Source: Sphingosinicella flava (GTDB lineage Bacteria > Pseudomonadota > Alphaproteobacteria > Sphingomonadales > Sphingomonadaceae). Taken from it: 64,000 nt of DNA. This document shows positions 1 through 64,000 of the stretch, one piece after another (the first letter of the stretch is position 1; each line of letters starts with the position of its first letter). The notes under the pieces are model-generated. The model saw only the letters and a list, made by a program, of their open reading frames with translations. It made no database searches and had not been told where the DNA came from. Made by a program: the position numbers and the translations under genes. Location: the NCBI RefSeq assembly GCF_016025255.1, contig NZ_CP065592.1, positions 911,122-975,121 on the forward strand, in the 5' to 3' direction.

Positions 1-939
1 GACCGGCAAGCGGTCCGGCGCGAAGGTGCGGAGGCCCGCCCATTTCCGCTCCACCGCCTCGATCCGCCAATCGACGACGTTCGCGAGGCTCTCGATAGCG
101 CGGGCGACATCCATCTCCTCGGGCGCCGAATCGCAGGGCGGGCACGGCGTTTCATCATGCGGGCTGAGCCACAGCCGCCCGCCTGCTTCCGGCTTGAAAT
201 AGAAACGCTCCCGGGCGTCCATGACGAGCGGGAGGGCCGAAGGCGCCGGGGGATCGACGCGCAGCTGGATCATTGTCCGGCGATAGGGCTGGAGGCCGAC
301 CTGTCTCACGCCTGCCATGGCGGCAACCTCATCCGCCCAGGCCCCGGCGGCATTGACGAGAATGCTCGCTCGCGCCGTGCCGTCGCGCCATTCGAGATGC
401 CACGCGCCTCCCCGCCGTTCCGCCCCCGTCAACCGCGCGCCGGCCGCCAATCTTGCTTCGCTGCGGCGCGCTGCCCGCAAATAGGCATTGTGAAGCGCAG
501 CCACGTCGATGTCCCGGCAGTCCGGCTCCGCGAGGCCGGCATCCCAAGCGCGGCGGAGGCCCGGGATCGCGCATTGGAGCGCCGCACGGCCTTGCCTGTT
601 CAATTTCACGGGGCCGCCGCCGAACGTCCTTTCGATTCCCGCGAGCGCCTCATGCCCATTCTCGTCCGCAATGATGAGGCATCCGCGCGGGTGAAGGAAG
701 GAGCCGTCGTGAAAAGCCTTGGGCGGCGACTCCAGAAACGGTCCCGATGCAGTCGTCAGCGGCTGGATGAGCGGACCGCCATAGGTTTCGGACCAAAAGG
801 CAGCGGACCGGCCGGTGGCGTGATATCCGGGCTGCGCCTCCGCTTCGAGCAGCAGAACCGAACAGTGAGGCGCGATTTCGGCGGCAAGGCTCGCGCCCGC
901 AATGCCCGCCCCGACGATCGCGACGTCATAATGCGTCAT
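1..939 (-). CDS. FAD-dependent oxidoreductase (DAO family), 3' end cut by window
   Basis: 313 codons are visible from an ATG at 939; the C-terminus lies beyond the window start. Residues 2-18 read THYDVAIVGAGIAGAS, the GxGxxG dinucleotide-binding strand of a Rossmann FAD domain, followed by an acidic strand end (LLLEAE). Arrangement and length fit the DAO family (glycine oxidase or amino-acid dehydrogenase like), which oxidises amines or hydroxy acids with FAD. The substrate cannot be told from sequence. Its start overlaps the stop of the upstream hydrolase gene by 4 bases (ATGA), so the two are probably translated from one mRNA. Confidence 0.85.
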   Translation of the reverse strand, partial: MTHYDVAIVGAGIAGASLAAEIAPHCSVLLLEAEAQPGYHATGRSAAFWSETYGGPLIQPLTTASGPFLESPPKAFHDGSFLHPRGCLIIADENGHEALAGIERTFGGGPVKLNRQGRAALQCAIPGLRRAWDAGLAEPDCRDIDVAALHNAYLRAARRSEARLAAGARLTGAERRGGAWHLEWRDGTARASILVNAAGAWADEVAAMAGVRQVGLQPYRRTMIQLRVDPPAPSALPLVMDARERFYFKPEAGGRLWLSPHDETPCPPCDSAPEEMDVARAIESLANVVDWRIEAVERKWAGLRTFAPDRLPV

Positions 940-1871
940 GACGCCGCGTGCCGGTCCAGAAAAGCGTCGATGCGATGCATGGCAGCGAGCCTGACCGGGT
1001 CGTCCTCCCGCAGGATTTCATGCGCCGAATCGAACAAGGCAAGCTCGGCATTGGGGAGCAATCGCGCCGCTTCGCGAATGGCGCGGGTGTCGACCAGCCT
1101 GTCCCGGTCGGTCGCCAGAATGAGCAGGGGGATACGGACCGCTTTCAATGCGCCAGGCGTCGATGCCGCCATGGAGCGATAGGCGGCCGCCACCCAATCC
1201 CAGGTGGGAATGCCAAGGTCGTAGCCCGGCTGCCTTCCATGCCACCATTTTTCATCGGCATAACGATCGGCGCTGGAGGTCAATCGATTCTGCCGCGCCG
1301 CTTTGCCCTCGATCGCCGCTTGGTAATCGCGCGCCACCGGAAACGACCCGCGTCCTATTTTCTGGAAAAATCGCGCAAGCCGCGCGCTCAACCAGCCGGG
1401 CAGGAGCCCTGTATTGATGCCGATCATCGGCGCGACCAGCACGGCTGCCGCGAAAGGTGGACTTGCTTCAGCGAGCGCGCGAAGCAGCAAATGGCCGCCC
1501 ATCGAATGGCCGACCGCAACGTGCGGCCCGGGATGCGCGGCGATCCATTCTTGCGAAAAAACGGCAAGATCGTGGAGCAGCGGATCGAAACCCGCATCCG
1601 GGCTGGGGCCGCCATCTTTCCGGGACGCGCCCTGCCCGCGCCAGTCGAAACTGGTGATATGCCAGCCCCGCATGTGCCAATGATGCATCGCCTCGAGATA
1701 TTTCTCTATGAAGTCCCCGCGCCCGCCGAGGAAAAGCAGGCTTCCGCGCACTGGAACGTCTCTCGGAGGCGGCCAGTCCATGACCCGAAGCCGCCAGCCG
1801 TCAGGCGCCGTCCATGACGAGAATCGTGCGCCTTCCGGGTGAGCGCGCCTGTCGATCGGCGTAACCTGCAT
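936..1871 (-). CDS. Alpha/beta hydrolase, lysophospholipase-like
   Basis: 311 residues with the nucleophile elbow GHSMGG (Ser123), a C-terminal acid in LATDRDRLVD and a histidine in SAHEILRED, which make a plausible Ser-Asp-His triad. The fold and HSMGG motif match the monoacylglycerol lipase/lysophospholipase group (COG2267). There is no signal peptide, so it is probably cytoplasmic or membrane-associated. It is the first gene of a two-gene unit with the downstream FAD oxidoreductase (4-base overlap). The natural substrate is unknown. Confidence 0.85.
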   Translation of the reverse strand: MQVTPIDRRAHPEGARFSSWTAPDGWRLRVMDWPPPRDVPVRGSLLFLGGRGDFIEKYLEAMHHWHMRGWHITSFDWRGQGASRKDGGPSPDAGFDPLLHDLAVFSQEWIAAHPGPHVAVGHSMGGHLLLRALAEASPPFAAAVLVAPMIGINTGLLPGWLSARLARFFQKIGRGSFPVARDYQAAIEGKAARQNRLTSSADRYADEKWWHGRQPGYDLGIPTWDWVAAAYRSMAASTPGALKAVRIPLLILATDRDRLVDTRAIREAARLLPNAELALFDSAHEILREDDPVRLAAMHRIDAFLDRHAAS

Positions 1872-1921
1872 AGGATCAGTTACGGTTTTGAAAGCGGGCT
1901 CGTCTAGGGCATGACGCGCTT

Positions 1922-2389
1922 ATGGGGCACATCTCTTATCTTCTGCTCGGTCTTTTGATCGCCATGCTGATCGCCGCCGCGATCTGGGACTTGCGCAGCC
2001 GAACCATTCCGAACGGGCTCAATGCGGCGATCGCCCTTGCCGCAATCCCTTATTGGCTGTCGCTCGGCCTCTCCTTCTGGCCGGCAATGGCCGTCCAGGC
2101 CGGCATCGCCCTGCTCGTCTTCATTCTCTTCGCGATTGTGTTCGCCTTGGGCGCAATGGGCGGCGGGGACGTGAAGATGGTCGCGGCCGTCTCATTGTGG
2201 CTCGCCCCGGGCGCGACATTGACGATGCTGCTGGTCATGTCTTTGGCGGGCGGCGTCCTGACGCTCGTCATGGTCGCGGGCCATCATCTGACCAAGTCGC
2301 GGAAGCGTCTGGAAATCCCTTATGGCGTCGCGATCGCTTTTGCGGGCATTTGGGTGGTTGGCGAACGGTTTCTTAACCACTTTAGTTGA
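1922..2389 (+). CDS. cpaA: Prepilin peptidase CpaA (A24 family)
   Basis: 155-residue integral membrane protein with several hydrophobic segments. The two catalytic aspartates of A24 prepilin peptidases are visible: Asp23 in WDLRSRTIPN and Asp83 in the GGGDVK motif. It is the short form without the N-methylation domain, typical of CpaA/TadV. It should remove the leader from Flp-type prepilins after Gly, as in the two pilins at 60.1-60.5 kb. First gene of the Tad/Cpa cluster; no good ribosome-binding site is seen before this ATG. Confidence 0.93.
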   Translation: MGHISYLLLGLLIAMLIAAAIWDLRSRTIPNGLNAAIALAAIPYWLSLGLSFWPAMAVQAGIALLVFILFAIVFALGAMGGGDVKMVAAVSLWLAPGATLTMLLVMSLAGGVLTLVMVAGHHLTKSRKRLEIPYGVAIAFAGIWVVGERFLNHFS

Positions 2390-2434
2390 TGAATGGCCTC
2401 TTGAACCGGCGTTCGGTGTGGAGGCGTTAGCGTC

Positions 2435-3451
2435 ATGGATGTGAGGAAAGTCGTGCTTTTGGTGGGGGCGCTGGTCGTAGCCGCGATCACCGCCGTCATG
2501 GCCAAAAACATGTTTACCGGTGCCAGCGCGCCGCAAGCCCAGGCGACACCGATGGTGCAAGCCGGCCCGGAAGTGCTGGTCGCCACCAAGCATCTGCCGG
2601 TCGGCACGATCATCGACGCCGAATCGCTGCGCTTCCAACCCTGGCCCAAGGGCTTGGTGCAACCGGCTTATTTCACAAAGGAAAACGGCGCCGATCCGGC
2701 AAGCCTGCTCGGCACCGTCGTCCGGACGGAAATCACCGCGGGCCAACCGCTGACCCAGGGCGCGCTCGTGAAGCCTGGCGAACGCGGCTTCCTTGCCGCG
2801 GCACTCGGACCGGGCATGCGCGCCGTTACCGTCTCCGTTTCCGCGACGAGCGGCGTCGCCGGCTTCGTTTTTCCTGGCGACCGCGTCGACATCGTGCTGA
2901 CACAGGAAGTCCCGGGCGGCGGCGAGGGTCCGCCCCTCAAGGTCGCCGAGACCGTGCTGAGCAACGTCCGCGTTCTCGCCGTCGATCAAGCCACCAACGT
3001 TCAGGACGAAAATGGCGTCGCGACGCCGCGCACTGTATCCAATGTGACGCTCGAGACGACGCCGAAGATCGCCGAAAAGATCGCGGTGGCACAAACCATC
3101 GGATCGCTGTCGCTGTCCTTGCGCTCGATCGCCGACAATACCGCCGAATTGGAACGCGCCATCGCCGCGGGCGAAGTGGACGTGCCCGCGGACGGCGATG
3201 CCAAGGCGGAGCGCAAGATGATCCTCGCCGTGCAGAGCCGGCCGTCGGACAATAACACGACCTTCACGGTGGGCTCGGACGTCTCGCGCTACCAGCGCAG
3301 CAGCGTTCCGGCGAAGACGGCTTCGACGCCGTCCAGCAGCGCAGCGCCTGCGCCCGCGACCGGCGGCGCTCCGGCACCGCGTTCGAGCGGTCCGATCGTG
3401 CGGGTGGCGAGGGGCAACAATGTCACCGAAGTAGCGGTGGGGGTAAGGTGA
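2435..3451 (+). CDS. cpaB: Flp pilus assembly protein CpaB (RcpC)
   Basis: 338 residues: an N-terminal membrane anchor (residues 5-25), then a SAF-type beta-clip domain (about 45-110) with the family's VLVATKHLPVGTIID signature, and a low-complexity Ser/Ala/Pro tail. CpaB is a periplasmic partner of the outer-membrane secretin in Tad systems. GTGGAGG about 10 bases before the ATG is a reasonable ribosome-binding site. Its stop overlaps the GTG start of cpaC. Confidence 0.93.
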   Translation: MDVRKVVLLVGALVVAAITAVMAKNMFTGASAPQAQATPMVQAGPEVLVATKHLPVGTIIDAESLRFQPWPKGLVQPAYFTKENGADPASLLGTVVRTEITAGQPLTQGALVKPGERGFLAAALGPGMRAVTVSVSATSGVAGFVFPGDRVDIVLTQEVPGGGEGPPLKVAETVLSNVRVLAVDQATNVQDENGVATPRTVSNVTLETTPKIAEKIAVAQTIGSLSLSLRSIADNTAELERAIAAGEVDVPADGDAKAERKMILAVQSRPSDNNTTFTVGSDVSRYQRSSVPAKTASTPSSSAAPAPATGGAPAPRSSGPIVRVARGNNVTEVAVGVR

Positions 3452-4911
3452 GTATGACGAAGAGCAAGATCATGCGCGGAGCGCGTCTGCGCCTGCTTTG
3501 TGCGGCGATGCTGGCGACGGGCCTTACCGCCCTGCCCACGCCGTCATTGGCCCAACCGACCGCCGAACGCCCGGCGAACGATGTCACCCTGTCGGTCGGA
3601 ACCGGCCGCATGGTGCGCCTCGACGGCGCGATGACGGACCTTTTCGTCGCCAATGACGGCATTGCCGACGTCCAGGTCCGTTCGTCGAACCAGCTCTACA
3701 TTTTCGGCAAGGCAGCGGGGGAAACCACCGTCTACGCCACGAACGCGGCGGGCCGCGTCGTCTATTCCGCGAACGTCCGGGTCGGAACCAATATCGATTC
3801 GATCGGCAGCCTGTTGCAGACGGCCATGCCCGAAGCGCAAATCCAGGCCACGCCGATGAACGGCGTCGTGCTTCTCACGGGCACGGTCGCCGGACCCAAT
3901 GACGGCGCGGAAGCGGTGGATCTGGTCCAGGCATTTGTCGGTGACGGCACGAAGGTCATCAGCCGCCTCAAGACCGCGACGCCGCTCCAGGTGATGCTCC
4001 AGGTCAAGATCGCCGAAGTCAGTCGCAGCCTGGTGAAAAATATCGGCGTCAACCTGTTGAGCTCCGATTCGACCAGCGGCTTTCTTTTCGGGATTTCGCA
4101 GGGGCGGGACGGCGCGATTGCCGACGATCTTGGCAGTTTCAGCCAAATTCCCAACGGATCGACGATCGGGATAGGCGGTAATCTGCTCGGCCTCGACCTT
4201 CGTGCTACCATCGACCTTGCGGAAAATGACGGTCTCGTTACCACTTTGGCGGAGCCCAGCCTCACAGCCTTGTCCGGCGAAACGGCCAGCTTCCTCGCGG
4301 GCGGCGAATTTCCCATTCCGATTTCCCAAACATTAGGCGTCATCACCATCGAATATAAATCGTACGGCGTCGGCCTCGCCTTCACTCCGACCGTTCTCGA
4401 CAATGGACGGATATCGATGCGCGTCCGCCCGGAAGTGTCCGAGCTGTCGAACGAAAACAGCATCGACCTGAACGGCTATGAAGTGCCCGCGATCACAACC
4501 CGCCGCGCTGAAACCACGGTAGAGCTGGGCTCGGGCCAGAGCTTCATGATCGGCGGCTTGCTGCGCAACACGAACACGAATTCGATCCAAAAAGCGCCCT
4601 GGCTGGGTGACCTGCCGATCCTCGGCGCGCTGTTCCGCTCGAATAATTTCCGACGGGCGGAAACCGAGCTGGTGATCATCGTCACGCCCTATCTCGTGAA
4701 GCCCGTCTCGGGGCGCCAGATTGCCCTGCCGACCGATGGGCTCACCACGCCCAACGATCCGCAACGCGTGCTTCTGGATCTCCAGACGACAGGCCAGTCC
4801 GGCGCCCAGCGGCCGGTTCCCATCATGACGGCGCCGCAAACCGTTGCTCCTGCAGCTGCTCCCGCCACCGCACCGGGCGCGGCGGTGCAACCCGGCTTCA
4901 GCTTCAATTGA
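3448..4911 (+). CDS. cpaC: Tad secretin CpaC (RcpA)
   Basis: 487 residues with a signal peptide ending near SLAQ, an N-terminal pilus-formation domain (about 45-115, VGTGRMVRLDG), a BON-like stretch (VVLLTGTVAGPNDG), and a C-terminal secretin domain. The secretin block ends with EVPAITTRRAETTVELGSGQ and a GGLLR segment followed by LPILGALFRS. It forms the outer-membrane channel for the Flp pilus. Translation may start at GTG 3448, overlapping the cpaB stop, or at ATG 3454. Confidence 0.93.
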   Translation: MSMTKSKIMRGARLRLLCAAMLATGLTALPTPSLAQPTAERPANDVTLSVGTGRMVRLDGAMTDLFVANDGIADVQVRSSNQLYIFGKAAGETTVYATNAAGRVVYSANVRVGTNIDSIGSLLQTAMPEAQIQATPMNGVVLLTGTVAGPNDGAEAVDLVQAFVGDGTKVISRLKTATPLQVMLQVKIAEVSRSLVKNIGVNLLSSDSTSGFLFGISQGRDGAIADDLGSFSQIPNGSTIGIGGNLLGLDLRATIDLAENDGLVTTLAEPSLTALSGETASFLAGGEFPIPISQTLGVITIEYKSYGVGLAFTPTVLDNGRISMRVRPEVSELSNENSIDLNGYEVPAITTRRAETTVELGSGQSFMIGGLLRNTNTNSIQKAPWLGDLPILGALFRSNNFRRAETELVIIVTPYLVKPVSGRQIALPTDGLTTPNDPQRVLLDLQTTGQSGAQRPVPIMTAPQTVAPAAAPATAPGAAVQPGFSFN

Positions 4912-4940
4912 GCGGTACGGCTTTTCAGAGGAATATGATT

Positions 4941-5588
4941 ATGTCCCGCATCATCGCATCGGCAGCCGTCGCCACCGCCGCATCCTTGCTGACCGGCTGT
5001 TCGGCCGACAAGGCAGGCCTGCCGACCAACCGCAGCGTCTATTCGATCCATCAGCCGGTCGTGCAACGAACCGATTACGTCCTTGACTTGGCCCAAAGCG
5101 GCTCCGGCCTGCCCCAGGCGGAGGCCGATCGCCTTGCCGCCTGGTTCGACTCCCTACGCCTGGGTTATGGCGATGCCATCCATGTCGATGGCGGCTATGG
5201 CGCGGAAACAGCCCGCGCCGATGTCGCGCGCGTCGCGGGGGATTACGGCCTGATGCTGAGCGACGGCGCGCCGGTCACGGCGGGCACCGTTCAGCCCGGC
5301 TCAATTCGGGTCATCGTCAGCCGCACGACGGCAAGCGTGCCGGGATGCCCCGACTGGCGCTACGCCGCGACGCCCGGCGGCCAGATTTCGACGCCGCCCA
5401 ATTTCGGCTGCGCGATGAATTCCAATCTGGCGGCCATGGTCGCCGATCCGAACGATCTCGTTCTGGGTCAGCCCGGCGCCCCGTCCGGCGATAGCGCGAC
5501 CGCGGCAAAGGCGATCAAGGCCTATCGCACCGCGCCTCCGACCGGTGCCGGGGGCCTGGATGAGACCAGCACGAAGGGGGGCAATTGA
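4941..5588 (+). CDS. cpaD: Pilus assembly lipoprotein CpaD
   Basis: About 215 residues with a lipoprotein signal and lipobox LTGC, and the CpaD-family pattern of an early Arg/Tyr-rich strand, a tail near NFGCAMNSNLAAMVADPNDL and a conserved SVPGCPDW segment. CpaD supports secretin localisation in Tad systems. I place the start at ATG 4941 because AGAGGA at 4927-4932 is then 8 bases away; an in-frame TTG at 4908 and an ATG at 4935 are less well placed. The stop overlaps the cpaE ATG (TGATG). Confidence 0.9.
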   Translation: MSRIIASAAVATAASLLTGCSADKAGLPTNRSVYSIHQPVVQRTDYVLDLAQSGSGLPQAEADRLAAWFDSLRLGYGDAIHVDGGYGAETARADVARVAGDYGLMLSDGAPVTAGTVQPGSIRVIVSRTTASVPGCPDWRYAATPGGQISTPPNFGCAMNSNLAAMVADPNDLVLGQPGAPSGDSATAAKAIKAYRTAPPTGAGGLDETSTKGGN

Positions 5589-6853
5589 TGAACGCGCCTT
5601 TTCCACGGGGATCGCTGCGCGATCCGTTCACCGCTTTCGTATCCGACGAAGCGACCGCCGAAATCCTGCGGAGCGTCGCCACCGAACAGGGCTGGCAACA
5701 GGAGAAGGTCAACAAGGGTGGCCTGCGCAATGCCGTCCAATCGCTGTCGGTTTCTGCAAGCCCAAGCATCCTGTTCGTCGACCTTTCGGAATCGGCGGAT
5801 CCGCTGAACGACATCAACGCGCTTGCCGAAGTCTGCGAGCCGGGCACCGTCGTGATCGCAGCAGGAACGGTCAACGACGTACGGCTCTATCGCGACCTTA
5901 TCGCCAGCGGCATCCAGGATTATCTGCTGAAACCGTTCACCGCCGATCAGGTTAGGGACACGCTTGCCCAGGCACAGCTCACGCTTGCCGGTCCGCGCGT
6001 CAACGATGCAACCCAGGATCGGCCGCATGTCGTGGTGGCCGTGACCGGCGTCCGCGGCGGCGTGGGGGCCTCCACGATCGCTTCCTCTATTGCATGGCTG
6101 ATGGGAGAATCGCTGGCGCGCTCGACCGCCCTGCTCGATCTCGACATTCATTTCGGCACCGGCGCGCTCGCCCTCGATCTGGAACCCGGCCGCGGCCTGA
6201 CCGACGCGATCGAAAATCCAAGTCGCATCGATGGCTTGTTCATCGAGCGAGCGATGGTCCGCGCGGGCGATAAGCTCTCCGTCCTTTCAGCGGAAGCGCC
6301 GATCAACCAGCCGATCCTGACCGACGGTTCCGTTTTCTTCCAGCTTCAGGAAGAGATGAAGAATGCATTCGAGACCACGGTCCTCGATCTGCCGCGCGCG
6401 ATGCTGATCCAGCATCCGCATCTGGTGAACGATGCGCATGTCGCCATCGTTGTCGTGGAATTGACCCTCGCGGCCACGCGCGACGCCATCCGCATTCTGG
6501 CCTGGTTCAAGGCTAACGCGCCGCAGGCGCGGGTCGTGGTCGTCGCCAATCGCGTCGCCGCGCCCGCCGCGCAGGAAATCAGCCGGAAGGATTTCGAGCA
6601 GTCGATCGAACGCAAGATCGACGTCGTCATTCCGCTCGACCAAAAGGCGGCGGCAACGGCCGCGAAGCTCGGCCAGCCCCTCGCGCGCACCAAAGGCAAC
6701 GCCAAGATCACCCAGCCGTTCAACCGGCTGCTGGCGTTGACCGTCAGCACGGTCGACGATGGCGAGGAAGGCGGCGCGCCGACCCAGAAGTCATTGCTCG
6801 GAAACCTCAAAACCCTGATGGCCAAGCGGCCGAAGGAAAAGCAGGCCGCTTAA
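5588..6853 (+). CDS. cpaE: Pilus localisation ATPase-like protein CpaE (TadZ)
   Basis: 421 residues. The N-terminus (about 10-125) is a receiver-like domain ending GIQDYLLKPFTADQV. A MinD/ParA-like domain follows with a deviant Walker A, GVRGGVGAST at about residue 152, which lacks the usual GK[ST] lysine, as is typical of TadZ. It places the Tad machine in the cell. The next gene is tadB only 12 bases downstream, so the cpaF/tadA ATPase gene that normally follows cpaE is absent here. Confidence 0.92.
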   Translation: MNAPFPRGSLRDPFTAFVSDEATAEILRSVATEQGWQQEKVNKGGLRNAVQSLSVSASPSILFVDLSESADPLNDINALAEVCEPGTVVIAAGTVNDVRLYRDLIASGIQDYLLKPFTADQVRDTLAQAQLTLAGPRVNDATQDRPHVVVAVTGVRGGVGASTIASSIAWLMGESLARSTALLDLDIHFGTGALALDLEPGRGLTDAIENPSRIDGLFIERAMVRAGDKLSVLSAEAPINQPILTDGSVFFQLQEEMKNAFETTVLDLPRAMLIQHPHLVNDAHVAIVVVELTLAATRDAIRILAWFKANAPQARVVVVANRVAAPAAQEISRKDFEQSIERKIDVVIPLDQKAAATAAKLGQPLARTKGNAKITQPFNRLLALTVSTVDDGEEGGAPTQKSLLGNLKTLMAKRPKEKQAA

Positions 6854-6865
6854 GGAACAAGGGAC

Positions 6866-7840
6866 ATGCCCATTCTTCCAGTCGTCATTTTCGGCTTGGT
6901 GTTGATCGGCGCGGTCGTGCTGATCTTCGCCATCAGCGGGCCATCGCCCGCCAAAGTGCAGAGCCGGCGGCTGGAAGAGTTGCGCGAACGGCACAGCCGG
7001 TCGGCTGAAATCACCACGCAGGCGCAGATGAAGAAGTTGATGGCGTCGCGGAAAACGAGCGCCATTGACGGTCTTGCCACCAGCCTTATGCCGAATCCGG
7101 CGTTGCTTCGTCTGCGTCTGTCGCGCACCGGCAAGAATTGGACTCTCGGCCAATATATGACGGCCTGCGCCGGTATCGGCATGTTCGTGCTCTTCATTCT
7201 GACGGTGCGGGGGGCGCCTTTCTTCCTGTCCCTGCTTATCGCGATCATGGCCGGTCTTGGCCTTCCCCATTTCATCGTGGGAAAGATGATCAACCGTCGC
7301 GTCGCGCAATTCACATCCAAATTTCCCGATGCGATCGAACTCATGGTCCGCGGCCTTCGCTCCGGTCTTCCGATATCGGAAACGCTTGGCATTGTTGCGT
7401 CGGAGGTACCGGCGCCGGTATCCACCGAATTCCAAAATGTTTCCGACAAGATGAAGATCGGCCGGACGATGGAGCAGGCCTTGCAGGAAACCGCCGACCG
7501 GCTTGGCACGCCCGAATTTCAATTTTTCGTCATCACGCTCGCGATCCAGCGCGAAACGGGCGGAAACCTCGGCGAGACGCTCGCCAATCTGTCCGACGTG
7601 CTTCGCAAGCGCGCGCAGATGAAGCTCAAGATCAAGGCGATGTCGTCGGAGTCCAAGGCGTCCGCGATCATCGTCGGCGCTCTTCCGTTCATCGTCTTCG
7701 GTATCATCTTCATGCTCAACCCGGGCTATATGGGCGGCTTCTTCAGCGAACCCCGGCTGATGATCGCCGGCAGCGTCGGTCTTGGCTGGATGGGGATCGG
7801 CGTGTTCATCATGGCCAAGATGGTCAGTTTCGAGATCTGA
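6866..7840 (+). CDS. tadB: Tad inner-membrane platform protein TadB
   Basis: 324 residues with an N-terminal membrane segment, a type II secretion F domain (about 145-270, FPDAIELMVRGLRSGLPISE) and two C-terminal membrane helices. The sequence RETGGNLGETLANLS is characteristic of the family. TadB and TadC form the inner-membrane core on which the secretion ATPase acts, but no gene for that ATPase lies in this cluster. The gene starts 12 bases after cpaE and ends 10 bases before tadC. Confidence 0.92.
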   Translation: MPILPVVIFGLVLIGAVVLIFAISGPSPAKVQSRRLEELRERHSRSAEITTQAQMKKLMASRKTSAIDGLATSLMPNPALLRLRLSRTGKNWTLGQYMTACAGIGMFVLFILTVRGAPFFLSLLIAIMAGLGLPHFIVGKMINRRVAQFTSKFPDAIELMVRGLRSGLPISETLGIVASEVPAPVSTEFQNVSDKMKIGRTMEQALQETADRLGTPEFQFFVITLAIQRETGGNLGETLANLSDVLRKRAQMKLKIKAMSSESKASAIIVGALPFIVFGIIFMLNPGYMGGFFSEPRLMIAGSVGLGWMGIGVFIMAKMVSFEI

Positions 7841-7850
7841 GGCTTTAGGA

Positions 7851-8843
7851 ATGGCACCCACCAATCCCACATTGCTCGGCGTCGATGTGATGATGATCGC
7901 GACAGCTTTGTCGGCGGTCGCCACTTTCGCCGTGCTTGTCGCTCTTTATGCCGCGACCACGGTCCGCGATCCGATGGCAAAGCGGGTGAAGGCACTGAAC
8001 GAGCGGCGCGAGCAGCTCAAGGCGGGCATCATCGCCTCCACCTCCAAGCGCCGAAAGAAGATCACCAACCACAACGAAGCGGCCGACAAGGTCCGGTCGA
8101 TCCTGAGCTCGTTCAAGATGCTCCAGGACGAACAGGTGGAAAAGGCGCAGAAGAGCCTGCTTCAGGCGGGGATCCGGTCGAAGGATCTCGCCTTCGTCGT
8201 CATCTTCGCGCGCCTCGTCTTGCCCATTGTCGTGGGCGGCATCGTGATCGTGGGCGTCTACCTTCTCGACTGGTTTCCAGACTGGGGCGGCTTCAAGAAA
8301 TATGCCTTCGTCGCGGGCGCGCTGATCGGCAGCTATAAAGCGCCCGACATGTTCCTGAAGAACAAGATCACGAAGCGCAGCCATGCCATTCGCAAGGGCC
8401 TGCCAGACGCGCTCGATCTGCTCGTCATCTGCGCCGAGGCCGGCCTCACCGTGGACGCCGCCTTCGCCCGCGTCGCGAAGGAGCTTGGCAAGGCCTACCC
8501 CGAGCTGGGCGACGAATTCGGCCTCACCTCCATCGAACTCGGCTTCCTCACCGAACGGCGCCAGGCGTTCGAGAACCTTTCAAACCGCATCGACCTCGAG
8601 GCGGTGCGCGGCGTCGTCACCACGATGATCCAGACCGAGAAATACGGCACGCCGCTCGCCAGCGCGTTGCGCGTCCTGTCCGCCGAATTCCGCAACGAAC
8701 GGATGATGCGCGCGGAAGAGAAAGCGGCGCGGCTTCCCGCGATCATGACGGTTCCGCTCATCCTCTTCATCCTGCCGGTGTTGTTCATCGTCATCCTGGG
8801 CCCGGCGGCCTGTTCGATTTCGGACAATTTCATCAACCGCTGA
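7851..8843 (+). CDS. tadC: Tad inner-membrane platform protein TadC
   Basis: 330 residues from ATG 7851; upstream in-frame codons overlap tadB and are unlikely. It has an N-terminal membrane helix, a basic cytoplasmic stretch, two hydrophobic helices near 120-165, a type II secretion F domain (about 185-310, LPDALDLLVICAEAGLTVDA) and a final membrane helix. It is the usual partner of TadB. It is the last recognisable pilus gene of the cluster; the TadE/TadF minor pilins usually found after it are missing. Confidence 0.92.
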   Translation: MAPTNPTLLGVDVMMIATALSAVATFAVLVALYAATTVRDPMAKRVKALNERREQLKAGIIASTSKRRKKITNHNEAADKVRSILSSFKMLQDEQVEKAQKSLLQAGIRSKDLAFVVIFARLVLPIVVGGIVIVGVYLLDWFPDWGGFKKYAFVAGALIGSYKAPDMFLKNKITKRSHAIRKGLPDALDLLVICAEAGLTVDAAFARVAKELGKAYPELGDEFGLTSIELGFLTERRQAFENLSNRIDLEAVRGVVTTMIQTEKYGTPLASALRVLSAEFRNERMMRAEEKAARLPAIMTVPLILFILPVLFIVILGPAACSISDNFINR

Positions 8844-8909
8844 TTGAGGGGAACCGGAAGGCAGCATTGCCGATTGTCTCAGCGGATAATCTGCGCGGAG
8901 ACTGACGCC

Positions 8910-9152
8910 ATGATCGCTTTCACGCTCACCGAATGGGTCATCCTGCTCCTCGTCTTCCTGCTCGGCCTCCTCATCGGCATGTCGATGACGGCGGGCGGCA
9001 AGTGGAAGCGCCGTTACCGTGCCGAAACGGCGCGGCGCGAGGAGCTTGAGACCGAAAATACGCGCCTTCACCGCGACGCCCGGGAAATGGACTCGCTTCG
9101 GCACAGCGCGGCCAGGGCACCGCTACGGCGCGACGACGAGCGGCCGCTCTAA
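8910..9152 (+). CDS. Small membrane protein with one TM helix and a charged tail
   Basis: 80 residues from ATG 8910, with GCGGAG 9 bases upstream. One strong hydrophobic helix at residues 8-30 is followed by an Arg/Glu-rich, probably helical tail. I do not recognise a family. It follows tadC on the same strand by about 66 bases, so it may share the pilus transcript. Its stop overlaps the stop of convergent ppdK by 4 bases. It could be a small structural or scaffold protein; no function can be assigned. Confidence 0.6.
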   Translation: MIAFTLTEWVILLLVFLLGLLIGMSMTAGGKWKRRYRAETARREELETENTRLHRDAREMDSLRHSAARAPLRRDDERPL

Positions 9153-11824
9153 CGCGCCTTTAGCGCCGCCTGCGCCGCCGCCAGGCGGGCGATCGGGATC
9201 CGATAGGGCGAGGCCGAGACGTAATCGAGGCCCGCCCCCTCGCAGAAGGCGATAGAGGACGGATCGCCGCCATGTTCGCCGCAGATGCCGAGTTTGAGGC
9301 CAGGTGCGGTGCCCCTGCCCCGCTCGGCGGCAAGGCGGATGAGTTCGCCGACGCCGTCCTCGTCGATGCTGACGAAGGGATCGCGGGCGAAGATGCCCTT
9401 TTCGACATAAGCCGTGAGGAAGCGGGCGGCATCGTCGCGGCTGACGCCCAATGTGGTTTGGGTGAGATCGTTGGTACCGAAAGAGAAGAATTGCGCTTCC
9501 TCGGCGATTTCCCCGGCGCGGAGGGCGGCGCGGGGGAGTTCGATCATCGTGCCGACGAGATAGTCGATGGAACGGCCCAGCTCTTCGAACACCTTCCTGG
9601 CCGTGGCGTCGATCAGTTGGCGGATGATCGCGAGTTCGGCCCTGGTGGCAACGAGCGGCACCATCACTTCCGGCAGTGGCGCCTCGCCGCTCTTGGCGAC
9701 CTCGACGGCCGCTTCGAAAATCGCACGGGTCTGCATCTCGTAGATTTCGGGATAGGTGATGCCGAGGCGGCAGCCGCGATGGCCGAGCATCGGATTGAAT
9801 TCGTGAAGCTCGGCGACGCGCTGCTTCAATTGCTCGACGCCGACGTTCGCGGCCCTGGCAACCTCGGCATATTCGTCCTCGCCGTGCGGCAGGAATTCGT
9901 GGAGGGGCGGATCGAGGAGGCGGATCGTGACGGGGAAGCCCTTCATGATCTCGAAAATCTCGACGAAGTTGCTGCGTTGGGCGGGGAGCAATTTGGCGAG
10001 CGCCGCGCGGCGCCCGGTCTCGTTTTCCGCGAGGATCATCTGGCGGACAGCGGTGATCCGTTCGGCGTCGAAGAACATATGTTCGGTGCGGCAGAGGCCG
10101 ATACCTTCCGCGCCGAACTCGCGGGCGGTGCGGCAGTCGTTCGGGGTTTCGGCGTTGGTGCGGACCTTCAACCGGCGGACCTTGTCGGCCCACTCCATAA
10201 GCGTGCCGAAATCGCCCGCCAGCTCCGGCTGGACGGTGGGGACCGCGCCCAGCATCACCTCGCCGCTCGCGCCATCAATGGTGAGCGTGTCCCCTTCCTT
10301 CACCTCCACGCCGCCGACGCGCAAAGCCTTGGCCTTATAGTCGATGGCGAGTGTGCCCGCGCCCGAGACGCAGGGGCGGCCCATGCCGCGCGCCACGACC
10401 GCCGCGTGGCTCGTCATGCCGCCGCGTGCCGTCAGGATTCCCTCCGCGGCGTGCATGCCGTGAATGTCCTCCGGGCTCGTCTCGATGCGGACGAGAATGA
10501 CCTTGTCGCCCTGCCCGGCCCGGCGCTCGGCGGTGTCCGCATCGAACACCGCGATACCGCACGCCGCGCCGGGGGATGCAGGGAGGCCCTTGGCGATGAC
10601 CCGGCGCTCCGCCTTGGGATCGAGGGTCGGATGGAGGAGCTGATCGAGCGCGGCGGGATCGACGCGGAGGACCGCCTCCTCTTCCGAGATCAGGCCTTCG
10701 CGCGCCATGTCGATGGCGATCTTGAGGGCCGCTTTCGCCGTGCGCTTGCCGGAACGGGTCTGGAGCATCCAGAGCTTGCCGCGCTCCACGGTGAATTCGA
10801 TGTCCTGCATGTCGCGATAATGGGTTTCCAGAAGATCGAAAACGCGGGCGAGTTCGCCATAAACCTCCGGCAGCGCTTCTTCCATCGAGGCGGCCTTGGC
10901 TCCCGCCCGCTCGCGCGCCGCCTTGGTAAGATATTGCGGCGTGCGGATGCCCGCGACGACATCCTCGCCTTGGGCGTTGATGAGATATTCGCCATAAAAG
11001 GCACGCTCGCCGGTCGCAGGATCGCGGGTGAAGGCGACGCCGGTGGCGGAGGTATCGCCCATATTGCCGAACACCATCGCCTGGACGTTGACCGCCGTGC
11101 CCCAGTCGCCCGGAATGTGGTTGAGGCGGCGATAGACCTTGGCGCGCTCCGATTGCCAGGAACCGAACACCGCGCCGACCGCACCCCAAAGCTGTTCGTG
11201 AACGTCCTGCGGGAAAGGTCTGCCGAGTTCCTGCTCCACAATGTCTTTGTATCGCTGGACGAGCGCCTTCAGGTCGTCGGCATCGAGTTCGGTATCCAAG
11301 TGGACGCCCTTATCTTCTTTCGCGATTTCCAGCGCCTCTTCGAAGAGGCCGTGATCGAGGCCGAGGACGACGTCCGAATACATCTGGATGAAGCGGCGGT
11401 AGCTGTCCCAGGCGAAGCGCGGATCGCCGGAAGTGGCGGCGAGACCCTCCACCGTTTGGTCGTTGAGACCGAGGTTGAGAACCGTGTCCATCATGCCCGG
11501 CATCGACACGCGGGCGCCTGAGCGAACCGACACGAGCAGAGGGTCTTCCGTGTGGCCGAAACCCCGCTGGGTCGCGACCTCGATGTGATTGAGGCCCATC
11601 GTAACCTCGTCGACTATGCCGGAACCGAATTTCTGCCCGTTCTCATAATAATGCGCGCACATGTCCGTGCTGATCGTGAAACCGGGGGGAACGGGGAGGC
11701 CGATGGACGCCATTTCGGCGAGGTTCGCGCCCTTCCCGCCGAGCAAATTCTTGTCCCCATTGCCACCGTCCGAAACGCCGCCTCCGAAGCGATAGACGTA
11801 GCGGCTCTCTGCGGCGCGGTTCAT
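9149..11824 (-). CDS. ppdK: Pyruvate, phosphate dikinase
   Basis: 891 residues, the normal length for PpdK, which interconverts pyruvate, ATP and phosphate with PEP, AMP and pyrophosphate. The N-terminal nucleotide domain begins with GGKGANLAEM. The swivelling phosphohistidine domain has the GGMTSHAAVVARGMG motif with its catalytic His. The C-terminal PEP/pyruvate barrel contains GTNDLTQTTLG and ends near the conserved GICGEHGGDP with its catalytic Cys. It lies downstream of glyQ-glyS on the same strand, separated by a repeat-bearing spacer. Confidence 0.97.
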   Translation of the reverse strand: MNRAAESRYVYRFGGGVSDGGNGDKNLLGGKGANLAEMASIGLPVPPGFTISTDMCAHYYENGQKFGSGIVDEVTMGLNHIEVATQRGFGHTEDPLLVSVRSGARVSMPGMMDTVLNLGLNDQTVEGLAATSGDPRFAWDSYRRFIQMYSDVVLGLDHGLFEEALEIAKEDKGVHLDTELDADDLKALVQRYKDIVEQELGRPFPQDVHEQLWGAVGAVFGSWQSERAKVYRRLNHIPGDWGTAVNVQAMVFGNMGDTSATGVAFTRDPATGERAFYGEYLINAQGEDVVAGIRTPQYLTKAARERAGAKAASMEEALPEVYGELARVFDLLETHYRDMQDIEFTVERGKLWMLQTRSGKRTAKAALKIAIDMAREGLISEEEAVLRVDPAALDQLLHPTLDPKAERRVIAKGLPASPGAACGIAVFDADTAERRAGQGDKVILVRIETSPEDIHGMHAAEGILTARGGMTSHAAVVARGMGRPCVSGAGTLAIDYKAKALRVGGVEVKEGDTLTIDGASGEVMLGAVPTVQPELAGDFGTLMEWADKVRRLKVRTNAETPNDCRTAREFGAEGIGLCRTEHMFFDAERITAVRQMILAENETGRRAALAKLLPAQRSNFVEIFEIMKGFPVTIRLLDPPLHEFLPHGEDEYAEVARAANVGVEQLKQRVAELHEFNPMLGHRGCRLGITYPEIYEMQTRAIFEAAVEVAKSGEAPLPEVMVPLVATRAELAIIRQLIDATARKVFEELGRSIDYLVGTMIELPRAALRAGEIAEEAQFFSFGTNDLTQTTLGVSRDDAARFLTAYVEKGIFARDPFVSIDEDGVGELIRLAAERGRGTAPGLKLGICGEHGGDPSSIAFCEGAGLDYVSASPYRIPIARLAAAQAALKAR

Positions 11825-11892
11825 TTCAGGGATTCTCCTGCGGGAAGATGGCGTGCCGGACGGCGGCGGAAGAATGCGAGTTCATCCTTATT

Positions 11893-12047
11893 GTTCCCCT
11901 GCGAAAGCAGGGGTCCAGTTGCGCAGGAAGAGCCACTGGGTTCCGGCTTTCGCAGGAACACGGGGCATGGAGGAGCGCATCGTGCTCCGGAAGGCCGGAG
12001 CCCAGCCTCATCGTTCCGCGCCGCTGGGCTCCGGCCTGCGCCGGAGC
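11893..12047. repeat. Two adjacent composite hairpin repeats
   Basis: This spacer between ppdK and glyS holds two units built alike. Unit 1 (11893-11959) has outer arms TTCCCCTGCGAAAGCAGGGG and a matching arm with CTTTCGC. Unit 2 (about 11983-12047) has CTCCGGAAGGCCGGAG and an arm ending GCCGGAGCA. In each, a small hairpin at the left is mirrored by one at the right, with CCAGT/ACTGG or CCCAGC/GCTGGG internal arms. Nothing coding is seen in 11825-12118. Confidence 0.75.
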
Positions 12048-12118
12048 ACTGATGAATTTTCCTTCGAGGAGAAGTTGATGAAACTGATGCTGTGGCAACA
12101 TTTCATCGACCCTCAACT

Positions 12119-14605
12119 TCAGCCTTCTATTTTGGAGAAGTCCGCGACCCTGTGCACCGCGTCGCGCATCCGGGCGAGGAGGTTCAGCCTCGCCTCGCGT
12201 TTCGCGGGGTCGGGATCGTTGACCGTGACCTTGTCAAAGAACATGTCGACCGGCGCGCGGAGGCTGGCGAGGGCCGCCATCGCGCCTTCGAAATCCTCCG
12301 CCTCGATCGCTGCCGCGGCCTTGGGCTCGGCGGCGTCGAGTGCGGCGATCAGATCAGCCTCTTCCTTTTCGGGCGTGTAGGAAAGTGGCTTTTTCGGATG
12401 ATGATGCGCCATTTCGGCGATGGCGTCCGCGACGCCCGGTTCCTCGACCAGCACGAGCGGGTCTTCCTCGCCCGTTTGCGGGATGCCCTGGCTGCCGGTG
12501 GAGGTCAGCGCCTCGGCGCCGGTCCAGCCTTCCTTCTTCAGGATATTGGCCGCGCGCTTGTAGCCGGCGAGAAGGTCCGTCCCCTCGCCCGTCTCGACGA
12601 AAGATTGCAGCGCCTTCACCCGCGCGAGCAGGCGGACGAGATCGTCCTCACCGCCAAGGGCGAAGACCGCGTCGATCAGGTCGTGGCGAACGCCTGCTTC
12701 GCGCTGCTGGACTTTGAGGCGGTCGGCCAAAAAATCTGCCGTGAAGTAGATTGTCCCCAAAATCTTGTCCGCGAACCAAGTGTCGCGGTCCGCGAGAGCG
12801 GCGTCCCGCTTTGTTGCCAATATCGATGCATAAAGGTCCAAGAGTTTCTGACGATCAGCATACTCAGATGCGATCTCGTACATGGCATCGGCGGCACTAT
12901 GTGTCTCGCTTGTATAAATTTTAACAGCTCGGTGTACCAGCGGCTCAAACAGAGCAGCACGGAGCGGCAGCCGGATTTCGTTGGAGATCAATAGGCTCAG
13001 GACACCCAACGCAGCTCTCCGCAGGGCGAAGGGGTCTCGCGATCCAGTAGGGACTTCATTCACGATGAAGAACTGCGACAAGCTATCCAGCTTGTCCGCC
13101 AAGCTCACCGCCACCGTGACCGGGGCGGTGGGGACTTCGTCGCCTTGGCCGACCGGCTTGTAATGGTCGCGGATGGCGTCGGCGACGGCGTCCGGATGGC
13201 CCTGGGCGCGGGCGAGGTAGCCGCCGATGAGGCCCTGCAATTCGGGGAATTCGCCGACCATGCCGGTGACGAGATCGGCCTTGCAGAGGCGGGCGGCGTC
13301 GTAGGCTAGTTGGGCCAAAAGCTCTCTCTCCCCTTCAGGGGAGAGAGTTGGAGAGAGGGGGCGGTCTGCAGGTGCGCTGGATGAGAGAGGAGAGGTCTCG
13401 GACTCCCCCTCTCCCAACCCTCTCCCCTGAAGGGGAGAGGGCTTAATGATCCCCTCTTCCACCAGCCAGCGGGCGAGTTTGGCGACGCGGTCGACCTTGT
13501 CGGCGACCGTGCCGAGCTTTTCGTGGAACACGATCTGGTTGAGCTTCTCCGCCTGATTTTCCAGCGGAATTTTGAGATCCTGTTCCCAGAAGAATTTCGC
13601 GTCGGAGAGACGCGCGGCGAGGACTTTTTCGTTGCCCGCGACGATCGAGGCGCCGCCGTCGGCCGCGTCGATGTTCGCGGTGCAGATGAAGTTTGGAGCC
13701 AACGTGCCAGCCCCTCCACCAGCCTTCGGCTGGTCCCCCTCCCCGTCCCGGGGAGGAATTTGAGCGGCGAAATATTTCTGGTTGGTCCGCATGGTGAGCT
13801 GGATCACTTCGCGCGGGACGTCGAGGAAGGTCGGGTCGAACGAGCCCAGCAAAGGCACCGGCCATTCGGTGAGGCCGGCATTTTCGGCGACGAGGCCTTC
13901 GTCTTCGACGAGGATCAGGCCCGCATCCCTAGCGGCCTTCGCGGCGCCGTCGCGGATGATTTGCTGGCGTTCCCTGGGATCGACGATGACGTGGCAGGCG
14001 CGGAGCTTTTCGGCATAATCGTTCGCGCTACCGATGGTGATCTGGCCCGGATGGTGAAAGCGGTGGCCGACCGTCGCGGCGCCGGAGCTTATCCCTGCGA
14101 CTTCGAAGTCGACGATTTCCTCGCCGAGCAGGGCGACGATGCCTTGCAGCGGGCGGACCCAGCGCGGGCTTTCGGTCGAAAGCGAGGCGGCGCCCCAGCG
14201 CATGGATTTGGGCCAGGGGAAGGCGCGGACGATGGCAGGGATGGCTTCGGCCAGCACGTCTTTCGTGGCCTGGCCGGGCTTGTCGATGACGGCGAAATAC
14301 GTGCCGTCGCGGTCGACGAGCTGGTCTTGGCGGAGGCCAGTCTTGCGCAAGAAACCTTCGAGCGCCTGCGGCGGGGCGCTGGTGCGGGGGCCCTTCAGCT
14401 CCTCGCTGACGGCGACGGTTTCCGTGGGGAGACCCCGCGCGATCAGGGTCAGGCGGCGGGGCGTGGAGAAGGTTTCGATGCCTTCCGCCTTCAGGCCCGA
14501 TTTGATGAGTTCGGCGTCGAAGAGGGATGCTAGATCCTTCTCCGCCTTCGCTTGCATGCGGGCGGGGATTTCTTCGGACAGGAGTTCGAGGAGGAAATCA
14601 GGCAT
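12119..14605 (-). CDS. glyS: Glycine--tRNA ligase beta subunit with in-frame insertions
   Basis: 828 residues, longer than the roughly 690-750 usual for GlyS. It begins MPDFLLELLSEEIPARM and has the family landmarks GFLRKTG, VDFEV, RTNQKYFA, KADLVTGMVGEFPELQG, DFLADRLK-like and VTVNDPDPAKR. With the alpha subunit it charges tRNA-Gly. The extra length comes partly from two palindromic elements read in frame (13322-13441 and about 13702-13762) and a lower-GC segment at about 12740-12960. The start is set at MPDF, 9 bases after GGGA; an upstream in-frame ATG is crowded against that site. Confidence 0.95.
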   Translation of the reverse strand: MPDFLLELLSEEIPARMQAKAEKDLASLFDAELIKSGLKAEGIETFSTPRRLTLIARGLPTETVAVSEELKGPRTSAPPQALEGFLRKTGLRQDQLVDRDGTYFAVIDKPGQATKDVLAEAIPAIVRAFPWPKSMRWGAASLSTESPRWVRPLQGIVALLGEEIVDFEVAGISSGAATVGHRFHHPGQITIGSANDYAEKLRACHVIVDPRERQQIIRDGAAKAARDAGLILVEDEGLVAENAGLTEWPVPLLGSFDPTFLDVPREVIQLTMRTNQKYFAAQIPPRDGEGDQPKAGGGAGTLAPNFICTANIDAADGGASIVAGNEKVLAARLSDAKFFWEQDLKIPLENQAEKLNQIVFHEKLGTVADKVDRVAKLARWLVEEGIIKPSPLQGRGLGEGESETSPLSSSAPADRPLSPTLSPEGERELLAQLAYDAARLCKADLVTGMVGEFPELQGLIGGYLARAQGHPDAVADAIRDHYKPVGQGDEVPTAPVTVAVSLADKLDSLSQFFIVNEVPTGSRDPFALRRAALGVLSLLISNEIRLPLRAALFEPLVHRAVKIYTSETHSAADAMYEIASEYADRQKLLDLYASILATKRDAALADRDTWFADKILGTIYFTADFLADRLKVQQREAGVRHDLIDAVFALGGEDDLVRLLARVKALQSFVETGEGTDLLAGYKRAANILKKEGWTGAEALTSTGSQGIPQTGEEDPLVLVEEPGVADAIAEMAHHHPKKPLSYTPEKEEADLIAALDAAEPKAAAAIEAEDFEGAMAALASLRAPVDMFFDKVTVNDPDPAKREARLNLLARMRDAVHRVADFSKIEG
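13322..13441. repeat. Intragenic palindromic element in glyS (about 120 bp)
   Basis: The ends are inverted copies of about 38 bases, each holding the hairpin CTCTCCCC-TTCA-GGGGAGAG. The right copy is near-identical in reverse complement to the left. It is 120 bases, 40 codons, so glyS stays in frame and gains a Pro/Ser/Gly-rich stretch (PLQGRGLGEG and PLSPTLSPEGERE). The flanking protein resumes normal GlyS sequence at YDAARLCKADL. It looks like a miniature inverted-repeat element that uses coding sequence. Confidence 0.85.
13702..13762. repeat. Second intragenic palindromic element in glyS (about 60 bp)
   Basis: Two hairpins sit side by side: ACCAGCC-TTC-GGCTGGT (13718-13734) and CCTCCCC-GTCC-GGGGAGG (about 13739-13756). 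Read on the glyS strand they encode PPRDGEGDQPKAGGG, where ordinary GlyS has only a short turn between QKYFA and LAPNF. Boundaries are estimated from the protein break. Confidence 0.7.
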
Positions 14606-14663
14606 TCGTTGCATTCCCACTCGTCATTCCAAGGTGCTTAAACGTCATTCCAGCGAGCCCTTC

Positions 14664-14750
14664 CGTCATTCCAGCGAAAGCTGGAATCTCACTGTCTTTA
14701 GATCGGTCGGTCCAAGGAGAAGGGAGATTCCAGCTTTCGCTGGAATGACG
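14664..14750. repeat. Inverted pair of 26-bp hairpin repeats
   Basis: The left copy (14664-14689) and right copy (14725-14750) are exact reverse complements of 26 bases. Each contains the inner hairpin ATTCCAGC-GAAA-GCTGGAAT, whose GAAA is a GNRA-type tetraloop when transcribed from one strand. Partial copies start at about 14632 and 14643. It fills the glyQ-glyS spacer, so it is transcribed between two essential genes. Confidence 0.9.
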
Positions 14751-14764
14751 GAGGGGCGGGGCTA

Positions 14765-15637
14765 TCACGCGTCCCACCCGTTCTTGTCCATCCACGCCGC
14801 ACAGGCGCCTTTCGCCAAATCGCGGACGCGGCCAATATAGGCCTGGCGCTCGGCGACGGAGATGACGCCGCGGGCCTGGAGGGTGTTGAAGATGTGGCTG
14901 GCCTTGATCGCCTGATCATAGGCCGGGAGCGGCAGCTTCGCCTCGATGCAGCGCGTGCATTCCTCGGCGGCGTCCTTGAAGCGGCGGAAGAGGCTGTCCG
15001 TGTCGGCGACTTCGAAATGATAGCCTGAAAACTCGACTTCGTTTTCGTGGAAGACGTCGCCGTAGCTGACGCCGTCGTCGTTGAAGGCGAGATCATAGAC
15101 GCTGTCGACGCCCTGAATATACATGGCGAGCCGTTCGAGGCCGTAGGTGAGCTCGCCCGTCACCGGCTTGCAATCATAGCCGCCGACCTGCTGGAAATAG
15201 GTGAATTGGGTGACTTCCATGCCATCGCACCAGACTTCCCAGCCGAGGCCCCAGGCGCCGAGCGTGGGGCTTTCCCAATCGTCCTCGACGAAGCGGATGT
15301 CGTGCTTCGTGAAGTCGATGCCGATGGCCGCGAGCGACCCGAGATAGAGTTGTTGGAGGTCGGGCGGGCTGGGCTTCAGCACCACCTGATATTGGTAATA
15401 ATGGCCGAGCCGGTTCGGATTTTCGCCATAGCGCCCGTCGGTCGGGCGGCGCGAGGGCTGGACATAGGCGGCCTTCCACGGCTTGGGACCGAGGGCGCGT
15501 AAGGTGGTCGCCGGGTGGAAAGTGCCCGCGCCCATCTCCATGTCATACGGCTGGAGGATCACGCAGCCTTGCTGGCTCCAATAATCGTGGAGGGTGAGGA
15601 TGAGCCTTTGGAAGCTGAGGGGTTTGGTCTCGCCCAA
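14765..15637 (-). CDS. glyQ: Glycine--tRNA ligase alpha subunit
   Basis: 290 residues with the strongly conserved GlyQ blocks [31 protein letters not shown] and [20 protein letters not shown]. It is the catalytic partner of GlyS in alpha2-beta2 glycyl-tRNA synthetase. The apparent start is TTG 15637 with AAGG 8 bases upstream; no ATG fits the conserved N-terminus. It is the first gene of the glyQ-glyS unit and is divergent from the TraB-like gene. Confidence 0.95.
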
Positions 15638-15721
15638 CTTTTCGCCTTCGCATCTGCAACAACGGGGTCGAAACGCTTTGGCGCATGGGGCATGGTGCGG
15701 TCAAGAAATAGGGAGAGATTC

Positions 15722-16627
15722 GTGATTGTGACCTCTTTTCGCCGCAAAATCCGCTGGGCGGCCTGCACCGCCGCCGCCGCGCTCGCCGCTTGCACGACAT
15801 CGTCCGCGCAGGAAGCGCCTGCCGCCAAGCCCGCTTTGTGGAAGCTCGCCGACGAAGACACGACAGTCTATCTGTTCGGCACGATCCACCTGCTGCCGGA
15901 AGGCGTGAACTGGCGGACGGACACGCTGGAAAAGGCGATCCGGTCGTCGGACACGCTGGTCCTGGAATTGCCGGGCGACGAGGATCCGATGGCTGCGGCG
16001 CAGCTGATCGGAAAACTCGGCTTCTCGCCCGGCCTCCCTCCCCTTTCCGAGCGCGTGCCGCCGGACAAGCGGGATGCGCTCGCCAAGGCACTGGCGACAG
16101 CCAGCATCCCGGCCGAGATGCAGAACTCCATGGAAACCTGGACCGCCGCGCTCGCCATCCTCACCACATCGTTCAAGGATTTGGGGCTCGACCCCAATCT
16201 TGGCGCGGAACGGAGCCTGCAGGCCACGTATAAGGAACAGGGCAAGAAATTCGGGGCGCTGGAGACGGCGGAGGAGCAGATGGGCTTCTTCGACACCCTG
16301 TCGGAAGAGGCGCAGCGGCTGGTGCTGGTGAGCGCGCTCGACGACCCCGAAAATGCGCGGGCGCAGTTCAAGCAGATGCTGGATGCCTGGGTCAGAGGCG
16401 ACGTGGATGCGATCGCCAAGACATTCGACGATGAAACGGCGCTTTCCCCGGAACTGCGCGAGGCGCTGATGAAGGACCGGAACGAACGCTGGGCGGAACG
16501 GATCGGCGGCATGCTCGACGAGCCGGGCACGGTGATGGTTGCGGTCGGCGCAGGGCATCTCGCGGGTGCGGATTCGGTGCAGACCATGCTGGAAGCGAAG
16601 GGGCTGAAGGTCGAGCGGGTGCAGTGA
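15722..16627 (+). CDS. TraB/GumN family protein, exported
   Basis: About 301 residues with a signal peptide and a possible lipobox (LAAC, about residue 20), then LWKLADEDTTVYLFGTIHLLPEG, the N-terminal hallmark of the TraB/GumN (COG3735) family. A conserved GAGHL block lies near the C-terminus. The family is predicted to be a metalloprotease-like fold; its role in bacteria is poorly known. I chose GTG 15722 because GGGAGAG at 15711-15717 sits just upstream; GTG 15728 and ATG 15692 are alternatives. Confidence 0.85.
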   Translation: MIVTSFRRKIRWAACTAAAALAACTTSSAQEAPAAKPALWKLADEDTTVYLFGTIHLLPEGVNWRTDTLEKAIRSSDTLVLELPGDEDPMAAAQLIGKLGFSPGLPPLSERVPPDKRDALAKALATASIPAEMQNSMETWTAALAILTTSFKDLGLDPNLGAERSLQATYKEQGKKFGALETAEEQMGFFDTLSEEAQRLVLVSALDDPENARAQFKQMLDAWVRGDVDAIAKTFDDETALSPELREALMKDRNERWAERIGGMLDEPGTVMVAVGAGHLAGADSVQTMLEAKGLKVERVQ

Positions 16628-16754
16628 GTGCTCCGCTTTCGATTTTACTAAGATGCCTGAAGGCGCTTTAGTAAGGTTATACTTGCGATTGTAATATCTG
16701 TTTCGCCGAAATATGATCTGAAGGCTGCACCGTTTGCAGAAGAGGGGGAATATC

Positions 16755-16991
16755 GTGAAAAAATTCTTTGCCGCAGGCCTTTCATTGGCATTGGCCGTAA
16801 GTCCAGTAGCTGCTGCTTCGCCAGCGTCGTCATTGTCGATCTCGAACTCCCAGCGCGCGGCGTCCGATGTTGAAGGCAATGATTTGACGGGGACGCTGTT
16901 ATGGGTGGCGATCAGCGTCGCAGCAGCGGCTGCTCTCGCTTATCTTGTGATCGAAATCACTGACGAAGGTGCCGTTCCAGAAAGCGCCTGA
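16755..16991 (+). CDS. Small exported membrane protein, unknown
   Basis: 78 residues from GTG 16755, with GAGGGGGA 5 bases upstream. A signal peptide (KKFFAAGLSLALAVSPVAA) is followed by a short polar stretch and one hydrophobic helix (about residues 45-66), then an acidic tail. I do not recognise the family. The upstream region (16628-16754) is AT-richer than its surroundings and holds the inverted repeat TTACTAA/TTAGTAA (16645-16651 and 16668-16674). A hairpin follows the gene, so it may be its own transcription unit. Confidence 0.65.
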   Translation: MKKFFAAGLSLALAVSPVAAASPASSLSISNSQRAASDVEGNDLTGTLLWVAISVAAAAALAYLVIEITDEGAVPESA

Positions 16992-16997
16992 TCATCC

Positions 16998-17030
16998 GCG
17001 CGAGCACCACCCTTGTGGCGCTCGCGCTTT
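16998..17030 (+). terminator. Likely rho-independent terminator after the small membrane protein
   Basis: Stem GCGCGAGC (16998-17005) pairs with GCTCGCGC (17020-17027), extended by CCAC/GTGG around a CCTT loop, with only three T after it. Position just past the 16991 stop supports the call; the short T run weakens it. Confidence 0.55.
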
Positions 17031-17114
17031 CGCCCTATAGGCGCCGCTCCCGCGTCATGGTCATCCCTGGAGGCGTGACGGGGAGTTTATCAATCTGTTT
17101 CGAAAGGCATGCAC

Positions 17115-17747
17115 ATGAGCGAACAGCTTCAGCTGTCGGCCGAGACGCGCGAACGGGCTGGCAAGGGAGCCTCCCGTGCCATGCGTCGTGAAGGCCGCGT
17201 CCCCGCCGTGATCTACGGCAACAAGGAAGAACCCGTCTCGATCCACCTCGAAGAAAAGGTGCTGGTGAAAGCTCTCAACACCGGCCACTTCATGAACACG
17301 GTCGTGATGATCGACGTGGGCGGCAAGGTGAGCCGCACCCTTCCCAAGGACGTTCAGTTCCACCCGGTCACCGACCGGCCGCTGCATGTCGATTTTTACC
17401 GCATCGGCGAGCATTCGACCGTCACCGTCGCGGTGCCGGTGCGCTTCGAGAATGAAGAAGCCGCGCCCGGTATCAAGAAGGGCGGCGTGCTCAACATCGT
17501 CCGCCACGAAGTCGAGCTCGTCTGCGACGCGGCCGAGATTCCGGACGACCTGGTCGTCGACTTGACCGGCTACAATGTCGGCGATTCGATCCACATTTCG
17601 GCGGTGAAGCTGCCGAAGGGCGCCAAGCCCGCGATCGAAGACCGCGACTTCACCATCGCTACGCTCGTCGCCCCGTCCGGCATGAAGTCGGCCGAAGGCG
17701 CCGCGGAAGCCGGTGAAGGCGGCGAAGCGGGCGAAGAGAACGCCTGA
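17115..17747 (+). CDS. rplY: 50S ribosomal protein L25, long (Ctc) form
   Basis: 210 residues: an N-terminal L25 domain ([26 protein letters not shown]) and a C-terminal TL5/Ctc beta domain (about 100-190), then a Glu/Gly/Ala-rich tail. It binds 5S rRNA. ATG 17115 is preferred because AAAGG is 7 bases upstream; the in-frame ATG 17109 is too close. It precedes pth, the usual neighbour of rplY. Confidence 0.95.
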
Positions 17748-17759
17748 TTTCCCGTCTCT

Positions 17760-17828
17760 CGTCATTCCAGCGAAAGCTGGAATCTCTCTTGAAACGGAAG
17801 GGAGATTCCGGCTTTCGCCGGAATGACG
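17760..17828. repeat. Inverted pair of 26-bp hairpin repeats between rplY and pth
   Basis: The left copy (17760-17785) has ATTCCAGC-GAAA-GCTGGAAT; the right (17803-17828) is its reverse complement with G/C for A/T changes in the stem (TTCCGGC-TTTC-GCCGGAA). The paired change keeps the stem intact, a compensatory substitution. Same family as 14664-14750. Confidence 0.9.
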
Positions 17829-17848
17829 GAGGCTTCGAGAAAGACGCG

Positions 17849-18418
17849 ATGCAAATCTGGGTCGGCCTCGGCAATCCGGGCGCGCAATATGCGCTGCACC
17901 GGCACAATGTGGGCTTCATGGCGATTGACGCCATCGCCGAAGTCCACGGTTTCGATCCGCCCAGGAAAGCCTTTCAGGGATGGGCCCAGCAGGGCCGGAT
18001 CGGCGGGGAGCGCATCCTGCTCCTGAAGCCCGCCACCTTCATGAACAAGAGCGGCCAGGCGGTCGGCGAGGCGATGCGCTTCTTCAAGGCCGAGGTGGGC
18101 GACGTTACGGTCTTTCACGACGAACTGGATCTCGCGCCGTTCAAGGTGAAGGTGAAGACCGGTGGCGGCACTGCGGGCCACAATGGCCTGCGCTCCACCG
18201 AACAGCATATCGGCAACCCCTTCCGCCGCGTGCGCATCGGCATCGGCCATCCGGGCCACAAGGACAAGGTGACCGGACACGTCCTCGGCAATTATGCCAA
18301 GGCCGAAATGGACGATCTTGCCGGCATGCTTGGCGCCATCGCCGCGGAAGCCGGGTGGCTCGCGGCGGGCGAGGACGCCCGCTTCATGAGCGACGTGGCT
18401 TTGCGGTTACAGAAATGA
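17849..18418 (+). CDS. pth: Peptidyl-tRNA hydrolase
   Basis: About 189 residues, the normal length. The catalytic site blocks are clear: VGLGNPGAQYALHRHNVGF near the start with the conserved Asn and His, KPATFMNKSGQAV, and FHDELDLAPFKVKVKTGGG with the key Asp. It recycles peptidyl-tRNA released during translation. The start is ATG 17849: the longer in-frame reading upstream encodes part of the hairpin repeat (17760-17828) and is not GlyQ-like or Pth-like. It follows rplY, its usual partner. Confidence 0.96.
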   Translation: MQIWVGLGNPGAQYALHRHNVGFMAIDAIAEVHGFDPPRKAFQGWAQQGRIGGERILLLKPATFMNKSGQAVGEAMRFFKAEVGDVTVFHDELDLAPFKVKVKTGGGTAGHNGLRSTEQHIGNPFRRVRIGIGHPGHKDKVTGHVLGNYAKAEMDDLAGMLGAIAAEAGWLAAGEDARFMSDVALRLQK

Positions 18419-18438
18419 GTGGCTGAATTTTCACGGCT

Positions 18439-18472
18439 AAGCTGAACGTTTCCCTTCAGCAATGTTCAGCTT
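18439..18472. promoter_or_regulatory. Inverted repeat upstream of the outer-membrane barrel gene
   Basis: AAGCTGAAC (18439-18447) is mirrored exactly by GTTCAGCTT (18464-18472) across 16 bases, which include a further TTCAGC. No T run follows, and the next gene starts about 130 bases downstream. It could be an operator or a weak terminator of pth; sequence alone cannot decide. Confidence 0.35.
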
Positions 18473-18599
18473 GGCGAAAGTAACACAGCCCTAGTGCAGC
18501 GAAGCCGACATGCCCGGGAGGTTGGTCGGAAAATAATGCCGGGAAATCGCCCTCCAGGCGGCAGTCATCCACGGCGCATTCTACAAAGGGGTTCTACAC

Positions 18600-19196
18600 A
18601 TGAAGTATCTTTACGCCACCGCCGCGATTGCGGCGTCGCTCGTTGCCGCGCCGGCTTTCGCTGCCGATATCAGCGGCGCCCGTATCGAGGGGATTGTTGG
18701 ATATGATAGCCCCAAAGTCAGCGGCCTGGAAAAGGAAATCCAAGAGTTCGGCATCGATGTCGACGCTGATTTGGATGGCATCCTATACGGTGTCGGTATC
18801 GGATACGATTTTGCGGTCGGTAATAATATTTCCCTCGGCGTCGACGCGGAATATTCGGATAGCTCATCCGATTTCAACCTCAAGAATGGCGATGAATTGG
18901 TCACGATCTCCTTCGCTCGCGACCTTTACGTGGGAAGCCGCATTACTACGGCCGTATCCGACAGCTTCAATCTTTATGGCAAGCTCGGCTATACCAATGC
19001 ACGGGCGAGCGTTGGCTATTATGATGGCGACGAAGGCTTTGGAATTATTGATAATATCGATGGCGTCCGGGCAGGCTTCGGCGGCCAGTTTGCGCTAGGC
19101 GGTAATTCCTATGTCGGCCTAGAATATCGTTACTCCAATTATGAATCCGACCTTGAACGTCATCAGGTCGCCGCAACGCTCGGCTTCCGCTTCTAA
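18600..19196 (+). CDS. Outer-membrane beta-barrel protein (OmpA-like/opacity type)
   Basis: 198 residues with a clean signal peptide (MKYLYATAAIAASLVAAPAFA|AD). Alternating strands, frequent Tyr/Gly and a C-terminal Phe (ATLGFRF) are typical of an 8-strand barrel inserted by BAM. Strand pairs such as GYDFAVGNNISLGVDAEYSD and SYVGLEYRYSNYES fit the porin/opacity family. AAAGGGG lies 8 bases before the ATG, and a strong terminator follows, so it is probably monocistronic. Confidence 0.85.
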   Translation: MKYLYATAAIAASLVAAPAFAADISGARIEGIVGYDSPKVSGLEKEIQEFGIDVDADLDGILYGVGIGYDFAVGNNISLGVDAEYSDSSSDFNLKNGDELVTISFARDLYVGSRITTAVSDSFNLYGKLGYTNARASVGYYDGDEGFGIIDNIDGVRAGFGGQFALGGNSYVGLEYRYSNYESDLERHQVAATLGFRF

Positions 19197-19217
19197 GCGG
19201 ATTTTAGTCGGGTTATG

Positions 19218-19247
19218 AAGGAGGGGGCACCGCCCCCTCCTTTTTTA
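19218..19247 (+). terminator. Strong rho-independent terminator after the outer-membrane protein
   Basis: GGAGGGGGC (19220-19228), loop ACC, GCCCCCTCC (19232-19240), then six T. It is a textbook intrinsic terminator about 20 bases after the stop at 19196. Confidence 0.9.
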
Positions 19248-19283
19248 TTTCAGCATGCATGCATTTGCTTTAGCCCGACTGGC

Positions 19284-19889
19284 GTGACCATCCGCTCGCT
19301 CTTCACCACGCCTTTCTACGAAGGCACACTCGCCGCACCAGAATTGCTGGCGGAGCTGGAAGAGGCGTGCCTCGCGCTGGCGGGCGAGGATGAAGCGGGG
19401 CGGCGCTGGTCGAAGGCGCATGGCTATCGCGGCTATACGTCTTATGCATCGCTGAACGACTTGCCCGCGCGCGACCCGCGTTTTGCGGACCTTGTGCGTC
19501 ATCTTAACCGCCACGCCGCCGCCTTTGCCGAGGCGTGCGCGTTCGAGCTGGGCGGCAAGCGGCCGAAGCTCGACAGCCTTTGGGTCAACGTGATGAAGCC
19601 GGGCGCCACGCATTCCGGGCATATCCATCCGCACAGCATCATTTCCGGCACGCTCTATGTCGCAGTGCCGCCTGGGTCCGGCGCATTGAAGCTGGAAGAC
19701 CCCCGCCTGCCGATGATGATGGCCGCCCCGCCCCGGCGCGCGGGCGCGCCGCCCGAGCTTCAGACATTCGTTTATGCCGAACCGCGGCCGGGAAGCATTT
19801 TCCTGTGGGAAAGCTGGCTGCGGCACGAAGTGACGCCATCCGCCGCGAAAAGCGAACGGATCAGCATCAGCTTCAACTATCGCGCCTGA
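19284..19889 (+). CDS. Putative 2OG-Fe(II) oxygenase (TIGR02466-type)
   Basis: About 201 residues from GTG 19284; upstream codons run into the terminator, so a longer form is unlikely. The core SLWVNVMKPGATHSGHIHPH, SIISGTLYV and late GSIFLWESWLRHEV match the jelly-roll fold with HxH-type iron ligands and a distal His. Such proteins act on unknown amino-acid or secondary-metabolite substrates with 2-oxoglutarate and O2. Substrate unknown. Confidence 0.8.
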   Translation: MTIRSLFTTPFYEGTLAAPELLAELEEACLALAGEDEAGRRWSKAHGYRGYTSYASLNDLPARDPRFADLVRHLNRHAAAFAEACAFELGGKRPKLDSLWVNVMKPGATHSGHIHPHSIISGTLYVAVPPGSGALKLEDPRLPMMMAAPPRRAGAPPELQTFVYAEPRPGSIFLWESWLRHEVTPSAAKSERISISFNYRA

Positions 19890-19896
19890 CGCGCGT

Positions 19897-20442
19897 CTAT
19901 TTTGCCGCGAGCTTTATGGAGCCGAGAAACGCGTCCGCATCCGGCGCGCCCGTCGCGGCATTGTAGAGGACAAGCAACGTGTAAAGGCGCGTCCCGACCC
20001 AATAAAAGCGGGCTTTGACTTCTCCGGCATCCGAAGAAATGGCAACGGCTTTTCCCGGATGGTTGCCGAGGGTGACGGCGGTTTCCGAGACGATTTTGCC
20101 TTTCAGCTGATTGGCAAGACCATCCCTACCCTCATTCATGAATTGGTCTGGCGTGTTGGCGACCACAATCTTTTCGGGATAGTCGGCATAACTTACCGAA
20201 TAGATCGCGCCGTCACCCGTAGGCGCGGTCCAGGACGCCGTCTTAACCTCTCCGCCAGAAATTTGAACAGTGTTGCGCATGGCCTCCGGCTGCCCAGGCA
20301 TGCGGATGGCGAAGCCTTCCCCGGTTTCCACAGTCCGTAATTCGGCCCAGGCCGGTGAAGCCAGGATCGTCGAGGCGACGGCAATAGCCCGTCCCATATT
20401 CGCCGGCAAGGTCAAGCCGATGGCAGCAGCAATTCTTTTCAT
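19897..20442 (-). CDS. Exported protein of unknown function
   Basis: 181 residues from ATG 20442, with GGGG 7 bases upstream. Signal peptide ends near SPAWA|EL. The end of the protein (GNHPGKAV, VKARFYWVGTRLYTLLVLY, DADAFLGSIKL) resembles a widespread exported domain that ends in a conserved F-L-x-S-[FI] stretch, but I cannot name the family. No catalytic motif is visible. A second small exported gene on the same strand lies just upstream. Confidence 0.65.
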   Translation of the reverse strand: MKRIAAAIGLTLPANMGRAIAVASTILASPAWAELRTVETGEGFAIRMPGQPEAMRNTVQISGGEVKTASWTAPTGDGAIYSVSYADYPEKIVVANTPDQFMNEGRDGLANQLKGKIVSETAVTLGNHPGKAVAISSDAGEVKARFYWVGTRLYTLLVLYNAATGAPDADAFLGSIKLAAK

Positions 20443-20548
20443 ATTCATCCCCCTAATGTGCATTTCCTGCCATGACGACATGGCGGCACGGACGTGCATC
20501 GGCCCTTACCATGCGAACGGCATCAATGGCTGGTGCACGGCGCGCATT

Positions 20549-21046
20549 TCACTGCGCAATGCCGCCCTTCTTTTTCAATTCAGCAACGCATGCCTTGAGT
20601 TGCGCATAAGCCTGGTCGCTGCCGCTGACATCCATATTGTCCTTGGCATTCGCCGCATCGGCGCTGAACAGGAAGAAACCGGATTTCATCATGTCGTCGA
20701 TAAAGACGGGCTCGGCTTCGGTGATGAAGCCCTTATAGTCGCCATCTACCCAGCCCCGGACTTTTGCTTCGCCCACAGTATCTTCGTCGATTGCATAGCG
20801 AATGTCGTAGGGCTTGTCGTTTTCAAAGGACCATTGGGTACCGCTAGCCCCGATCATCGCCTTGCCGTTCGTCATCATCACGATGCTGAACTTTACCTCA
20901 TCCTTCTCGCCATAGGTTGTCGCCATCTCGCAGAAATCCGAGTCTTCAAAGAAGAACCAATTCTGCAGGTCGGGCCATTCCCGCGCGGCAGCCGGCTGGG
21001 CGAAAAATGCGGCAAGAACGGCGCCAGAAAAGATGAGATTTTTCAT
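20549..21046 (-). CDS. Small exported protein of unknown function
   Basis: 165 residues with a signal peptide (MKNLIFSGAVLAAFFAQPAAA|RE) and an acidic, aromatic-rich mature part (WPDLQNWFFFEDSDFCEM). Two cysteines, one in DFCEMA and one in LKACVAEL, could form a disulfide. I do not recognise the family. It precedes the exported gene at 19897-20442 on the same strand by about 100 bases. Both are probably periplasmic. Confidence 0.65.
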   Translation of the reverse strand: MKNLIFSGAVLAAFFAQPAAAREWPDLQNWFFFEDSDFCEMATTYGEKDEVKFSIVMMTNGKAMIGASGTQWSFENDKPYDIRYAIDEDTVGEAKVRGWVDGDYKGFITEAEPVFIDDMMKSGFFLFSADAANAKDNMDVSGSDQAYAQLKACVAELKKKGGIAQ

Positions 21047-21221
21047 AATACCCCCACAATGGTTTTAGCAGCATAGTGGCTTCCCATCCGTTGCGCTATA
21101 ACCACCAAGGCGACTTTTTTCATAATCTCTCCAATGCATTGGCGGCCGCCATAACGGCGGCGCTGGCATTGCGCCATGGGAGCGGCTAGGGGAACGCAAC
21201 TCTGTTCAAAGGCGGGACAAT

Positions 21222-22322
21222 ATGGGCTTTCGTTGCGGGATCGTGGGGCTTCCCAATGTCGGGAAATCGACCCTTTTCAACGCGTTGACCGAAACGGCGG
21301 CGGCGCAGGCAGCCAATTACCCCTTTTGCACGATCGAGCCCAATGTCGGCCGCGTCGCCGTGCCCGATCCGCGCTTGCAGGAGATCGCCAAGGTCGCCGG
21401 GTCGGCGAACATCATCGAGACGCAGCTGGAATTCGTCGATATCGCCGGCCTGGTGCGCGGCGCATCCAAGGGCGAGGGCCTGGGCAACCAGTTCCTCGGC
21501 AACATCCGCGAGGTGGACGCCATCGTCCACGTCCTGCGCTGCTTCGAGGAAGGCGACGTGACCCATGTCGAGGGCCGCGTCGATCCGATCGCTGATGCGG
21601 AGACGGTCGAAACGGAATTGATGCTCGCCGACCTAGAGAGCCTGGAAAAGCGCGTGCCGAACCTCGTCAAGAAGGCGCAGCAAGGCGACAAGGAGGCCAA
21701 GGTGCAGGCCGCGGTTCTGGGCAAGGCGCTGGATATCCTCCGCCAGTCCAAGCCGGCGCGGCTGACGCAGCCCGCGGACGAGGAAGAGGCGAAGGCGTTG
21801 GAACGGGCGCAATTGCTGACGGCGAAGCCCGTTCTTTACGTCTGCAACGTTGACGAAGGCGATGCCGCGACCGGCAACGCGCACAGCGCGCGCGTGTTCG
21901 AGAAGGCGGCGGCGGAAGGCGCCAAGGCGGTGATCATCTCCGCCGCCATCGAGGCGGAAATCGCGACCATGCCGGTCGAGGACCGCGCCGACTTCCTGAA
22001 GGATCTGGGCCTCACCGAAACCGGCCTTTCGCGGATCATCCGGGCGGGGTACGATCTGCTCGACCTCATCACCTTCTTCACGGCCGGGCCCAAGGAAGCG
22101 CGCGCCTGGACTGTCGAGAAAGGGGCCAAGGCGCCACAGGCGGCGGGCGCCATCCACTCCGATTTCGAACGCGGCTTCATCCGCGCCGAGACGATCGCTT
22201 ACGAGGATTACGTCCAGTATAAGGGGGAAAGCGGCGCGCGGGACGCAGGTAAGCTCCGGTCCGAAGGCAAGGATTACGTTACCAAGGACGGCGACGTGAT
22301 GCTGTTCCGCTTCAACGTCTGA
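21222..22322 (+). CDS. ychF: Redox-regulated ribosome-associated ATPase YchF
   Basis: 366 residues, normal length. The G1 motif GLPNVGKSTLFNALT and the DIAGLVRGASKGEGLGNQFL switch region are diagnostic of YchF/OLA1 P-loop ATPases. A C-terminal TGS-like domain (TFFTAGPKEARAWTVEKGAKA...AGAIHSDFERGFIRAE) is present. It associates with ribosomes and responds to oxidative stress in bacteria studied so far. The stop overlaps that of the convergent phosphatase by 11 bases. Confidence 0.96.
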   Translation: MGFRCGIVGLPNVGKSTLFNALTETAAAQAANYPFCTIEPNVGRVAVPDPRLQEIAKVAGSANIIETQLEFVDIAGLVRGASKGEGLGNQFLGNIREVDAIVHVLRCFEEGDVTHVEGRVDPIADAETVETELMLADLESLEKRVPNLVKKAQQGDKEAKVQAAVLGKALDILRQSKPARLTQPADEEEAKALERAQLLTAKPVLYVCNVDEGDAATGNAHSARVFEKAAAEGAKAVIISAAIEAEIATMPVEDRADFLKDLGLTETGLSRIIRAGYDLLDLITFFTAGPKEARAWTVEKGAKAPQAAGAIHSDFERGFIRAETIAYEDYVQYKGESGARDAGKLRSEGKDYVTKDGDVMLFRFNV

Positions 22323-24105
22323 CGGGCTTTTCCGCGCCGCTCCAGGGCGGCGTGATGCGGGTGATGCGGTTGGCCGCGGGCGGCGCCAGGCGGCCGGACG
22401 CCACGATATAGCGTTCGAGCGCATCGACATCGATCGGGCCGCCGACGGGATCGCCCCCGTCGCGAAAGATCGTGAAATTGTCGCCGCCGGTGGCGAGGAA
22501 GCTGTTCATCGCGACGCGATAGACGACGGCATCGTCCAAAGGCGCGCCGTTCAGGCGGATGTCGATTATGCGCTGCCCGGCGGGCTGGCTAAGGTCATAG
22601 CCATAGGTGAAGCCACGTGAGGGCAGCAGCATATTCGGGCGTTCGGCGGTGTTGGTGCCGCTGTTAAATTGCTGTTCCAGCAGGGCGCGGATCTGACGGC
22701 CGGTGAAGCTCTTCACGAAGAGGGTGTTGCCGAAGGGCTGAGCCGCGAATAGCTGGCCGTAAGTGACGCTGCCGTCTTCGGCGGGCACGATGTCGGCACG
22801 CAGGCTTCCCGCGTTGGAAAAGGCGATTTGCGCGCCGCCATTTTCGGGGGCGCTGGTCGCGGCAAGATGGGCGTCGGCGATAAGAGCACCGAGGACCGAT
22901 TCCCCCGCTTCGTTCGCCTGGCGCAAGGCAGGCCCGGCGAGCGTCCCGACCTTGCGCTGCGCGACGGGCGCGACGGCGGCGGCATAGCGATCGACGAGGG
23001 CGGCGACGCGGGGTTCACGCGGAAAACGGGGGTAGAGGCCGGTGGCCGCGACGGCACCGGACGCGGATTGATAGCCCTCCCCCTGCACGATCATATTGTC
23101 GGCGCGGCGTGCGACGACGTCGCCCTGCGACGGATCGATGGAGAGAGTGATGTCGGTGAGCAAGGTGCCGCTGCGCCCCGCGCTGGTGACCAGGAAAGGG
23201 CGGGCCGGATCGATGCGGCCATAGTCGCAGATATAGGCATTGTGGGTATGGCCGGAGACGACGAGATCGACTTGCGGGTCGAGGCGGGCGAGGATCGGCA
23301 TCAGATCGCCGTCCATGCCGCCGCAGCTCTTGTCGTTATAACCGACCTTCGTCGACACGCCTTGGTGGATCAGCACGACGATGGCGTCCGCGCCCTCGCT
23401 CCGCAATTTGGGGATGAGAGCGTTAATGCTGTCGGCTTCGTCCGCGAATGAGAGACCCGCGACGCCCGCCGGCGTGACGAGCGTTGGCGTTTCCTTCAGC
23501 GTCAGGCCGATGAAGCCGATTTGCACGCCCCCCTTCCCTTTTCCGTAGCTGCGGATGCCATAGGAGGGAAACAAAGTGCCGCCGTTTTCGGTCTTCACGT
23601 TGGCGGCGAGGAATTTGAAACGCGCGCCGGGAAAATCGGGATCGACGGCGCAGGGCTGGAGCGCCGTATTCTTGTCGCAGCCGCCATGCTGCATGCGCAG
23701 CAATTCGGCTCGGCCGCGATCGAATTCGTGATTGCCGACCGCATTGAAATCGAGCCCGATCATGTTCATCGCATGGATGGTCGGCTCGTCGAGGAAATAA
23801 GAGGAAATGAGCGGCGAGGCGCTGATAAGGTCGCCCGCGGAGACGACGGCGTGGTTCGGGTTGGCGGCCTTCAGGCCCTGCACCGCCGAGGCGAGATAGG
23901 CAGCGCCACCGGCGGGCACGCGGACCGCCCCGCCATCCGGGGCGGTGGCGGGGATGGCGATGCCGGGCGGTTCGAGCGCGCCGTGGAAGTCGTTGAGGGC
24001 GATGATTTTCACATCGATCGGCGCGGCTGCCCGATCCTGCACCGCGGTCGTGGCGCAGCCCGAAAGCGCGAGAAGAACCGCACCCGCCGCCAAACCGTAA
24101 CGCAT
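22312..24105 (-). CDS. 5'-nucleotidase/2',3'-cyclic phosphodiesterase-like lipoprotein
   Basis: 597 residues from ATG 24105, with GGAGGG 6 bases upstream. Lipobox LSGC near residue 18. N-terminal metallophosphatase domain has the ligand blocks IIALNDFHGALE, GDLIS, GNHEFDRG and VSGHTHNAYI. C-terminal 5'-nucleotidase domain includes GNTLFVKSFTGRQI and NSFLATGGDNFTIF. It hydrolyses nucleotides in the periplasm or on the surface. Longer upstream reading frames are not real gene sequence. Confidence 0.93.
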   Translation of the reverse strand: MRYGLAAGAVLLALSGCATTAVQDRAAAPIDVKIIALNDFHGALEPPGIAIPATAPDGGAVRVPAGGAAYLASAVQGLKAANPNHAVVSAGDLISASPLISSYFLDEPTIHAMNMIGLDFNAVGNHEFDRGRAELLRMQHGGCDKNTALQPCAVDPDFPGARFKFLAANVKTENGGTLFPSYGIRSYGKGKGGVQIGFIGLTLKETPTLVTPAGVAGLSFADEADSINALIPKLRSEGADAIVVLIHQGVSTKVGYNDKSCGGMDGDLMPILARLDPQVDLVVSGHTHNAYICDYGRIDPARPFLVTSAGRSGTLLTDITLSIDPSQGDVVARRADNMIVQGEGYQSASGAVAATGLYPRFPREPRVAALVDRYAAAVAPVAQRKVGTLAGPALRQANEAGESVLGALIADAHLAATSAPENGGAQIAFSNAGSLRADIVPAEDGSVTYGQLFAAQPFGNTLFVKSFTGRQIRALLEQQFNSGTNTAERPNMLLPSRGFTYGYDLSQPAGQRIIDIRLNGAPLDDAVVYRVAMNSFLATGGDNFTIFRDGGDPVGGPIDVDALERYIVASGRLAPPAANRITRITPPWSGAEKPVRR

Positions 24106-24222
24106 GTTCATCCCTCCGCTCACCCGGACCAAAGCCGTGCCGCTCTTCGCATGGCAGGGGCGCATTGTCATCCCGGGCAAATGGTTGCAAAGCGCAACGG
24201 AGCCGCAGTCAGGGAGCATGGC

Positions 24223-24672
24223 ATGCTGTATTTGGAAGATCTGGAAATCGGGCAAAAGGCGGCGTTCGGGCATTATCCGGTCACGCGCGAAGAAGTGCTG
24301 GACTTCGCGCGCAAATACGATCCTCAGCCCTTTCACCTTTCGGACGAAGCGGCGGCGAAGACCTATTTCGGCAGGATCGCGGCGAGCGGCTGGCACACTT
24401 GCGCGATGATGATGGCGATGCTGGTCGAAAATGGCAGGGAGCGCCCGATGGCGAGCCTCGGGTCGCCTGGCGTCGACGAGCTGCGCTGGCTGAGGCCCGT
24501 CTATCCCGGCGACACGCTGCGGCTGGAGACCGAGATCGTCGACGTGACGCCGTCCCGCAGCAAGCCGGATATCGGCACGTTCAAAAGCCAGGTGAGCGTG
24601 CTGAACCAGGACGGTGTGGCGGTCGCGACGATGCGCACCATCGTGCTGATCCGGCGGCGTCCGGCGGATTGA
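24223..24672 (+). CDS. MaoC-like hot-dog dehydratase
   Basis: 149 residues from ATG 24223 with AGGGAG 6 bases upstream. The hot-dog hydratase motif is clear: FARKYDPQPFHLSDEAAAKTYFG and ASGWHTCAMMMAML, with the catalytic Asp and His. Family members hydrate enoyl-CoA or related thioesters. It is divergent from the nucleotidase; substrate unknown. Confidence 0.88.
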   Translation: MLYLEDLEIGQKAAFGHYPVTREEVLDFARKYDPQPFHLSDEAAAKTYFGRIAASGWHTCAMMMAMLVENGRERPMASLGSPGVDELRWLRPVYPGDTLRLETEIVDVTPSRSKPDIGTFKSQVSVLNQDGVAVATMRTIVLIRRRPAD

Positions 24673-24674
24673 AC

Positions 24675-25535
24675 CTACGCGCAGCCGCCGACGAGCCGTT
24701 CCCGGTAGGCGGCAATCGACTCCAGCCCGACTTCCGCACGACGCCGATCCAACGCTTCGGGCGCGACCGAAAGTTTCGGCTGCCAATCCCCAGGTCCAAC
24801 GCATCCGCCCTGCGTGCCATAGGTTTGGGGCTTGCCGGCATTCACCGCGACCCGGTCCACGAGATAGGCATAATAAGTGCCCTGCATGTCGCCGCTCTTC
24901 ACTTTCGGCGCCAGCGTTTCCAGCATCGCCTTCTGCCAATCCGGATCATGATCCGCATGCTGGACGACAAGCCAGGCGGCCTGGGACGCCCGCTCGCCAT
25001 ATTTTGAAATATCGAACCAGCCGATCCGGCCCAGCACGGCTTTCAGCCACACCACATTGTCCAGCAGGATTGCTTGCGTATCGGGCTTAAATGCCGCCCG
25101 GAAGGCCGCCTTGCCCGCCGGGTCGAGTTCCGGTCGCATGGTCAAAGCGGACTGATCGAGAAACACCCGTTCGAACAAAGCGCGCGCATCGGGATCGGCC
25201 GTGGCGGCGCGCGCCTTCAAAAGCCAGTGGCTTTCATCGGCATAAGGCCCACCCGCCTTCATCGTCGCCAGCTTTGCGCGGGCAATCTTGAGCTCGGCGG
25301 CGATCTTGTCCCAGCGCGCGGCATAATCGGTCGCGTCGGTGCTGGCTTCCGCCACCATCATCCGCGCCAATCTTTCACTGTCGGCCGGGCCGATCATGCT
25401 TGCGGCGAGCAAGGCGTCGAGCCGCGCCTTTTCCAGCTGAAAGGCAGGCGCATCCGACTGACGCCAGGCGAAAATATCCGATGCGGGACTTGGCGTCGAA
25501 ACGGCCAAGGCGGCGGCCACAATCACAGAAAACAC
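24675..25535 (-). CDS. Exported DUF6624-family protein
   Basis: 286 residues from GTG 25535, with AAGGAA 6 bases upstream. A short signal-like N-terminus is followed by a mostly helical body. The segment GWFDISKYGERASQAAWLVVQHADHDPDWQKAMLE, where a Tyr/His-rich helix precedes a D-x-D turn, is characteristic of the DUF6624 family as I remember it. Function unknown. Confidence 0.7.
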   Translation of the reverse strand: MFSVIVAAALAVSTPSPASDIFAWRQSDAPAFQLEKARLDALLAASMIGPADSERLARMMVAEASTDATDYAARWDKIAAELKIARAKLATMKAGGPYADESHWLLKARAATADPDARALFERVFLDQSALTMRPELDPAGKAAFRAAFKPDTQAILLDNVVWLKAVLGRIGWFDISKYGERASQAAWLVVQHADHDPDWQKAMLETLAPKVKSGDMQGTYYAYLVDRVAVNAGKPQTYGTQGGCVGPGDWQPKLSVAPEALDRRRAEVGLESIAAYRERLVGGCA

Positions 25536-25573
25536 GGCATTCCTTTCTTAGCGCGCTAGTGCTTATCACCACC

Positions 25574-25599
25574 CGTCATTCCGGCGAAAGCCGGAATCT
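25574..25599. repeat. Single 26-bp hairpin repeat
   Basis: One copy of the TTCCGGC-GAAA-GCCGGAA hairpin, same family as 14664-14750, without its inverted partner. It lies between the DUF6624 gene and the truncated GGDEF-EAL gene, near the EAL break. Confidence 0.85.
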
Positions 25600-25699
25600 T
25601 GCGGCACGTGCGACACGTTCTTTCGCGACAGATGCGCTAACCTGCGCCGAAATCGTCGATGAAACTGTCCGGGCCGCGAAGGCCTTCGGCGGGTGCTTT

Positions 25700-26773
25700 C
25701 TAGCGCAGCCGTGCCTTGGCCGCGACGGCGCCGCCCGTGCGCGTGTCAATTTGCGGCTGATAAACGAGATCGGACTGACCCTGGGCCACGGTCTCGCGCA
25801 GCGCCCGCTCCGTGCGCAATTTCTGCTCGAAGGCGAGGGCAAGCTCGGCATTGAAGGTGAACACTTCGCCCCCGCCCAGCGCCTTGGCATGGTACATGGC
25901 CATGTCCGCCGCCTTCATGAGGTCGGTGAGCTCGACGCCATGCGAAGGGTGCATGGCGATGCCGATCGAGGCGCCCAAGGTGATGGGCTGCCCCATATGA
26001 TCGAACGTGCCGGTGAGGGCGTTGAGGACTTTATAGGCCGTGGCCGCGGCGGCATCCTGGGTCGGGGCGGGCACCAGCATCGTGAATTCGTCGCCGGCGA
26101 GACGTGCGAGCAAGGGCTGCCAATGCGCGGCGGCGCTCCCGATGTCCGCCGACACCGCGCGCAGGCGGTCGGCCACCATGACCAGTATTTCATCGCCCTG
26201 CGCATGGCCGAGCGTGTCGTTCACATCCTTGAAGCGGTCGAGATCGATGAAGAGCAAGGCGGCGGTGTCCCCTTGCCGGACCTTCAGGATGCGGTCCGCC
26301 TCGCGCTTGAAATGGAGGCGGTTGGGAAGATTGGTGACCGGATCGTGCATGGCGATGCGCTGCGCATGATCGATGCTGGAGCGCACCTGTTCGAAGAGGC
26401 TGTCCACGGCGCTTGCGAGGCGTGGCATCTCTCTGCGCAGAACCGGGGGTGCGGGCGTCGAGAGATCGCCCCCCTCCACCGCGAGCAAACGATCGATCAA
26501 CGCCGAAACGGCGCGGGCATGGTCGCTATTGGGTTTTTCCGCCGCGACCCACACGATGAGCAAGGCGAACAAGCCGATGCCGAGCGACGCGGCGATCTGC
26601 TGATCGAGATTGCGCAGGAGGACGAAGCCGCCGAGCGTCAAAATGAAAGACGAAACACCCGCGCAAAAGGAAATGGCGCGATTGCTGAGCCACTCGGCCT
26701 TTTCCCAATAATGCGATACTCTTAACCCCAACCCCGTCACTCCCTTAAGCGATGAGCAGGTGTTCGCCACCAA
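25700..26773 (-). CDS. Diguanylate cyclase with truncated EAL domain
   Basis: Up to 357 residues; the true start is uncertain (TTG 26773, GTG 26740 or a nearby TTG). Two N-terminal membrane helices (about 33-80) lead to a GGDEF domain whose active site reads RLAGDEF (Ala in place of the first Gly, a known active variant), about residues 225-230. No RxxD inhibitory site precedes it. The C-terminus starts an EAL domain (LVYQPQIDTRTG) and stops about 20 residues in, before any catalytic EAL residue. It probably makes cyclic-di-GMP and has lost its phosphodiesterase half. Confidence 0.85.
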   Translation of the reverse strand: MVANTCSSLKGVTGLGLRVSHYWEKAEWLSNRAISFCAGVSSFILTLGGFVLLRNLDQQIAASLGIGLFALLIVWVAAEKPNSDHARAVSALIDRLLAVEGGDLSTPAPPVLRREMPRLASAVDSLFEQVRSSIDHAQRIAMHDPVTNLPNRLHFKREADRILKVRQGDTAALLFIDLDRFKDVNDTLGHAQGDEILVMVADRLRAVSADIGSAAAHWQPLLARLAGDEFTMLVPAPTQDAAAATAYKVLNALTGTFDHMGQPITLGASIGIAMHPSHGVELTDLMKAADMAMYHAKALGGGEVFTFNAELALAFEQKLRTERALRETVAQGQSDLVYQPQIDTRTGGAVAAKARLR

Positions 26774-26883
26774 TAAGGCTAACGGGTTAATAATCCTTTC
26801 CTTTTTGTCCCATCATCCATTTTGGACCAATGACAGGACGAACCCCTGGAAAAGCGCCGCATTGCCCGCGAAACGGAAGACGG

Positions 26884-27438
26884 TCAGCGCTTGCGGCGCA
26901 GCACGATGTACAGCGCGCCGAGGCCGCCATGACGCGGATGGGCGCCCCGCACCGCGGCGATATGGGCGGCATGGCGGGATGCCTGGAGCCAATCGCCCAC
27001 CGCCGCGCGGATCGCGCCGCGCGCGACGGGCCAGCGTTCGCCCGCCGGCGGCTTGCCGGTAACGAGCAGGAGAAGGCGGGCGCCCGAAGCAACGGCCTGT
27101 TCAAGGCGGGTGTCGAGCATGGCATAAGCGGTGGAGAGGTTGTGACCGTGCAGGTCGACGGTGAGATCGGGGGCGACGAGCCCGCGCGACAGGCGTCGGT
27201 CCCAAGTGGCATCCAGGGTGGTGCCAGGGACCGGCGCGGCCTTGGCGGGAACGATCGCGGGCCGGGTCGCAGCGCCTTGTGCTTTTACCACCGGGGCGGC
27301 GCCCTTCGGCTTGGAGATGGGCAGAGCAGGCTGAACGATATCGGCCTTTTCCGCCATTGCTTGCCGATGGAGGGGGCTGACGGTCGCGACCACCTTGTCC
27401 CACAAAGCGCGTTCCTCAGCGTTGAGCTTGCGGACCAT
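26884..27438 (-). CDS. Smr-domain protein
   Basis: 184 residues with a charged, low-complexity N-terminus and a C-terminal Smr domain (about 95-180). The domain shows the DLHGHNLSTAYAMLD start with its LDLHG-type motif and the VTGKPP...GALYIVLRRKR end. Smr domains are nucleases or nucleic-acid binders. It starts inside the 3' end of mltA (23-base overlap), so translation is probably coupled. Confidence 0.9.
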   Translation of the reverse strand: MVRKLNAEERALWDKVVATVSPLHRQAMAEKADIVQPALPISKPKGAAPVVKAQGAATRPAIVPAKAAPVPGTTLDATWDRRLSRGLVAPDLTVDLHGHNLSTAYAMLDTRLEQAVASGARLLLLVTGKPPAGERWPVARGAIRAAVGDWLQASRHAAHIAAVRGAHPRHGGLGALYIVLRRKR

Positions 27439-28639
27439 CGGCCTGACGCTGGATGAGCCGCGCGGCGGCGACGTTCGGGAGGAGGATCCAGGCCGATCCC
27501 TTGACCTGCAGGCCGCCCGCCTTCGCGCTTGCCTCCGGACCCGCGCCCCAGAAGGTGTCGAAACGGTTCGCGCCCTTGATCGCTCCGCCGGTATCCTGGG
27601 CGACCCACAGGCCGCTCGCCTCCGGATCGTCCATCGACAGGAGGACGGGGGCGCCCAGCGGCACGAATTTGGGATCGGCGGCGACCGTGACGCGCGGGGT
27701 CACCGGAAGGTCCATCGCGCCGAGCGGGCCGGGGCCGGTCAGCTCGCGGAAGAACACATAGCTCTTATTCTCCCGCATCAGGGCGCGCCCGGCCTCCGGA
27801 TTGGCGCGCAGCCAGCCGGTGATCGCCTGCATGGAGACGGGGCCGGTCAGCAGCCCGCGATCCTTCATCAGCTTGCCGATCGCGACATATTCGCGGCCAT
27901 TCTGGTCCGCGTAGCCGATGCGCATGACTCCGCCGCCGGGAAGCAGCAGCTGGCCCGACCCCTGAATCTGGAGAAAGAACAGATCGACCGCGTCGGCGGC
28001 CCAGGCGATTTCCAGCCCCTTTCCCGCGAGGACGCCATCCTCGATCGCGGCGCGATCATGATAGAGCGTATAGGCGCCGCTTTCGTCGAGACGCCCCCTT
28101 CCCTTCGCCCCCGTCAGCGGATTGGCGGCGAGAAGATCGGCGGGCTTGGCATAGATCGGCACCGCATAGCCCGGCGCCCGCACCCGCGATCCGGCGATCT
28201 GCGGCTCGTAATAGCCGGTGGCGAAGGCCGTGCCCTCGCCGACGCGAACCAATGTAAAATTATCGCGCAGGAATAAGGCGATATCCTGCGGGCTTTCGAA
28301 CAGACGGGGCGTGCAAACGTCCCGCCAATCCTCCGGACGGGTCAGGCCGCTGACATCCTCACGCTTCAGGAGCGCCGGGCAGCTTGCCTGAAAGGCGTTC
28401 CAGGCGCGCATGGCGGCGTCGGGTGCGATGCCGGGCAGCGGCGGTCCCAGAGTGACTCCGGCCTCCAGCGCGGTTGCGGCTGCCGGAGGTGCGAGCGGTA
28501 CGGTCGGCACGGGCGGCACAGCAATGGGCGGCTGTTCCTGCGCTGGCGGCGCGGGCTCGACTGGGCGAGGCGCCGGTACGCAGGCCGAAAGGCAGAGAGC
28601 AAGGGCGAGAAAGGCTCTGCGGGTCCGACGGATGCTCAT
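27416..28639 (-). CDS. mltA: Membrane-bound lytic murein transglycosylase A
   Basis: 407 residues with a lipobox (LSAC) after a short signal peptide and a proline-rich linker. The body matches MltA: TGYYEPQIAGS, IQGSGQLLLPGG, and the C-terminal 3D domain whose aspartates lie in VAQDTGGAIKGANRFDTFWG. It cleaves glycan strands to anhydro-muropeptides in the outer-membrane face of the periplasm. Head of the mltA-smr unit. Confidence 0.95.
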   Translation of the reverse strand: MSIRRTRRAFLALALCLSACVPAPRPVEPAPPAQEQPPIAVPPVPTVPLAPPAAATALEAGVTLGPPLPGIAPDAAMRAWNAFQASCPALLKREDVSGLTRPEDWRDVCTPRLFESPQDIALFLRDNFTLVRVGEGTAFATGYYEPQIAGSRVRAPGYAVPIYAKPADLLAANPLTGAKGRGRLDESGAYTLYHDRAAIEDGVLAGKGLEIAWAADAVDLFFLQIQGSGQLLLPGGGVMRIGYADQNGREYVAIGKLMKDRGLLTGPVSMQAITGWLRANPEAGRALMRENKSYVFFRELTGPGPLGAMDLPVTPRVTVAADPKFVPLGAPVLLSMDDPEASGLWVAQDTGGAIKGANRFDTFWGAGPEASAKAGGLQVKGSAWILLPNVAAARLIQRQADGPQAQR

Positions 28640-28687
28640 ATCCCCGCCATAGCCCGACTGACGAAAATTGGAAAAGGCCCAGCAGCC

Positions 28688-29338
28688 TCAGGCGACAGCG
28701 TCGGTTTCCACCAGCATCCAGTTCGGATCGGCGCTGCCGAGATCCCGCTGGAACGTCCAGATGTCGTGCGTTTCGATCGCGTCGCTCAGCGATCCGGCAA
28801 CGACATTGCCGTCGCGGTCGCGGGTGACGGCCGCGATATCGGCGTCGAAGCGGACCGACACGAAAGCGGTGCGGCCGCTGAGCTCGACGGATTCGATCAC
28901 CGCCTTGTCGATGGCGATGAGGCGGTTGTTGAGGGTCAGTCCCTCGGCCTCGCGCGCGGCAATGGCCTCTTCGAACGCCTGCTGCGCCTCGCCGTCCACC
29001 AGTTCGTCCAGCTCGGCGCGGTTGCCCGTCCAGAAGGCCTCGAGGATCATGCGGTAAGCGGATTGCGCGCCTTCGAGAAAGCGGGCGACGTCGAAGGAAG
29101 GATCGGCGGCGATCAAGGCGCGGATTCCGGTTTCCGCACTCTTTTCATAAGCGAGACCATTGGTTTCGAAGCGCTCGGCCGGCAGATCCTGGACCGGGGC
29201 GGGCGTGTCGACGCTGGCCATCGTCTTCGGGCGCAAGACCGGCTGTTGCTCATGGCCCGTCCGGCGGCCCAGCACGGCATAGAGCCTCAGGCCCGCGAAC
29301 ACGGCCACCATGGCCAGCAACACAATCTCGACTGTCAC
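28688..29338 (-). CDS. Tim44/TimA-like membrane adaptor protein
   Basis: 216 residues from GTG 29338 with GGAG upstream. An N-terminal membrane helix (residues 3-16) is followed by a linker and a Tim44-like domain with the conserved DPSFDVARFLEGAQSAYRMILEAFWTGN opening. The domain is predicted to bind proteins at the inner membrane. It is divergent from secB, a common neighbour in alphaproteobacteria. Confidence 0.85.
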   Translation of the reverse strand: MTVEIVLLAMVAVFAGLRLYAVLGRRTGHEQQPVLRPKTMASVDTPAPVQDLPAERFETNGLAYEKSAETGIRALIAADPSFDVARFLEGAQSAYRMILEAFWTGNRAELDELVDGEAQQAFEEAIAAREAEGLTLNNRLIAIDKAVIESVELSGRTAFVSVRFDADIAAVTRDRDGNVVAGSLSDAIETHDIWTFQRDLGSADPNWMLVETDAVA

Positions 29339-29503
29339 GAAAAAGCACTCCGTTCTGAACTTGCCGCCAACATAGGCCGGATGGAGCCCAGTTTCAAATG
29401 GCGGCCGCATGTTGCGCCCACCCCCCTCACCTGCTACCCGCGCCTTCGACCGGCGAAGCGTGCCGCCCGCCGTCTTTCAACACGATTTTCAAGGTAAGGA
29501 AGC

Positions 29504-30025
29504 ATGGCCGAAGAATTAGGCGCGACGGACGGAAACGAGCAGGCGGTGAACGGCAACGATACCTCGCCCGCAATCGCCATCCTGTCCCAATATGTTAAGG
29601 ATTTGTCCTTCGAAAACCCGAACGCCCCGGCCGTCTACCAATGGCAGGGCCAGCCGCAGATCGACGTGCAGTTCAACATCGGATCGCAGAAGCTGGGCGA
29701 CGATGTGTATGAAGTCGGCCTGAAGATCGACGTGGTGGCGAAGCACGACAACGGCACCGCCTTTGCCGTCGACCTTCTTTATTCGGGCCTGTTCGGGCTG
29801 CGCAACATTCCCGAAGAGCAGCTTCAGCCCTTCCTGCTCGCCGAAGCGCCGCGCCTCCTGTTCCCGTTCGCGCGGCAGATCGTGGCGGAATCGGTGCAGA
29901 ACGGCGCCTTCCCGCCGCTGATGCTCGATCCGATCGATTTCGGCGCGCTCTACATGCAGCAGGCGGCGCAGGCCCAGGCTGCGGGCGGCGGGGCGCAAGC
30001 GCCGGAGATTACCGGACAGGCTTAA
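29504..30025 (+). CDS. secB: Protein-export chaperone SecB
   Basis: 173 residues with the SecB core LSQYVKDLSFENPNAP and IDVQFNIGSQKLGDDVYEV, then the conserved FPFARQIVAESVQNGAFPPLMLDPIDF. It holds preproteins unfolded and delivers them to SecA. The extended Gln/Ala-rich C-terminus is usual in alphaproteobacteria. Confidence 0.97.
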   Translation: MAEELGATDGNEQAVNGNDTSPAIAILSQYVKDLSFENPNAPAVYQWQGQPQIDVQFNIGSQKLGDDVYEVGLKIDVVAKHDNGTAFAVDLLYSGLFGLRNIPEEQLQPFLLAEAPRLLFPFARQIVAESVQNGAFPPLMLDPIDFGALYMQQAAQAQAAGGGAQAPEITGQA

Positions 30026-30030
30026 GGCAA

Positions 30031-30108
30031 TGTCACTCCAGCGCAGGCTGGAGTCCAAGCGGTGCATGTCATCAGCATCGTCTGGATTCCAGCTTTCGCT
30101 GAAATGAC
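30031..30108. repeat. Degenerate hairpin repeat pair
   Basis: Left arm CACTCCAGCGCAGGCTGGAGT and right arm GATTCCAGCTTTCGCTGAAAT are inverted relatives of the 14664-14750 family, with several stem mismatches. It occupies the secB-murJ spacer. Confidence 0.7.
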
Positions 30109-30124
30109 TTAAGGGCGGGTGAGC

Positions 30125-31681
30125 ATGAACCTCCACAAGGCGATCGGCACGATTGGCGGCCTCACCATGGTCAGCCGCGTGTTCGGCTTCGCGCGCGAAA
30201 TGCTGATGTCGCGCATCATGGGGGCGAGCGGCGCGGCCGACGCCTTCCTGGTCGCCTTCCGCCTGCCCAACACGTTCCGCCGCCTGTTCGGCGAGGGCGC
30301 CTTCTCGGCGGGCTTCGTGCCCCTGTTCAGCCAGCGCTATCACGGGCCGGGCGGGCTGGAGGAAGCGAAGAAATTTTCCGAAGAGGTGCTGGCGGTCTTC
30401 CTCCCCACCCTCTTCCTTTTCACGCTCGTCTTCGAACTCATCATGCCCGCTTTCGTCTGGGCGATCGCATCGGGCTATGCCGATGAACCGGCGAAGTTCG
30501 ACCTGACCGTGTTCCTCACCCGGATCACTTTCCCCTATCTGCTGCTGATCAGCCTCGTTTCGCTCTTCTCCGGCGTGCTGAATTCGCTGACGAAATTCGC
30601 GGCGGCGGCCTTCGCGCCCGCCTTGCTCAACGTCGCGATGCTCGCGGCCTTGCTCATCGTGCCGACGGGCGGCGAAAGGACCGCGCTCGCCCTCTCCATC
30701 GGCGTTACCGTGGGCGGCGTCCTGCAGCTCGCGCTTGTTTGGAACAGCGCGCGCAAGGCGGGCGTGTCGCTGCGCTTGCGCAAGCCCGAAATCACGCCAA
30801 GCGTGAAGCAATTCTTCCTCGTCGTCATTCCGGCGACACTGGGCGCGGGCGTCTATCAGATCAGCCAGCTGATCGATACTTTCTTCGCGACGCGGCTTCC
30901 CGAAGGATCGATGTCCTACCTCAATTATTCGGATCGCCTCAATCAGCTGCCGCTGTCGGTGATCGGCACCGCGCTCGGCACGGCGATCCTGCCGCAGATC
31001 AGCCGCTTCATCGCCAAGGGAGAACCGGATGAGGCCGCCCGCGTGCAGGGCCAAGCGGTGGAGCTGTCGATGCTGCTCTGCATTCCCGCAGCCCTCGCCC
31101 TCGCCGTCGTCGCCGGGCCGCTGGTCGCCGCGATGTTCCAGGGCGGGCGCTTCACGGCGGAAGACGCCGCGATCACCGGCAATGTGTTGGCGATCATCGT
31201 CATGGGCCTTCCGGCTTATGTGCTGGTGAAGGTGATCACGCCCGGTTTTTACGCGCGCAACGATACCAAGACGCCGGTCAAGACGGCGGTCGTGGTGCTC
31301 GTCGCCAACATCGCGCTCAATTTCGCATTGATCCCGCCTTTCGGAATCTATGGCCTTGCCGCGGCCATCGCGCTCTGTTCGTGGATCAACTGCATTCTCC
31401 TCTACGTCATTCTGCGCCGCCGCGGGCATTTCCGGATCGAAGGCTGGCTGTGGAGCCGGATCGCGCGGCAATTCGCGGCGGGCCTTGCCATGGGCGCGGC
31501 CTTGTGGGGCACGCGCGCACTGCTCGCGGGCTTTTTCGCCGGATCGGTGATCGAGCGGCTGCTGGGCGTCATGGCACTCGTCGGCGTCGGCGGCATCGTC
31601 TATTTCATCGTCGCCTGGACGATCGGCGCAATGAACCGCGACGACATCCTCATCCTCCTGAAGCGCAAGAAGGTCAGCTGA
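30125..31681 (+). CDS. murJ: Lipid II flippase MurJ (MviN)
   Basis: 518 residues from ATG 30125; a GTG at 30119 is also in frame. The N-terminus GTIGGLTMVSRVFGFAREML is the MurJ signature, and the protein is almost entirely membrane helices (about 14). It flips lipid II for peptidoglycan synthesis. It precedes trpS by one overlapping base. Confidence 0.96.
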   Translation: MNLHKAIGTIGGLTMVSRVFGFAREMLMSRIMGASGAADAFLVAFRLPNTFRRLFGEGAFSAGFVPLFSQRYHGPGGLEEAKKFSEEVLAVFLPTLFLFTLVFELIMPAFVWAIASGYADEPAKFDLTVFLTRITFPYLLLISLVSLFSGVLNSLTKFAAAAFAPALLNVAMLAALLIVPTGGERTALALSIGVTVGGVLQLALVWNSARKAGVSLRLRKPEITPSVKQFFLVVIPATLGAGVYQISQLIDTFFATRLPEGSMSYLNYSDRLNQLPLSVIGTALGTAILPQISRFIAKGEPDEAARVQGQAVELSMLLCIPAALALAVVAGPLVAAMFQGGRFTAEDAAITGNVLAIIVMGLPAYVLVKVITPGFYARNDTKTPVKTAVVVLVANIALNFALIPPFGIYGLAAAIALCSWINCILLYVILRRRGHFRIEGWLWSRIARQFAAGLAMGAALWGTRALLAGFFAGSVIERLLGVMALVGVGGIVYFIVAWTIGAMNRDDILILLKRKKVS

Positions 31682-32673
31682 TGCGTATCATTTCCGGCAT
31701 CCAGCCCACCGGCGAGCCGCACCTTGGCAATTATCTGGGGGCGATCAAGCGCTGGACGGAGCTTCAGCACGAGCAGGAATGCCTGATCTTCCTCGCCGAT
31801 CTCCATGCCATCACGGTCTATAACGAACCCGGGGCTCTGGCCCGCACCATTCGCGAGGCGGCGGCGACGTTGATCGCGTGCGGCATCGATCCGAACAAGA
31901 CCGTGCTGTTCGACCAGGCCCGCGTGCCCGCTCATGCCGAAATGGCCTGGCTCCTCAATTGCACCGCGCGCATCGGCTGGCTCAATCGCATGACGCAGTT
32001 CAAGGAGAAATCCGGCAAGAATCGCGAGAATGCGAGTGTTGGGCTTTATTCCTATCCGGTTCTTCAGGCCGCCGACATCCTGCTTTACCAGGCGACTCAC
32101 GTGCCGGTCGGCGAAGACCAGAAGCAGCATCTGGAGCTCACCCGCGACATCGCAACCAAGTTCAACACCGATTTCGGCGTCGAAGTCTTTACCGTGCCCG
32201 AACCCCTGATCGGCAAGGCGGGTGCGCGGATCATGTCGCTCCGCGACGGCACGGCCAAGATGTCGAAATCCGACCCCTCGGACATGAGCCGCATCAATCT
32301 GACCGACGACAGCGACACGATCGCGCAAAAGGTTAAAAAGGCGAAGACCGACCCCGAGCCGCTGCCCGACACGATGGATGGGCTGAAAGGGCGCCCGGAA
32401 GCTGCGAATCTCGTCACCATTTTCGCCGTTCTGGCGAATCGCACGCCCGACGAGGTGCTCGGCGAGTTTGCCGGCCAGGGTTTCGGGGCCTTCAAGCCGC
32501 GCCTCGCCGACCTCGTGGTCGAGACGCTCCGGCCGATCCGGGCGCGGTTCGAAACATTGCGTGCCGGTCCGGCGGAGATCGACCGGATATTGATGGATGG
32601 AGCGGTGAAGGCGCGCGCTTTGTCGGCGCCGACGCTGGCAGCCGCTTACAAAGCGGTGGGGCTGCCCCGCTGA
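31681..32673 (+). CDS. trpS: Tryptophan--tRNA ligase
   Basis: 330 residues. Class I signature motifs are present: a HIGH-like block SGIQPTGEPHLGNYLGA and KMSKS in AKMSKSDPSD. Length and the AGEDQKQHLELTRDIA-like core (VGEDQKQHLE) are normal for TrpS. Its ATG overlaps the murJ stop by one base. Confidence 0.97.
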   Translation: MRIISGIQPTGEPHLGNYLGAIKRWTELQHEQECLIFLADLHAITVYNEPGALARTIREAAATLIACGIDPNKTVLFDQARVPAHAEMAWLLNCTARIGWLNRMTQFKEKSGKNRENASVGLYSYPVLQAADILLYQATHVPVGEDQKQHLELTRDIATKFNTDFGVEVFTVPEPLIGKAGARIMSLRDGTAKMSKSDPSDMSRINLTDDSDTIAQKVKKAKTDPEPLPDTMDGLKGRPEAANLVTIFAVLANRTPDEVLGEFAGQGFGAFKPRLADLVVETLRPIRARFETLRAGPAEIDRILMDGAVKARALSAPTLAAAYKAVGLPR

Positions 32674-32792
32674 CTGCCGGCAGGCGACACGTGCAATCGC
32701 CGCGACGAAGCGCTATTCTTAAGCTATGGTTCAGCCGAGCGACTGCAAAAGTCGTGCCGCAACAGCCAGTTAGAGTTTGGAGAGGCCCGTTC

Positions 32793-33455
32793 ATGTCCTT
32801 CAGCAAGAAAATCTTCGCCGTCGCGGCGTCCGCAGCGTTTCTGACGCTGGGCGGCTGCGCGACCGGCTTTCCCGCCCAGGTTTCGCGCTTCCAGGCGATG
32901 CCCGCGCCGCAAGGCGAGAGCTTCGTCATCCAAGCGGCCGATCCCGACAAAAGAGGCGGGCTTGAATTTTCGCAATATGCGGGCCTCGTCCGCCGCCACC
33001 TGACCGCCCAGGGCTACAGCGAAGCCGCCTCGCCCGCGCAGGCGACCTTCGTCGTCGAACTGGATTATGGCGTCGACAACGGCCGCCAGCAGGTCGCGAC
33101 CCGCCCATCCCTTGGTTACGGCGCGGGCTGGGGTCACCCTTATTATTCCCGTTTCGGTTATTTTGGTCATCGCTATCGCAGCCCATTTTATTATGGCTGG
33201 CGCGACCCGTTCTGGGGCGATCCGTTCGACCGCGAAGTCTATAGCTACACCGTCTATACCAGCTACCTCGATATGGACATCAAGCGGACCGCCGGCGGAG
33301 AGCCCTTGTTCGAAGGCACAGCCAAGGCGCGCTCGCGCACCGATCAGCTTCAGACCCTGGTCCCGAACCTGGTCGAAGCGATGTTCACCAATTTCCCGGG
33401 CCGGTCCGGCGAAGTGGTGCGGATCACGGTTCCGACCGAGCGGACGCGCGGTTAA
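32793..33455 (+). CDS. DUF4136 lipoprotein
   Basis: 220 residues with a lipobox (LGGC) and a DUF4136 domain: an N-terminal VSRFQA start, a Tyr/Phe/Gly-rich insert, then a VYTSYLDMDIKRT strand. A GAGAGG site lies upstream of ATG 32793. It is probably an outer-membrane lipoprotein of unknown job. A strong hairpin follows. Confidence 0.88.
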   Translation: MSFSKKIFAVAASAAFLTLGGCATGFPAQVSRFQAMPAPQGESFVIQAADPDKRGGLEFSQYAGLVRRHLTAQGYSEAASPAQATFVVELDYGVDNGRQQVATRPSLGYGAGWGHPYYSRFGYFGHRYRSPFYYGWRDPFWGDPFDREVYSYTVYTSYLDMDIKRTAGGEPLFEGTAKARSRTDQLQTLVPNLVEAMFTNFPGRSGEVVRITVPTERTRG

Positions 33456-33470
33456 GCAGCGTCATCCTTC

Positions 33471-33501
33471 AGAAAAGGGGCGGATTTTCCGCCCCTTTTC
33501 T
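33471..33501 (+). terminator. Strong hairpin terminator after the DUF4136 gene
   Basis: AGAAAAGGGGCGG (33471-33483), loop ATTTT, CCGCCCCTTTTCT (33489-33501). The T run lies inside the stem, which can terminate on either strand. Confidence 0.8.
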
Positions 33502-33650
33502 GATTCAATTCTCGGCAAAGGAACCGATTTCGGAAGCTCTATGCATCCGAATGCGATTTCATGGGTTCTTGCCCTGCCATTATCGCAAGGCCGCGTTCGG
33601 GAACCAATGAGGCAAAGGGACGAGGCCCCGGCTGAGGAGGGAGCCAGGAC

Positions 33651-33962
33651 GTGCCCCACTATTTCTTCCATCTGCGCGACGGAGATTCGCTTTACAGGGA
33701 CTTGGAAGGATCCGATCTGCCGGACCTGACGGCGGTGCGGCATAGCGGAACGACGCTGGCCCGTACGCTGATCGGCGTCGGCGTCATGGAGGGCAGCGTT
33801 CCTCTCGATCTCCAAATCGAAGTCCATGATGAGTGGTCGAACGTTTGCTGGAGTCTCGACTTTAAAGACGCAGTGAAGGTCATTCCGCCCAAACCGGCTA
33901 CACTTCGCACCGAAGAGATATTGGGCTCCCTGCCGGTGCGCCTCCGCTACCGGCGGGCCTGA
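33651..33962 (+). CDS. DUF6894-like small protein
   Basis: 103 residues from GTG 33651, with GGAGGGAG 7 bases before it. The beginning MPHYFFHLRDGDSL and the PDLTAVRHSG segment match the short DUF6894 family found in alphaproteobacteria. Function unknown; no signal peptide or membrane segment. It converges with dnaA. Confidence 0.75.
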   Translation: MPHYFFHLRDGDSLYRDLEGSDLPDLTAVRHSGTTLARTLIGVGVMEGSVPLDLQIEVHDEWSNVCWSLDFKDAVKVIPPKPATLRTEEILGSLPVRLRYRRA

Positions 33963-33965
33963 CGC

Positions 33966-35381
33966 TCAGCTTTCGAGCTGGCGGGTCAGCAGGCGGATGT
34001 CGGCATCGAGTTCCGCATCCTGGGCGCGGAGCTTTTCAATCTGACGAACGGCATGAATCACGGTGGTATGATCGCGTCCGCCGAAGCGGCGGCCGATTTC
34101 GGGGAGCGAACGCGGCGTCAGCTGCTTGGACAGATACATGGCGACCTGGCGCGGACGGGCGACCTCGCGGGCGCGGCGGGCGGAGGTCATTTCCGCCTTC
34201 CGGATGCGGTAATGGTCGGACACCTTGCCCTGGATTTCGTCGATCGAAATCCGGCGTTGGTTGGCGCGCAGGATGCTCGCCAGCACGTCACCGACGAAAT
34301 CGAGGTCGATCGCGCGGTTCTGCATCTGGGCATAAGCGGCGATACGGTTGAGAGCGCCTTCCAGCTCGCGGACGTTGGAGCTGATGCGCTTGGCAAGGAA
34401 CATGACGACATCGTCCGGGACGGAGACGCCCGGCAAGGTTTCCAGCTTCTTCTGAATGATGCCGAGACGCAGCTCGAGATCCGCCTGATTGATGTCGGCG
34501 ACAAGGCCCCAGGACAGCCGCGAAAGGATGCGCGGCTCGATGCCGTCCAGATCCTGCGGCGCGCGGTCCGAGGAGATGACGAGTCGGCTTCCGGCCGAAA
34601 TGATCTCGTTCATCGTGTGGAAAAATTCTTCCTGCGTCGATTCCTTGCCCGCGATGAACTGCACGTCGTCGATCATCAGCAGGTCGGCGGAGCGCAATTG
34701 CTGCTTGAAGCGGATCGTGTCGTTGGCGCGCAACGCCGCGACGAATTCCACCATGAACTTTTCGGCAGACATGTAGACGATTTTCGCACCGGGGCGGCGG
34801 GCCCGGAATTCGTGGCCGATGGCGTGGAGAAGGTGCGTCTTGCCGCGCCCCGTGCCGCCATGAATGAAGAGCGGGTTGAAGGCAACATTGTCGGCGGTCG
34901 CAAGCGTGCGTGCGGCATTAAAGGCCACTTCGTTCGCCTTGCCGACGACGAAGCTGTCGAATCGGTAGCGCGGCTCGAGCGGCACGCCGTAGAAGCCGCC
35001 GTCATTTTGGACCGGCGCTTCCGGCTCCGGCGCCGAGGGAATGGCGGCCATCGCGGCGGTACGGGGCGCGCCGGCGCTCACAGCGATGCGGATATGCCGC
35101 ACCGCCGGCAAGGTCGCCCGCCAGGCGAGCGCCAACCGTTCGGCGAAATGGGTCTGCACCCAATCGGCCATGAATTGCGACGGGAGCTCCAGCGTCAAAG
35201 TCGCGTGATCGGCATCGAAAGCGCCGAGCGCGATCGGACGCAGCCAGCCGTCGAAGGTCCGCGCGCCGCAATCGCGCTTGAGGCCCGCGCGGATCGCATC
35301 CCACGCGGCCGCAACCGGATCGCCGGCAAGCGCCTCCCCTGCGAAACTTACAGCATTGGCTGGCGTCTGACCCACGCGCAT
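33966..35381 (-). CDS. dnaA: Chromosomal replication initiator DnaA
   Basis: About 471 residues from ATG 35381. Domain I begins with a typical [21 protein letters not shown] stretch. The AAA+ domain has GGTGRGKTH and [14 protein letters not shown]. The DNA-binding domain contains the signature [14 protein letters not shown] and [15 protein letters not shown] 6 bases further in is an alternative start. The longer N-terminal reading upstream is not DnaA-like. rpsT lies just upstream on the same strand. Confidence 0.97.
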
Positions 35382-35785
35382 CCCCCTTCGATCGCCGCCA
35401 CGACACGGCCCCTGGTGAACAGTCAAAACCTTCCCGCACGGCGAAACACCCGGTGGGAGCGCCGATATTGAGGCTATTTTGCTGTGTGCATCCGGGAAGC
35501 AGATTCGCACCCCCGGAAGAAGGATGTTCTACGGACGGATTCGGTTTCCGATCAAGGCCCGATCACGTCATTTATCTGAAATAAATCCGTTGACACGCAA
35601 ATGCTTGGGTCATCCCAGAAACGGCAAAAAGTACAGATATTTCAGACACTAATTCCTGAACCGGTACGAAGCGGGAACCCCGCGAATCGCTGGAAATGCT
35701 GGACTTTTGTCATTTCGCAACCGGCACAAAAAAACCCGCCGGACTTGTCGTCCAGCGGGCTTGGTTGTTTTGAAATGGAACGGGA
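35382..35785. other. dnaA-rpsT intergenic region
   Basis: About 400 bases without a gene. It holds the rpsT terminator (35728-35759), a likely dnaA promoter on the minus strand, and three GANTC sites (35502-35506, 35538-35542, 35684-35688), the target of the CcrM cell-cycle methylase in alphaproteobacteria. I see no clear array of DnaA boxes, so this does not look like an origin. Confidence 0.6.
35728..35759 (-). terminator. rpsT terminator
   Basis: On the minus strand CCCGCTGGAC pairs with GTCCGGCGGG (one G-U) around a short loop, followed by seven T (35728-35734 as A on the plus strand). It lies just after the rpsT stop. Confidence 0.85.
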
Positions 35786-36049
35786 TCAGCCGAGCGCGGC
35801 AACCCGCTTCGAAAGGCGCGACATCTTGCGCGCGGCAGTGTTCTTGTGGACGACGCCCTTGGCGACGCCACGGGCGAGCTCCGGCTGAACCTTGGCAATG
35901 GCGTCCTTCGCCTTATCCTTGTCGCCGGCGGCGAGGGCAAGCTCGACCTGCTTCACGAAGGTGCGGATGCGGCTGACGCGCGCGCCGTTGATTTCGGCGC
36001 GGCGATCATTGCGGCGGATACGTTTCTTCGCTTGCGGCGTGTTCGCCAT
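35786..36049 (-). CDS. rpsT: 30S ribosomal protein S20
   Basis: 87 residues from ATG 36049 ([14 protein letters not shown]), very basic and helical, with the family's [17 protein letters not shown] end. The longer frame upstream is not S20. S20 binds 16S rRNA early in assembly. It is located between mutM and dnaA, as in related genomes. Confidence 0.95.
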
Positions 36050-36146
36050 TCTAACTGCCTCGTTTGTCGTAAAATGAAAAAGGCGCGGAATCGTCCGCAC
36101 CGGTCAGGGCCGCCCTCTACGCGGAAAGGGGCATAGGGTCAACCGG

Positions 36147-36959
36147 TCAGCGCTGGCATTTTCCGCAATAGAAAGTGGATCGCCCGCTGTCGATGCGGCG
36201 CAGGACGGGGGCGCCGCATGCGCACGCCTCCCCTTCCCGGCCATAAACGCGCCAGTCCTTCGAGAAATAGCCGAGCTCTCCGCTTGGCCGCGCATAATCG
36301 CGCAGGGAAGAACCGCCCGCTTCGATCGCCGCGATAAGGACCGCCTTGATCGCTTCGACCAATTTTTCGAGACGCGGCCTGGAGACCTGCCCCGCAGGCT
36401 TGCCGGGGTGAATGCCGGAGAGATTGAGCACTTCGCAGATATAGATGTTGCCAAGGCCCGCAACCACGGACTGATCGAGCAACATCGCCTTGATGGGCGC
36501 CTGCCGCCCGGCGAGCCTATCCTTCAGATAAGAGGCGGAGAAAGCGTCGCCGAGCGGCTCCGGCCCCATGCGGGCGAAAGCGCCGTAGGAAGCGAGATCT
36601 TCGGTGGCCCAGAGGTCGACGAAACCAAAGCGGCGGGGATCGTTGAGGACAAGCGTCCGCCCCTCTTCCGTTTCAAGCAAGAGATGATCGTGGGGGCCGA
36701 GCGCGCCGGGATCGATCCGCCAGCGGCCGGACATGCCGAGATGGAAGATCATCGTATCGCCGCGATCCGTCTCGATCAGGCCATATTTTGCGCGGCGGCC
36801 GAGGCCGGTGACGCGGGCGCCGGTGAGGCGCTGGCGGAGGTCTTGCGGGAAGGGCTTGCGCATGTCGGCGCGGCGCGTTTCGACACGCGTGAGGCGATGA
36901 CCCTTCAGCACGGGAACAAGTCCGGCGACCGTGGTTTCGACTTCGGGAAGTTCGGGCAT
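36147..36959 (-). CDS. mutM: Formamidopyrimidine-DNA glycosylase
   Basis: 270 residues with the catalytic N-terminus (M)PELPEVET, the conserved KYG-type lysine and the C-terminal zinc finger CACGAPVLRR...FYCGKCQR. It removes 8-oxoG and formamidopyrimidine lesions. Divergent from ubiE with a palindromic repeat in the spacer. Confidence 0.96.
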   Translation of the reverse strand: MPELPEVETTVAGLVPVLKGHRLTRVETRRADMRKPFPQDLRQRLTGARVTGLGRRAKYGLIETDRGDTMIFHLGMSGRWRIDPGALGPHDHLLLETEEGRTLVLNDPRRFGFVDLWATEDLASYGAFARMGPEPLGDAFSASYLKDRLAGRQAPIKAMLLDQSVVAGLGNIYICEVLNLSGIHPGKPAGQVSRPRLEKLVEAIKAVLIAAIEAGGSSLRDYARPSGELGYFSKDWRVYGREGEACACGAPVLRRIDSGRSTFYCGKCQR

Positions 36960-36973
36960 GATGAAGGTCTACC

Positions 36974-37050
36974 CGTTCGTCCCGAGCGAAGTCGAGGGGC
37001 GTGCTTCCGAAGTTCGTGCCAGCGCCCCTCGACTTCGCTCGGGACAAACG
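36974..37050. repeat. Palindromic element (77 bp) between mutM and ubiE
   Basis: Two 28-base arms (36974-37001 and 37023-37050) are near-perfect inverted repeats containing TCCCGAGCGAAGTCGAGGGG and its complement. The middle is 21 bases. A copy of the same arm family sits inside coaBC (about 39902-39954). An ATG reading frame through it could extend UbiE, but UbiE's real start is downstream. Confidence 0.85.
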
Positions 37051-37101
37051 AGAAGATGGGGCACTGCACAGACGGCATTTCCCCTGCTAGAGGCTCGTGC
37101 C

Positions 37102-37830
37102 ATGGAAAAGGTTTCGTTCGGTTATGAGGACGTCGACCCGCGGGAAAAGACCCGGCGGGTGGGCGATGTGTTCCGGTCCGTCGCGTCGCGCTACGACCTG
37201 ATGAACGACTTCATGTCGGGGGGCATGCACCGGCTGTGGAAGGACCAGTTCGTCCGCCGGGTGAAGCCGCGTTCCGGCGAATCGATCCTCGACATGGCGG
37301 GCGGCACCGGCGACATCGCCTTCCGCATGGCCGCTAAGGGCGCCAGCGTCACTGTCGCCGACATCAATGACGAGATGCTGAAGGTCGGCATCGAGCGCGC
37401 CAAGGAGCGCGGCATCAGCGGCCTCGTGTGGGCCGAGGAAAATGCCGAGACCTTGTCCTTCTCCGACAAGAGCTTCGACGCCTACACCATCGCCTTCGGC
37501 ATCCGGAACGTGACGCATATCGACAAGGCCTTGGCGGAGGCGCATCGCGTGCTGAAGACCGGCGGGCGCTTCTTCTGCCTGGAATTTTCGACCGTCACCT
37601 GGCCGGGCTTCAAGACGGTCTACGACACCTATTCCCACCATCTCGTGCCCAAGATCGGCAAGGCGGTGGCGGGCGATGAGGAGAGCTATCGCTATCTCGT
37701 CGAATCGATCCGCCGCTTTCCGGACATGGAAACGTTCAAGGGCATGATCGGCAAAGCCGGCTTCGTTCAGACCAGGGTCGAGCCGATCCTCGGCGGCTTG
37801 GTCGCCATTCACAGCGGCTGGAAGATTTGA
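37102..37830 (+). CDS. ubiE: Demethylmenaquinone/ubiquinone C-methyltransferase UbiE
   Basis: 242 residues from ATG 37102. It shows SRYDLMNDFMSGGMHRLWKD and the SAM-binding DMAGGTGDIAFRMA motif. It makes the C-methyl step of ubiquinone synthesis. Its stop overlaps the ubiB start. Confidence 0.96.
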   Translation: MEKVSFGYEDVDPREKTRRVGDVFRSVASRYDLMNDFMSGGMHRLWKDQFVRRVKPRSGESILDMAGGTGDIAFRMAAKGASVTVADINDEMLKVGIERAKERGISGLVWAEENAETLSFSDKSFDAYTIAFGIRNVTHIDKALAEAHRVLKTGGRFFCLEFSTVTWPGFKTVYDTYSHHLVPKIGKAVAGDEESYRYLVESIRRFPDMETFKGMIGKAGFVQTRVEPILGGLVAIHSGWKI

Positions 37831-39359
37831 CCGCCCCCGTCACCCATATCTGGCGGCTCCTGAAATGGGGCCGGGTGCTGGCGCGGCACGGCGCCTTGCG
37901 CGGTATAGAGCGCGATCCCAACACGCCCGCGCCGGTGCGCCGTCTCGCCCGCCTGGCGCGGTTTGGCGCGCAGGTGCCCAAGGTGCCGGAATATGCCGTC
38001 GCCTTCCAAAATATCGGTCCGGCCGCGATCAAGCTGGGTCAAGCTCTCGCGACGCGGCCGGATCTCGTCGGCGAGGCGGCTGCCCGCGACCTGCTGCGCT
38101 TGCAGGACGCCCTGCCCCCTGCCCCCTTCACGCAGATCAAGGCGGCGATCGAGCAAGCGCTGGAGCGGCCGCTCGAGGAGATTTACGCGCAATTCGATCC
38201 CGAACCGGTCGGCGCCGCCTCCATCGCGCAGGTCCATCGCGCGGTGACGATGGAGGGCCGGGAAGTGGCGGTAAAGGTGCTGCGCCCCGGCATCGAGGAG
38301 GAATTCGCCAAGGCGCTCGACACCTATGAATGGGCGGCAGCGCAGGTCGAGGCGATGGGCGGGGAAGCCGCGCGGCTCCGTCCCCGTCTCGTCATCGCCC
38401 ATTTCCGGCAGTGGACGGCGCGCGAACTCGACTTGCGGCGCGAGGCGGCATCGGCATCCGAACTGGCCGAGGGGATGGCGGCGGAGCCCGGCTTCGACGT
38501 GCCCGCCATCGATTGGACCCGCACCGCGCGGCGGGTGATGACGATGGACTGGATCGACGGCATCAAGCTGTCGGACCGCGAGGCGCTGATCGCGGCGGGC
38601 CTCGACACGCGGGCGCTGTCGCAGCGCCTGGTCCGCGCCTTCCTGCGCCAGGCGATCGCTGAAGGGTTCTTCCACGCCGATCTCCATCAGGGCAATCTCT
38701 TCGCCAAGCCGAACGGCCATATCGGCGCGATCGATTTCGGAATCATGGGCCGCGTCGACCGGCAGGCGCGGCTGTGGCTCGCCGAAATCCTCTATGGCCT
38801 CATCACCGGCAATTATGCCCGTGTCGCGGAAATCCATTTCGAGGCGGGCTATGTTCCCGCCCATCACAATATGGCCGAATTCACGACGGCGCTCCGCGCG
38901 GTCGGCGAGCCGATCCGCGGCCTGCCGGTCAAGGACATTTCCGTCGGCCAGATGCTGGACGGCCTGTTCGCAATCACCCGCGATTTCGACATGCCGACCC
39001 AGCCCCACCTCCTGCTCCTCCAGAAGACGATGGTCATGGTGGAGGGCGTGGCGACGGCGCTCGATCCCGACATCAATATGTGGGAAACCGCCGAGCCGTT
39101 CGTGCGGGAATGGCTGCGCAGCGAGCTGGGGCCGGAAGCGAAGATCGCCGACGAGCTGGTGCGCAACGTCCGCACGCTCCGCAGACTGCCGGAGCTTATC
39201 CGCCGGATCGATTATTACTACCCGGCGCCAGGCGCGGCGCCGCCCCCGCCGCCCTTGCGCGAGATCGCCGTGGTGCAACCACCGCGGTTCGGAGGCTATT
39301 TGCTGACGGCGATCGTTTCGGCGGCGGCTGGCGCGGCGGCGATGTTCCTCCTAAATTGA
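37827..39359 (+). CDS. ubiB: Ubiquinone biosynthesis protein UbiB
   Basis: 510 residues from TTG 37827, which overlaps the ubiE stop (TTGA); no ATG fits better. The ABC1/ADCK kinase-like core has the KxGQ motif (IKLGQALATRPDL), VAVKVLRPGI and AIDFGIMGRV-type Asp. A C-terminal membrane segment follows a proline-rich stretch. It supports ubiquinone synthesis at the membrane. ubiE-ubiB-coaBC-dut is a conserved alphaproteobacterial unit. Confidence 0.94.
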   Translation: MTAPVTHIWRLLKWGRVLARHGALRGIERDPNTPAPVRRLARLARFGAQVPKVPEYAVAFQNIGPAAIKLGQALATRPDLVGEAAARDLLRLQDALPPAPFTQIKAAIEQALERPLEEIYAQFDPEPVGAASIAQVHRAVTMEGREVAVKVLRPGIEEEFAKALDTYEWAAAQVEAMGGEAARLRPRLVIAHFRQWTARELDLRREAASASELAEGMAAEPGFDVPAIDWTRTARRVMTMDWIDGIKLSDREALIAAGLDTRALSQRLVRAFLRQAIAEGFFHADLHQGNLFAKPNGHIGAIDFGIMGRVDRQARLWLAEILYGLITGNYARVAEIHFEAGYVPAHHNMAEFTTALRAVGEPIRGLPVKDISVGQMLDGLFAITRDFDMPTQPHLLLLQKTMVMVEGVATALDPDINMWETAEPFVREWLRSELGPEAKIADELVRNVRTLRRLPELIRRIDYYYPAPGAAPPPPPLREIAVVQPPRFGGYLLTAIVSAAAGAAAMFLLN

Positions 39360-39363
39360 AGCC

Positions 39364-40593
39364 ATGCAGGGCAAGCGCATCCTCCTGATCGTCGGCGGCG
39401 GGATCGCGGCCTATAAAGCATGCGAGCTCATCCGGTTGATCCGTAAGGAAGGTGGCAGCGTGCGGTGCGTGCTGACCAAAGCGGGCGAGCAATTCGTGAC
39501 GCCGATGACATTGGCGGCGTTGTCCGAGCAGGAGGTTCACACCTCGCTCTGGAGCCTCAAGGACGAGGTCGAAATGGGGCATATCCAGCTGTCGCGGCAG
39601 GCGGACCTTGTCGTCGTCTGCCCCGCGACTGCCGATCTCATGGCCAAGATGGCGGCGGGGATCGCGGACGATCTCGCCACGACGCTCCTCCTCGCCACCG
39701 ACAAACCGGTGCTGGCCGCGCCCGCGATGAACGTGCGCATGTGGCTGCATCCCGCCACCCAACGCAACGTGGCGCGGCTCCGGGCGGACGGAGTGACGGT
39801 GCTGGAACCCGATGAAGGCGAAATGGCCTGCGGGGAATATGGGCGGGGACGGCTGCCTGAGCCTGCAGCCATTCTTGAAGCGATCCAATCCGCGCTCGCC
39901 CCGAGTGAAGGTGAGGGGCGCAGGCGCGAATGGCCCTCGCCTTCGCTCGGGACGAACGCCAGGCTGACCGGAAAGCACATCATCGTCACCGCAGGCCCAA
40001 CCCACGAAGCGATCGATCCCGTCCGGGTGATCGCCAATCGGTCCTCGGGCAAACAAGGATATGCGATTGCCGAGGCGCTGACCGCGCTGGGCGCCCGCGT
40101 GACGCTCATCTCTGGACCGACCAGCCTTGCAACGCCCTCAGGCGCGCAGCGGATCGATGTTCAGACCGCGGCGCAGATGGAACACGCTGTCGACCAAGCC
40201 CTTCCCGCCGATGCAGCGATCCTGGTGGCGGCGGTGGCCGACTGGCGAGTCGAAACGGCGCCGTCCAAGCTCAAAAAATCCGCGGGACCGCCGGACCTCA
40301 ACTGGATGCCGAATCCGGACATCCTCGCCCTTCTCGGAGCGCGGGCGGACCGCCCCCGCCTCCTGGTCGGCTTCGCGGCCGAGACCGACAATGTCGTCGC
40401 CGAAGCCCAGGCCAAGCGCGTCCGCAAGGGCTGCGACTGGATCGTCGCCAACGATGTGTCGGGCGACGTGATGGGCGGGGACACCAACGAAATTCACCTC
40501 GTCACCCAGGACGGCGTCGAACATTGGGACGCGGCGTCCAAGGCGGACGTCGCCCGCCGTCTCGCTGGAAGGATCGCCGATGCCCTCGCCTGA
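39364..40593 (+). CDS. coaBC: Phosphopantothenoylcysteine synthetase/decarboxylase CoaBC
   Basis: 409 residues. The CoaC flavin domain starts [20 protein letters not shown] and has the PAMNVRMW motif with the conserved Asn. The CoaB domain begins [18 protein letters not shown] with the K-x-D-type later motifs. It performs two steps of CoA synthesis. The linker between the halves carries a palindromic element (about 39902-39954) read in frame. Overlaps dut by 14 bases. Confidence 0.95.
39902..39954. repeat. Palindromic element inside the coaBC linker
   Basis: CGAGTGAAGGTGAGGG and CCCTCGCCTTCGCTCG are inverted relatives (two mismatches), of the same family as the arms at 36974-37050. It encodes [19 protein letters not shown], a low-complexity stretch in the linker between the CoaC and CoaB domains. 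Confidence 0.8.
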
Positions 40594-41029
40594 AATCCGC
40601 ATCGCGCTGAAGCGTCTGCCGCACGGGCAGGGGCTGCCGATCCCCACTTATGCGACCGAGCATGCGGCGGGAATGGACGTGGTCGCGGCCGAAAGCCTGA
40701 CGCTCGCGCCCGGCGCGCGCCACGCCGTCGCGACCGGCTTCGCCATCGCCATCCCGGAAGGCTATGAAGTGCAAGTCCGGCCACGTTCCGGCCTGGCGCT
40801 GAAGCATGGCATCACCTGTCTCAACACGCCGGGCACGATCGACGCCGATTATCGCGGCGAAGTGAAGGTCATCCTCGCCAATCTTGGCGCCGAGCCGTTC
40901 GACATCATCCGCGGCGAGCGCATTGCCCAGCTCGTCCCCGCCCCCGTCCAACGCGCGCATTTCGCGGAAGTCGAAGAATTGGACGACACGCCGCGCGGCA
41001 GCGGAGGCTTCGGCTCGACCGGCCGCTAG
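40580..41029 (+). CDS. dut: dUTP diphosphatase
   Basis: 149 residues with all five dUTPase motifs: [44 protein letters not shown] and a C-terminal GSGGFGSTG. It prevents uracil in DNA. It starts 14 bases inside the end of coaBC. Confidence 0.97.
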
Positions 41030-41035
41030 ACGCCC

Positions 41036-41788
41036 ATGAACCTCACCGACGCCCAGCTCGATCGCTACGCCCGGCACATCGTGCTGCGCGAGATTGGCGG
41101 CGCGGGCCAAAAGAAATTGCTCGATGCGCATGTCGCATTGATCGGCGCCGGGGGCATCGGCTCGCCAGCCCTCCAATATCTGGCGGCGGCGGGCGTCGGC
41201 ACGCTGACCGTGATCGACGACGACGCGGTCGCTTTGTCCAACCTGCAACGGCAAACCCTGTATCGCACGTCGGAGATCGGCATGCCCAAGGCCGAAGCCG
41301 CAAGCCTCTTCGCCGAAGCGCTCAATCCCGAAGTCGCGATCATGCCGGTCATCGAGCGGATCGACGCACGCAATGCCGAGCGGCTGCTTGGCAATGCCGA
41401 CGTAATCCTCGACGGCTGCGACACTTTCGAGACGCGGCTGATCGTCGCCGATGCCGCGACGCGGCTGCGCATCCCGCTCGTGTCCGCCGCCGTGGCGCAA
41501 TTCGAAGGGCAAATCGCCGTCTATCGCGGGTGGGAAAGCGGTGAGGCCTGCTACCGCTGCTTCGTCGGGAGCGAGCCGGGCCTGCCCGAGCAAAGCTGCG
41601 CCGAACAAGGCGTGCTGGGCGCGATGGCCGGCGTCGTCGGCAGCCTGGCGGCGCTGGAGGTGATCCGCGCCGTCGCCGGATTCGGCGCGAGCCGGTCCGG
41701 CCAGCTGCTGCGCATCGACGCTCTCGACATGCGCTTTCGCAGCGCGCGCATTGCGAAGGATCCGGCATGCCCGGCATGCGGCCGCTGA
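41036..41788 (+). CDS. moeB: MoeB/ThiF-like E1 adenylyltransferase
   Basis: 250 residues. Residues 1-45 are the usual helical N-terminus (RYARHIVLREIGGAGQKKL); the ATP site is GAGGIGSPALQYLAAAGVG. Two zinc Cys pairs, CYRC and CPAC near the C-terminus, are present. A Cys lies in EQSCAEQG. It adenylates a ThiS/MoaD-type sulfur carrier; no carrier gene is nearby. It overlaps the DsrE-like gene by 22 bases, which suggests a sulfur-transfer pairing. Confidence 0.9.
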   Translation: MNLTDAQLDRYARHIVLREIGGAGQKKLLDAHVALIGAGGIGSPALQYLAAAGVGTLTVIDDDAVALSNLQRQTLYRTSEIGMPKAEAASLFAEALNPEVAIMPVIERIDARNAERLLGNADVILDGCDTFETRLIVADAATRLRIPLVSAAVAQFEGQIAVYRGWESGEACYRCFVGSEPGLPEQSCAEQGVLGAMAGVVGSLAALEVIRAVAGFGASRSGQLLRIDALDMRFRSARIAKDPACPACGR

Positions 41789-42132
41789 CCGTCATCGTCG
41801 CGGGGCCGGACCCGGCGCGTTTCCACGCGGCCCTGTCACTCGCGGCTGCGGCTGCGGCGCTCGACCGCCCGGTCCGTCTGTTCCTCCAGGCCGAAGCCGT
41901 CGCCCTCCTTCGCGCGCCCATCGCGGCTCCAGGCGATGCGGCTTATGCCAAGGCGGGAATGCCGGTGCTGGCGGCGCTTCTGGAAGAGGCCCAGGCGCTA
42001 GGAGTCGCCGTGACCGCGTGCCAGAGCGGCCTTGCTCTCGCCGAGATGACGGCGGCCGCGCTTCCGCCAGAGGTGGACACAGGCGGGCTGATCGAAGCTC
42101 TCGCGGGCCATCCGGAGATCGCCGTCTTCTGA
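41767..42132 (+). CDS. DsrE-family protein
   Basis: 121 residues with a DsrE-like fold; the conserved Cys is in VTACQSGLALAEM. The family carries or transfers sulfur or takes part in thiol chemistry. Translation starts inside the moeB-like gene, so the two are coupled. Last gene of the ubiE-ubiB-coaBC-dut-moeB strand. Confidence 0.75.
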   Translation: MPGMRPLTVIVAGPDPARFHAALSLAAAAAALDRPVRLFLQAEAVALLRAPIAAPGDAAYAKAGMPVLAALLEEAQALGVAVTACQSGLALAEMTAAALPPEVDTGGLIEALAGHPEIAVF

Positions 42133-42434
42133 TCGCGGCCGTTTAGCGCGGCAATCCGACCAGGTTATTGCCAACAATCGATCAGAACGCTGCCCTCCTC
42201 TGTATGGGCCTGCCCACTTAGCTGTAACTGTAAAATGTAGCTGTAGCTGCCGCCCTCACTGTCCCACCCGAAGCGTTTCTTTGAATCCTTATAAGGATGC
42301 GCTAATAAGCGCCCTTATAAGGGCGCTTATTCCCTCTCTAGCATGATGGGTGGTGCGAGGCGGTTGCGGACTGGATGGGTCAGCTTGGATGCTGGCCGGC
42401 ATGCCGGTTCACTTAGGCGGTGATTGGAGGGGCA
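42133..42434. other. Gap with two large palindromes
   Basis: About 300 bases without a gene. A perfect 14-base palindrome (42285-42298) and a perfect 28-base palindrome (42304-42331) share the core CCTTATAAGG; their centres are 26 bases apart. Direct repeats of AGCTGTA occur before them (about 42220-42250). The second could form a hairpin with a TTATAA loop, but no T run follows. Confidence 0.7.
42285..42331. promoter_or_regulatory. Tandem palindromes with shared CCTTATAAGG core
   Basis: The first palindrome is ATCCTTATAAGGAT; the second has arms AATAAGCGCCCTTA and its complement. The next gene on the plus strand starts 104 bases downstream. They could be a pair of operators for a dimeric regulator, or a hairpin that ends the moeB-dsrE transcript. 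Confidence 0.45.
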
Positions 42435-42977
42435 ATGAGCGGATCGAAGCAGATTGGAATCGACGTCGACGTGCATCGGCTGATCGAGCAGAACAGGCTG
42501 TCCTTCAGCGAGAGCGAAAACGACATTCTGCGCCGGTTGCTCATCGCGGCGCCCGCCAGCGGAGGCGATGGCGACACAGCGGCGGGCAAGCGGCGGCGCT
42601 CACCCGCGCGGATCGGGGGGCGGGTGCGCGGCAATTGGGCCGTGGTGTTCGGAAACGAACGCATTCCGGCGACGAACCTCAAAAATGCTTATTATGTCTT
42701 CCTGCGGCGGCTGGCCGAGCATGACCCGGATTTCCTTCCCCGTTTCGGCGCAGAGCAAAGCCACAGCCGCCGCTACGTGGCGCAGGTGGCCGAGCATCTT
42801 TACGGCAATTCGCCGCACCTCGCCCGCACCTTTGCCTGCACGCTGGTCGACGGCTGGTATTATGACAGCAACCTGTCCGCCGATCAGGTCGCCAAGCGGG
42901 CGCGGGTCGCGGCGCGGCTGTGCGGCCTGCATTACGGTCTCGATGTCAAGATCGTCGACAATTTCCGCGAGATTTGA
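42435..42977 (+). CDS. Putative SeqA-like or regulator protein
   Basis: 180 residues from ATG 42435 with GGAGGGG upstream. Not a family I can name with certainty. The N-terminus (IGIDVDVHRLIEQN...ESENDILRRLL) resembles a ribbon-helix-helix SeqA N-terminus. The C-terminal half (YYVFLRRLAEHDPDFLPRFG ... VDGWYYDSNLSADQVAKRA) has a layout reminiscent of the SeqA DNA-binding domain, by eye only. Alphaproteobacteria lack Dam, so a true GATC role is doubtful. The two palindromes upstream would suit an autoregulated DNA-binding protein. Confidence 0.45.
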   Translation: MSGSKQIGIDVDVHRLIEQNRLSFSESENDILRRLLIAAPASGGDGDTAAGKRRRSPARIGGRVRGNWAVVFGNERIPATNLKNAYYVFLRRLAEHDPDFLPRFGAEQSHSRRYVAQVAEHLYGNSPHLARTFACTLVDGWYYDSNLSADQVAKRARVAARLCGLHYGLDVKIVDNFREI

Positions 42978-43027
42978 GCGTCCGCGCGGCCTCTTTCGCC
43001 GGGCCGCAGTTCGGTTAAGGTAAGCGC

Positions 43028-44419
43028 ATGACCGATCTCTCCGCCCTCATCCAGCCCGACAAGGGTCAGGCCGCCCGCTCCCTTCATCTCGTCGACAAGA
43101 AAGGGTTTGAGCCATGGCTGTCCGGCCAGCCGGAACGTGTGCGGCAGGCCGTCGCGGCGAGCGGGTTCAAGGCGGACGGTTATCAATTCATCCTTCTGCC
43201 CGGCGAGAAAGCGGAGGATTGGTCGGCGGCGCTCGGCGTCACCAATGCGAACGATCCGAGCGTCTGGTGCCTGTCCAAAGCCGCCGACGCTTTGCCCGAA
43301 GGTGTTTATCGCGTCGCCGGGCGCGGGCCGGGGCGGGCCGTGCTCGGCTGGTTGCTCGGCCAATATCGCTTCGACCGCTATCGCAAGGAAGCCGACGCTA
43401 AGGGACCGCGCGTGCTGCTGACCGACGATCCGGCGCGGATCGCGGAGACCGTGACGGTTGCGGAGGCCACGCATCTTGTGCGCGATCTGGTCAATACTCC
43501 CGCCGCGGATCTCGGCCCGGCCGAATTGCAGAAGGTGGTGGAGGAGATCGCGGCCGACTGCGGCGCGCCCGTCACCATTACCAAGGGCGACGACCTGGTT
43601 GCGGGATATCCGATGATCCAGGCGGTCGGTCAGGCGGCAAGCGGTGACCGCGCGCCGCGCCTCATTGAGCTGGAGTGGGGCGATCCCGCCAATCCGCGCA
43701 TCGCCATCGTCGGGAAGGGCGTCTGCTTCGACAGCGGCGGGCTCGACATCAAGCCGGCGGCGGGCATGCGCCTGATGAAGAAGGATATGGGCGGCGCCGC
43801 ACATGCTCTCGCCTTGGCGCGGATCGTGATGAAGAGCCGCCTGCCCGTGCGGCTCCACCTTCTGATCCCGGCAGTGGAAAATGCAGTGTCCGGCAATGCC
43901 TTCCGTCCCGGCGACGTGCTGAAAAGCCGCAAAGGGCTGACGGTAGAGATCGGCAATACCGACGCCGAAGGGCGGCTGATCCTCGGCGACGCCCTCACCA
44001 AGGCGGCGGAGGGCGAGCCCGAACTCATCCTCGATTTCGCGACGCTGACCGGCGCGGCGCGCGTGGCCTTGGGGCCGGACCTCCCCGCCCTCTTCGCCAA
44101 TCGCGACGATCTGGCGGAGGATCTGCTCAACGGGGGCGAAAAAGTGTCCGATCCGGCTTGGCGCATGCCGCTCTGGAAACATTATGCCGAAATGCTGAAA
44201 TCGGACATCGCCGATTTGAACAATGCGGCCGACAGCCCGATGGCGGGGTGTGTCACCGCGGCCCTGTTCCTGCAGAAGTTCGTGCCGGAAAATACGCCCT
44301 GGGCGCATTTCGACACGTTCGCCTGGCGGCCCTCGGCCAAGCCTGGGCGGCCCAAGGGCGGCGATGCCATGGGACTGCGCGCGGCCTGGGAGTTGCTGAA
44401 AGGGCGATATTCCCGTTGA
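43028..44419 (+). CDS. Leucyl aminopeptidase family (M17)
   Basis: 463 residues with a short N-terminal domain and the M17 metal site: GKGVCFDSGGLDIK, the KKDMGGAA block and NTDAEGRLILGDAL. It removes N-terminal residues using two metal ions. It lies in the group called leucyl aminopeptidase-like in sphingomonads, where a peptidoglycan peptidase of the NlpC/P60 type is a frequent neighbour. Confidence 0.92.
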   Translation: MTDLSALIQPDKGQAARSLHLVDKKGFEPWLSGQPERVRQAVAASGFKADGYQFILLPGEKAEDWSAALGVTNANDPSVWCLSKAADALPEGVYRVAGRGPGRAVLGWLLGQYRFDRYRKEADAKGPRVLLTDDPARIAETVTVAEATHLVRDLVNTPAADLGPAELQKVVEEIAADCGAPVTITKGDDLVAGYPMIQAVGQAASGDRAPRLIELEWGDPANPRIAIVGKGVCFDSGGLDIKPAAGMRLMKKDMGGAAHALALARIVMKSRLPVRLHLLIPAVENAVSGNAFRPGDVLKSRKGLTVEIGNTDAEGRLILGDALTKAAEGEPELILDFATLTGAARVALGPDLPALFANRDDLAEDLLNGGEKVSDPAWRMPLWKHYAEMLKSDIADLNNAADSPMAGCVTAALFLQKFVPENTPWAHFDTFAWRPSAKPGRPKGGDAMGLRAAWELLKGRYSR

Positions 44420-44529
44420 GACGGGCCGAATCCCCTTTTGCGGTGAAATAAGTCCTCTGTTCGAAACGAAACGCGATCTGACTGGTTTTACTTCCGAAAC
44501 GTGAAAATATTGCAATTACGGAGACTTCC

Positions 44530-44901
44530 GTGTCGGAGCGCAACAGTCTTATCAGCTGGATGGAAGCCCTTATCCGCTACGTCCGGTCCGGACAGCCGGA
44601 TCTCACCAACCGTCAGATGGCCTTGATGATGCTGGTCTACCTGACGCCCGGCCCCCACACTGTGCGCGGATTGGCACATATGCTGGGCGTATCGAAGCCC
44701 GTCATCACGCGCGCCTTGAATACCCTGGGCGCTCTCGGCTATCTGCGGCGCGTCCGCGACGAAGCGGACCGGCGAAACGTCTTCGTCGCCAAGACACCGA
44801 CAGGGCAGGACTTTCTTGACAGTTTCGAACGCAATATCGGGCCAGCCGCCAGCGGCCGAAAGCAGGACAAGGAACGCGGACTCCTCCTCCAGCACGGTTG
44901 A
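44530..44901 (+). CDS. MarR-family regulator
   Basis: 123 residues from GTG 44530, shorter than typical MarR. A winged helix-turn-helix core is visible (MALMMLVYLTPGPHTVRGLAHMLG, VSKPVITRALNTLGALGYLRR, then DRRNVFV wing). Only the N-terminal helix is short. It overlaps the SH3-only gene in another frame. Confidence 0.82.
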   Translation: MSERNSLISWMEALIRYVRSGQPDLTNRQMALMMLVYLTPGPHTVRGLAHMLGVSKPVITRALNTLGALGYLRRVRDEADRRNVFVAKTPTGQDFLDSFERNIGPAASGRKQDKERGLLLQHG

Positions 44902-45199
44902 TCGATTCACCCTGAGCGGCCCGTCCAAACCGCTCGACCCCGCACGCGACGCATGGCGCGGCGACCTTGCCGACATCGCGCTCGCCAGCGCCCATTTCGC
45001 GCCCCATTATGTGAAGCCGGTGACCCGCGTCGTGAACGCCGGGCCGCTTCACCAAAAAGCTGATGCCGCCTCGAATATCGTCGCCGACCTTGGCGAGGAA
45101 AATTTCGCACTGCTCGACATTACCGGCGGCTGGGCCTGGGGATATCGGCTTTCCGACCATCTGGTCGGCTACGTCCCGGCGGACCGGTTGAAGGCCTGA
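44816..45199 (+). CDS. Orphan bacterial SH3-domain protein
   Basis: Up to 127 residues; start uncertain (TTG 44816 or inside). The stretch DPARDAWRGDLADIALASAHFA and the ending GWAWGYRLSDHLVGYVPADRL match the N-terminal SH3 part of NlpC/P60 peptidases, but the catalytic domain is missing. It overlaps the end of the MarR-like gene by up to 86 bases. It may be a remnant of a larger peptidase. Confidence 0.6.
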   Translation: MTVSNAISGQPPAAESRTRNADSSSSTVDRFTLSGPSKPLDPARDAWRGDLADIALASAHFAPHYVKPVTRVVNAGPLHQKADAASNIVADLGEENFALLDITGGWAWGYRLSDHLVGYVPADRLKA

Positions 45200-45200
45200 C

Positions 45201-46175
45201 CTACATTTCTCCGCGCGCGCGGCGGATTTCATACCATTTGCGGACGTTCGCATTATGCTGTTCCAGCGTGTCCGCGAAAATGTGCCCCCCCGTGCCGTCC
45301 GCGACGAAATAAAGCGCTTTAGTCGGTGCCGGATCGAGCACGGCGGCGATCGATTCACGGCCGGGATTGGCGATCGGGCCGACCGGCAGGCCGGGGCTGG
45401 CATAGGTGTTGTAGCCGTTCTTCGCCTGAAGCTCAGAGCGCAGGATGCGGCGGCCGAGCGGCTTGCCCTTCGTGATCGGATAGATGACGGTCGGGTCGGC
45501 ATCCAGTTTCATGCCGATGCGGAGGCGGTTGGAATAGACGCCCGCCACCATGCGCCGTTCGGACGGCTTGCCGGTTTCCTTTTCGACGATGGAAGCGAGC
45601 GTGATTGCTTCCGCTTTCGATTTGACGACGCTGCCCGGCTTACGCCCCGCCCAGAGCCGGTCCAGCTCCTTGGTCATCGCGTCCTGCATGCGCTTCAGCA
45701 CGGCAGCGCGGGTTTCGCCGCTTTCATAGCTGTAGCTGTCCGGCAGCACGCTGCCTTCCGCGGGAATGGGCACCGGGCCCACCAACCGCGCCTCTCCGCG
45801 CAGCCGTTCATGGACGAGGATCGAAGGCATGCCTTCGGGAATCGTCACCAGACGCCGGATCGGCTGGGCATGCTGCAGGATGTCGAGAATCTGCGAGCCG
45901 CTCGCGCCCGCCGGTATCGTGAACTCGCCCGCGCGGACCGGGTCGCTCGATCCCAGCACGGCGGCGAATTTCGTGAAGGCGCCGGCGGACCGGATCAGGC
46001 CCTTCTCCTCCAGCTTCCGCGCGGTGCCGGTCAGGGTCGCCCCCTGCTCCACCACGAAATTGCGGTCGCGGGACATCGGCCCCTCGCCCCACCAGGTCTT
46101 GACGACGAATCCGACGGCCAGAACCGCCAGGATCAGCGCAGCGTAAGCGAGAAGGGCCTTGACCCGGACGGACAT
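45201..46175 (-). CDS. mltG: Endolytic transglycosylase MltG
   Basis: 324 residues with one N-terminal membrane helix and the YceG/MltG domain. The conserved blocks PDSYSYESGETR, ASIVEKETGKPSERRMVAGVYSNRL and a late NPGRESIAAVLDPAPTKALYFVADG-type end are visible, with the catalytic Glu in VEKETG. It cleaves nascent glycan strands. It starts one base inside the fabF stop. Confidence 0.95.
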   Translation of the reverse strand: MSVRVKALLAYAALILAVLAVGFVVKTWWGEGPMSRDRNFVVEQGATLTGTARKLEEKGLIRSAGAFTKFAAVLGSSDPVRAGEFTIPAGASGSQILDILQHAQPIRRLVTIPEGMPSILVHERLRGEARLVGPVPIPAEGSVLPDSYSYESGETRAAVLKRMQDAMTKELDRLWAGRKPGSVVKSKAEAITLASIVEKETGKPSERRMVAGVYSNRLRIGMKLDADPTVIYPITKGKPLGRRILRSELQAKNGYNTYASPGLPVGPIANPGRESIAAVLDPAPTKALYFVADGTGGHIFADTLEQHNANVRKWYEIRRARGEM

Positions 46176-47434
46176 TAGACGGCGCGCAGCACCAGGCTGG
46201 CGTTGGTGCCGCCGAAGCCGAAGCTGTTGTTGAGGATCGCCCTCACCTTCCGCTCCTTCGCCGTGTGCGGGACGAGGTCGACGCCCTGCGTGATTTCTTC
46301 CGGATCGTCGAGATTGAGGGTCGGCGGCACGATCTGGTCGCGGATGGCGAGGATGCCGAAGATCGTCTCGACCGCGCCCGCACCGCCCAGCAAGTGGCCG
46401 ATAGCGGACTTGGTCGAGCTCATCGACAGGCCGCCAACGGCGTCGCCGAACAGGCGCTTCACCGCGCCAAGCTCCAGCTCGTCGCCAAGCGGGGTCGAAG
46501 TGCCGTGGGCGTTGATATAGTCGATGTCCTCAAGCGCGAGGCCGGAGCGGTTCATCGCGGCCTGCATCGCGCGGAAACCGCCCGCGCCTTCCGGATGGGG
46601 GGCGGTGACGTGATAGGCGTCGCCCGACATGCCGTAGCCGATGACTTCGGCGTAAATCTTGGCGCCGCGTGCCTTCGCGCGCTCATATTCCTCGAGGATC
46701 ACGACGCCCGCCCCCTCGCCCATGACGAAGCCGTCGCGCGCCTTGTCCCAGGGGCGGCTCGCCTTTTCGGGCTGGTCGTTAAAATTGGTGGAGAGGGCCC
46801 GCGCCTGGGCGAAGCCGGCAATGCCGAGCGGGCACAAAGCGCTTTCCGCGCCGCCCGCGACCATCACGTCGGCATCGTCGAGCGCGATCATGCGCGCGGC
46901 GTCGCCGATCGAGTGGGCGCCGGTCGAGCAGGCGGTGACGACCGCGTGGTTCGGGCCCATCAGGCCATATTTGATCGAAACCTGGCCGGAGATGAGGTTG
47001 ATGAGGCGGCCGTGGACGAAATGCGGGCTAACCCGGCGTGGGCCCTTTTCGTGGAGGACGATCGATTCCTTTTCGATGCCCGGAAGGCCGCCAATGCCCG
47101 AACCGATCGAGCAGCCGACGCGATAGCGCTGCTCTTCCGGCATATCGGTAAGGCCGGCATCTTCCAGCGCTTGGCCCGCGGCGTCGATGCCGTAGACGAT
47201 GAACGGATCGACCTGGCGCTGGATCTTGTGATCGACGCGCTTCCCCGGATCGAAGCCATATTCGTGATCCGGCGCCTTCACCTCGCAGGCGATGGTGCAG
47301 GCATAATCGGTCGGATCGAAGCGGGTGATGCGGGCGGCACCGCTTTTCGAGGCGAGGATGTTCTTCCAGCTGGTTTCGACATCCGCGCCCAGCGGGGTCA
47401 CAAGTCCAAGTCCGGTTACAACAACGCGGCGCAT
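46175..47434 (-). CDS. fabF: 3-oxoacyl-ACP synthase II
   Basis: 419 residues with the Cys of TACSTGAH and the two His motifs NAHGTSTPLGD and AIGHLLGGAG. It elongates fatty acids. It forms a unit with mltG (TAATG overlap). Confidence 0.97.
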   Translation of the reverse strand: MRRVVVTGLGLVTPLGADVETSWKNILASKSGAARITRFDPTDYACTIACEVKAPDHEYGFDPGKRVDHKIQRQVDPFIVYGIDAAGQALEDAGLTDMPEEQRYRVGCSIGSGIGGLPGIEKESIVLHEKGPRRVSPHFVHGRLINLISGQVSIKYGLMGPNHAVVTACSTGAHSIGDAARMIALDDADVMVAGGAESALCPLGIAGFAQARALSTNFNDQPEKASRPWDKARDGFVMGEGAGVVILEEYERAKARGAKIYAEVIGYGMSGDAYHVTAPHPEGAGGFRAMQAAMNRSGLALEDIDYINAHGTSTPLGDELELGAVKRLFGDAVGGLSMSSTKSAIGHLLGGAGAVETIFGILAIRDQIVPPTLNLDDPEEITQGVDLVPHTAKERKVRAILNNSFGFGGTNASLVLRAV

Positions 47435-47670
47435 CCGCTAAACTCCCTTGTTCGTCAAAAGTAAAAACGGCTCCATGGCCTTTGATGGCGGGGAGACGCT
47501 ACGTCAATCGGCTTCCCGCCCCTGACGGGACCGGGCCTCCCGCCCGCCACGCGCGTAAAGTGACGGCTTTGATGCTTTCGCACGGCGATTCCGTCAATTT
47601 TGTCAATTTCCGTCCTGTCCCGAACGCATTGCGGTTTGACTGACCATGACAGGAAGAAACGGTGTAGGAA

Positions 47671-47708
47671 AACGGAAAACGGCTCCCGGCCTTTCATGGC
47701 TGGGAGCC
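47671..47708 (-). terminator. Likely acpP terminator
   Basis: On the minus strand GGCTCCCAGCC pairs with GGCCGGGAGCC (one G-U) around ATGAAA, followed by GTTTTCCGTTTTCC. It lies about 150 bases after the acpP stop. Confidence 0.6.
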
Positions 47709-47751
47709 GCTTTCGTCAATCACTCCGCGTGAAGGCTTTCCTGCCTATCGT

Positions 47752-47818
47752 GTTCCGGCGAAAGCCGGAACCCAGCCTCACCTTCAGTGCCGCTGGACCC
47801 CGGCTTCCGCCGGGGAAC
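47752..47818. repeat. Composite hairpin repeat
   Basis: GTTCCGGC-GAAA-GCCGGAAC at the left and CCCCGGC-TTCC-GCCGGGG at the right, joined by CCAGC/GCTGG arms. Same layout as 11893-12047. Confidence 0.8.
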
Positions 47819-47852
47819 GGGGTTTTGCTGCAAGCCTCGCGGGTCGTAAGGC

Positions 47853-48089
47853 TTAAGCCTTGTTCTGATCGATATAGTCGATGGCGTCCTTCACGGTCGC
47901 GATCTTTTCGGCCGCGTCGTCCGGAATTTCGACGCCGAATTCTTCCTCGAACGCCATGACCAGCTCGACGATGTCGAGGCTGTCCGCGCCGAGATCGTCG
48001 ATGAAGCTCGCTTCCTCGGTGACCTTCTCGGCTTCGACGCCCAGATGCTCCACAACGATCTTCTTAACGCGCTCAGCGGTCTCGCTCAT
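47853..48089 (-). CDS. acpP: Acyl carrier protein
   Basis: 78 residues, acidic, with the phosphopantetheine attachment Ser37 in [10 protein letters not shown]. Carries growing acyl chains. Sits between fabG and fabF. Confidence 0.98.
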
Positions 48090-48199
48090 GATATAAGCCT
48101 TCCTCAGTTTGTTTGCGGTTGCCCTAGCCGCTCTCCCGGCCCGCTGGCAAGAGGCGGCGGCAAGGGACGGTTAATTCGTAAGCCGGGTTTCGCTCTATT

Positions 48200-48940
48200 T
48201 TAGAGCATCGCCATGCCGCCGTTGACGTGCAGCGTCTGGCCGGTGACGTAGGATGCTTCCTTGCTGGCAAGATAGACGGCGGCGGCGGCGATGTCGTCGC
48301 CCGTGCCGAGCGCGCCGACCGGGATGCGGCCGAGCAGCGCCTCCTTCTGCGCGTCGGGCAGGGCGTCGGTCATCGGCGAGGCGATGAAGCCCGGGGCGAT
48401 GCAGTTGACGGTGATGCCCCGGCTCGCCACCTCTTGCGCCAACGCCTTCGACATGCCGATCAGGCCCGCCTTCGACGCCGCATAATTGGCTTGCCCCGGA
48501 TTGCCGGTCACGCCGACGACGGAGGTGATGGAAATGATGCGGCCATGCCGGGCGCGCATCATCGGCTTTAGCGCGGCGCGGGCGAGGCGGAAGGCGGCTT
48601 CCAGGTTGACGCGGATCACGGTGTCCCATTCCTCGTCCTTCATCCGCATGGCGAGATTGTCGCGGGTGACGCCGGCATTGTTGACGAGGATGTCGATCTT
48701 TCCGCCCAGCGCCTCGACGGCCTGGGGGATGAGAGCGTCGACGGCTTCGGCATCGGAGAGGTTGCAGGGGAGAATCACGCTATCCCCGCCAATTTCCGCC
48801 TGCACGGCCTTCAGCGCGTCCTCACGCGTGCCGGACAGCGCGACCTTCGCCCCTTGCGCGGCGAGCGCCTTGGCGATGGCGGAGCCGAGGCCGCCCGATG
48901 CGCCGGTCACCAGCGCGGTCATTCCCGAAAGGTCGAACAT
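48200..48940 (-). CDS. fabG: 3-oxoacyl-ACP reductase
   Basis: 246 residues from ATG 48940 with GGAGAG 7 bases upstream. Short-chain dehydrogenase with TGASGGLGSAIA, NNAGVTRDN, the catalytic Ser in SITSVVG and YAASKAG. NADPH-dependent reduction in fatty-acid elongation. Confidence 0.96.
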   Translation of the reverse strand: MFDLSGMTALVTGASGGLGSAIAKALAAQGAKVALSGTREDALKAVQAEIGGDSVILPCNLSDAEAVDALIPQAVEALGGKIDILVNNAGVTRDNLAMRMKDEEWDTVIRVNLEAAFRLARAALKPMMRARHGRIISITSVVGVTGNPGQANYAASKAGLIGMSKALAQEVASRGITVNCIAPGFIASPMTDALPDAQKEALLGRIPVGALGTGDDIAAAAVYLASKEASYVTGQTLHVNGGMAML

Positions 48941-48965
48941 TCTTATCTCTCCCACTTTCCTCATC

Positions 48966-49232
48966 CGTCATTCCGGCGAAAGGCGGACTTTCGTTGCGGC
49001 TTGACGTCTTTCCGTGCCGAGACTCCGGCTTTCGCCGGAGTGACGCTGCGTTTCTTTCATTCGTCATTCCGGCAAGAACCGGAATTTCTTGCCACTTCAC
49101 ACCTCTCCGTGCCGAGACCCGGCCTTCGCCGGAGCGACGTCTTTCTTTCATTCGTCATTCCGGCGAAAGCCGGAATCTCCCTGCGACTTGGCGCCTTCCG
49201 TGCCGAGACTCCGGCTTTCGCCGGAGTGACGT
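48966..49232. repeat. Three-unit tandem array of composite hairpin repeats
   Basis: Units start at 48966, 49062 and 49153 (spacing 96 and 91). Each has a left hairpin based on TTCCGGC-GAAA-GCCGGAA (mutated in the first two) and a right arm CCGAGACTCCGGCTTTCGCCGG. The intervening sequence TTTCATTCGTCATTCC is well kept. It fills the fabG-fabD spacer. Confidence 0.9.
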
Positions 49233-49274
49233 TTTACAAGGCATTTTATAAGGCGCTTTTTTACAGGGCTTTCG

Positions 49275-50210
49275 TCAGATTTCCTTCGTCAGCGCTTCGA
49301 TATCGTCCATCGACACCACGCTTGTCACATTCACATCCGGCGCGATGCGCTTGACCATAGGGCCGAGCACCTTGCCGCCGAATTCGACGAAATGGGTAAC
49401 GCCCGCTTCCGCCATCGCCGCGACGCTTTCGCGCCAGCGGACCATGCCGGTCACCTGCTGGACCAGCAGCGTGCGGATTTCCGCAACATCGGCGGCCGGA
49501 GCGGCGATGACGTTGGCATAGACCGGAACAACCGGCGGGCGCATCACGGCCTGCCCCAGCGCCTCGGCCATCGCATCGGCCGCAGGCTGCATCAGCGGGC
49601 AGTGAAAGGGCGCGGAGACGGGGAGCAGGATCGCACGCTTGGCACCCTTTTCCTTGGCGATGGGAAGCGCGCGTTCGACGGCGGCCTTGTGGCCGGATAT
49701 GACGACCTGGCTCGGATCATTGTCGTTGGCGACGGTGCAGACTTCGCCTTCGGCGGCGGCGTCGGCGATTTCCTGCGCCAGTTCGCGCGACGCGCCGAGG
49801 ATCGCGGCCATCGCGCCCTCGCCGACCGGGACGGCCGCCTGCATCGCCCTTCCGCGCAGCTTCAGGAGCTTCGCGGTCGTCGCGAGATCGAACGCGTCGG
49901 CGGCGCAGAGGGCGGAATATTCGCCGAGGCTGTGTCCGGCCACGAAATCGGCCTTGTCGGCGAGCGCGATCCCCGCTTCCTTCTCCAGCACGCGCAGGGT
50001 GGCGATGGCATTGGCCATGATCGCGGGCTGCGCGTTTTCGGTGAGGGTCAGATCGTCCTGCGGGCCTTCGAACATCAGCCGCGCGAGATGCTGGCCGAGC
50101 GCTTCGTCCACCTCTTCGAACACCGCGCGCGCGGCGACGCTTGCCTCGGCGAGAGCCTTGCCCATGCCAGCCGCCTGGCTGCCCTGCCCTGGAAATAGAT
50201 ATGCGCGCAT
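49275..50210 (-). CDS. fabD: Malonyl-CoA:ACP transacylase
   Basis: 311 residues from ATG 50210 with GGAAGGAA upstream. Active Ser in GHSLGEYSAL; FPGQGSQ start; His in APFHCPLM. It loads malonyl units on ACP. Divergent from rpsF. Confidence 0.96.
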   Translation of the reverse strand: MRAYLFPGQGSQAAGMGKALAEASVAARAVFEEVDEALGQHLARLMFEGPQDDLTLTENAQPAIMANAIATLRVLEKEAGIALADKADFVAGHSLGEYSALCAADAFDLATTAKLLKLRGRAMQAAVPVGEGAMAAILGASRELAQEIADAAAEGEVCTVANDNDPSQVVISGHKAAVERALPIAKEKGAKRAILLPVSAPFHCPLMQPAADAMAEALGQAVMRPPVVPVYANVIAAPAADVAEIRTLLVQQVTGMVRWRESVAAMAEAGVTHFVEFGGKVLGPMVKRIAPDVNVTSVVSMDDIEALTKEI

Positions 50211-50533
50211 TGCATTCCTTCCTTTTTCGTGCCGGCAGCGGAGCCGCTCCGGTTGCGCCCCTATTTGTACGTTGGCGATCCATGCGGCCGTGGTAAGCGA
50301 GCAAATCTGGAGGTCCGCCGCTCTCCCCTTCGGCCGCATCGGCCTTGCCTCGCCTAGCCAGCCCCTCGCGCCTGTGCAAGCCGCTTGCCTTTTCAGGCCC
50401 GTTCCGCCATAGGCCTGTCCATCCGGGGCGGAGGCGCAGGCTTCCAGCCCCGGTTTTATTGCTTGAGACGACAGCCGGAGGGGCGTCCGCACGGGGCGGC
50501 GTCAGCGATCGGCCAATATGAAGGACGTATGAC
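50211..50533. other. fabD-rpsF divergent spacer
   Basis: About 320 bases without a gene. It should hold promoters for both directions. I see no clear leader structure for S6-S18 control. Confidence 0.6.
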
Positions 50534-50941
50534 ATGCCGCTTTACGAGCATGTGTTTCTCGCGCGTCAGGATCTGGCCCAGGCCCAGGTCGATGCGCTGG
50601 CGGAAACCGCCACCAACATCATCCAGGACAATGGCGGCAAGGTCGTGAAGACCGAGACCTGGGGCCTGCGCAACCTCGCCTACCGCATCCAGAAGAACCG
50701 CAAGGCGCATTATGTCGCCCTCGATTTCGAGGCACCGGCCAATGTGATCGCGGAGCTGGAGCGCCAGACCCAGATCAACGAAGACGTCATCCGTTACATG
50801 ACCATCCGCGTCGATGCCCACGAACAGGGCCCGTCCGCGATGATGCGCCGTAACGAGCGCGACCGCAGCCGCCGCGAAGATCGCGGTGAGCGCGGCGACC
50901 GCGGCGAACGCCGCGGCCGCGACGAATATGAAGAAGCGTAA
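50534..50941 (+). CDS. rpsF: 30S ribosomal protein S6
   Basis: 135 residues: the S6 fold ([40 protein letters not shown]) followed by an Arg/Glu/Asp/Gly tail. Start ATG 50534 with AAGGA 8 bases upstream. First gene of S6-S18-L9. Confidence 0.97.
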
Positions 50942-50958
50942 GGAAAGGACCAGCAATC

Positions 50959-51183
50959 ATGGCACGAGCCTTTTTCCGCCGCCGCAAGAGCTGCCCTTTC
51001 TCCGGCAAGGACGCTCCCCGCATCGATTATAAGGACGTTCGTCTGCTCCAGGGCTTCGTGTCCGAGCGCGGCAAGATCGTCCCCAGCCGCATCACCGCGG
51101 TATCCACGAAGAAGCAGCGCGAGCTGGCCCAGGCGATCAAGCGCGCCCGCCACCTCGGCCTTCTTCCCTATGTCGTGAAATAA
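50959..51183 (+). CDS. rpsR: 30S ribosomal protein S18
   Basis: 74 residues, basic, with [25 protein letters not shown]-type family core. Strong ribosome-binding site (AAGGAAAGGA). Pairs with S6. Confidence 0.97.
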
Positions 51184-51195
51184 GGAGCGGATCCC

Positions 51196-51798
51196 ATGCA
51201 GATCATCCTGCTCGAACGCATCGAGAAGCTTGGCGCCATCGGCGACGTCGTCAACGTGAAGAACGGCTATGCCCGCAACTTCCTGTTGCCGAACGGCAAG
51301 GCCCTGCGCGCCAACGAATCCAACCGCAAGGTCTTCGAAGCCAATCGCGAGAAGATCGAAGCGCAGAATGCGGAGCGCCGCAGCGCCGCCGAGAAAGAGG
51401 CGAAGACTCTGGACGGCGTCACGATCCAGCTCATCCGCCAGGCGTCGAACACCGGCCAGCTTTACGGCTCCGTTTCGGCCCGCGACCTCGCCGAGGCCCT
51501 CGAAGCCGACGGCCACAAGATCGCGAAGAACCAGATCGTCCTCAACCGTCCGATCAAGGCGATCGGCGTGCAGGACGTGAAGGTCGCGTTGCACCCGGAA
51601 GTCGCCGTCACCGTCAAGGTGAACGTCGCCCGCTCGCCGGAAGAAGCCGAGCTGCAGGCCCAGGGCGTCGACGTCATGGCCCAGATGTTCGAAAAGGACA
51701 CGGCGAGCTTCACCGAAGAGTATGACGCCAATGCCGAACCCGGCACGATCGTCACCGACGAGGAAGCCGCTCCGGCCGCCGAGGGCGAAGCCGCCTAA
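51196..51798 (+). CDS. rplI: 50S ribosomal protein L9
   Basis: 200 residues: N-terminal RNA-binding part (MQIILLERIEKLGAIGDVV, KNGYARNFLLPNGKAL), long helix, C-terminal domain and an acidic Ala/Glu-rich tail. Ribosome-binding site AAGGAG. Last gene of the operon; terminator follows. Confidence 0.97.
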   Translation: MQIILLERIEKLGAIGDVVNVKNGYARNFLLPNGKALRANESNRKVFEANREKIEAQNAERRSAAEKEAKTLDGVTIQLIRQASNTGQLYGSVSARDLAEALEADGHKIAKNQIVLNRPIKAIGVQDVKVALHPEVAVTVKVNVARSPEEAELQAQGVDVMAQMFEKDTASFTEEYDANAEPGTIVTDEEAAPAAEGEAA

Positions 51799-51823
51799 AA
51801 CGGTTACTCGTCTGGACAGAATC

Positions 51824-51856
51824 AAGGCCGCCCATCGCAAGATCGGCGGCCTTTTT
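51824..51856 (+). terminator. Terminator of the S6-S18-L9 operon
   Basis: AAGGCCGCC (51824-51832) pairs with GGCGGCCTT (51845-51853), then TTT. Loop of 12 bases. Confidence 0.85.
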
Positions 51857-51897
51857 CTATCGGCATGGGCAAAGGGCGGTTCAGAACCTTTCCTGCG

Positions 51898-52404
51898 TTA
51901 AGCTCCGCAACGCCAGGAGGCGCGGACGGTCACCGGTTTATCCCCCCCCTTCAGGCGGACCGCGGCTTCGACGGGCCAGCTCGTCGTTTCGTCCAACGTG
52001 GCGCCCGGCTCTTCAGCGATGCGGCCGATGCTGACGGTTGCACCCTCCCCTTCGAAGAAGCCGCCGGTGGGGCCGGGGCGGGTTTCGCCCTTCAAGCGGG
52101 CGATCTTGCCGTTCACCTTGACGATGGCGTCGCCGTTCAAGGCGGCGACGAGCAGATAATCGCCGCCGCGCGTCAGGTCGCAGCCGGCGCCCGGATCCAG
52201 CGCCGCATGAACCTCATCGATCGCGATCGGCTGGAGCGGGAAGGAAGGCCTTGGCGCTTTCTCTTCCGCCTCGCCGGTTTCAAGGACGGCGAGGTCTTCG
52301 ATCTCGTTGGTCAAAGCGGGATTGTCGGCGTTCGACGCGCCCTCCCCGCCATCCCCGCATCCCGCGAGGAGCAGAAGGACGGAGAGCAAGGGGCGCCTGC
52401 CCAT
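51898..52404 (-). CDS. Lipoprotein of unknown function
   Basis: 168 residues with a lipobox (LAGC) and an acidic linker, then a beta-rich domain with GCDLTRGGDYLLVAALNGDAIVKVNG. Two Cys (in AGCDL and WRCGA) could pair. Family not recognised. Ends close to folE on the same strand. Confidence 0.7.
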   Translation of the reverse strand: MGRRPLLSVLLLLAGCGDGGEGASNADNPALTNEIEDLAVLETGEAEEKAPRPSFPLQPIAIDEVHAALDPGAGCDLTRGGDYLLVAALNGDAIVKVNGKIARLKGETRPGPTGGFFEGEGATVSIGRIAEEPGATLDETTSWPVEAAVRLKGGDKPVTVRASWRCGA

Positions 52405-52405
52405 A

Positions 52406-53086
52406 TCAATAGCCCATCAGGGCCAGGACTTCGCGGCGGCTTCGCTCGTCGGACCGGAAGGTGCCCATCATCCGGCTGGTCGTCATCATCACGCCCGGCG
52501 TGTTGACGCCCCGCGCGCTCATGCAGGCATGGCTCGCCTCGATGATCACCGCGACGCCCTTGGGCTGAAGATGCTCCCACACGCAATCAGCGACCTGCGC
52601 GGTCAGCCGCTCCTGCACCTGAAGGCGCCGCGCGAAGCCGTGGAGGACGCGGGCGAGCTTCGAAATGCCGACGACCCGGTCGCGGGGCAGATAGGCGATC
52701 GCCGCCTTGCCGATGATCGGCGCCATGTGATGTTCGCAATGGGACTGGAACGGGATGTCCTTCAAAAGGACGATCTCGTCATAGCCGCCCACCTCTTCAA
52801 ACGTGCGGCTGAGATGGTGCGCCGGATCCTCCCCATAGCCCCGCGTATATTCCTTCCACGCGCGGGCAACGCGGGCGGGCGTGTCGAGCAGGCCCTCGCG
52901 GTCGGGGTCGTCGCCCGTCCAGCGGATGAGCGTGCGCACGGCCTCCGCGACATCGTCGGGGACGGGGATTTTGGCGGGAGCTTCGACGAGGTCGCCGTCT
53001 TCGGGTGCTGCGTGGCTCAATTTGGGCTTTCCATTATTCGTTTCGGCCACCGATACACGTTCATGCGGCGAAGGCGAAGCCGGCAT
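52406..53086 (-). CDS. folE: GTP cyclohydrolase I
   Basis: About 226 residues from ATG 53086; the start is not certain because no clear ribosome-binding site is seen. Zinc and substrate residues in SHCEHHMAPI and ACMSARGV; RLQVQERLTAQVA. It makes dihydroneopterin triphosphate for folate. Confidence 0.95.
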   Translation of the reverse strand: MPASPSPHERVSVAETNNGKPKLSHAAPEDGDLVEAPAKIPVPDDVAEAVRTLIRWTGDDPDREGLLDTPARVARAWKEYTRGYGEDPAHHLSRTFEEVGGYDEIVLLKDIPFQSHCEHHMAPIIGKAAIAYLPRDRVVGISKLARVLHGFARRLQVQERLTAQVADCVWEHLQPKGVAVIIEASHACMSARGVNTPGVMMTTSRMMGTFRSDERSRREVLALMGY

Positions 53087-53154
53087 GAGGGAACAGGCGC
53101 GCCACCCGGTTGTTCTCTTCCCAACATCCTTGAACAGATTTGGGAAAATCATCC

Positions 53155-54051
53155 ATGGCAACTTTGCCAAAAGACGCCGCGCGCCCCGTTCACGGCGCGC
53201 AGTTCCTGACCGATTCCTTCCAGCGCGGCCTCGCCCACTGGAACCACGAACGCCTGGCGCCCGCCTTTCCGGAGGCGGATTGGCAGCAAATGCTCGACCG
53301 CGACGCGCGGATGATTCGCCTTGAAGGCGCCTTCCTCGAAAGCCTGCGCGCGGAAATCGCGCAGGAGGCCGCATCCGCCCCGACGGACGCGGACGGCTTC
53401 GTCGCCTGGTTCGAAGCATTGCAGGACAAGGGGCCGGGCCAGGGCGATCCCCTCTTCCCCTGGATCGCGGAAGAGGCGACTCGCGAGCAGCTCAGCTGGT
53501 TCCTGGAACAGGAAGCCGCCGGGGAAGCCGGATTCGACGACCTCGTCGCCTATACGCAGGTGAAGCTGCCAAAGCAGGCCAAGCTCGAACTCGCCCGCAA
53601 TTATTGGGACGAAATGGGACGCGGCAATCCCAAGGGCGTGCACGGCCCGATGCTCGACGGGCTGATCGCGGCGCTCCAGCTCGACGCCCGGATCGACAAT
53701 ACGGTCTGGGAAAGCCTCGCGCTCGCCAATGCGATGACCGCGATGGCGACGAGCCGCCGCTACGCCTGGCACAGCGTCGGCGCCCTGGGCGTGATCGAGC
53801 TCACCGCGCCTGGCCGCTCCGCCGCAACTGCCACGGGCCTCCGCCGCCTTGGCTTCAGCGCCGATGAACGGCGCTATTTCGACCTCCACGCCGTTCTCGA
53901 CGTGAAACATAGCGAGGCGTGGAACCGGGAGGCGTTGCAGCCCCTGGTCGCCGAGGATCCCAGGCGCGCCACCGCGATCGCGGAAGGCGCGCTCATCCGC
54001 CTCACATGCGGCGCGCGCTGTTTCGAGCGTTACCGGGCGGAATTGTGGTGA
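53155..54051 (+). CDS. Haem-oxygenase-like diiron oxidase (HDO-type)
   Basis: 298 residues, helical. The ligands expected of the haem-oxygenase-like diiron oxidase superfamily are visible: Glu in LEQEAAGEAGF, Glu in NYWDEMGRG, His in GVHGPML, and D/H in FDLHAVLDVKHSEAW. Characterised relatives are N-oxygenases or C-C cleaving enzymes on amino acids (SznF, BesC). Its GTGA overlap with the next gene, a guanidine-hydrolase-like gene, suggests a shared pathway on arginine or another guanidine compound. Confidence 0.8.
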   Translation: MATLPKDAARPVHGAQFLTDSFQRGLAHWNHERLAPAFPEADWQQMLDRDARMIRLEGAFLESLRAEIAQEAASAPTDADGFVAWFEALQDKGPGQGDPLFPWIAEEATREQLSWFLEQEAAGEAGFDDLVAYTQVKLPKQAKLELARNYWDEMGRGNPKGVHGPMLDGLIAALQLDARIDNTVWESLALANAMTAMATSRRYAWHSVGALGVIELTAPGRSAATATGLRRLGFSADERRYFDLHAVLDVKHSEAWNREALQPLVAEDPRRATAIAEGALIRLTCGARCFERYRAELW

Positions 54052-55013
54052 GCAGGGCGATGATGTTCTCCCGCCCGATCGCCGAAGGGAGGCCCGACCT
54101 CCTCATGCGCCGCGAGCACACCATATTCGGCGAGGATTGGGGCGCGGGCGGCCATGCCCTTCCCCGCTTCGGCGTCAGTTCCGAAAGCGGCGTGCTCGAC
54201 ACCGTCCTGCTCGGAGCGCCCTGCCACCTGTCGATCGTGCCCGCCAATTCGGTCAGCCGCGAAAGCCTGCGCAACGGCCTGTGCTGCTCCACCCGGCATG
54301 CGCGCGCCCAGCATGCCATGCTGGCGGAGGCGCTGGCCGGTTGCGGCGTCCGTACGCATGTCGTGCCCGCAAAACCCGATCTGCCCGATCTCGCCTTCAC
54401 CCGCGATACGACGCTGATGACGCCCTGGGGCCTCGTCGAGCTCCGCCCCGCCGCCGGACATCGCCGGGCCGAAGCGCCTTATGTCGCGGGCATCGTGAAA
54501 AATATCGGCTTCCCCCTTCTCGGGCGGATCGAGGAAGGGACCGTCGAGGGCGGCGATGTCAGCATCGTCCGCCCCGGCCTCGTCATCATCGGCTGTTCGG
54601 GCGAACGCACCGACGAAAAAGGAGCGAAGGCGCTCGCCAGCATTTTCGAACGAAAGGGCTGGCAAGCGATCGTCTATCGCTACGACCCGCATTTCCTGCA
54701 TCTCGACACCATTTTCTGCATGGTGGATTCGGCAAGAGCGCTCGCCTGCACCGACGTGCTCGACGACGACTTCCTCGCCCGGCTCGGCGCGCTCGGCATC
54801 GACCTGGTGCCGGTGGGTTACAAGGAAGCCCGCAAGCTCGGCTGCAATGTGCTGAGCCTCGGCAAGAAGCGCATCCTGTCGACCCGCGACAATGCGCACG
54901 TCAATGGCCGTCTCAGGGCGCTCGGCTATGAGGTCATCGAGGCAGACATCGGTCAGTTCACCCAATGCGGCGGCGGCGTGCACTGCCTGACGATGCCCTT
55001 GGCGAGGCATTGA
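54048..55013 (+). CDS. Arginine deiminase-fold hydrolase (DDAH-like)
   Basis: 321 residues from GTG 54048, overlapping the oxidase stop (an ATG at 54060 is the alternative). The guanidine-modifying fold is visible: FTRDTTLMTPWG, EGGDV, HLDTIFCMV and the catalytic Cys region CGGGVHCLTMPL. Such enzymes hydrolyse arginine, methylated arginine or related guanidines to citrulline or similar. Substrate unknown. Confidence 0.85.
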   Translation: MSRAMMFSRPIAEGRPDLLMRREHTIFGEDWGAGGHALPRFGVSSESGVLDTVLLGAPCHLSIVPANSVSRESLRNGLCCSTRHARAQHAMLAEALAGCGVRTHVVPAKPDLPDLAFTRDTTLMTPWGLVELRPAAGHRRAEAPYVAGIVKNIGFPLLGRIEEGTVEGGDVSIVRPGLVIIGCSGERTDEKGAKALASIFERKGWQAIVYRYDPHFLHLDTIFCMVDSARALACTDVLDDDFLARLGALGIDLVPVGYKEARKLGCNVLSLGKKRILSTRDNAHVNGRLRALGYEVIEADIGQFTQCGGGVHCLTMPLARH

Positions 55014-55101
55014 CGCCCGATAGACCCTTCCTTTCCCCTATGCCATGATGGCATGAGCCTTCGCCTGTTTGCCACCAAGGCTCATCGGGGGAATCGAATT
55101 C

Positions 55102-56208
55102 ATGAAATATCTCGCCGCCATATTTCTCGCCACCGCCGCCGCGGCTCCGGCGGCGCAGCAGGCATCGCCCGCCGCAGCGCCCGCACCGTCGGCGGCCTTC
55201 AATGCGGCAGAGGCGCGGCAGGCGGTCGAGACGCTGGCGACCCGGCTCGAAGCCGATTTCGTGTTTCCCGAGACCGGTCAGTCCTACGCGAAGATGCTGC
55301 GCAAGAACCTGGCGAGCGGCGCCTATGACGCTTTTCCGGATGCGCGGGCATTCGCGGACAAGGTGACCGAGGATTTGCGGGCCATTTATTATGACGGCCA
55401 CTTGCGGCTTCGCCCGCCCCCCGCGCCCGATGCCGCCCCGGCAGGACAGCAGGCGCGGCGCGGATCACCGCCCGTCGGCATTCAGAAGGCCGGGTGGATC
55501 GCTCCCGACATCGCCTATATCAGTTTCGATGCCTTTCAGGGCGATGAGCCGACGCTGGCCCGGCTTCGCCAGTTCCTCACCGATCATGGCGGCGCCAAGA
55601 CCCTGATCGTCGACGCGCGCGCGCATCGCGGCGGCGGCCTGAACGAGATGGATGTGCTGTTCCCCGCCCTCTACGCCAAACCCACAACCCTGGTGCAAAT
55701 GGATACGCGCCTTGCCGTGGAACAAGCGAGCCGCGGCGCCCTCCAGGACGGGCCGAACCTGAAGAGGATTGCGGGACCGGACACGGTCGTCCGCCGGGAA
55801 CATAAAGTCGTTCCCGCCGGGCAAGCGAGCGGCCTTCGCACGGCCAAGGTCTATCTGCTCGTGTCGCCGCGCACGGCGTCGGCCGGGGAGCATCTGGCCC
55901 TTTCCCTGAAACGCACCGGCCGCGCGACCCTGATCGGCGAGACGACGGCCGGGGCCGGGCATTTCGGGAACGATGCGGACCTTGGCGGCGGTTACCGCGC
56001 CTTCATTCCGGTCGGCCGCACGTTCGACCCGGAGACGGGCGAGGGTTGGGAAGGCATCGGCGTTGCCCCGGACGTCGAGGTTCCAGCCGAACAGGCATTG
56101 ATCGAAACGCTCGTCCGCAGCGGCGTCGCGCGCGCCGATGCGGAGCGCCTGTCCAAGGAATTCGGCCCATCCACACCGATGACCCGGATCGCGCCATTGC
56201 GGAAGTAG
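55102..56208 (+). CDS. S41-family peptidase, exported
   Basis: 368 residues with a signal peptide, then the IRBP-like S41 fold. The catalytic Ser block is VSPRTASAGEHLALSLKRTGRATLIGE. A conserved helical N-terminal domain precedes it. There is no PDZ domain. Probably a periplasmic serine protease. Confidence 0.88.
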   Translation: MKYLAAIFLATAAAAPAAQQASPAAAPAPSAAFNAAEARQAVETLATRLEADFVFPETGQSYAKMLRKNLASGAYDAFPDARAFADKVTEDLRAIYYDGHLRLRPPPAPDAAPAGQQARRGSPPVGIQKAGWIAPDIAYISFDAFQGDEPTLARLRQFLTDHGGAKTLIVDARAHRGGGLNEMDVLFPALYAKPTTLVQMDTRLAVEQASRGALQDGPNLKRIAGPDTVVRREHKVVPAGQASGLRTAKVYLLVSPRTASAGEHLALSLKRTGRATLIGETTAGAGHFGNDADLGGGYRAFIPVGRTFDPETGEGWEGIGVAPDVEVPAEQALIETLVRSGVARADAERLSKEFGPSTPMTRIAPLRK

Positions 56209-56238
56209 GCGCTTCGCCAAGGTCCGGCGAAGCGAAGA

Positions 56239-56315
56239 TGGTGACCCCGACTGGATTCGAACCAGTGGCCCTCAGATTAGGAATCTGATGCTCTATCCTG
56301 CTGAGCTACGGGGCC
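56239..56315 (-). tRNA. tRNA-Arg(CCT)
   Basis: 77 bases on the minus strand. Acceptor stem GGCCCCG pairs with CGGGGTC, the anticodon loop reads ATTCCTAAT (anticodon CCT), T arm GGTTCGAATCC, and the CCA end is encoded. It decodes AGG. Confidence 0.97.
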
Positions 56316-56350
56316 AGCCGGGGGTGGGTTAGGCCGGGAGCGGGCGGCGG

Positions 56351-56800
56351 TCAATTCTCGTCGCGCGGATCGAGAACCGGAAAAGGGAGCGGCGCGACGG
56401 GCACGCCTTCCTCGATCAGGCTCCGCGTTTCCGCCGCCGTCGCCTTGCCGTGGATCGGACGGGCATCCTTTTCGCCATGGTGGATGGCGCGCGCTTCGTC
56501 GGCGAAGCGGCCCCCGACATAAGTGGATTGGGCGAGCATCCGTTTCTGAAGGGCGGCCATGGCGGCCATCATGTCCTTCATCGCCTCCGGATTTTGGCTC
56601 GCGACAGGCCGCATATCAGGCGCGGCGCGATTGCCCTTTGCGGACACGCGCGGGGCCATCACCGCCTTGTCGACATCCGTATCGCCGCAATAGGGGCAGG
56701 CCACCAAACCGCGCGCTTTCTGGTCCGCATAATCGCCGGACGAACCGAACCAGATTTCGAAGACGTGATCCTGGCCGCAGCGGAGGTCGAAGACGATCAT
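56351..56800 (-). CDS. DUF1178 protein
   Basis: 149 residues. N-terminus MIVFDLRCGQDHVFEIWFGSS and the CPYCG motif match DUF1178, a likely zinc-binding family. Its start overlaps the stop of the upstream nitrilase gene by 4 bases. Function unknown. Confidence 0.9.
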   Translation of the reverse strand: MIVFDLRCGQDHVFEIWFGSSGDYADQKARGLVACPYCGDTDVDKAVMAPRVSAKGNRAAPDMRPVASQNPEAMKDMMAAMAALQKRMLAQSTYVGGRFADEARAIHHGEKDARPIHGKATAAETRSLIEEGVPVAPLPFPVLDPRDEN

Positions 56801-57627
56801 CGCACGACCCTGACCGGGCCTATGGCCCTGCGATGGCGGATGGCGGGGACGCGAGCGCGGACGGCTTCCACCGCCGCCGGGTCAATCTCCGCAAAGCCCA
56901 GCCCGTTTGCATCGCCCATGTCGAGCAGGACTTCGCCCCAAGGGCCGACCACCAGCGAATGACCGAAGGTTTCGCGGCCGTCCGCATGGCGGCCGCTTTG
57001 CGCCGTCGCGACGACGAACACGCCGGCTTCGATGGCCCGCGCGCGGAGCAAGGCGTGCCAATGGGCCTCGCCCGTCGGCACCGTGAAAGCGGCGGGGATG
57101 GAGAGGATCACCGCCCCGGCATCGGTGAGGGCGCGATACAGGTCCGGAAAGCGAATGTCGTAACAGATGGAGAGGCCGAGAAGCCCAAGCGGCGTTTCCA
57201 CCGCCACCGGCCCCTCCCCCGCGCCGTAAGCCGCCGATTCGCGCCAGCTTTCGCCGGTCGGAAGGTCGACGTCGAACAGGTGCATCTTGTCGTAGCGCGC
57301 GCGGATTTCGCCCGCCCCGTCGATGACAAAGCCGCGATTGACGAGGCGGCCGTCGGCGCGCTCGTCCTTCAAGGCGAGCGATCCGAGGTGGACCCAGATG
57401 CCCGCATCCCGCGCCGCCGCGCGGGCGGCGGCAAGCACCGCATCTTCAGCCTCCGGCCGAAGGTTGGCGCGCGCCCGTTCACGCTCGCGGTCCAGCATGC
57501 CGCTCATTTCCGGCGTGAAAAGCATGACGGCACCGGCCGCCGCCGCATCGCGCACGGCCTGGCCGATGTCCCGCGCGCTGGCATCCGGATCGATGCCGGT
57601 CCGCGCTTGGTACAAGGCAATCTTCAT
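56797..57627 (-). CDS. Nitrilase-superfamily carbon-nitrogen hydrolase
   Basis: 276 residues with the catalytic triad Glu40 (FTPEMSGM), Lys114 (RYDKMHLFDV) and Cys155 (GLSICYDIRFPDL). Best fits the Nit/deaminated glutathione amidase group. Together with grxC upstream this is a thiol-related neighbourhood. Confidence 0.92.
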   Translation of the reverse strand: MKIALYQARTGIDPDASARDIGQAVRDAAAAGAVMLFTPEMSGMLDRERERARANLRPEAEDAVLAAARAAARDAGIWVHLGSLALKDERADGRLVNRGFVIDGAGEIRARYDKMHLFDVDLPTGESWRESAAYGAGEGPVAVETPLGLLGLSICYDIRFPDLYRALTDAGAVILSIPAAFTVPTGEAHWHALLRARAIEAGVFVVATAQSGRHADGRETFGHSLVVGPWGEVLLDMGDANGLGFAEIDPAAVEAVRARVPAIRHRRAIGPVRVVR

Positions 57628-57885
57628 TCAGGCGTCCAGCAGCGGATCGAGCTTTCCATCCCGGTCGAGGGCATGGAGGTCGTCGCAACCGCCGACATGG
57701 CGATCGTCGATGAAAATCTGCGGGACCGTGGTGCGGCCGTTGGCGCGGCCCAGCATTTCCTGACGCTGCGGGCCACCCATGGTGATGTCATATTCGGCGA
57801 AATCGACGCCCTTGGCGGCAAGCAATGTCTTCGCGCGGGCGCAATAAGGGCAGAACATCTTCGTATAGATTTCGACGCGGGCCAT
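57628..57885 (-). CDS. grxC: Glutaredoxin 3
   Basis: 85 residues with the CPYC active site (Cys12, Cys15), TVPQIFI and GGCDDLHAL. Reduces disulfides with glutathione. Abuts the nitrilase gene. Confidence 0.96.
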   Translation of the reverse strand: MARVEIYTKMFCPYCARAKTLLAAKGVDFAEYDITMGGPQRQEMLGRANGRTTVPQIFIDDRHVGGCDDLHALDRDGKLDPLLDA

Positions 57886-57937
57886 TCAATCTTCCTTACT
57901 GTCTTGCGGGCGGACGTGCGGCGCGCCCGCAGGCTTG

Positions 57938-58735
57938 TCAATCGTCACGAATAACCCGCGCCCAGCAGATTATGTCCACCCGCGCCGCGCCCGCGCGGTT
58001 CAGGACGGCCGCACAGACGCGGGCCGTCGCGCCGCTGGTATAGACATCGTCGACCAGGAGGACGGGGCGGCCGGCAAAGCATGCCTTTCCCTCCGGCGTC
58101 ACTGCGAAGGCGCCGCGCATCGCCCGCGCCCGCGCGTTGCGGCCCATGCCGCGCAGCGGCGGCGTTGGCTTGACCCGGCGCAGCCCGTCCAGCACGGCCG
58201 CGCGGCCGGTGAGGCGGGCGAGCGCCGCCGCGATCAACGCCGACTGATTGTAGCCCCTGCGCCAAATTCGCCAGCGATGCAGGGGCACCGGCACGATCAC
58301 GGCATCGGGGGCAAGGTCGCGGGCATGGCGGGCCATGAAGCGCGCCAGCGTTTCGGCGACACCGGGGCGGCGGGCATATTTGAGCTTCAGCGCGACCGTT
58401 CGCGCGACCGGGCCGTAAGCGACGGCGGCGCGCAGCCGGTCGAACGGCGGCCGATCGGCGAGGCAAGCGCCGCATTCCTCCTCCGCGTCCCGCGCGAAAT
58501 CGAATGGGAAGCCGCAGCGGACGCAGCAAGGCTCGCCCAGGAAATGCAACGATTGCCAGCAGGCGACGCAAAAGCGGTGCGGACCGTCGGTCACCGTTCC
58601 GCACGCGCCGCAGCGGGGCGGCAGGGCGTAATCCACAGCGCGCCGCAACGCCCAGCTCAATCCTCTTGCCGCCGCCGCCATCATCGCTTTCTTGTCATCC
58701 AGCCCGCCGCGCTGCACAAGCCCGCGCGTGAGCAT
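57938..58735 (-). CDS. ComF-family protein
   Basis: 265 residues from ATG 58735. A zinc-ribbon (CGACGTVTDG, FCVACW) precedes a phosphoribosyltransferase-like domain with VLLVDDVYTSGAT. ComF proteins support DNA uptake or have related roles. Divergent from the methyltransferase gene with an 8-base overlap of the coding starts. Confidence 0.92.
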   Translation of the reverse strand: MLTRGLVQRGGLDDKKAMMAAAARGLSWALRRAVDYALPPRCGACGTVTDGPHRFCVACWQSLHFLGEPCCVRCGFPFDFARDAEEECGACLADRPPFDRLRAAVAYGPVARTVALKLKYARRPGVAETLARFMARHARDLAPDAVIVPVPLHRWRIWRRGYNQSALIAAALARLTGRAAVLDGLRRVKPTPPLRGMGRNARARAMRGAFAVTPEGKACFAGRPVLLVDDVYTSGATARVCAAVLNRAGAARVDIICWARVIRDD

Positions 58736-59597
58736 CGACACGCCTTTCGACCGCGCCCTGCGCCGCCTGCGCCGCGATCGCGCCCAGCCCCGGTTCGCGA
58801 GTGCCGACTATCTTCACCGCCTTGCCGCCGACGAATTGCTGGACCGGCTCGATTTGGTGAAGCGGGATTTCCGCGATGTCCTGGATCTCGGTTGCGGCGG
58901 GGGATATTTGACTGGCCAGCTTCGCGCGCGGGGCATGACCGTCACGCCGCTCGACGCGGGCGCGCGCTTCGCCGAAGCGGCGGGCGGGATATGCGCGGAC
59001 GAGGACAAGCTGGCTTTTCCTCCCGAATCCTTCGATCTCGTCATGTCGGTCGGCGTTCTCGACAGCGTCAACGACCTGCCCGGCGCCCTGACCTTGATCC
59101 GCCGCGCCCTGCGGCCCGACGGCTTGTTTCTGGCCGCGTTCGCGGGTGCCCGCAGCCTACCCGCGTTGCGCGCGGCCATGATGGCGGCGGATGAAAGCGC
59201 GGGCGCCGCAGCGCCGCATATCCATCCCCAGATCGACCTCCGAGCGGCGGGCGACCTCCTCACCCGGGCCGGTTTCGCGCTCCCCGTCGCGGACAGCGCG
59301 GCCGTCCCGGTCCGCTTTCCGCATCTGATGGGGCTTGTGTCGGACTTAAGAGCGATGGGCGCGACGAACGTCCTGGCCAACAGGCCGCGCCGGCCGGTGC
59401 TGAAGGCCGGCCTCCTCGCTGCCCTCAGCCGATTTTCCGAATTGGCCGATCCGGACGGCAAGACCGGCGAAACGTTCGAAATCATCTATCTTTCGGGCTG
59501 GGCTCCGGCACCCGATCAGCCCCAGCCCGCCCCCCGCGGAAGCGGCCGGGTTTCGCTCGCCGATGCGCTGAAGGGGGCTGTGCCGGGCCGCCCCTAG
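58728..59597 (+). CDS. SAM-dependent methyltransferase
   Basis: 289 residues from GTG 58728. SAM-binding strand DVLDLGCGGGYLTGQL; an IHPQIDL region late in the protein. Resembles BioC/NDUFAF5-type class I methyltransferases. Substrate unknown. Its end overlaps mutT convergently by 4 bases. Confidence 0.85.
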   Translation: MSIDTPFDRALRRLRRDRAQPRFASADYLHRLAADELLDRLDLVKRDFRDVLDLGCGGGYLTGQLRARGMTVTPLDAGARFAEAAGGICADEDKLAFPPESFDLVMSVGVLDSVNDLPGALTLIRRALRPDGLFLAAFAGARSLPALRAAMMAADESAGAAAPHIHPQIDLRAAGDLLTRAGFALPVADSAAVPVRFPHLMGLVSDLRAMGATNVLANRPRRPVLKAGLLAALSRFSELADPDGKTGETFEIIYLSGWAPAPDQPQPAPRGSGRVSLADALKGAVPGRP

Positions 59598-59998
59598 ATC
59601 AGCGCGTCGAGCAGGCCGATCAGCGGCTTGTCGGCGGGGGGCATATCGAGCGCGAACATCTGGTGCGGACGAACCCATTGGAGGCCATCGCAATCCAGCG
59701 GCTCCGGCGTGCCGCGCCATTTGCGGCAGACGTAGAGCAGCAGGAGGAGGTGCCGTTCGCCGAGATCCGCGCTCGCGAAGGTGGCGGGCGCCAGGCAGGC
59801 GGCGTCCGTGTCGATCCCCAATTCTTCCTTCAGCTCGCGGATCAGCGCCACCTCCGGCCGCTCGCCCGCCTCGACCTTGCCGCCGGGAAATTCCCAGAGA
59901 CCCGCCATGGCGCGATGGGCGGATCTTTTCTGAAGTAAAACACGACCTTGGCTATCGACCAAGGCAACCGCAACTACGGTTAACGTCGAATTAAGCAT
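59594..59998 (-). CDS. mutT: 8-oxo-dGTP diphosphatase (MutT)
   Basis: 134 residues from ATG 59998. Nudix box starts GGKVEAGERPEVALIRELKEELGI. It removes oxidised dGTP. Confidence 0.92.
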   Translation of the reverse strand: MLNSTLTVVAVALVDSQGRVLLQKRSAHRAMAGLWEFPGGKVEAGERPEVALIRELKEELGIDTDAACLAPATFASADLGERHLLLLLYVCRKWRGTPEPLDCDGLQWVRPHQMFALDMPPADKPLIGLLDALI

Positions 59999-60076
59999 GA
60001 ATTCCATTCATTCCTTAAGAAATAATCTGGATTTAAGGCAGGTATTCGTGCGACATTCCGCTTGGGGGGATGATGA

Positions 60077-60247
60077 ATGCTGAAAAAACTGCCTCATTGT
60101 TGCTCAGGCGCGACCGCCATCGAATATTGCTTGGTGGCGAGCCTGATCGCCTTGTCTATCGTGGGCGTAATGTCACAAGTGGGCGGCCAATCCAATGGCA
60201 TGCTCAGCCAAGTCTATGATGACGTCGCGAACGCAATGGCGCGTTGA
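60077..60247 (+). CDS. Divergent Flp-type pilin
   Basis: 56 residues. Leader ending CSG, then ATAIEYCLVASLIAL, the Flp-type cleavage site with Glu5. It has an unusual Cys at position 7 of the mature protein and two Cys in the leader (HCCSG). It differs from the neighbouring pilin and could be a minor pilin or decayed. Confidence 0.75.
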   Translation: MLKKLPHCCSGATAIEYCLVASLIALSIVGVMSQVGGQSNGMLSQVYDDVANAMAR

Positions 60248-60348
60248 TGTTAAGTTTTTTGCAACTTCTCAATCGTAAACCCGAACAGCTTAACCCCCTA
60301 GGGCGAGGCAGGAAGAGTGGACACTTCCTACGGACAAGGAGATCGGAA

Positions 60349-60522
60349 ATGTTGAAAATTCGCAATCTTTTGAAGAATGCCAAGGGCGCGACCGCCATCG
60401 AATATGGCCTGATCGCGGCCCTCATCGCCGTTGCCGCTATCACTGCTATGGCCAGTGTTGGCAACCAGCTTGAAAACACATTCCAAGACGTCAACGGCGC
60501 GCTGGCTAACGCGGCGAGCTAA
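60349..60522 (+). CDS. Flp-type major pilin
   Basis: 57 residues from ATG 60349 with AAGGAG 7 bases upstream. Leader ending NAKG, then ATAIEYGLIAALIAVAAITAM, which is the Flp signature. It should be cut by CpaA and assembled by the Tad machinery at 1.9-8.8 kb. Confidence 0.92.
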   Translation: MLKIRNLLKNAKGATAIEYGLIAALIAVAAITAMASVGNQLENTFQDVNGALANAAS

Positions 60523-60543
60523 TATTTCATAATATAAAGTGAG

Positions 60544-60573
60544 AAGGGCGGCAGGCTTCCTGCCGCCCTTTTT
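60544..60573 (+). terminator. Terminator after the pilin gene
   Basis: AAGGGCGGCAGG (60544-60555), CTT loop, CCTGCCGCCCTT (60559-60570), then TTT. A strong intrinsic terminator, shared between the pilin and the convergent protease. Confidence 0.9.
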
Positions 60574-60577
60574 CGTG

Positions 60578-62041
60578 TCAGCTCCGATTGCCGTAGACGA
60601 TCAATTTCACCTTGTCCCCCGCGCGAAGCTGGCTGTTCGCGGCGAGGGAGTTGAGGACGAGGAAGCGTTCGAGCTTCAAGTCGTTATACGCCATGCGGCT
60701 GGCGAGACTCTGCACCGTATCGCCCGCGCGGACCGTCACGACATCGATGACCCGCGGCCGGATCGCCGCGGCTTCCGTGGCCGACAGCCGTGCGACGGAA
60801 CCCACCAGCGAACTGAACGGCCCAAGCCCGGTTCCCGCCCGCGTCAGCGTCGCGAAATGGTAAGCGGTATTCGAATCCCACTGATAGGCGAAGACGGTGA
60901 GGTCGACCTGCCCTTGCTGAGTGGCGACACGCGCCGTCGAATAAGCGGCGGGAATGCCGTTCACCGTCGTCGCGCGCGGCTGTGAAAAATTGAGCTGGGT
61001 CTGGCCGGCCAAACCGCGGAAAACCTGCGCGATATAGCTGCCCAGATCGCCCTGATAGCGTCCGCCAGAGAACATAGCCTGGCCGTTGGCGCCCGACACC
61101 GTCACGGCGCGCGTTCCATTTTGGATACCGTAGCCATTGGGAACTGTGAAACGAAGCCGCAGGTCGGGATGGAAGAAATTGCGGCCTTCGACGACGCCCT
61201 GCGCGGGATCGTCGCCCCACAACATGCCATCGATCTGCGCGAGGAACTGATCCCGATTGCGCGTGCCGCGATTGGCGAGGCCCGTCGCGTTCGCCTGGCG
61301 CGTAGCACGAGTGACGCGATCGGCGCTGAGCGGATGGCTTCGCGCCCAGGACGGGATCGATCGTTCGTCCGGACCGCCCGACACGCGTGTTTCGAGAGAT
61401 GTGGCGGCCCCGAGCGAGGTTAGCAAAGTCGGTGATGCGCCCGGATCATAGCCGGCGCCCGCCATGTAGCGGATGCCGAGATCGTCGGCCTGGAATTCCT
61501 GGCTTCGGGAGTAATTGAGGACCAGGCCTTGGCTGAGGGTGCTCGCGACCTGCGCGACTTGGCTCGATCCGGTCACCACGCCTGCCAGAGCGGCAAGCAC
61601 TTGGCTGATCTGCGACCGGCTGGAGCGCTGGGCTGAGTGGTCCGCGGCGATATGGCCGATTTCGTGGCCGAGGACGGAAGCAAGCTCCGCCTCGTCGTCC
61701 ATCAAACCCAGCAGCTCGCGGGTGATGTAGATATAGCCGCCCGGCACCGCAAAGGCATTGAGAACCGGCGAATTCAGTGTCGTGAAGGTATAGGCGCCCG
61801 CCCCTGCGCCCCGGACGCCCGATTGAGCCGCGACCCGGCGTCCGACGCTGGTGACATAGGAGCTCCGCGCGCTGGTTTCGGCGCCGCCGAACTCCTCGAT
61901 GATCTGCGGGTGCTGCTGCGCCGCCGTCTGCGCCGCGCTTTGAGAAATCTGGCGATTGGGCCCTTCGCCCACGAGTCCTCCGGTCGCGCAGCCGACCGCC
62001 AGAAGAGAGGCGGACAGCACGGCTAGCATCTTGGTCTTCAT
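60578..62041 (-). CDS. Exported M48 metalloprotease with LysM
   Basis: 487 residues with a lipobox (VGC). M48 active site HEIGH (LGHEIGHIAADHS), with downstream SRSQEFQADDLGI carrying a third ligand Glu. A C-terminal LysM-like repeat (VQSLASRMAYNDLKLERFLVLNSL) should bind peptidoglycan. Likely a periplasmic quality-control protease. Confidence 0.92.
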   Translation of the reverse strand: MKTKMLAVLSASLLAVGCATGGLVGEGPNRQISQSAAQTAAQQHPQIIEEFGGAETSARSSYVTSVGRRVAAQSGVRGAGAGAYTFTTLNSPVLNAFAVPGGYIYITRELLGLMDDEAELASVLGHEIGHIAADHSAQRSSRSQISQVLAALAGVVTGSSQVAQVASTLSQGLVLNYSRSQEFQADDLGIRYMAGAGYDPGASPTLLTSLGAATSLETRVSGGPDERSIPSWARSHPLSADRVTRATRQANATGLANRGTRNRDQFLAQIDGMLWGDDPAQGVVEGRNFFHPDLRLRFTVPNGYGIQNGTRAVTVSGANGQAMFSGGRYQGDLGSYIAQVFRGLAGQTQLNFSQPRATTVNGIPAAYSTARVATQQGQVDLTVFAYQWDSNTAYHFATLTRAGTGLGPFSSLVGSVARLSATEAAAIRPRVIDVVTVRAGDTVQSLASRMAYNDLKLERFLVLNSLAANSQLRAGDKVKLIVYGNRS

Positions 62042-62141
62042 GAACCGGCACTCCTGATTCTATTCGGGAAATTTACGATCCGAAATGAACACAGGAATTT
62101 GCTTGGGGTTCCGTCCAGCACCGGGCTGGACGCGCCGCCGA

Positions 62142-63083
62142 TCAGGCGATGTTGAGGAATTTCTGGCGGCGTTCGGTGCGGATTTCGGCCGCGCTCATCG
62201 CCGCATAGCGGTCCAGTTCCTCGCCGACCGCCGCGCCTAGAGCGGCGATGGCGCCCGCCCTTTCCCGGTGCGCGCCGCCCACCGGTTCGTCGACGATGCG
62301 ATCGATGACGCCCAACGCCTTGAGGTCGCCCGCGGTCACGCGCATGGCTTCGGCGGCGTCCGCCGCTTTTTCGGCGGTGCGCCACAGGATCGAGGCACAA
62401 CCTTCGGGCGAGATCACCGCATAGACGGAATGTTCGAGCATCAGCACGCGGTTCGCCGCGGCCAGCGCGATGGCGCCGCCGGACCCGCCCTCGCCGACGA
62501 TCACGGCGACGATCGGCACGGACAGGGAAAGACATTCCTCGGTCGACCGCGCGATCGCTTCGGCCTGGCCGCGCTCTTCGGCCTGCACGCCCGGAAAGGC
62601 GCCGGGCGTATCGACCAGGGTGACGACCGGAATGCCGAAACGATCGGCGAGCTTCATCAGGCGGATCGCCTTGCGATAGCCTTCCGGCTTCGCCATGCCG
62701 AAATTGTGCTTGATGCGGCTCGCCGTGTCATCGCCTTTTTCGTGGCCGATCAGCATGACCTTGCGGCCGCCCAATTTGCCGAGCCCGCCAATGATCGCCT
62801 GATCGTCGGCGAAAGCGCGGTCTCCGGCCAGCGGCACGAAATCTTCGATCAAGCCCGCCACATAATCCTTGAAATGCGGCCGTTCGGGATGGCGCGCGAC
62901 CTGCGTTTTCTGCCAGGGCGTCAGCCGTCCATAAGTCTCGCGCAGCAATTTCTCGGCTTTCGCCTCGAGCTTGCCGATTTCGGCGTCGATGTTGAGTTCC
63001 CCCGCCGCCGCCGTGTCGCGCAGCTCGGCCACGCGCGCTTCCAGCTCCGCGATCGGCTTTTCGAAATCGAGATAAGTCGCCAT
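62142..63083 (-). CDS. accA: Acetyl-CoA carboxylase carboxyltransferase alpha
   Basis: 313 residues. Blocks [45 protein letters not shown] and [11 protein letters not shown] are diagnostic. It transfers carboxyl from biotin to acetyl-CoA. Paired with xerD. Confidence 0.97.
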
Positions 63084-63094
63084 GGAGCGCGGGG

Positions 63095-63991
63095 TTACGG
63101 CCGCTTTGTCGTTACGTCAACGAGCGGGTGGCGGCTGTTCACCAGCTCGACCAGATGGCGGCTGTCGACATGGGTGTAGATTTGCGTCGTCGCGATGTCC
63201 GCGTGGCCGAGCAGCATCTGGAGCGCGCGCAGGTCGGCGCCGCCCTCCAGCAGATGAGTCGCGAAGGCATGGCGCAGGACGTGAGGGCTCACCCGGTCGG
63301 GCGGAATTCCGGCGGCTGCCGCCAGATCCTTGAGAAGCTGGTAAAGGCGCACCCGGCTCAAATGGCTCTTGCCGGATGGAAACAGCCAAAGCGAATCCCG
63401 GGGCACGAAGGCGCTCCATTCCGCAACGGCGGCGCGCGCGCGGTCGGACAAAGGCACCAGCCGTTCCCGTCCGCCCTTGCCCTTGAGGATCAGGAACGGC
63501 TTATCCGGCTGCACGGCGTTGCGCGGCAGCGAGACCAGTTCCGTGGCGCGCAAGCCCGATCCGTAGAGCAGCTCAACGAGCGCGATCATGCGGATCGTGC
63601 CGCTGCTTTCCTCTTCCCGCTTGCGCCGCTCCAGCTCGGCGAACAGGGCGTCGACCGAACGATGATCGAGGATTTTCGGCAAGGGCCGCTCGCTTGCCGG
63701 ACGCGGGAGGGCTGCGGACGGGTCGTCCTTCCGATATCCTTCATCCAGCAGGAACCCGTAGAACCGGCGGAGCGCCGCGGCCTTGCGCGCCACGGTCGCC
63801 CGTTTCAGCGCCATCCATTCTCCGCCGAGTTTCGACACATCGCCGGATGTCGCGACGGCGAGCCGTCCCCCCAGCAATTCCGACGCGCCGTGAAGATCGC
63901 GGGCATAAGCGAGCAACGTATTGCGCGCGGCGCCCGCCTCCGCCGCCAGCATTTCCAGGAAGGCGGCGATCTGCTGGCGATCCTCGCTCAT
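63095..63991 (-). CDS. xerD: Tyrosine recombinase XerD
   Basis: 298 residues. The catalytic residues are all visible: Arg148, Lys172, His237, Arg240, His263 and Tyr272. It resolves chromosome dimers with XerC at dif. The end of the window lies just past its start, so its upstream region is not seen. Confidence 0.95.
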
Positions 63992-64000
63992 CCAATCAGG

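Follow-up and report, generated by a model that had tools for sequence, protein, structure and literature searches.

The window analysed here is a 64,000-nucleotide stretch of the Sphingosinicella flava genome (contig NZ_CP065592.1, positions 911,122 to 975,121), in which the gene glyS occupies positions 12119-14620 of the minus strand and encodes 833 amino acids from the listed GTG. Its product matches PF02092 in one stretch over residues 10-654 (E=1.4e-173), and the codon numbers used below refer to the 828-aa form of the protein, which starts at 14605. The features discussed are the following, the differences being counted against the relative Allosphingosinicella vermicomposti:

12119..14620, minus strand: glyS, glycine--tRNA ligase beta subunit, the host gene (833-aa ORF and PF02092)
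13322..13441, minus strand: family A palindromic dimer, 120 bp, in frame, codons 389-428 of the 828-aa form (inverted repeat and fold)
13405..13441, minus strand: 5' arm of the dimer in the sense of the gene, 37 nt, hairpin CCCTCTCCCCTTCAGGGGAGAGGG (0/37 differences)
13360..13404, minus strand: spacer between the arms, 45 nt (13/45 differences)
13322..13359, minus strand: 3' arm, 38 nt, with hairpin (0/38 differences)
13710..13757, minus strand: palindromic repeat of family B, the other in-frame insertion of glyS (sequence reading)
39934..39953, minus strand: family C repeat unit, in frame in coaBC (ORF 39355-40590, plus strand; pattern search and frame reading)

The original prediction had placed an in-frame element, with terminal inverted repeats of about 38 bases that each hold an 8-base-stem hairpin, at 13322-13441 inside this tRNA-synthetase gene, and this description is confirmed. 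Namely, the coordinates are correct, the arms measure 37 and 38 nt and carry 8-bp stems, and the element adds 40 codons to glyS with no stop codon among them. The ungapped inverted repeat, as computed, joins 13326-13351 to 13414-13439 (26 nt, 96% complementary), and the somewhat wider arm limits given above were set by reading, with a small gap allowed. Each arm contains the 20-nt near-palindrome CTCTCCCCTTCAGGGGAGAG (8-bp stem, 4-nt loop), which at up to three mismatches has four strand-wise matches in the window, all of them at the two glyS arms, and none in 100 dinucleotide shuffles. The strand of the element is predicted to fold at -82.9 kcal/mol, with a z of -6.4. The second in-frame repeat of the gene, that of family B, was absent from the prediction. 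An Rfam scan of the window returned one tRNA and nothing else. In addition, the intergenic region between glyS and glyQ holds, at 14657-14757, an inverted dimer of family D, which is of the CGTC type.

As the prediction supposed, the repeat is dispersed through the genome, a single contig of 2,421,597 bases. BLAST of the glyS element against it gave 38 matches at E<=10, a figure that includes both strands of single places and whose weakest members are possibly due to chance, and the hairpin pattern CCTCYCCC-N-GGGRGAGG gave 80 forward matches against one for the reversed control. The patterns of the other families gave 12 hits for family B, 24 strand-wise hits for family C and 117 strand-wise hits for family D, with zero control hits in each case. 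The family labels are our own and were assigned by motif and reading; families A and B, which have a CTCCCC/GGGGAG core in common, may be distant kin. Merging the hits of families A, B and C (family D lies outside this set) gives 95 places, 13 of which are in frame within 12 genes: 11 were called in frame and open by a codon-usage test on both flanks, and two, mutL and murD, were missed by this automatic rule and added by reading. In particular, family A is in frame in glyS, rarA, uvrA, truB, mutL and murD (6/71 places, one mixed A/C place counted), family B in glyS, ligD and a pyruvate-dehydrogenase-E1-like gene (3/10), and family C in mtaB, coaBC, a dihydrolipoamide acyltransferase gene and putA (4/14). 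Family models above the curated cut-off back the names of glyS, mtaB, coaBC, ligD, uvrA, truB, mutL and putA, and Pfam MgsA_C, also above its curated cut-off, that of rarA; murD is named by reading, together with matches to the middle and C-terminal domains of Mur ligases, and the model matches of the E1-like and acyltransferase genes lie below the cut-offs. The commonest subtype, A', has the sequence CCTCCCCCTTGATGGGGGAGG and often forms dimers of about 103 bp (for example at genome places L205, L237 and L240).

Is the insertion perhaps the same in GlyS throughout the order? An alignment of 99 distinct proteins from 110 GlyS loci indicates that it is not, since the elements differ between relatives, and GlyS proteins that lack the element, which the prediction had proposed to look for, are in the majority. 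Namely, at core position 377, which is the site of the 120-bp element in S. flava, at least 10 extra residues are present in 40/99 proteins; a palindromic repeat is recognisable in 38/99 and none in 61/99, the latter including loci L038 and L117, whose insertions have no clear repeat. By label, these repeats belong to family A in 15 proteins (L045 and L070 being A-like), B in 10, D in 9 (L076 being D-like) and C in 4. In one of the 38 carriers, L047, the repeat lies at a contig end, which leaves 37 intact carriers. This contig stops beside the glyS repeat and cuts the ORF, and palindromic repeats may break assemblies there. On a GlyS tree, the states at this loop require at least 27 changes (14 in presence and 16 in family among carriers), or at least 26 without L047 (14 in presence and 15 in family, for the 37 intact carriers); these counts are approximate, the tree being a "quick" one that uses alignment columns with 85% of the rows occupied and contains 30 open forks, and its starred branches alone require at least 8 presence changes. 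Shuffled state labels cost a mean of 36.0 changes, which is above the observed number, so that kin rows tend toward a common state. What is more, the loops at core 285 and core 592 also hold repeats, in at least 8 and at least 15 rows by reading; sites other than 377 were judged from the DNA, since the motif scan was a loose one, with 68 hits for its reversed control. Around core 510, many relatives (L031 among others) have a variable region, whose sequences are mutually unalignable. L126, a Xanthobacteraceae record from outside the order, likewise has 37 inserted residues at core 285, with an inverted repeat of 9 bp.

A similar picture emerges from truB, for which 24 of the 30 fetched loci were read at the DNA level. 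All of its repeats sit at one loop, which holds family A in S. flava, a different inverted repeat in A. vermicomposti, repeats of the B type at 10 loci and of the CGTC type at 3 (two dimers and one single). Among 30 rarA loci, only that of S. flava is filled; the site is empty in 27 of the 29 others, a short remnant of a repeat is left in L278, and L295 is truncated. Comparing the filled rarA site with the empty ones gives a net gain of 30 codons, or 90 bp, which is less than the element's length of about 102 bp; no clear duplication is seen, and a clean target duplication, sought in both rarA and truB, was found in neither.

In an AlphaFold model of GlyS built with 46 sequences (mean pLDDT of 85.7), residues 391-420 of the insert have pLDDT values of 42-57 and are flanked by confident helices at 367-383 and 423-440. 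The model fold matches solved GlyRS beta chains, and E. coli GlyS has 9 residues aligned opposite 51 in this GlyS. The loop belongs to what we take to be an HD-type domain. Low values are also found for the block of the second repeat (residues 291-300, pLDDT of 54) and for a stretch in the third loop (residues 701-720, 41-43). The insert is thus modelled with low confidence, as one would expect if the loop is disordered.

We consider it likely that these repeats are selfish elements, similar to dimers of REPs, which survive only where a loop is permissive. In particular, the 120-bp repeat would have entered glyS before the split of S. flava from A. vermicomposti, and it would persist there because the GlyS loop tolerates it, the frame is kept and no stop is introduced; copies that broke needed genes would have been lost. 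The stretch would then be translated as a linker of Pro, Ser, Gly and Glu that is probably disordered. In other sphingomonads, palindromic repeats of four families by our labels occupy this GlyS loop, two further GlyS loops and one TruB loop. The sequence, the frame, the recurrence and the low model confidence of the insert are observed, and we infer that the element is mobile, translated and neutral and that the enzyme continues to function. This tolerated-passenger view is supported by the 13 in-frame places among 95, the recurrent filling of GlyS and truB, the low pLDDT of the insert, and the statistics on length and frame given below. Recurrent capture was also checked against the case of a single element at a single codon across the order, and this is not what the relatives have. 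Against the tolerated-passenger view stand the facts that no mover was found, that no target duplication was demonstrated, and that the gain in rarA is smaller than the element. If it is correct, the inserts document the places at which two universal enzymes naturally accept some 20-70 additional residues, and the series of filled and empty sites provides material for studying how untagged and CGTC-type REPs move.

Two observations suggest that the simplest form of this explanation is incomplete. Namely, a neutral passenger would have no need to preserve its arms, and A. vermicomposti, the nearest relative found (GlyS 83-84%), differs from this genome at 0/75 arm positions as against 13/45 in the spacer (L032/L061; Fisher p=8e-7), which does not fit a plain passenger, though the control on 38-base stretches given below tempers the contrast. 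Furthermore, an LAxxAE-like stretch, a pattern chosen after viewing the rows, follows the insert in 37/37 intact carriers and is present in 8/48 empty rows of the Sphingomonadales part of the tree, which makes insertion into arbitrary loops too simple an account. The longer loop with this stretch is either a permissive state or else a leftover of filled loops, and in the latter case there would be fewer separate insertions. One can entertain, as a tentative possibility, that the GlyS and TruB loops are common docking sites, at which families succeed one another in place and the arms of the resident are maintained at the DNA level; in other words, such a loop would be a niche for repeats and its occupant something other than a random survivor.

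It is also conceivable, though in our opinion unlikely, that the palindrome has a function of its own at the DNA or RNA level within glyS and that its arms are under selection. Besides the contrast between arms and spacer, this idea draws on third codon positions, of which 0/25 differ in the arms vs 90/368 upstream (p=0.002), and on the comparison of relatives: of eight pairs compared, five were taken as separate, and in these five, which we picked ourselves, positions paired in the predicted fold (a class that includes part of the spacer) differ at 39/462 and unpaired ones at 45/165. Identical differences between the two arms are present in both species, which speaks against one arm having served as the template for repairing the other. 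Still, the 61/99 GlyS proteins free of the element weigh against such a function, and so does the control that 281/2324 of the 38-base stretches of glyS also show at most one difference; moreover, the likeness of arms in some pairs may stem from separate insertion or conversion, as the spacers there are unalignable (L039/L042). For the gene outside the element, the differences from A. vermicomposti number 124/1104 before it and 257/1140 after it (381/2244 in total). The spacer thus outpaces the gene in divergence while the arms stay constant.

Could the placement be due to mechanism and not to survival, the loops being preferred DNA targets of the mobilising enzyme? The filling of an identical codon region in 38/99 GlyS proteins, the different repeats that sister species have at one truB site and the flank common to all 37 intact carriers would all fit, but several families would then require one common target, and three GlyS loops are in use. 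What is more, no Y1 transposase was found here: PF01797 (Y1_Tnp) has no match at E<=1 in this genome, where 10 of 14 controls matched, 6 of them above the cut-off, and at E<=0.001 it has none in this genome (G000) or in that of A. vermicomposti (G019), 16 of 41 genomes being positive. The idea that the genome itself encodes a Y1 transposase as the mover was consequently rejected. Among same-genus genomes with a GlyS hit, the site is filled in 4/10 with a Y1 match and in 9/14 without one, a tally by which filled glyS sites do not track this transposase. No transposase was recognised by eye among the ORFs of 13 intervals between neighbouring repeats (up to two ORFs each, first 90 residues). Taken together, we regard placement by target preference as rather improbable.

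The original prediction went further and suggested that translatability is itself under selection in the repeat, a reading by which its length and frames would be tuned for harmless entry into genes. The data do not support this part, and we now think it very improbable. In particular, the lengths of the 29 dimers not called intragenic leave a remainder of 0, 1 or 2 on division by three in 11, 12 and 6 cases, respectively; as length depends on where the edges are placed, and in 5 of the 29 these are BLAST-based or mixed, we recounted the dimers with both edges set by pattern and found 8/24 to be multiples of three, so that neither count contains an excess in this small set. Likewise, these 29 dimers have on average 3.31 open frames of six, close to the 2.96 of shuffles that preserve letter composition only and not neighbours. 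Families are also read in different frames. Namely, family B encodes PPRDGEGD in glyS (site 285), ligD and the PDH-E1-like gene, SSPERGGGPA at GlyS 377 and ILPGTGRG in truB of relatives, which makes three frames when genes and species are pooled. For family A, the arms likewise occur in three phases, as PSPLQGRG (glyS 5' arm), LSPSGER/LSPEGER (rarA, glyS 3' arm) and PLPFRGG (truB second arm). What can be said in favour of tuning is that 13/95 places are in frame, that the intragenic dimers have a higher mean of 4.4 open frames (n=5), with up to 5 or 6 in B and C dimers, that within this genome 3/3 intragenic B copies and 3/4 C copies have a common frame, and that the A' subtype is seldom intragenic (1/45 vs 12/50 for the rest, Fisher p=0.002, a contrast picked post hoc). 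A survival filter, however, predicts the same intragenic excess and the same rarity of A' in genes, and in our reading the frame is retained because selection on the host gene demands it. Finally, a conserved GlyS insertion that is repetitive in looks only was rejected and has practically no chance of being correct: although A. vermicomposti has the insert at the identical codon, other relatives hold different sequences at core 377, and the glyS repeat recurs in other genes and in intergenic DNA.

How does the element, read as a tolerated selfish repeat, compare with known systems? REPINs and BIMEs are inverted pairs of REPs that a RAYT mobilises, and the glyS element resembles them in its two inverted REP-like hairpins and spacer; it differs in that this genome and that of A. 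vermicomposti gave no match to the RAYT domain (Y1_Tnp, PF01797) at the thresholds above. A second comparison is with the REPs tagged with GTAG or CGTC, some of which come from E. litoralis and S. alaskensis, both of them sphingomonads. Such REPs and their dimers, according to the available part of the paper describing them, are mostly intergenic and in some cases lie within ORFs, namely in tRNA synthetases and truB of these two species, in uvrA of two other species and in a DNA ligase, and the CGTC type is without a dedicated transposase (Di Nocera et al. 2013, PMC3733652). Like the glyS element, they are small inverted pairs of hairpins, some of them in known genes, as far as that part of the paper goes, and a many-copy palindromic unit with inverted dimers is present here as well (80 matches vs 1 in the control). 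The arms of the glyS element, on the other hand, have neither tag and start with CTCTCTC and CCCTC, whereas family D starts with CGTC. Furthermore, the portion of that paper accessible to us reports approximately the same site only for recB of two Xanthomonas, other genes of one functional category differing in site, whereas in the present data a single GlyS loop is occupied, across many species, by repeats that fall under four labels. In this sense, the kind of insertion is already known, as in-frame intragenic REPs; a literature search that included few subscription papers and no supplements gave no description of several families filling one loop, or of glyS or truB loops being filled repeatedly. 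MITEs, too, may be fused in frame, among them ERIC/RU-1 and the 107-bp form of Correia, in the part of PMC2229807 available to us; they share with the glyS element the character of small inverted repeats in frame within genes, and differ in that neither a target duplication nor a parent insertion sequence was demonstrated here. The likeness to the palindromic elements of Rickettsia, which the original prediction had drawn, stands: those, which are the earlier precedent (Ogata et al. 2000, 2002), are palindromic, about 105-150 bp long and in frame in unrelated conserved genes, judging from the accessible parts of PMC2229807 and PMC10969869, and here, likewise, a dispersed repeat lies in frame in a conserved gene and in others unrelated to it (13 copies in 12 genes). 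The host belongs to another bacterial order, and the likeness concerns length, palindromic form and in-frame placement. If our reading is correct, the conversion of selfish DNA into protein sequence extends beyond the case of Rickettsia to free-living bacteria.
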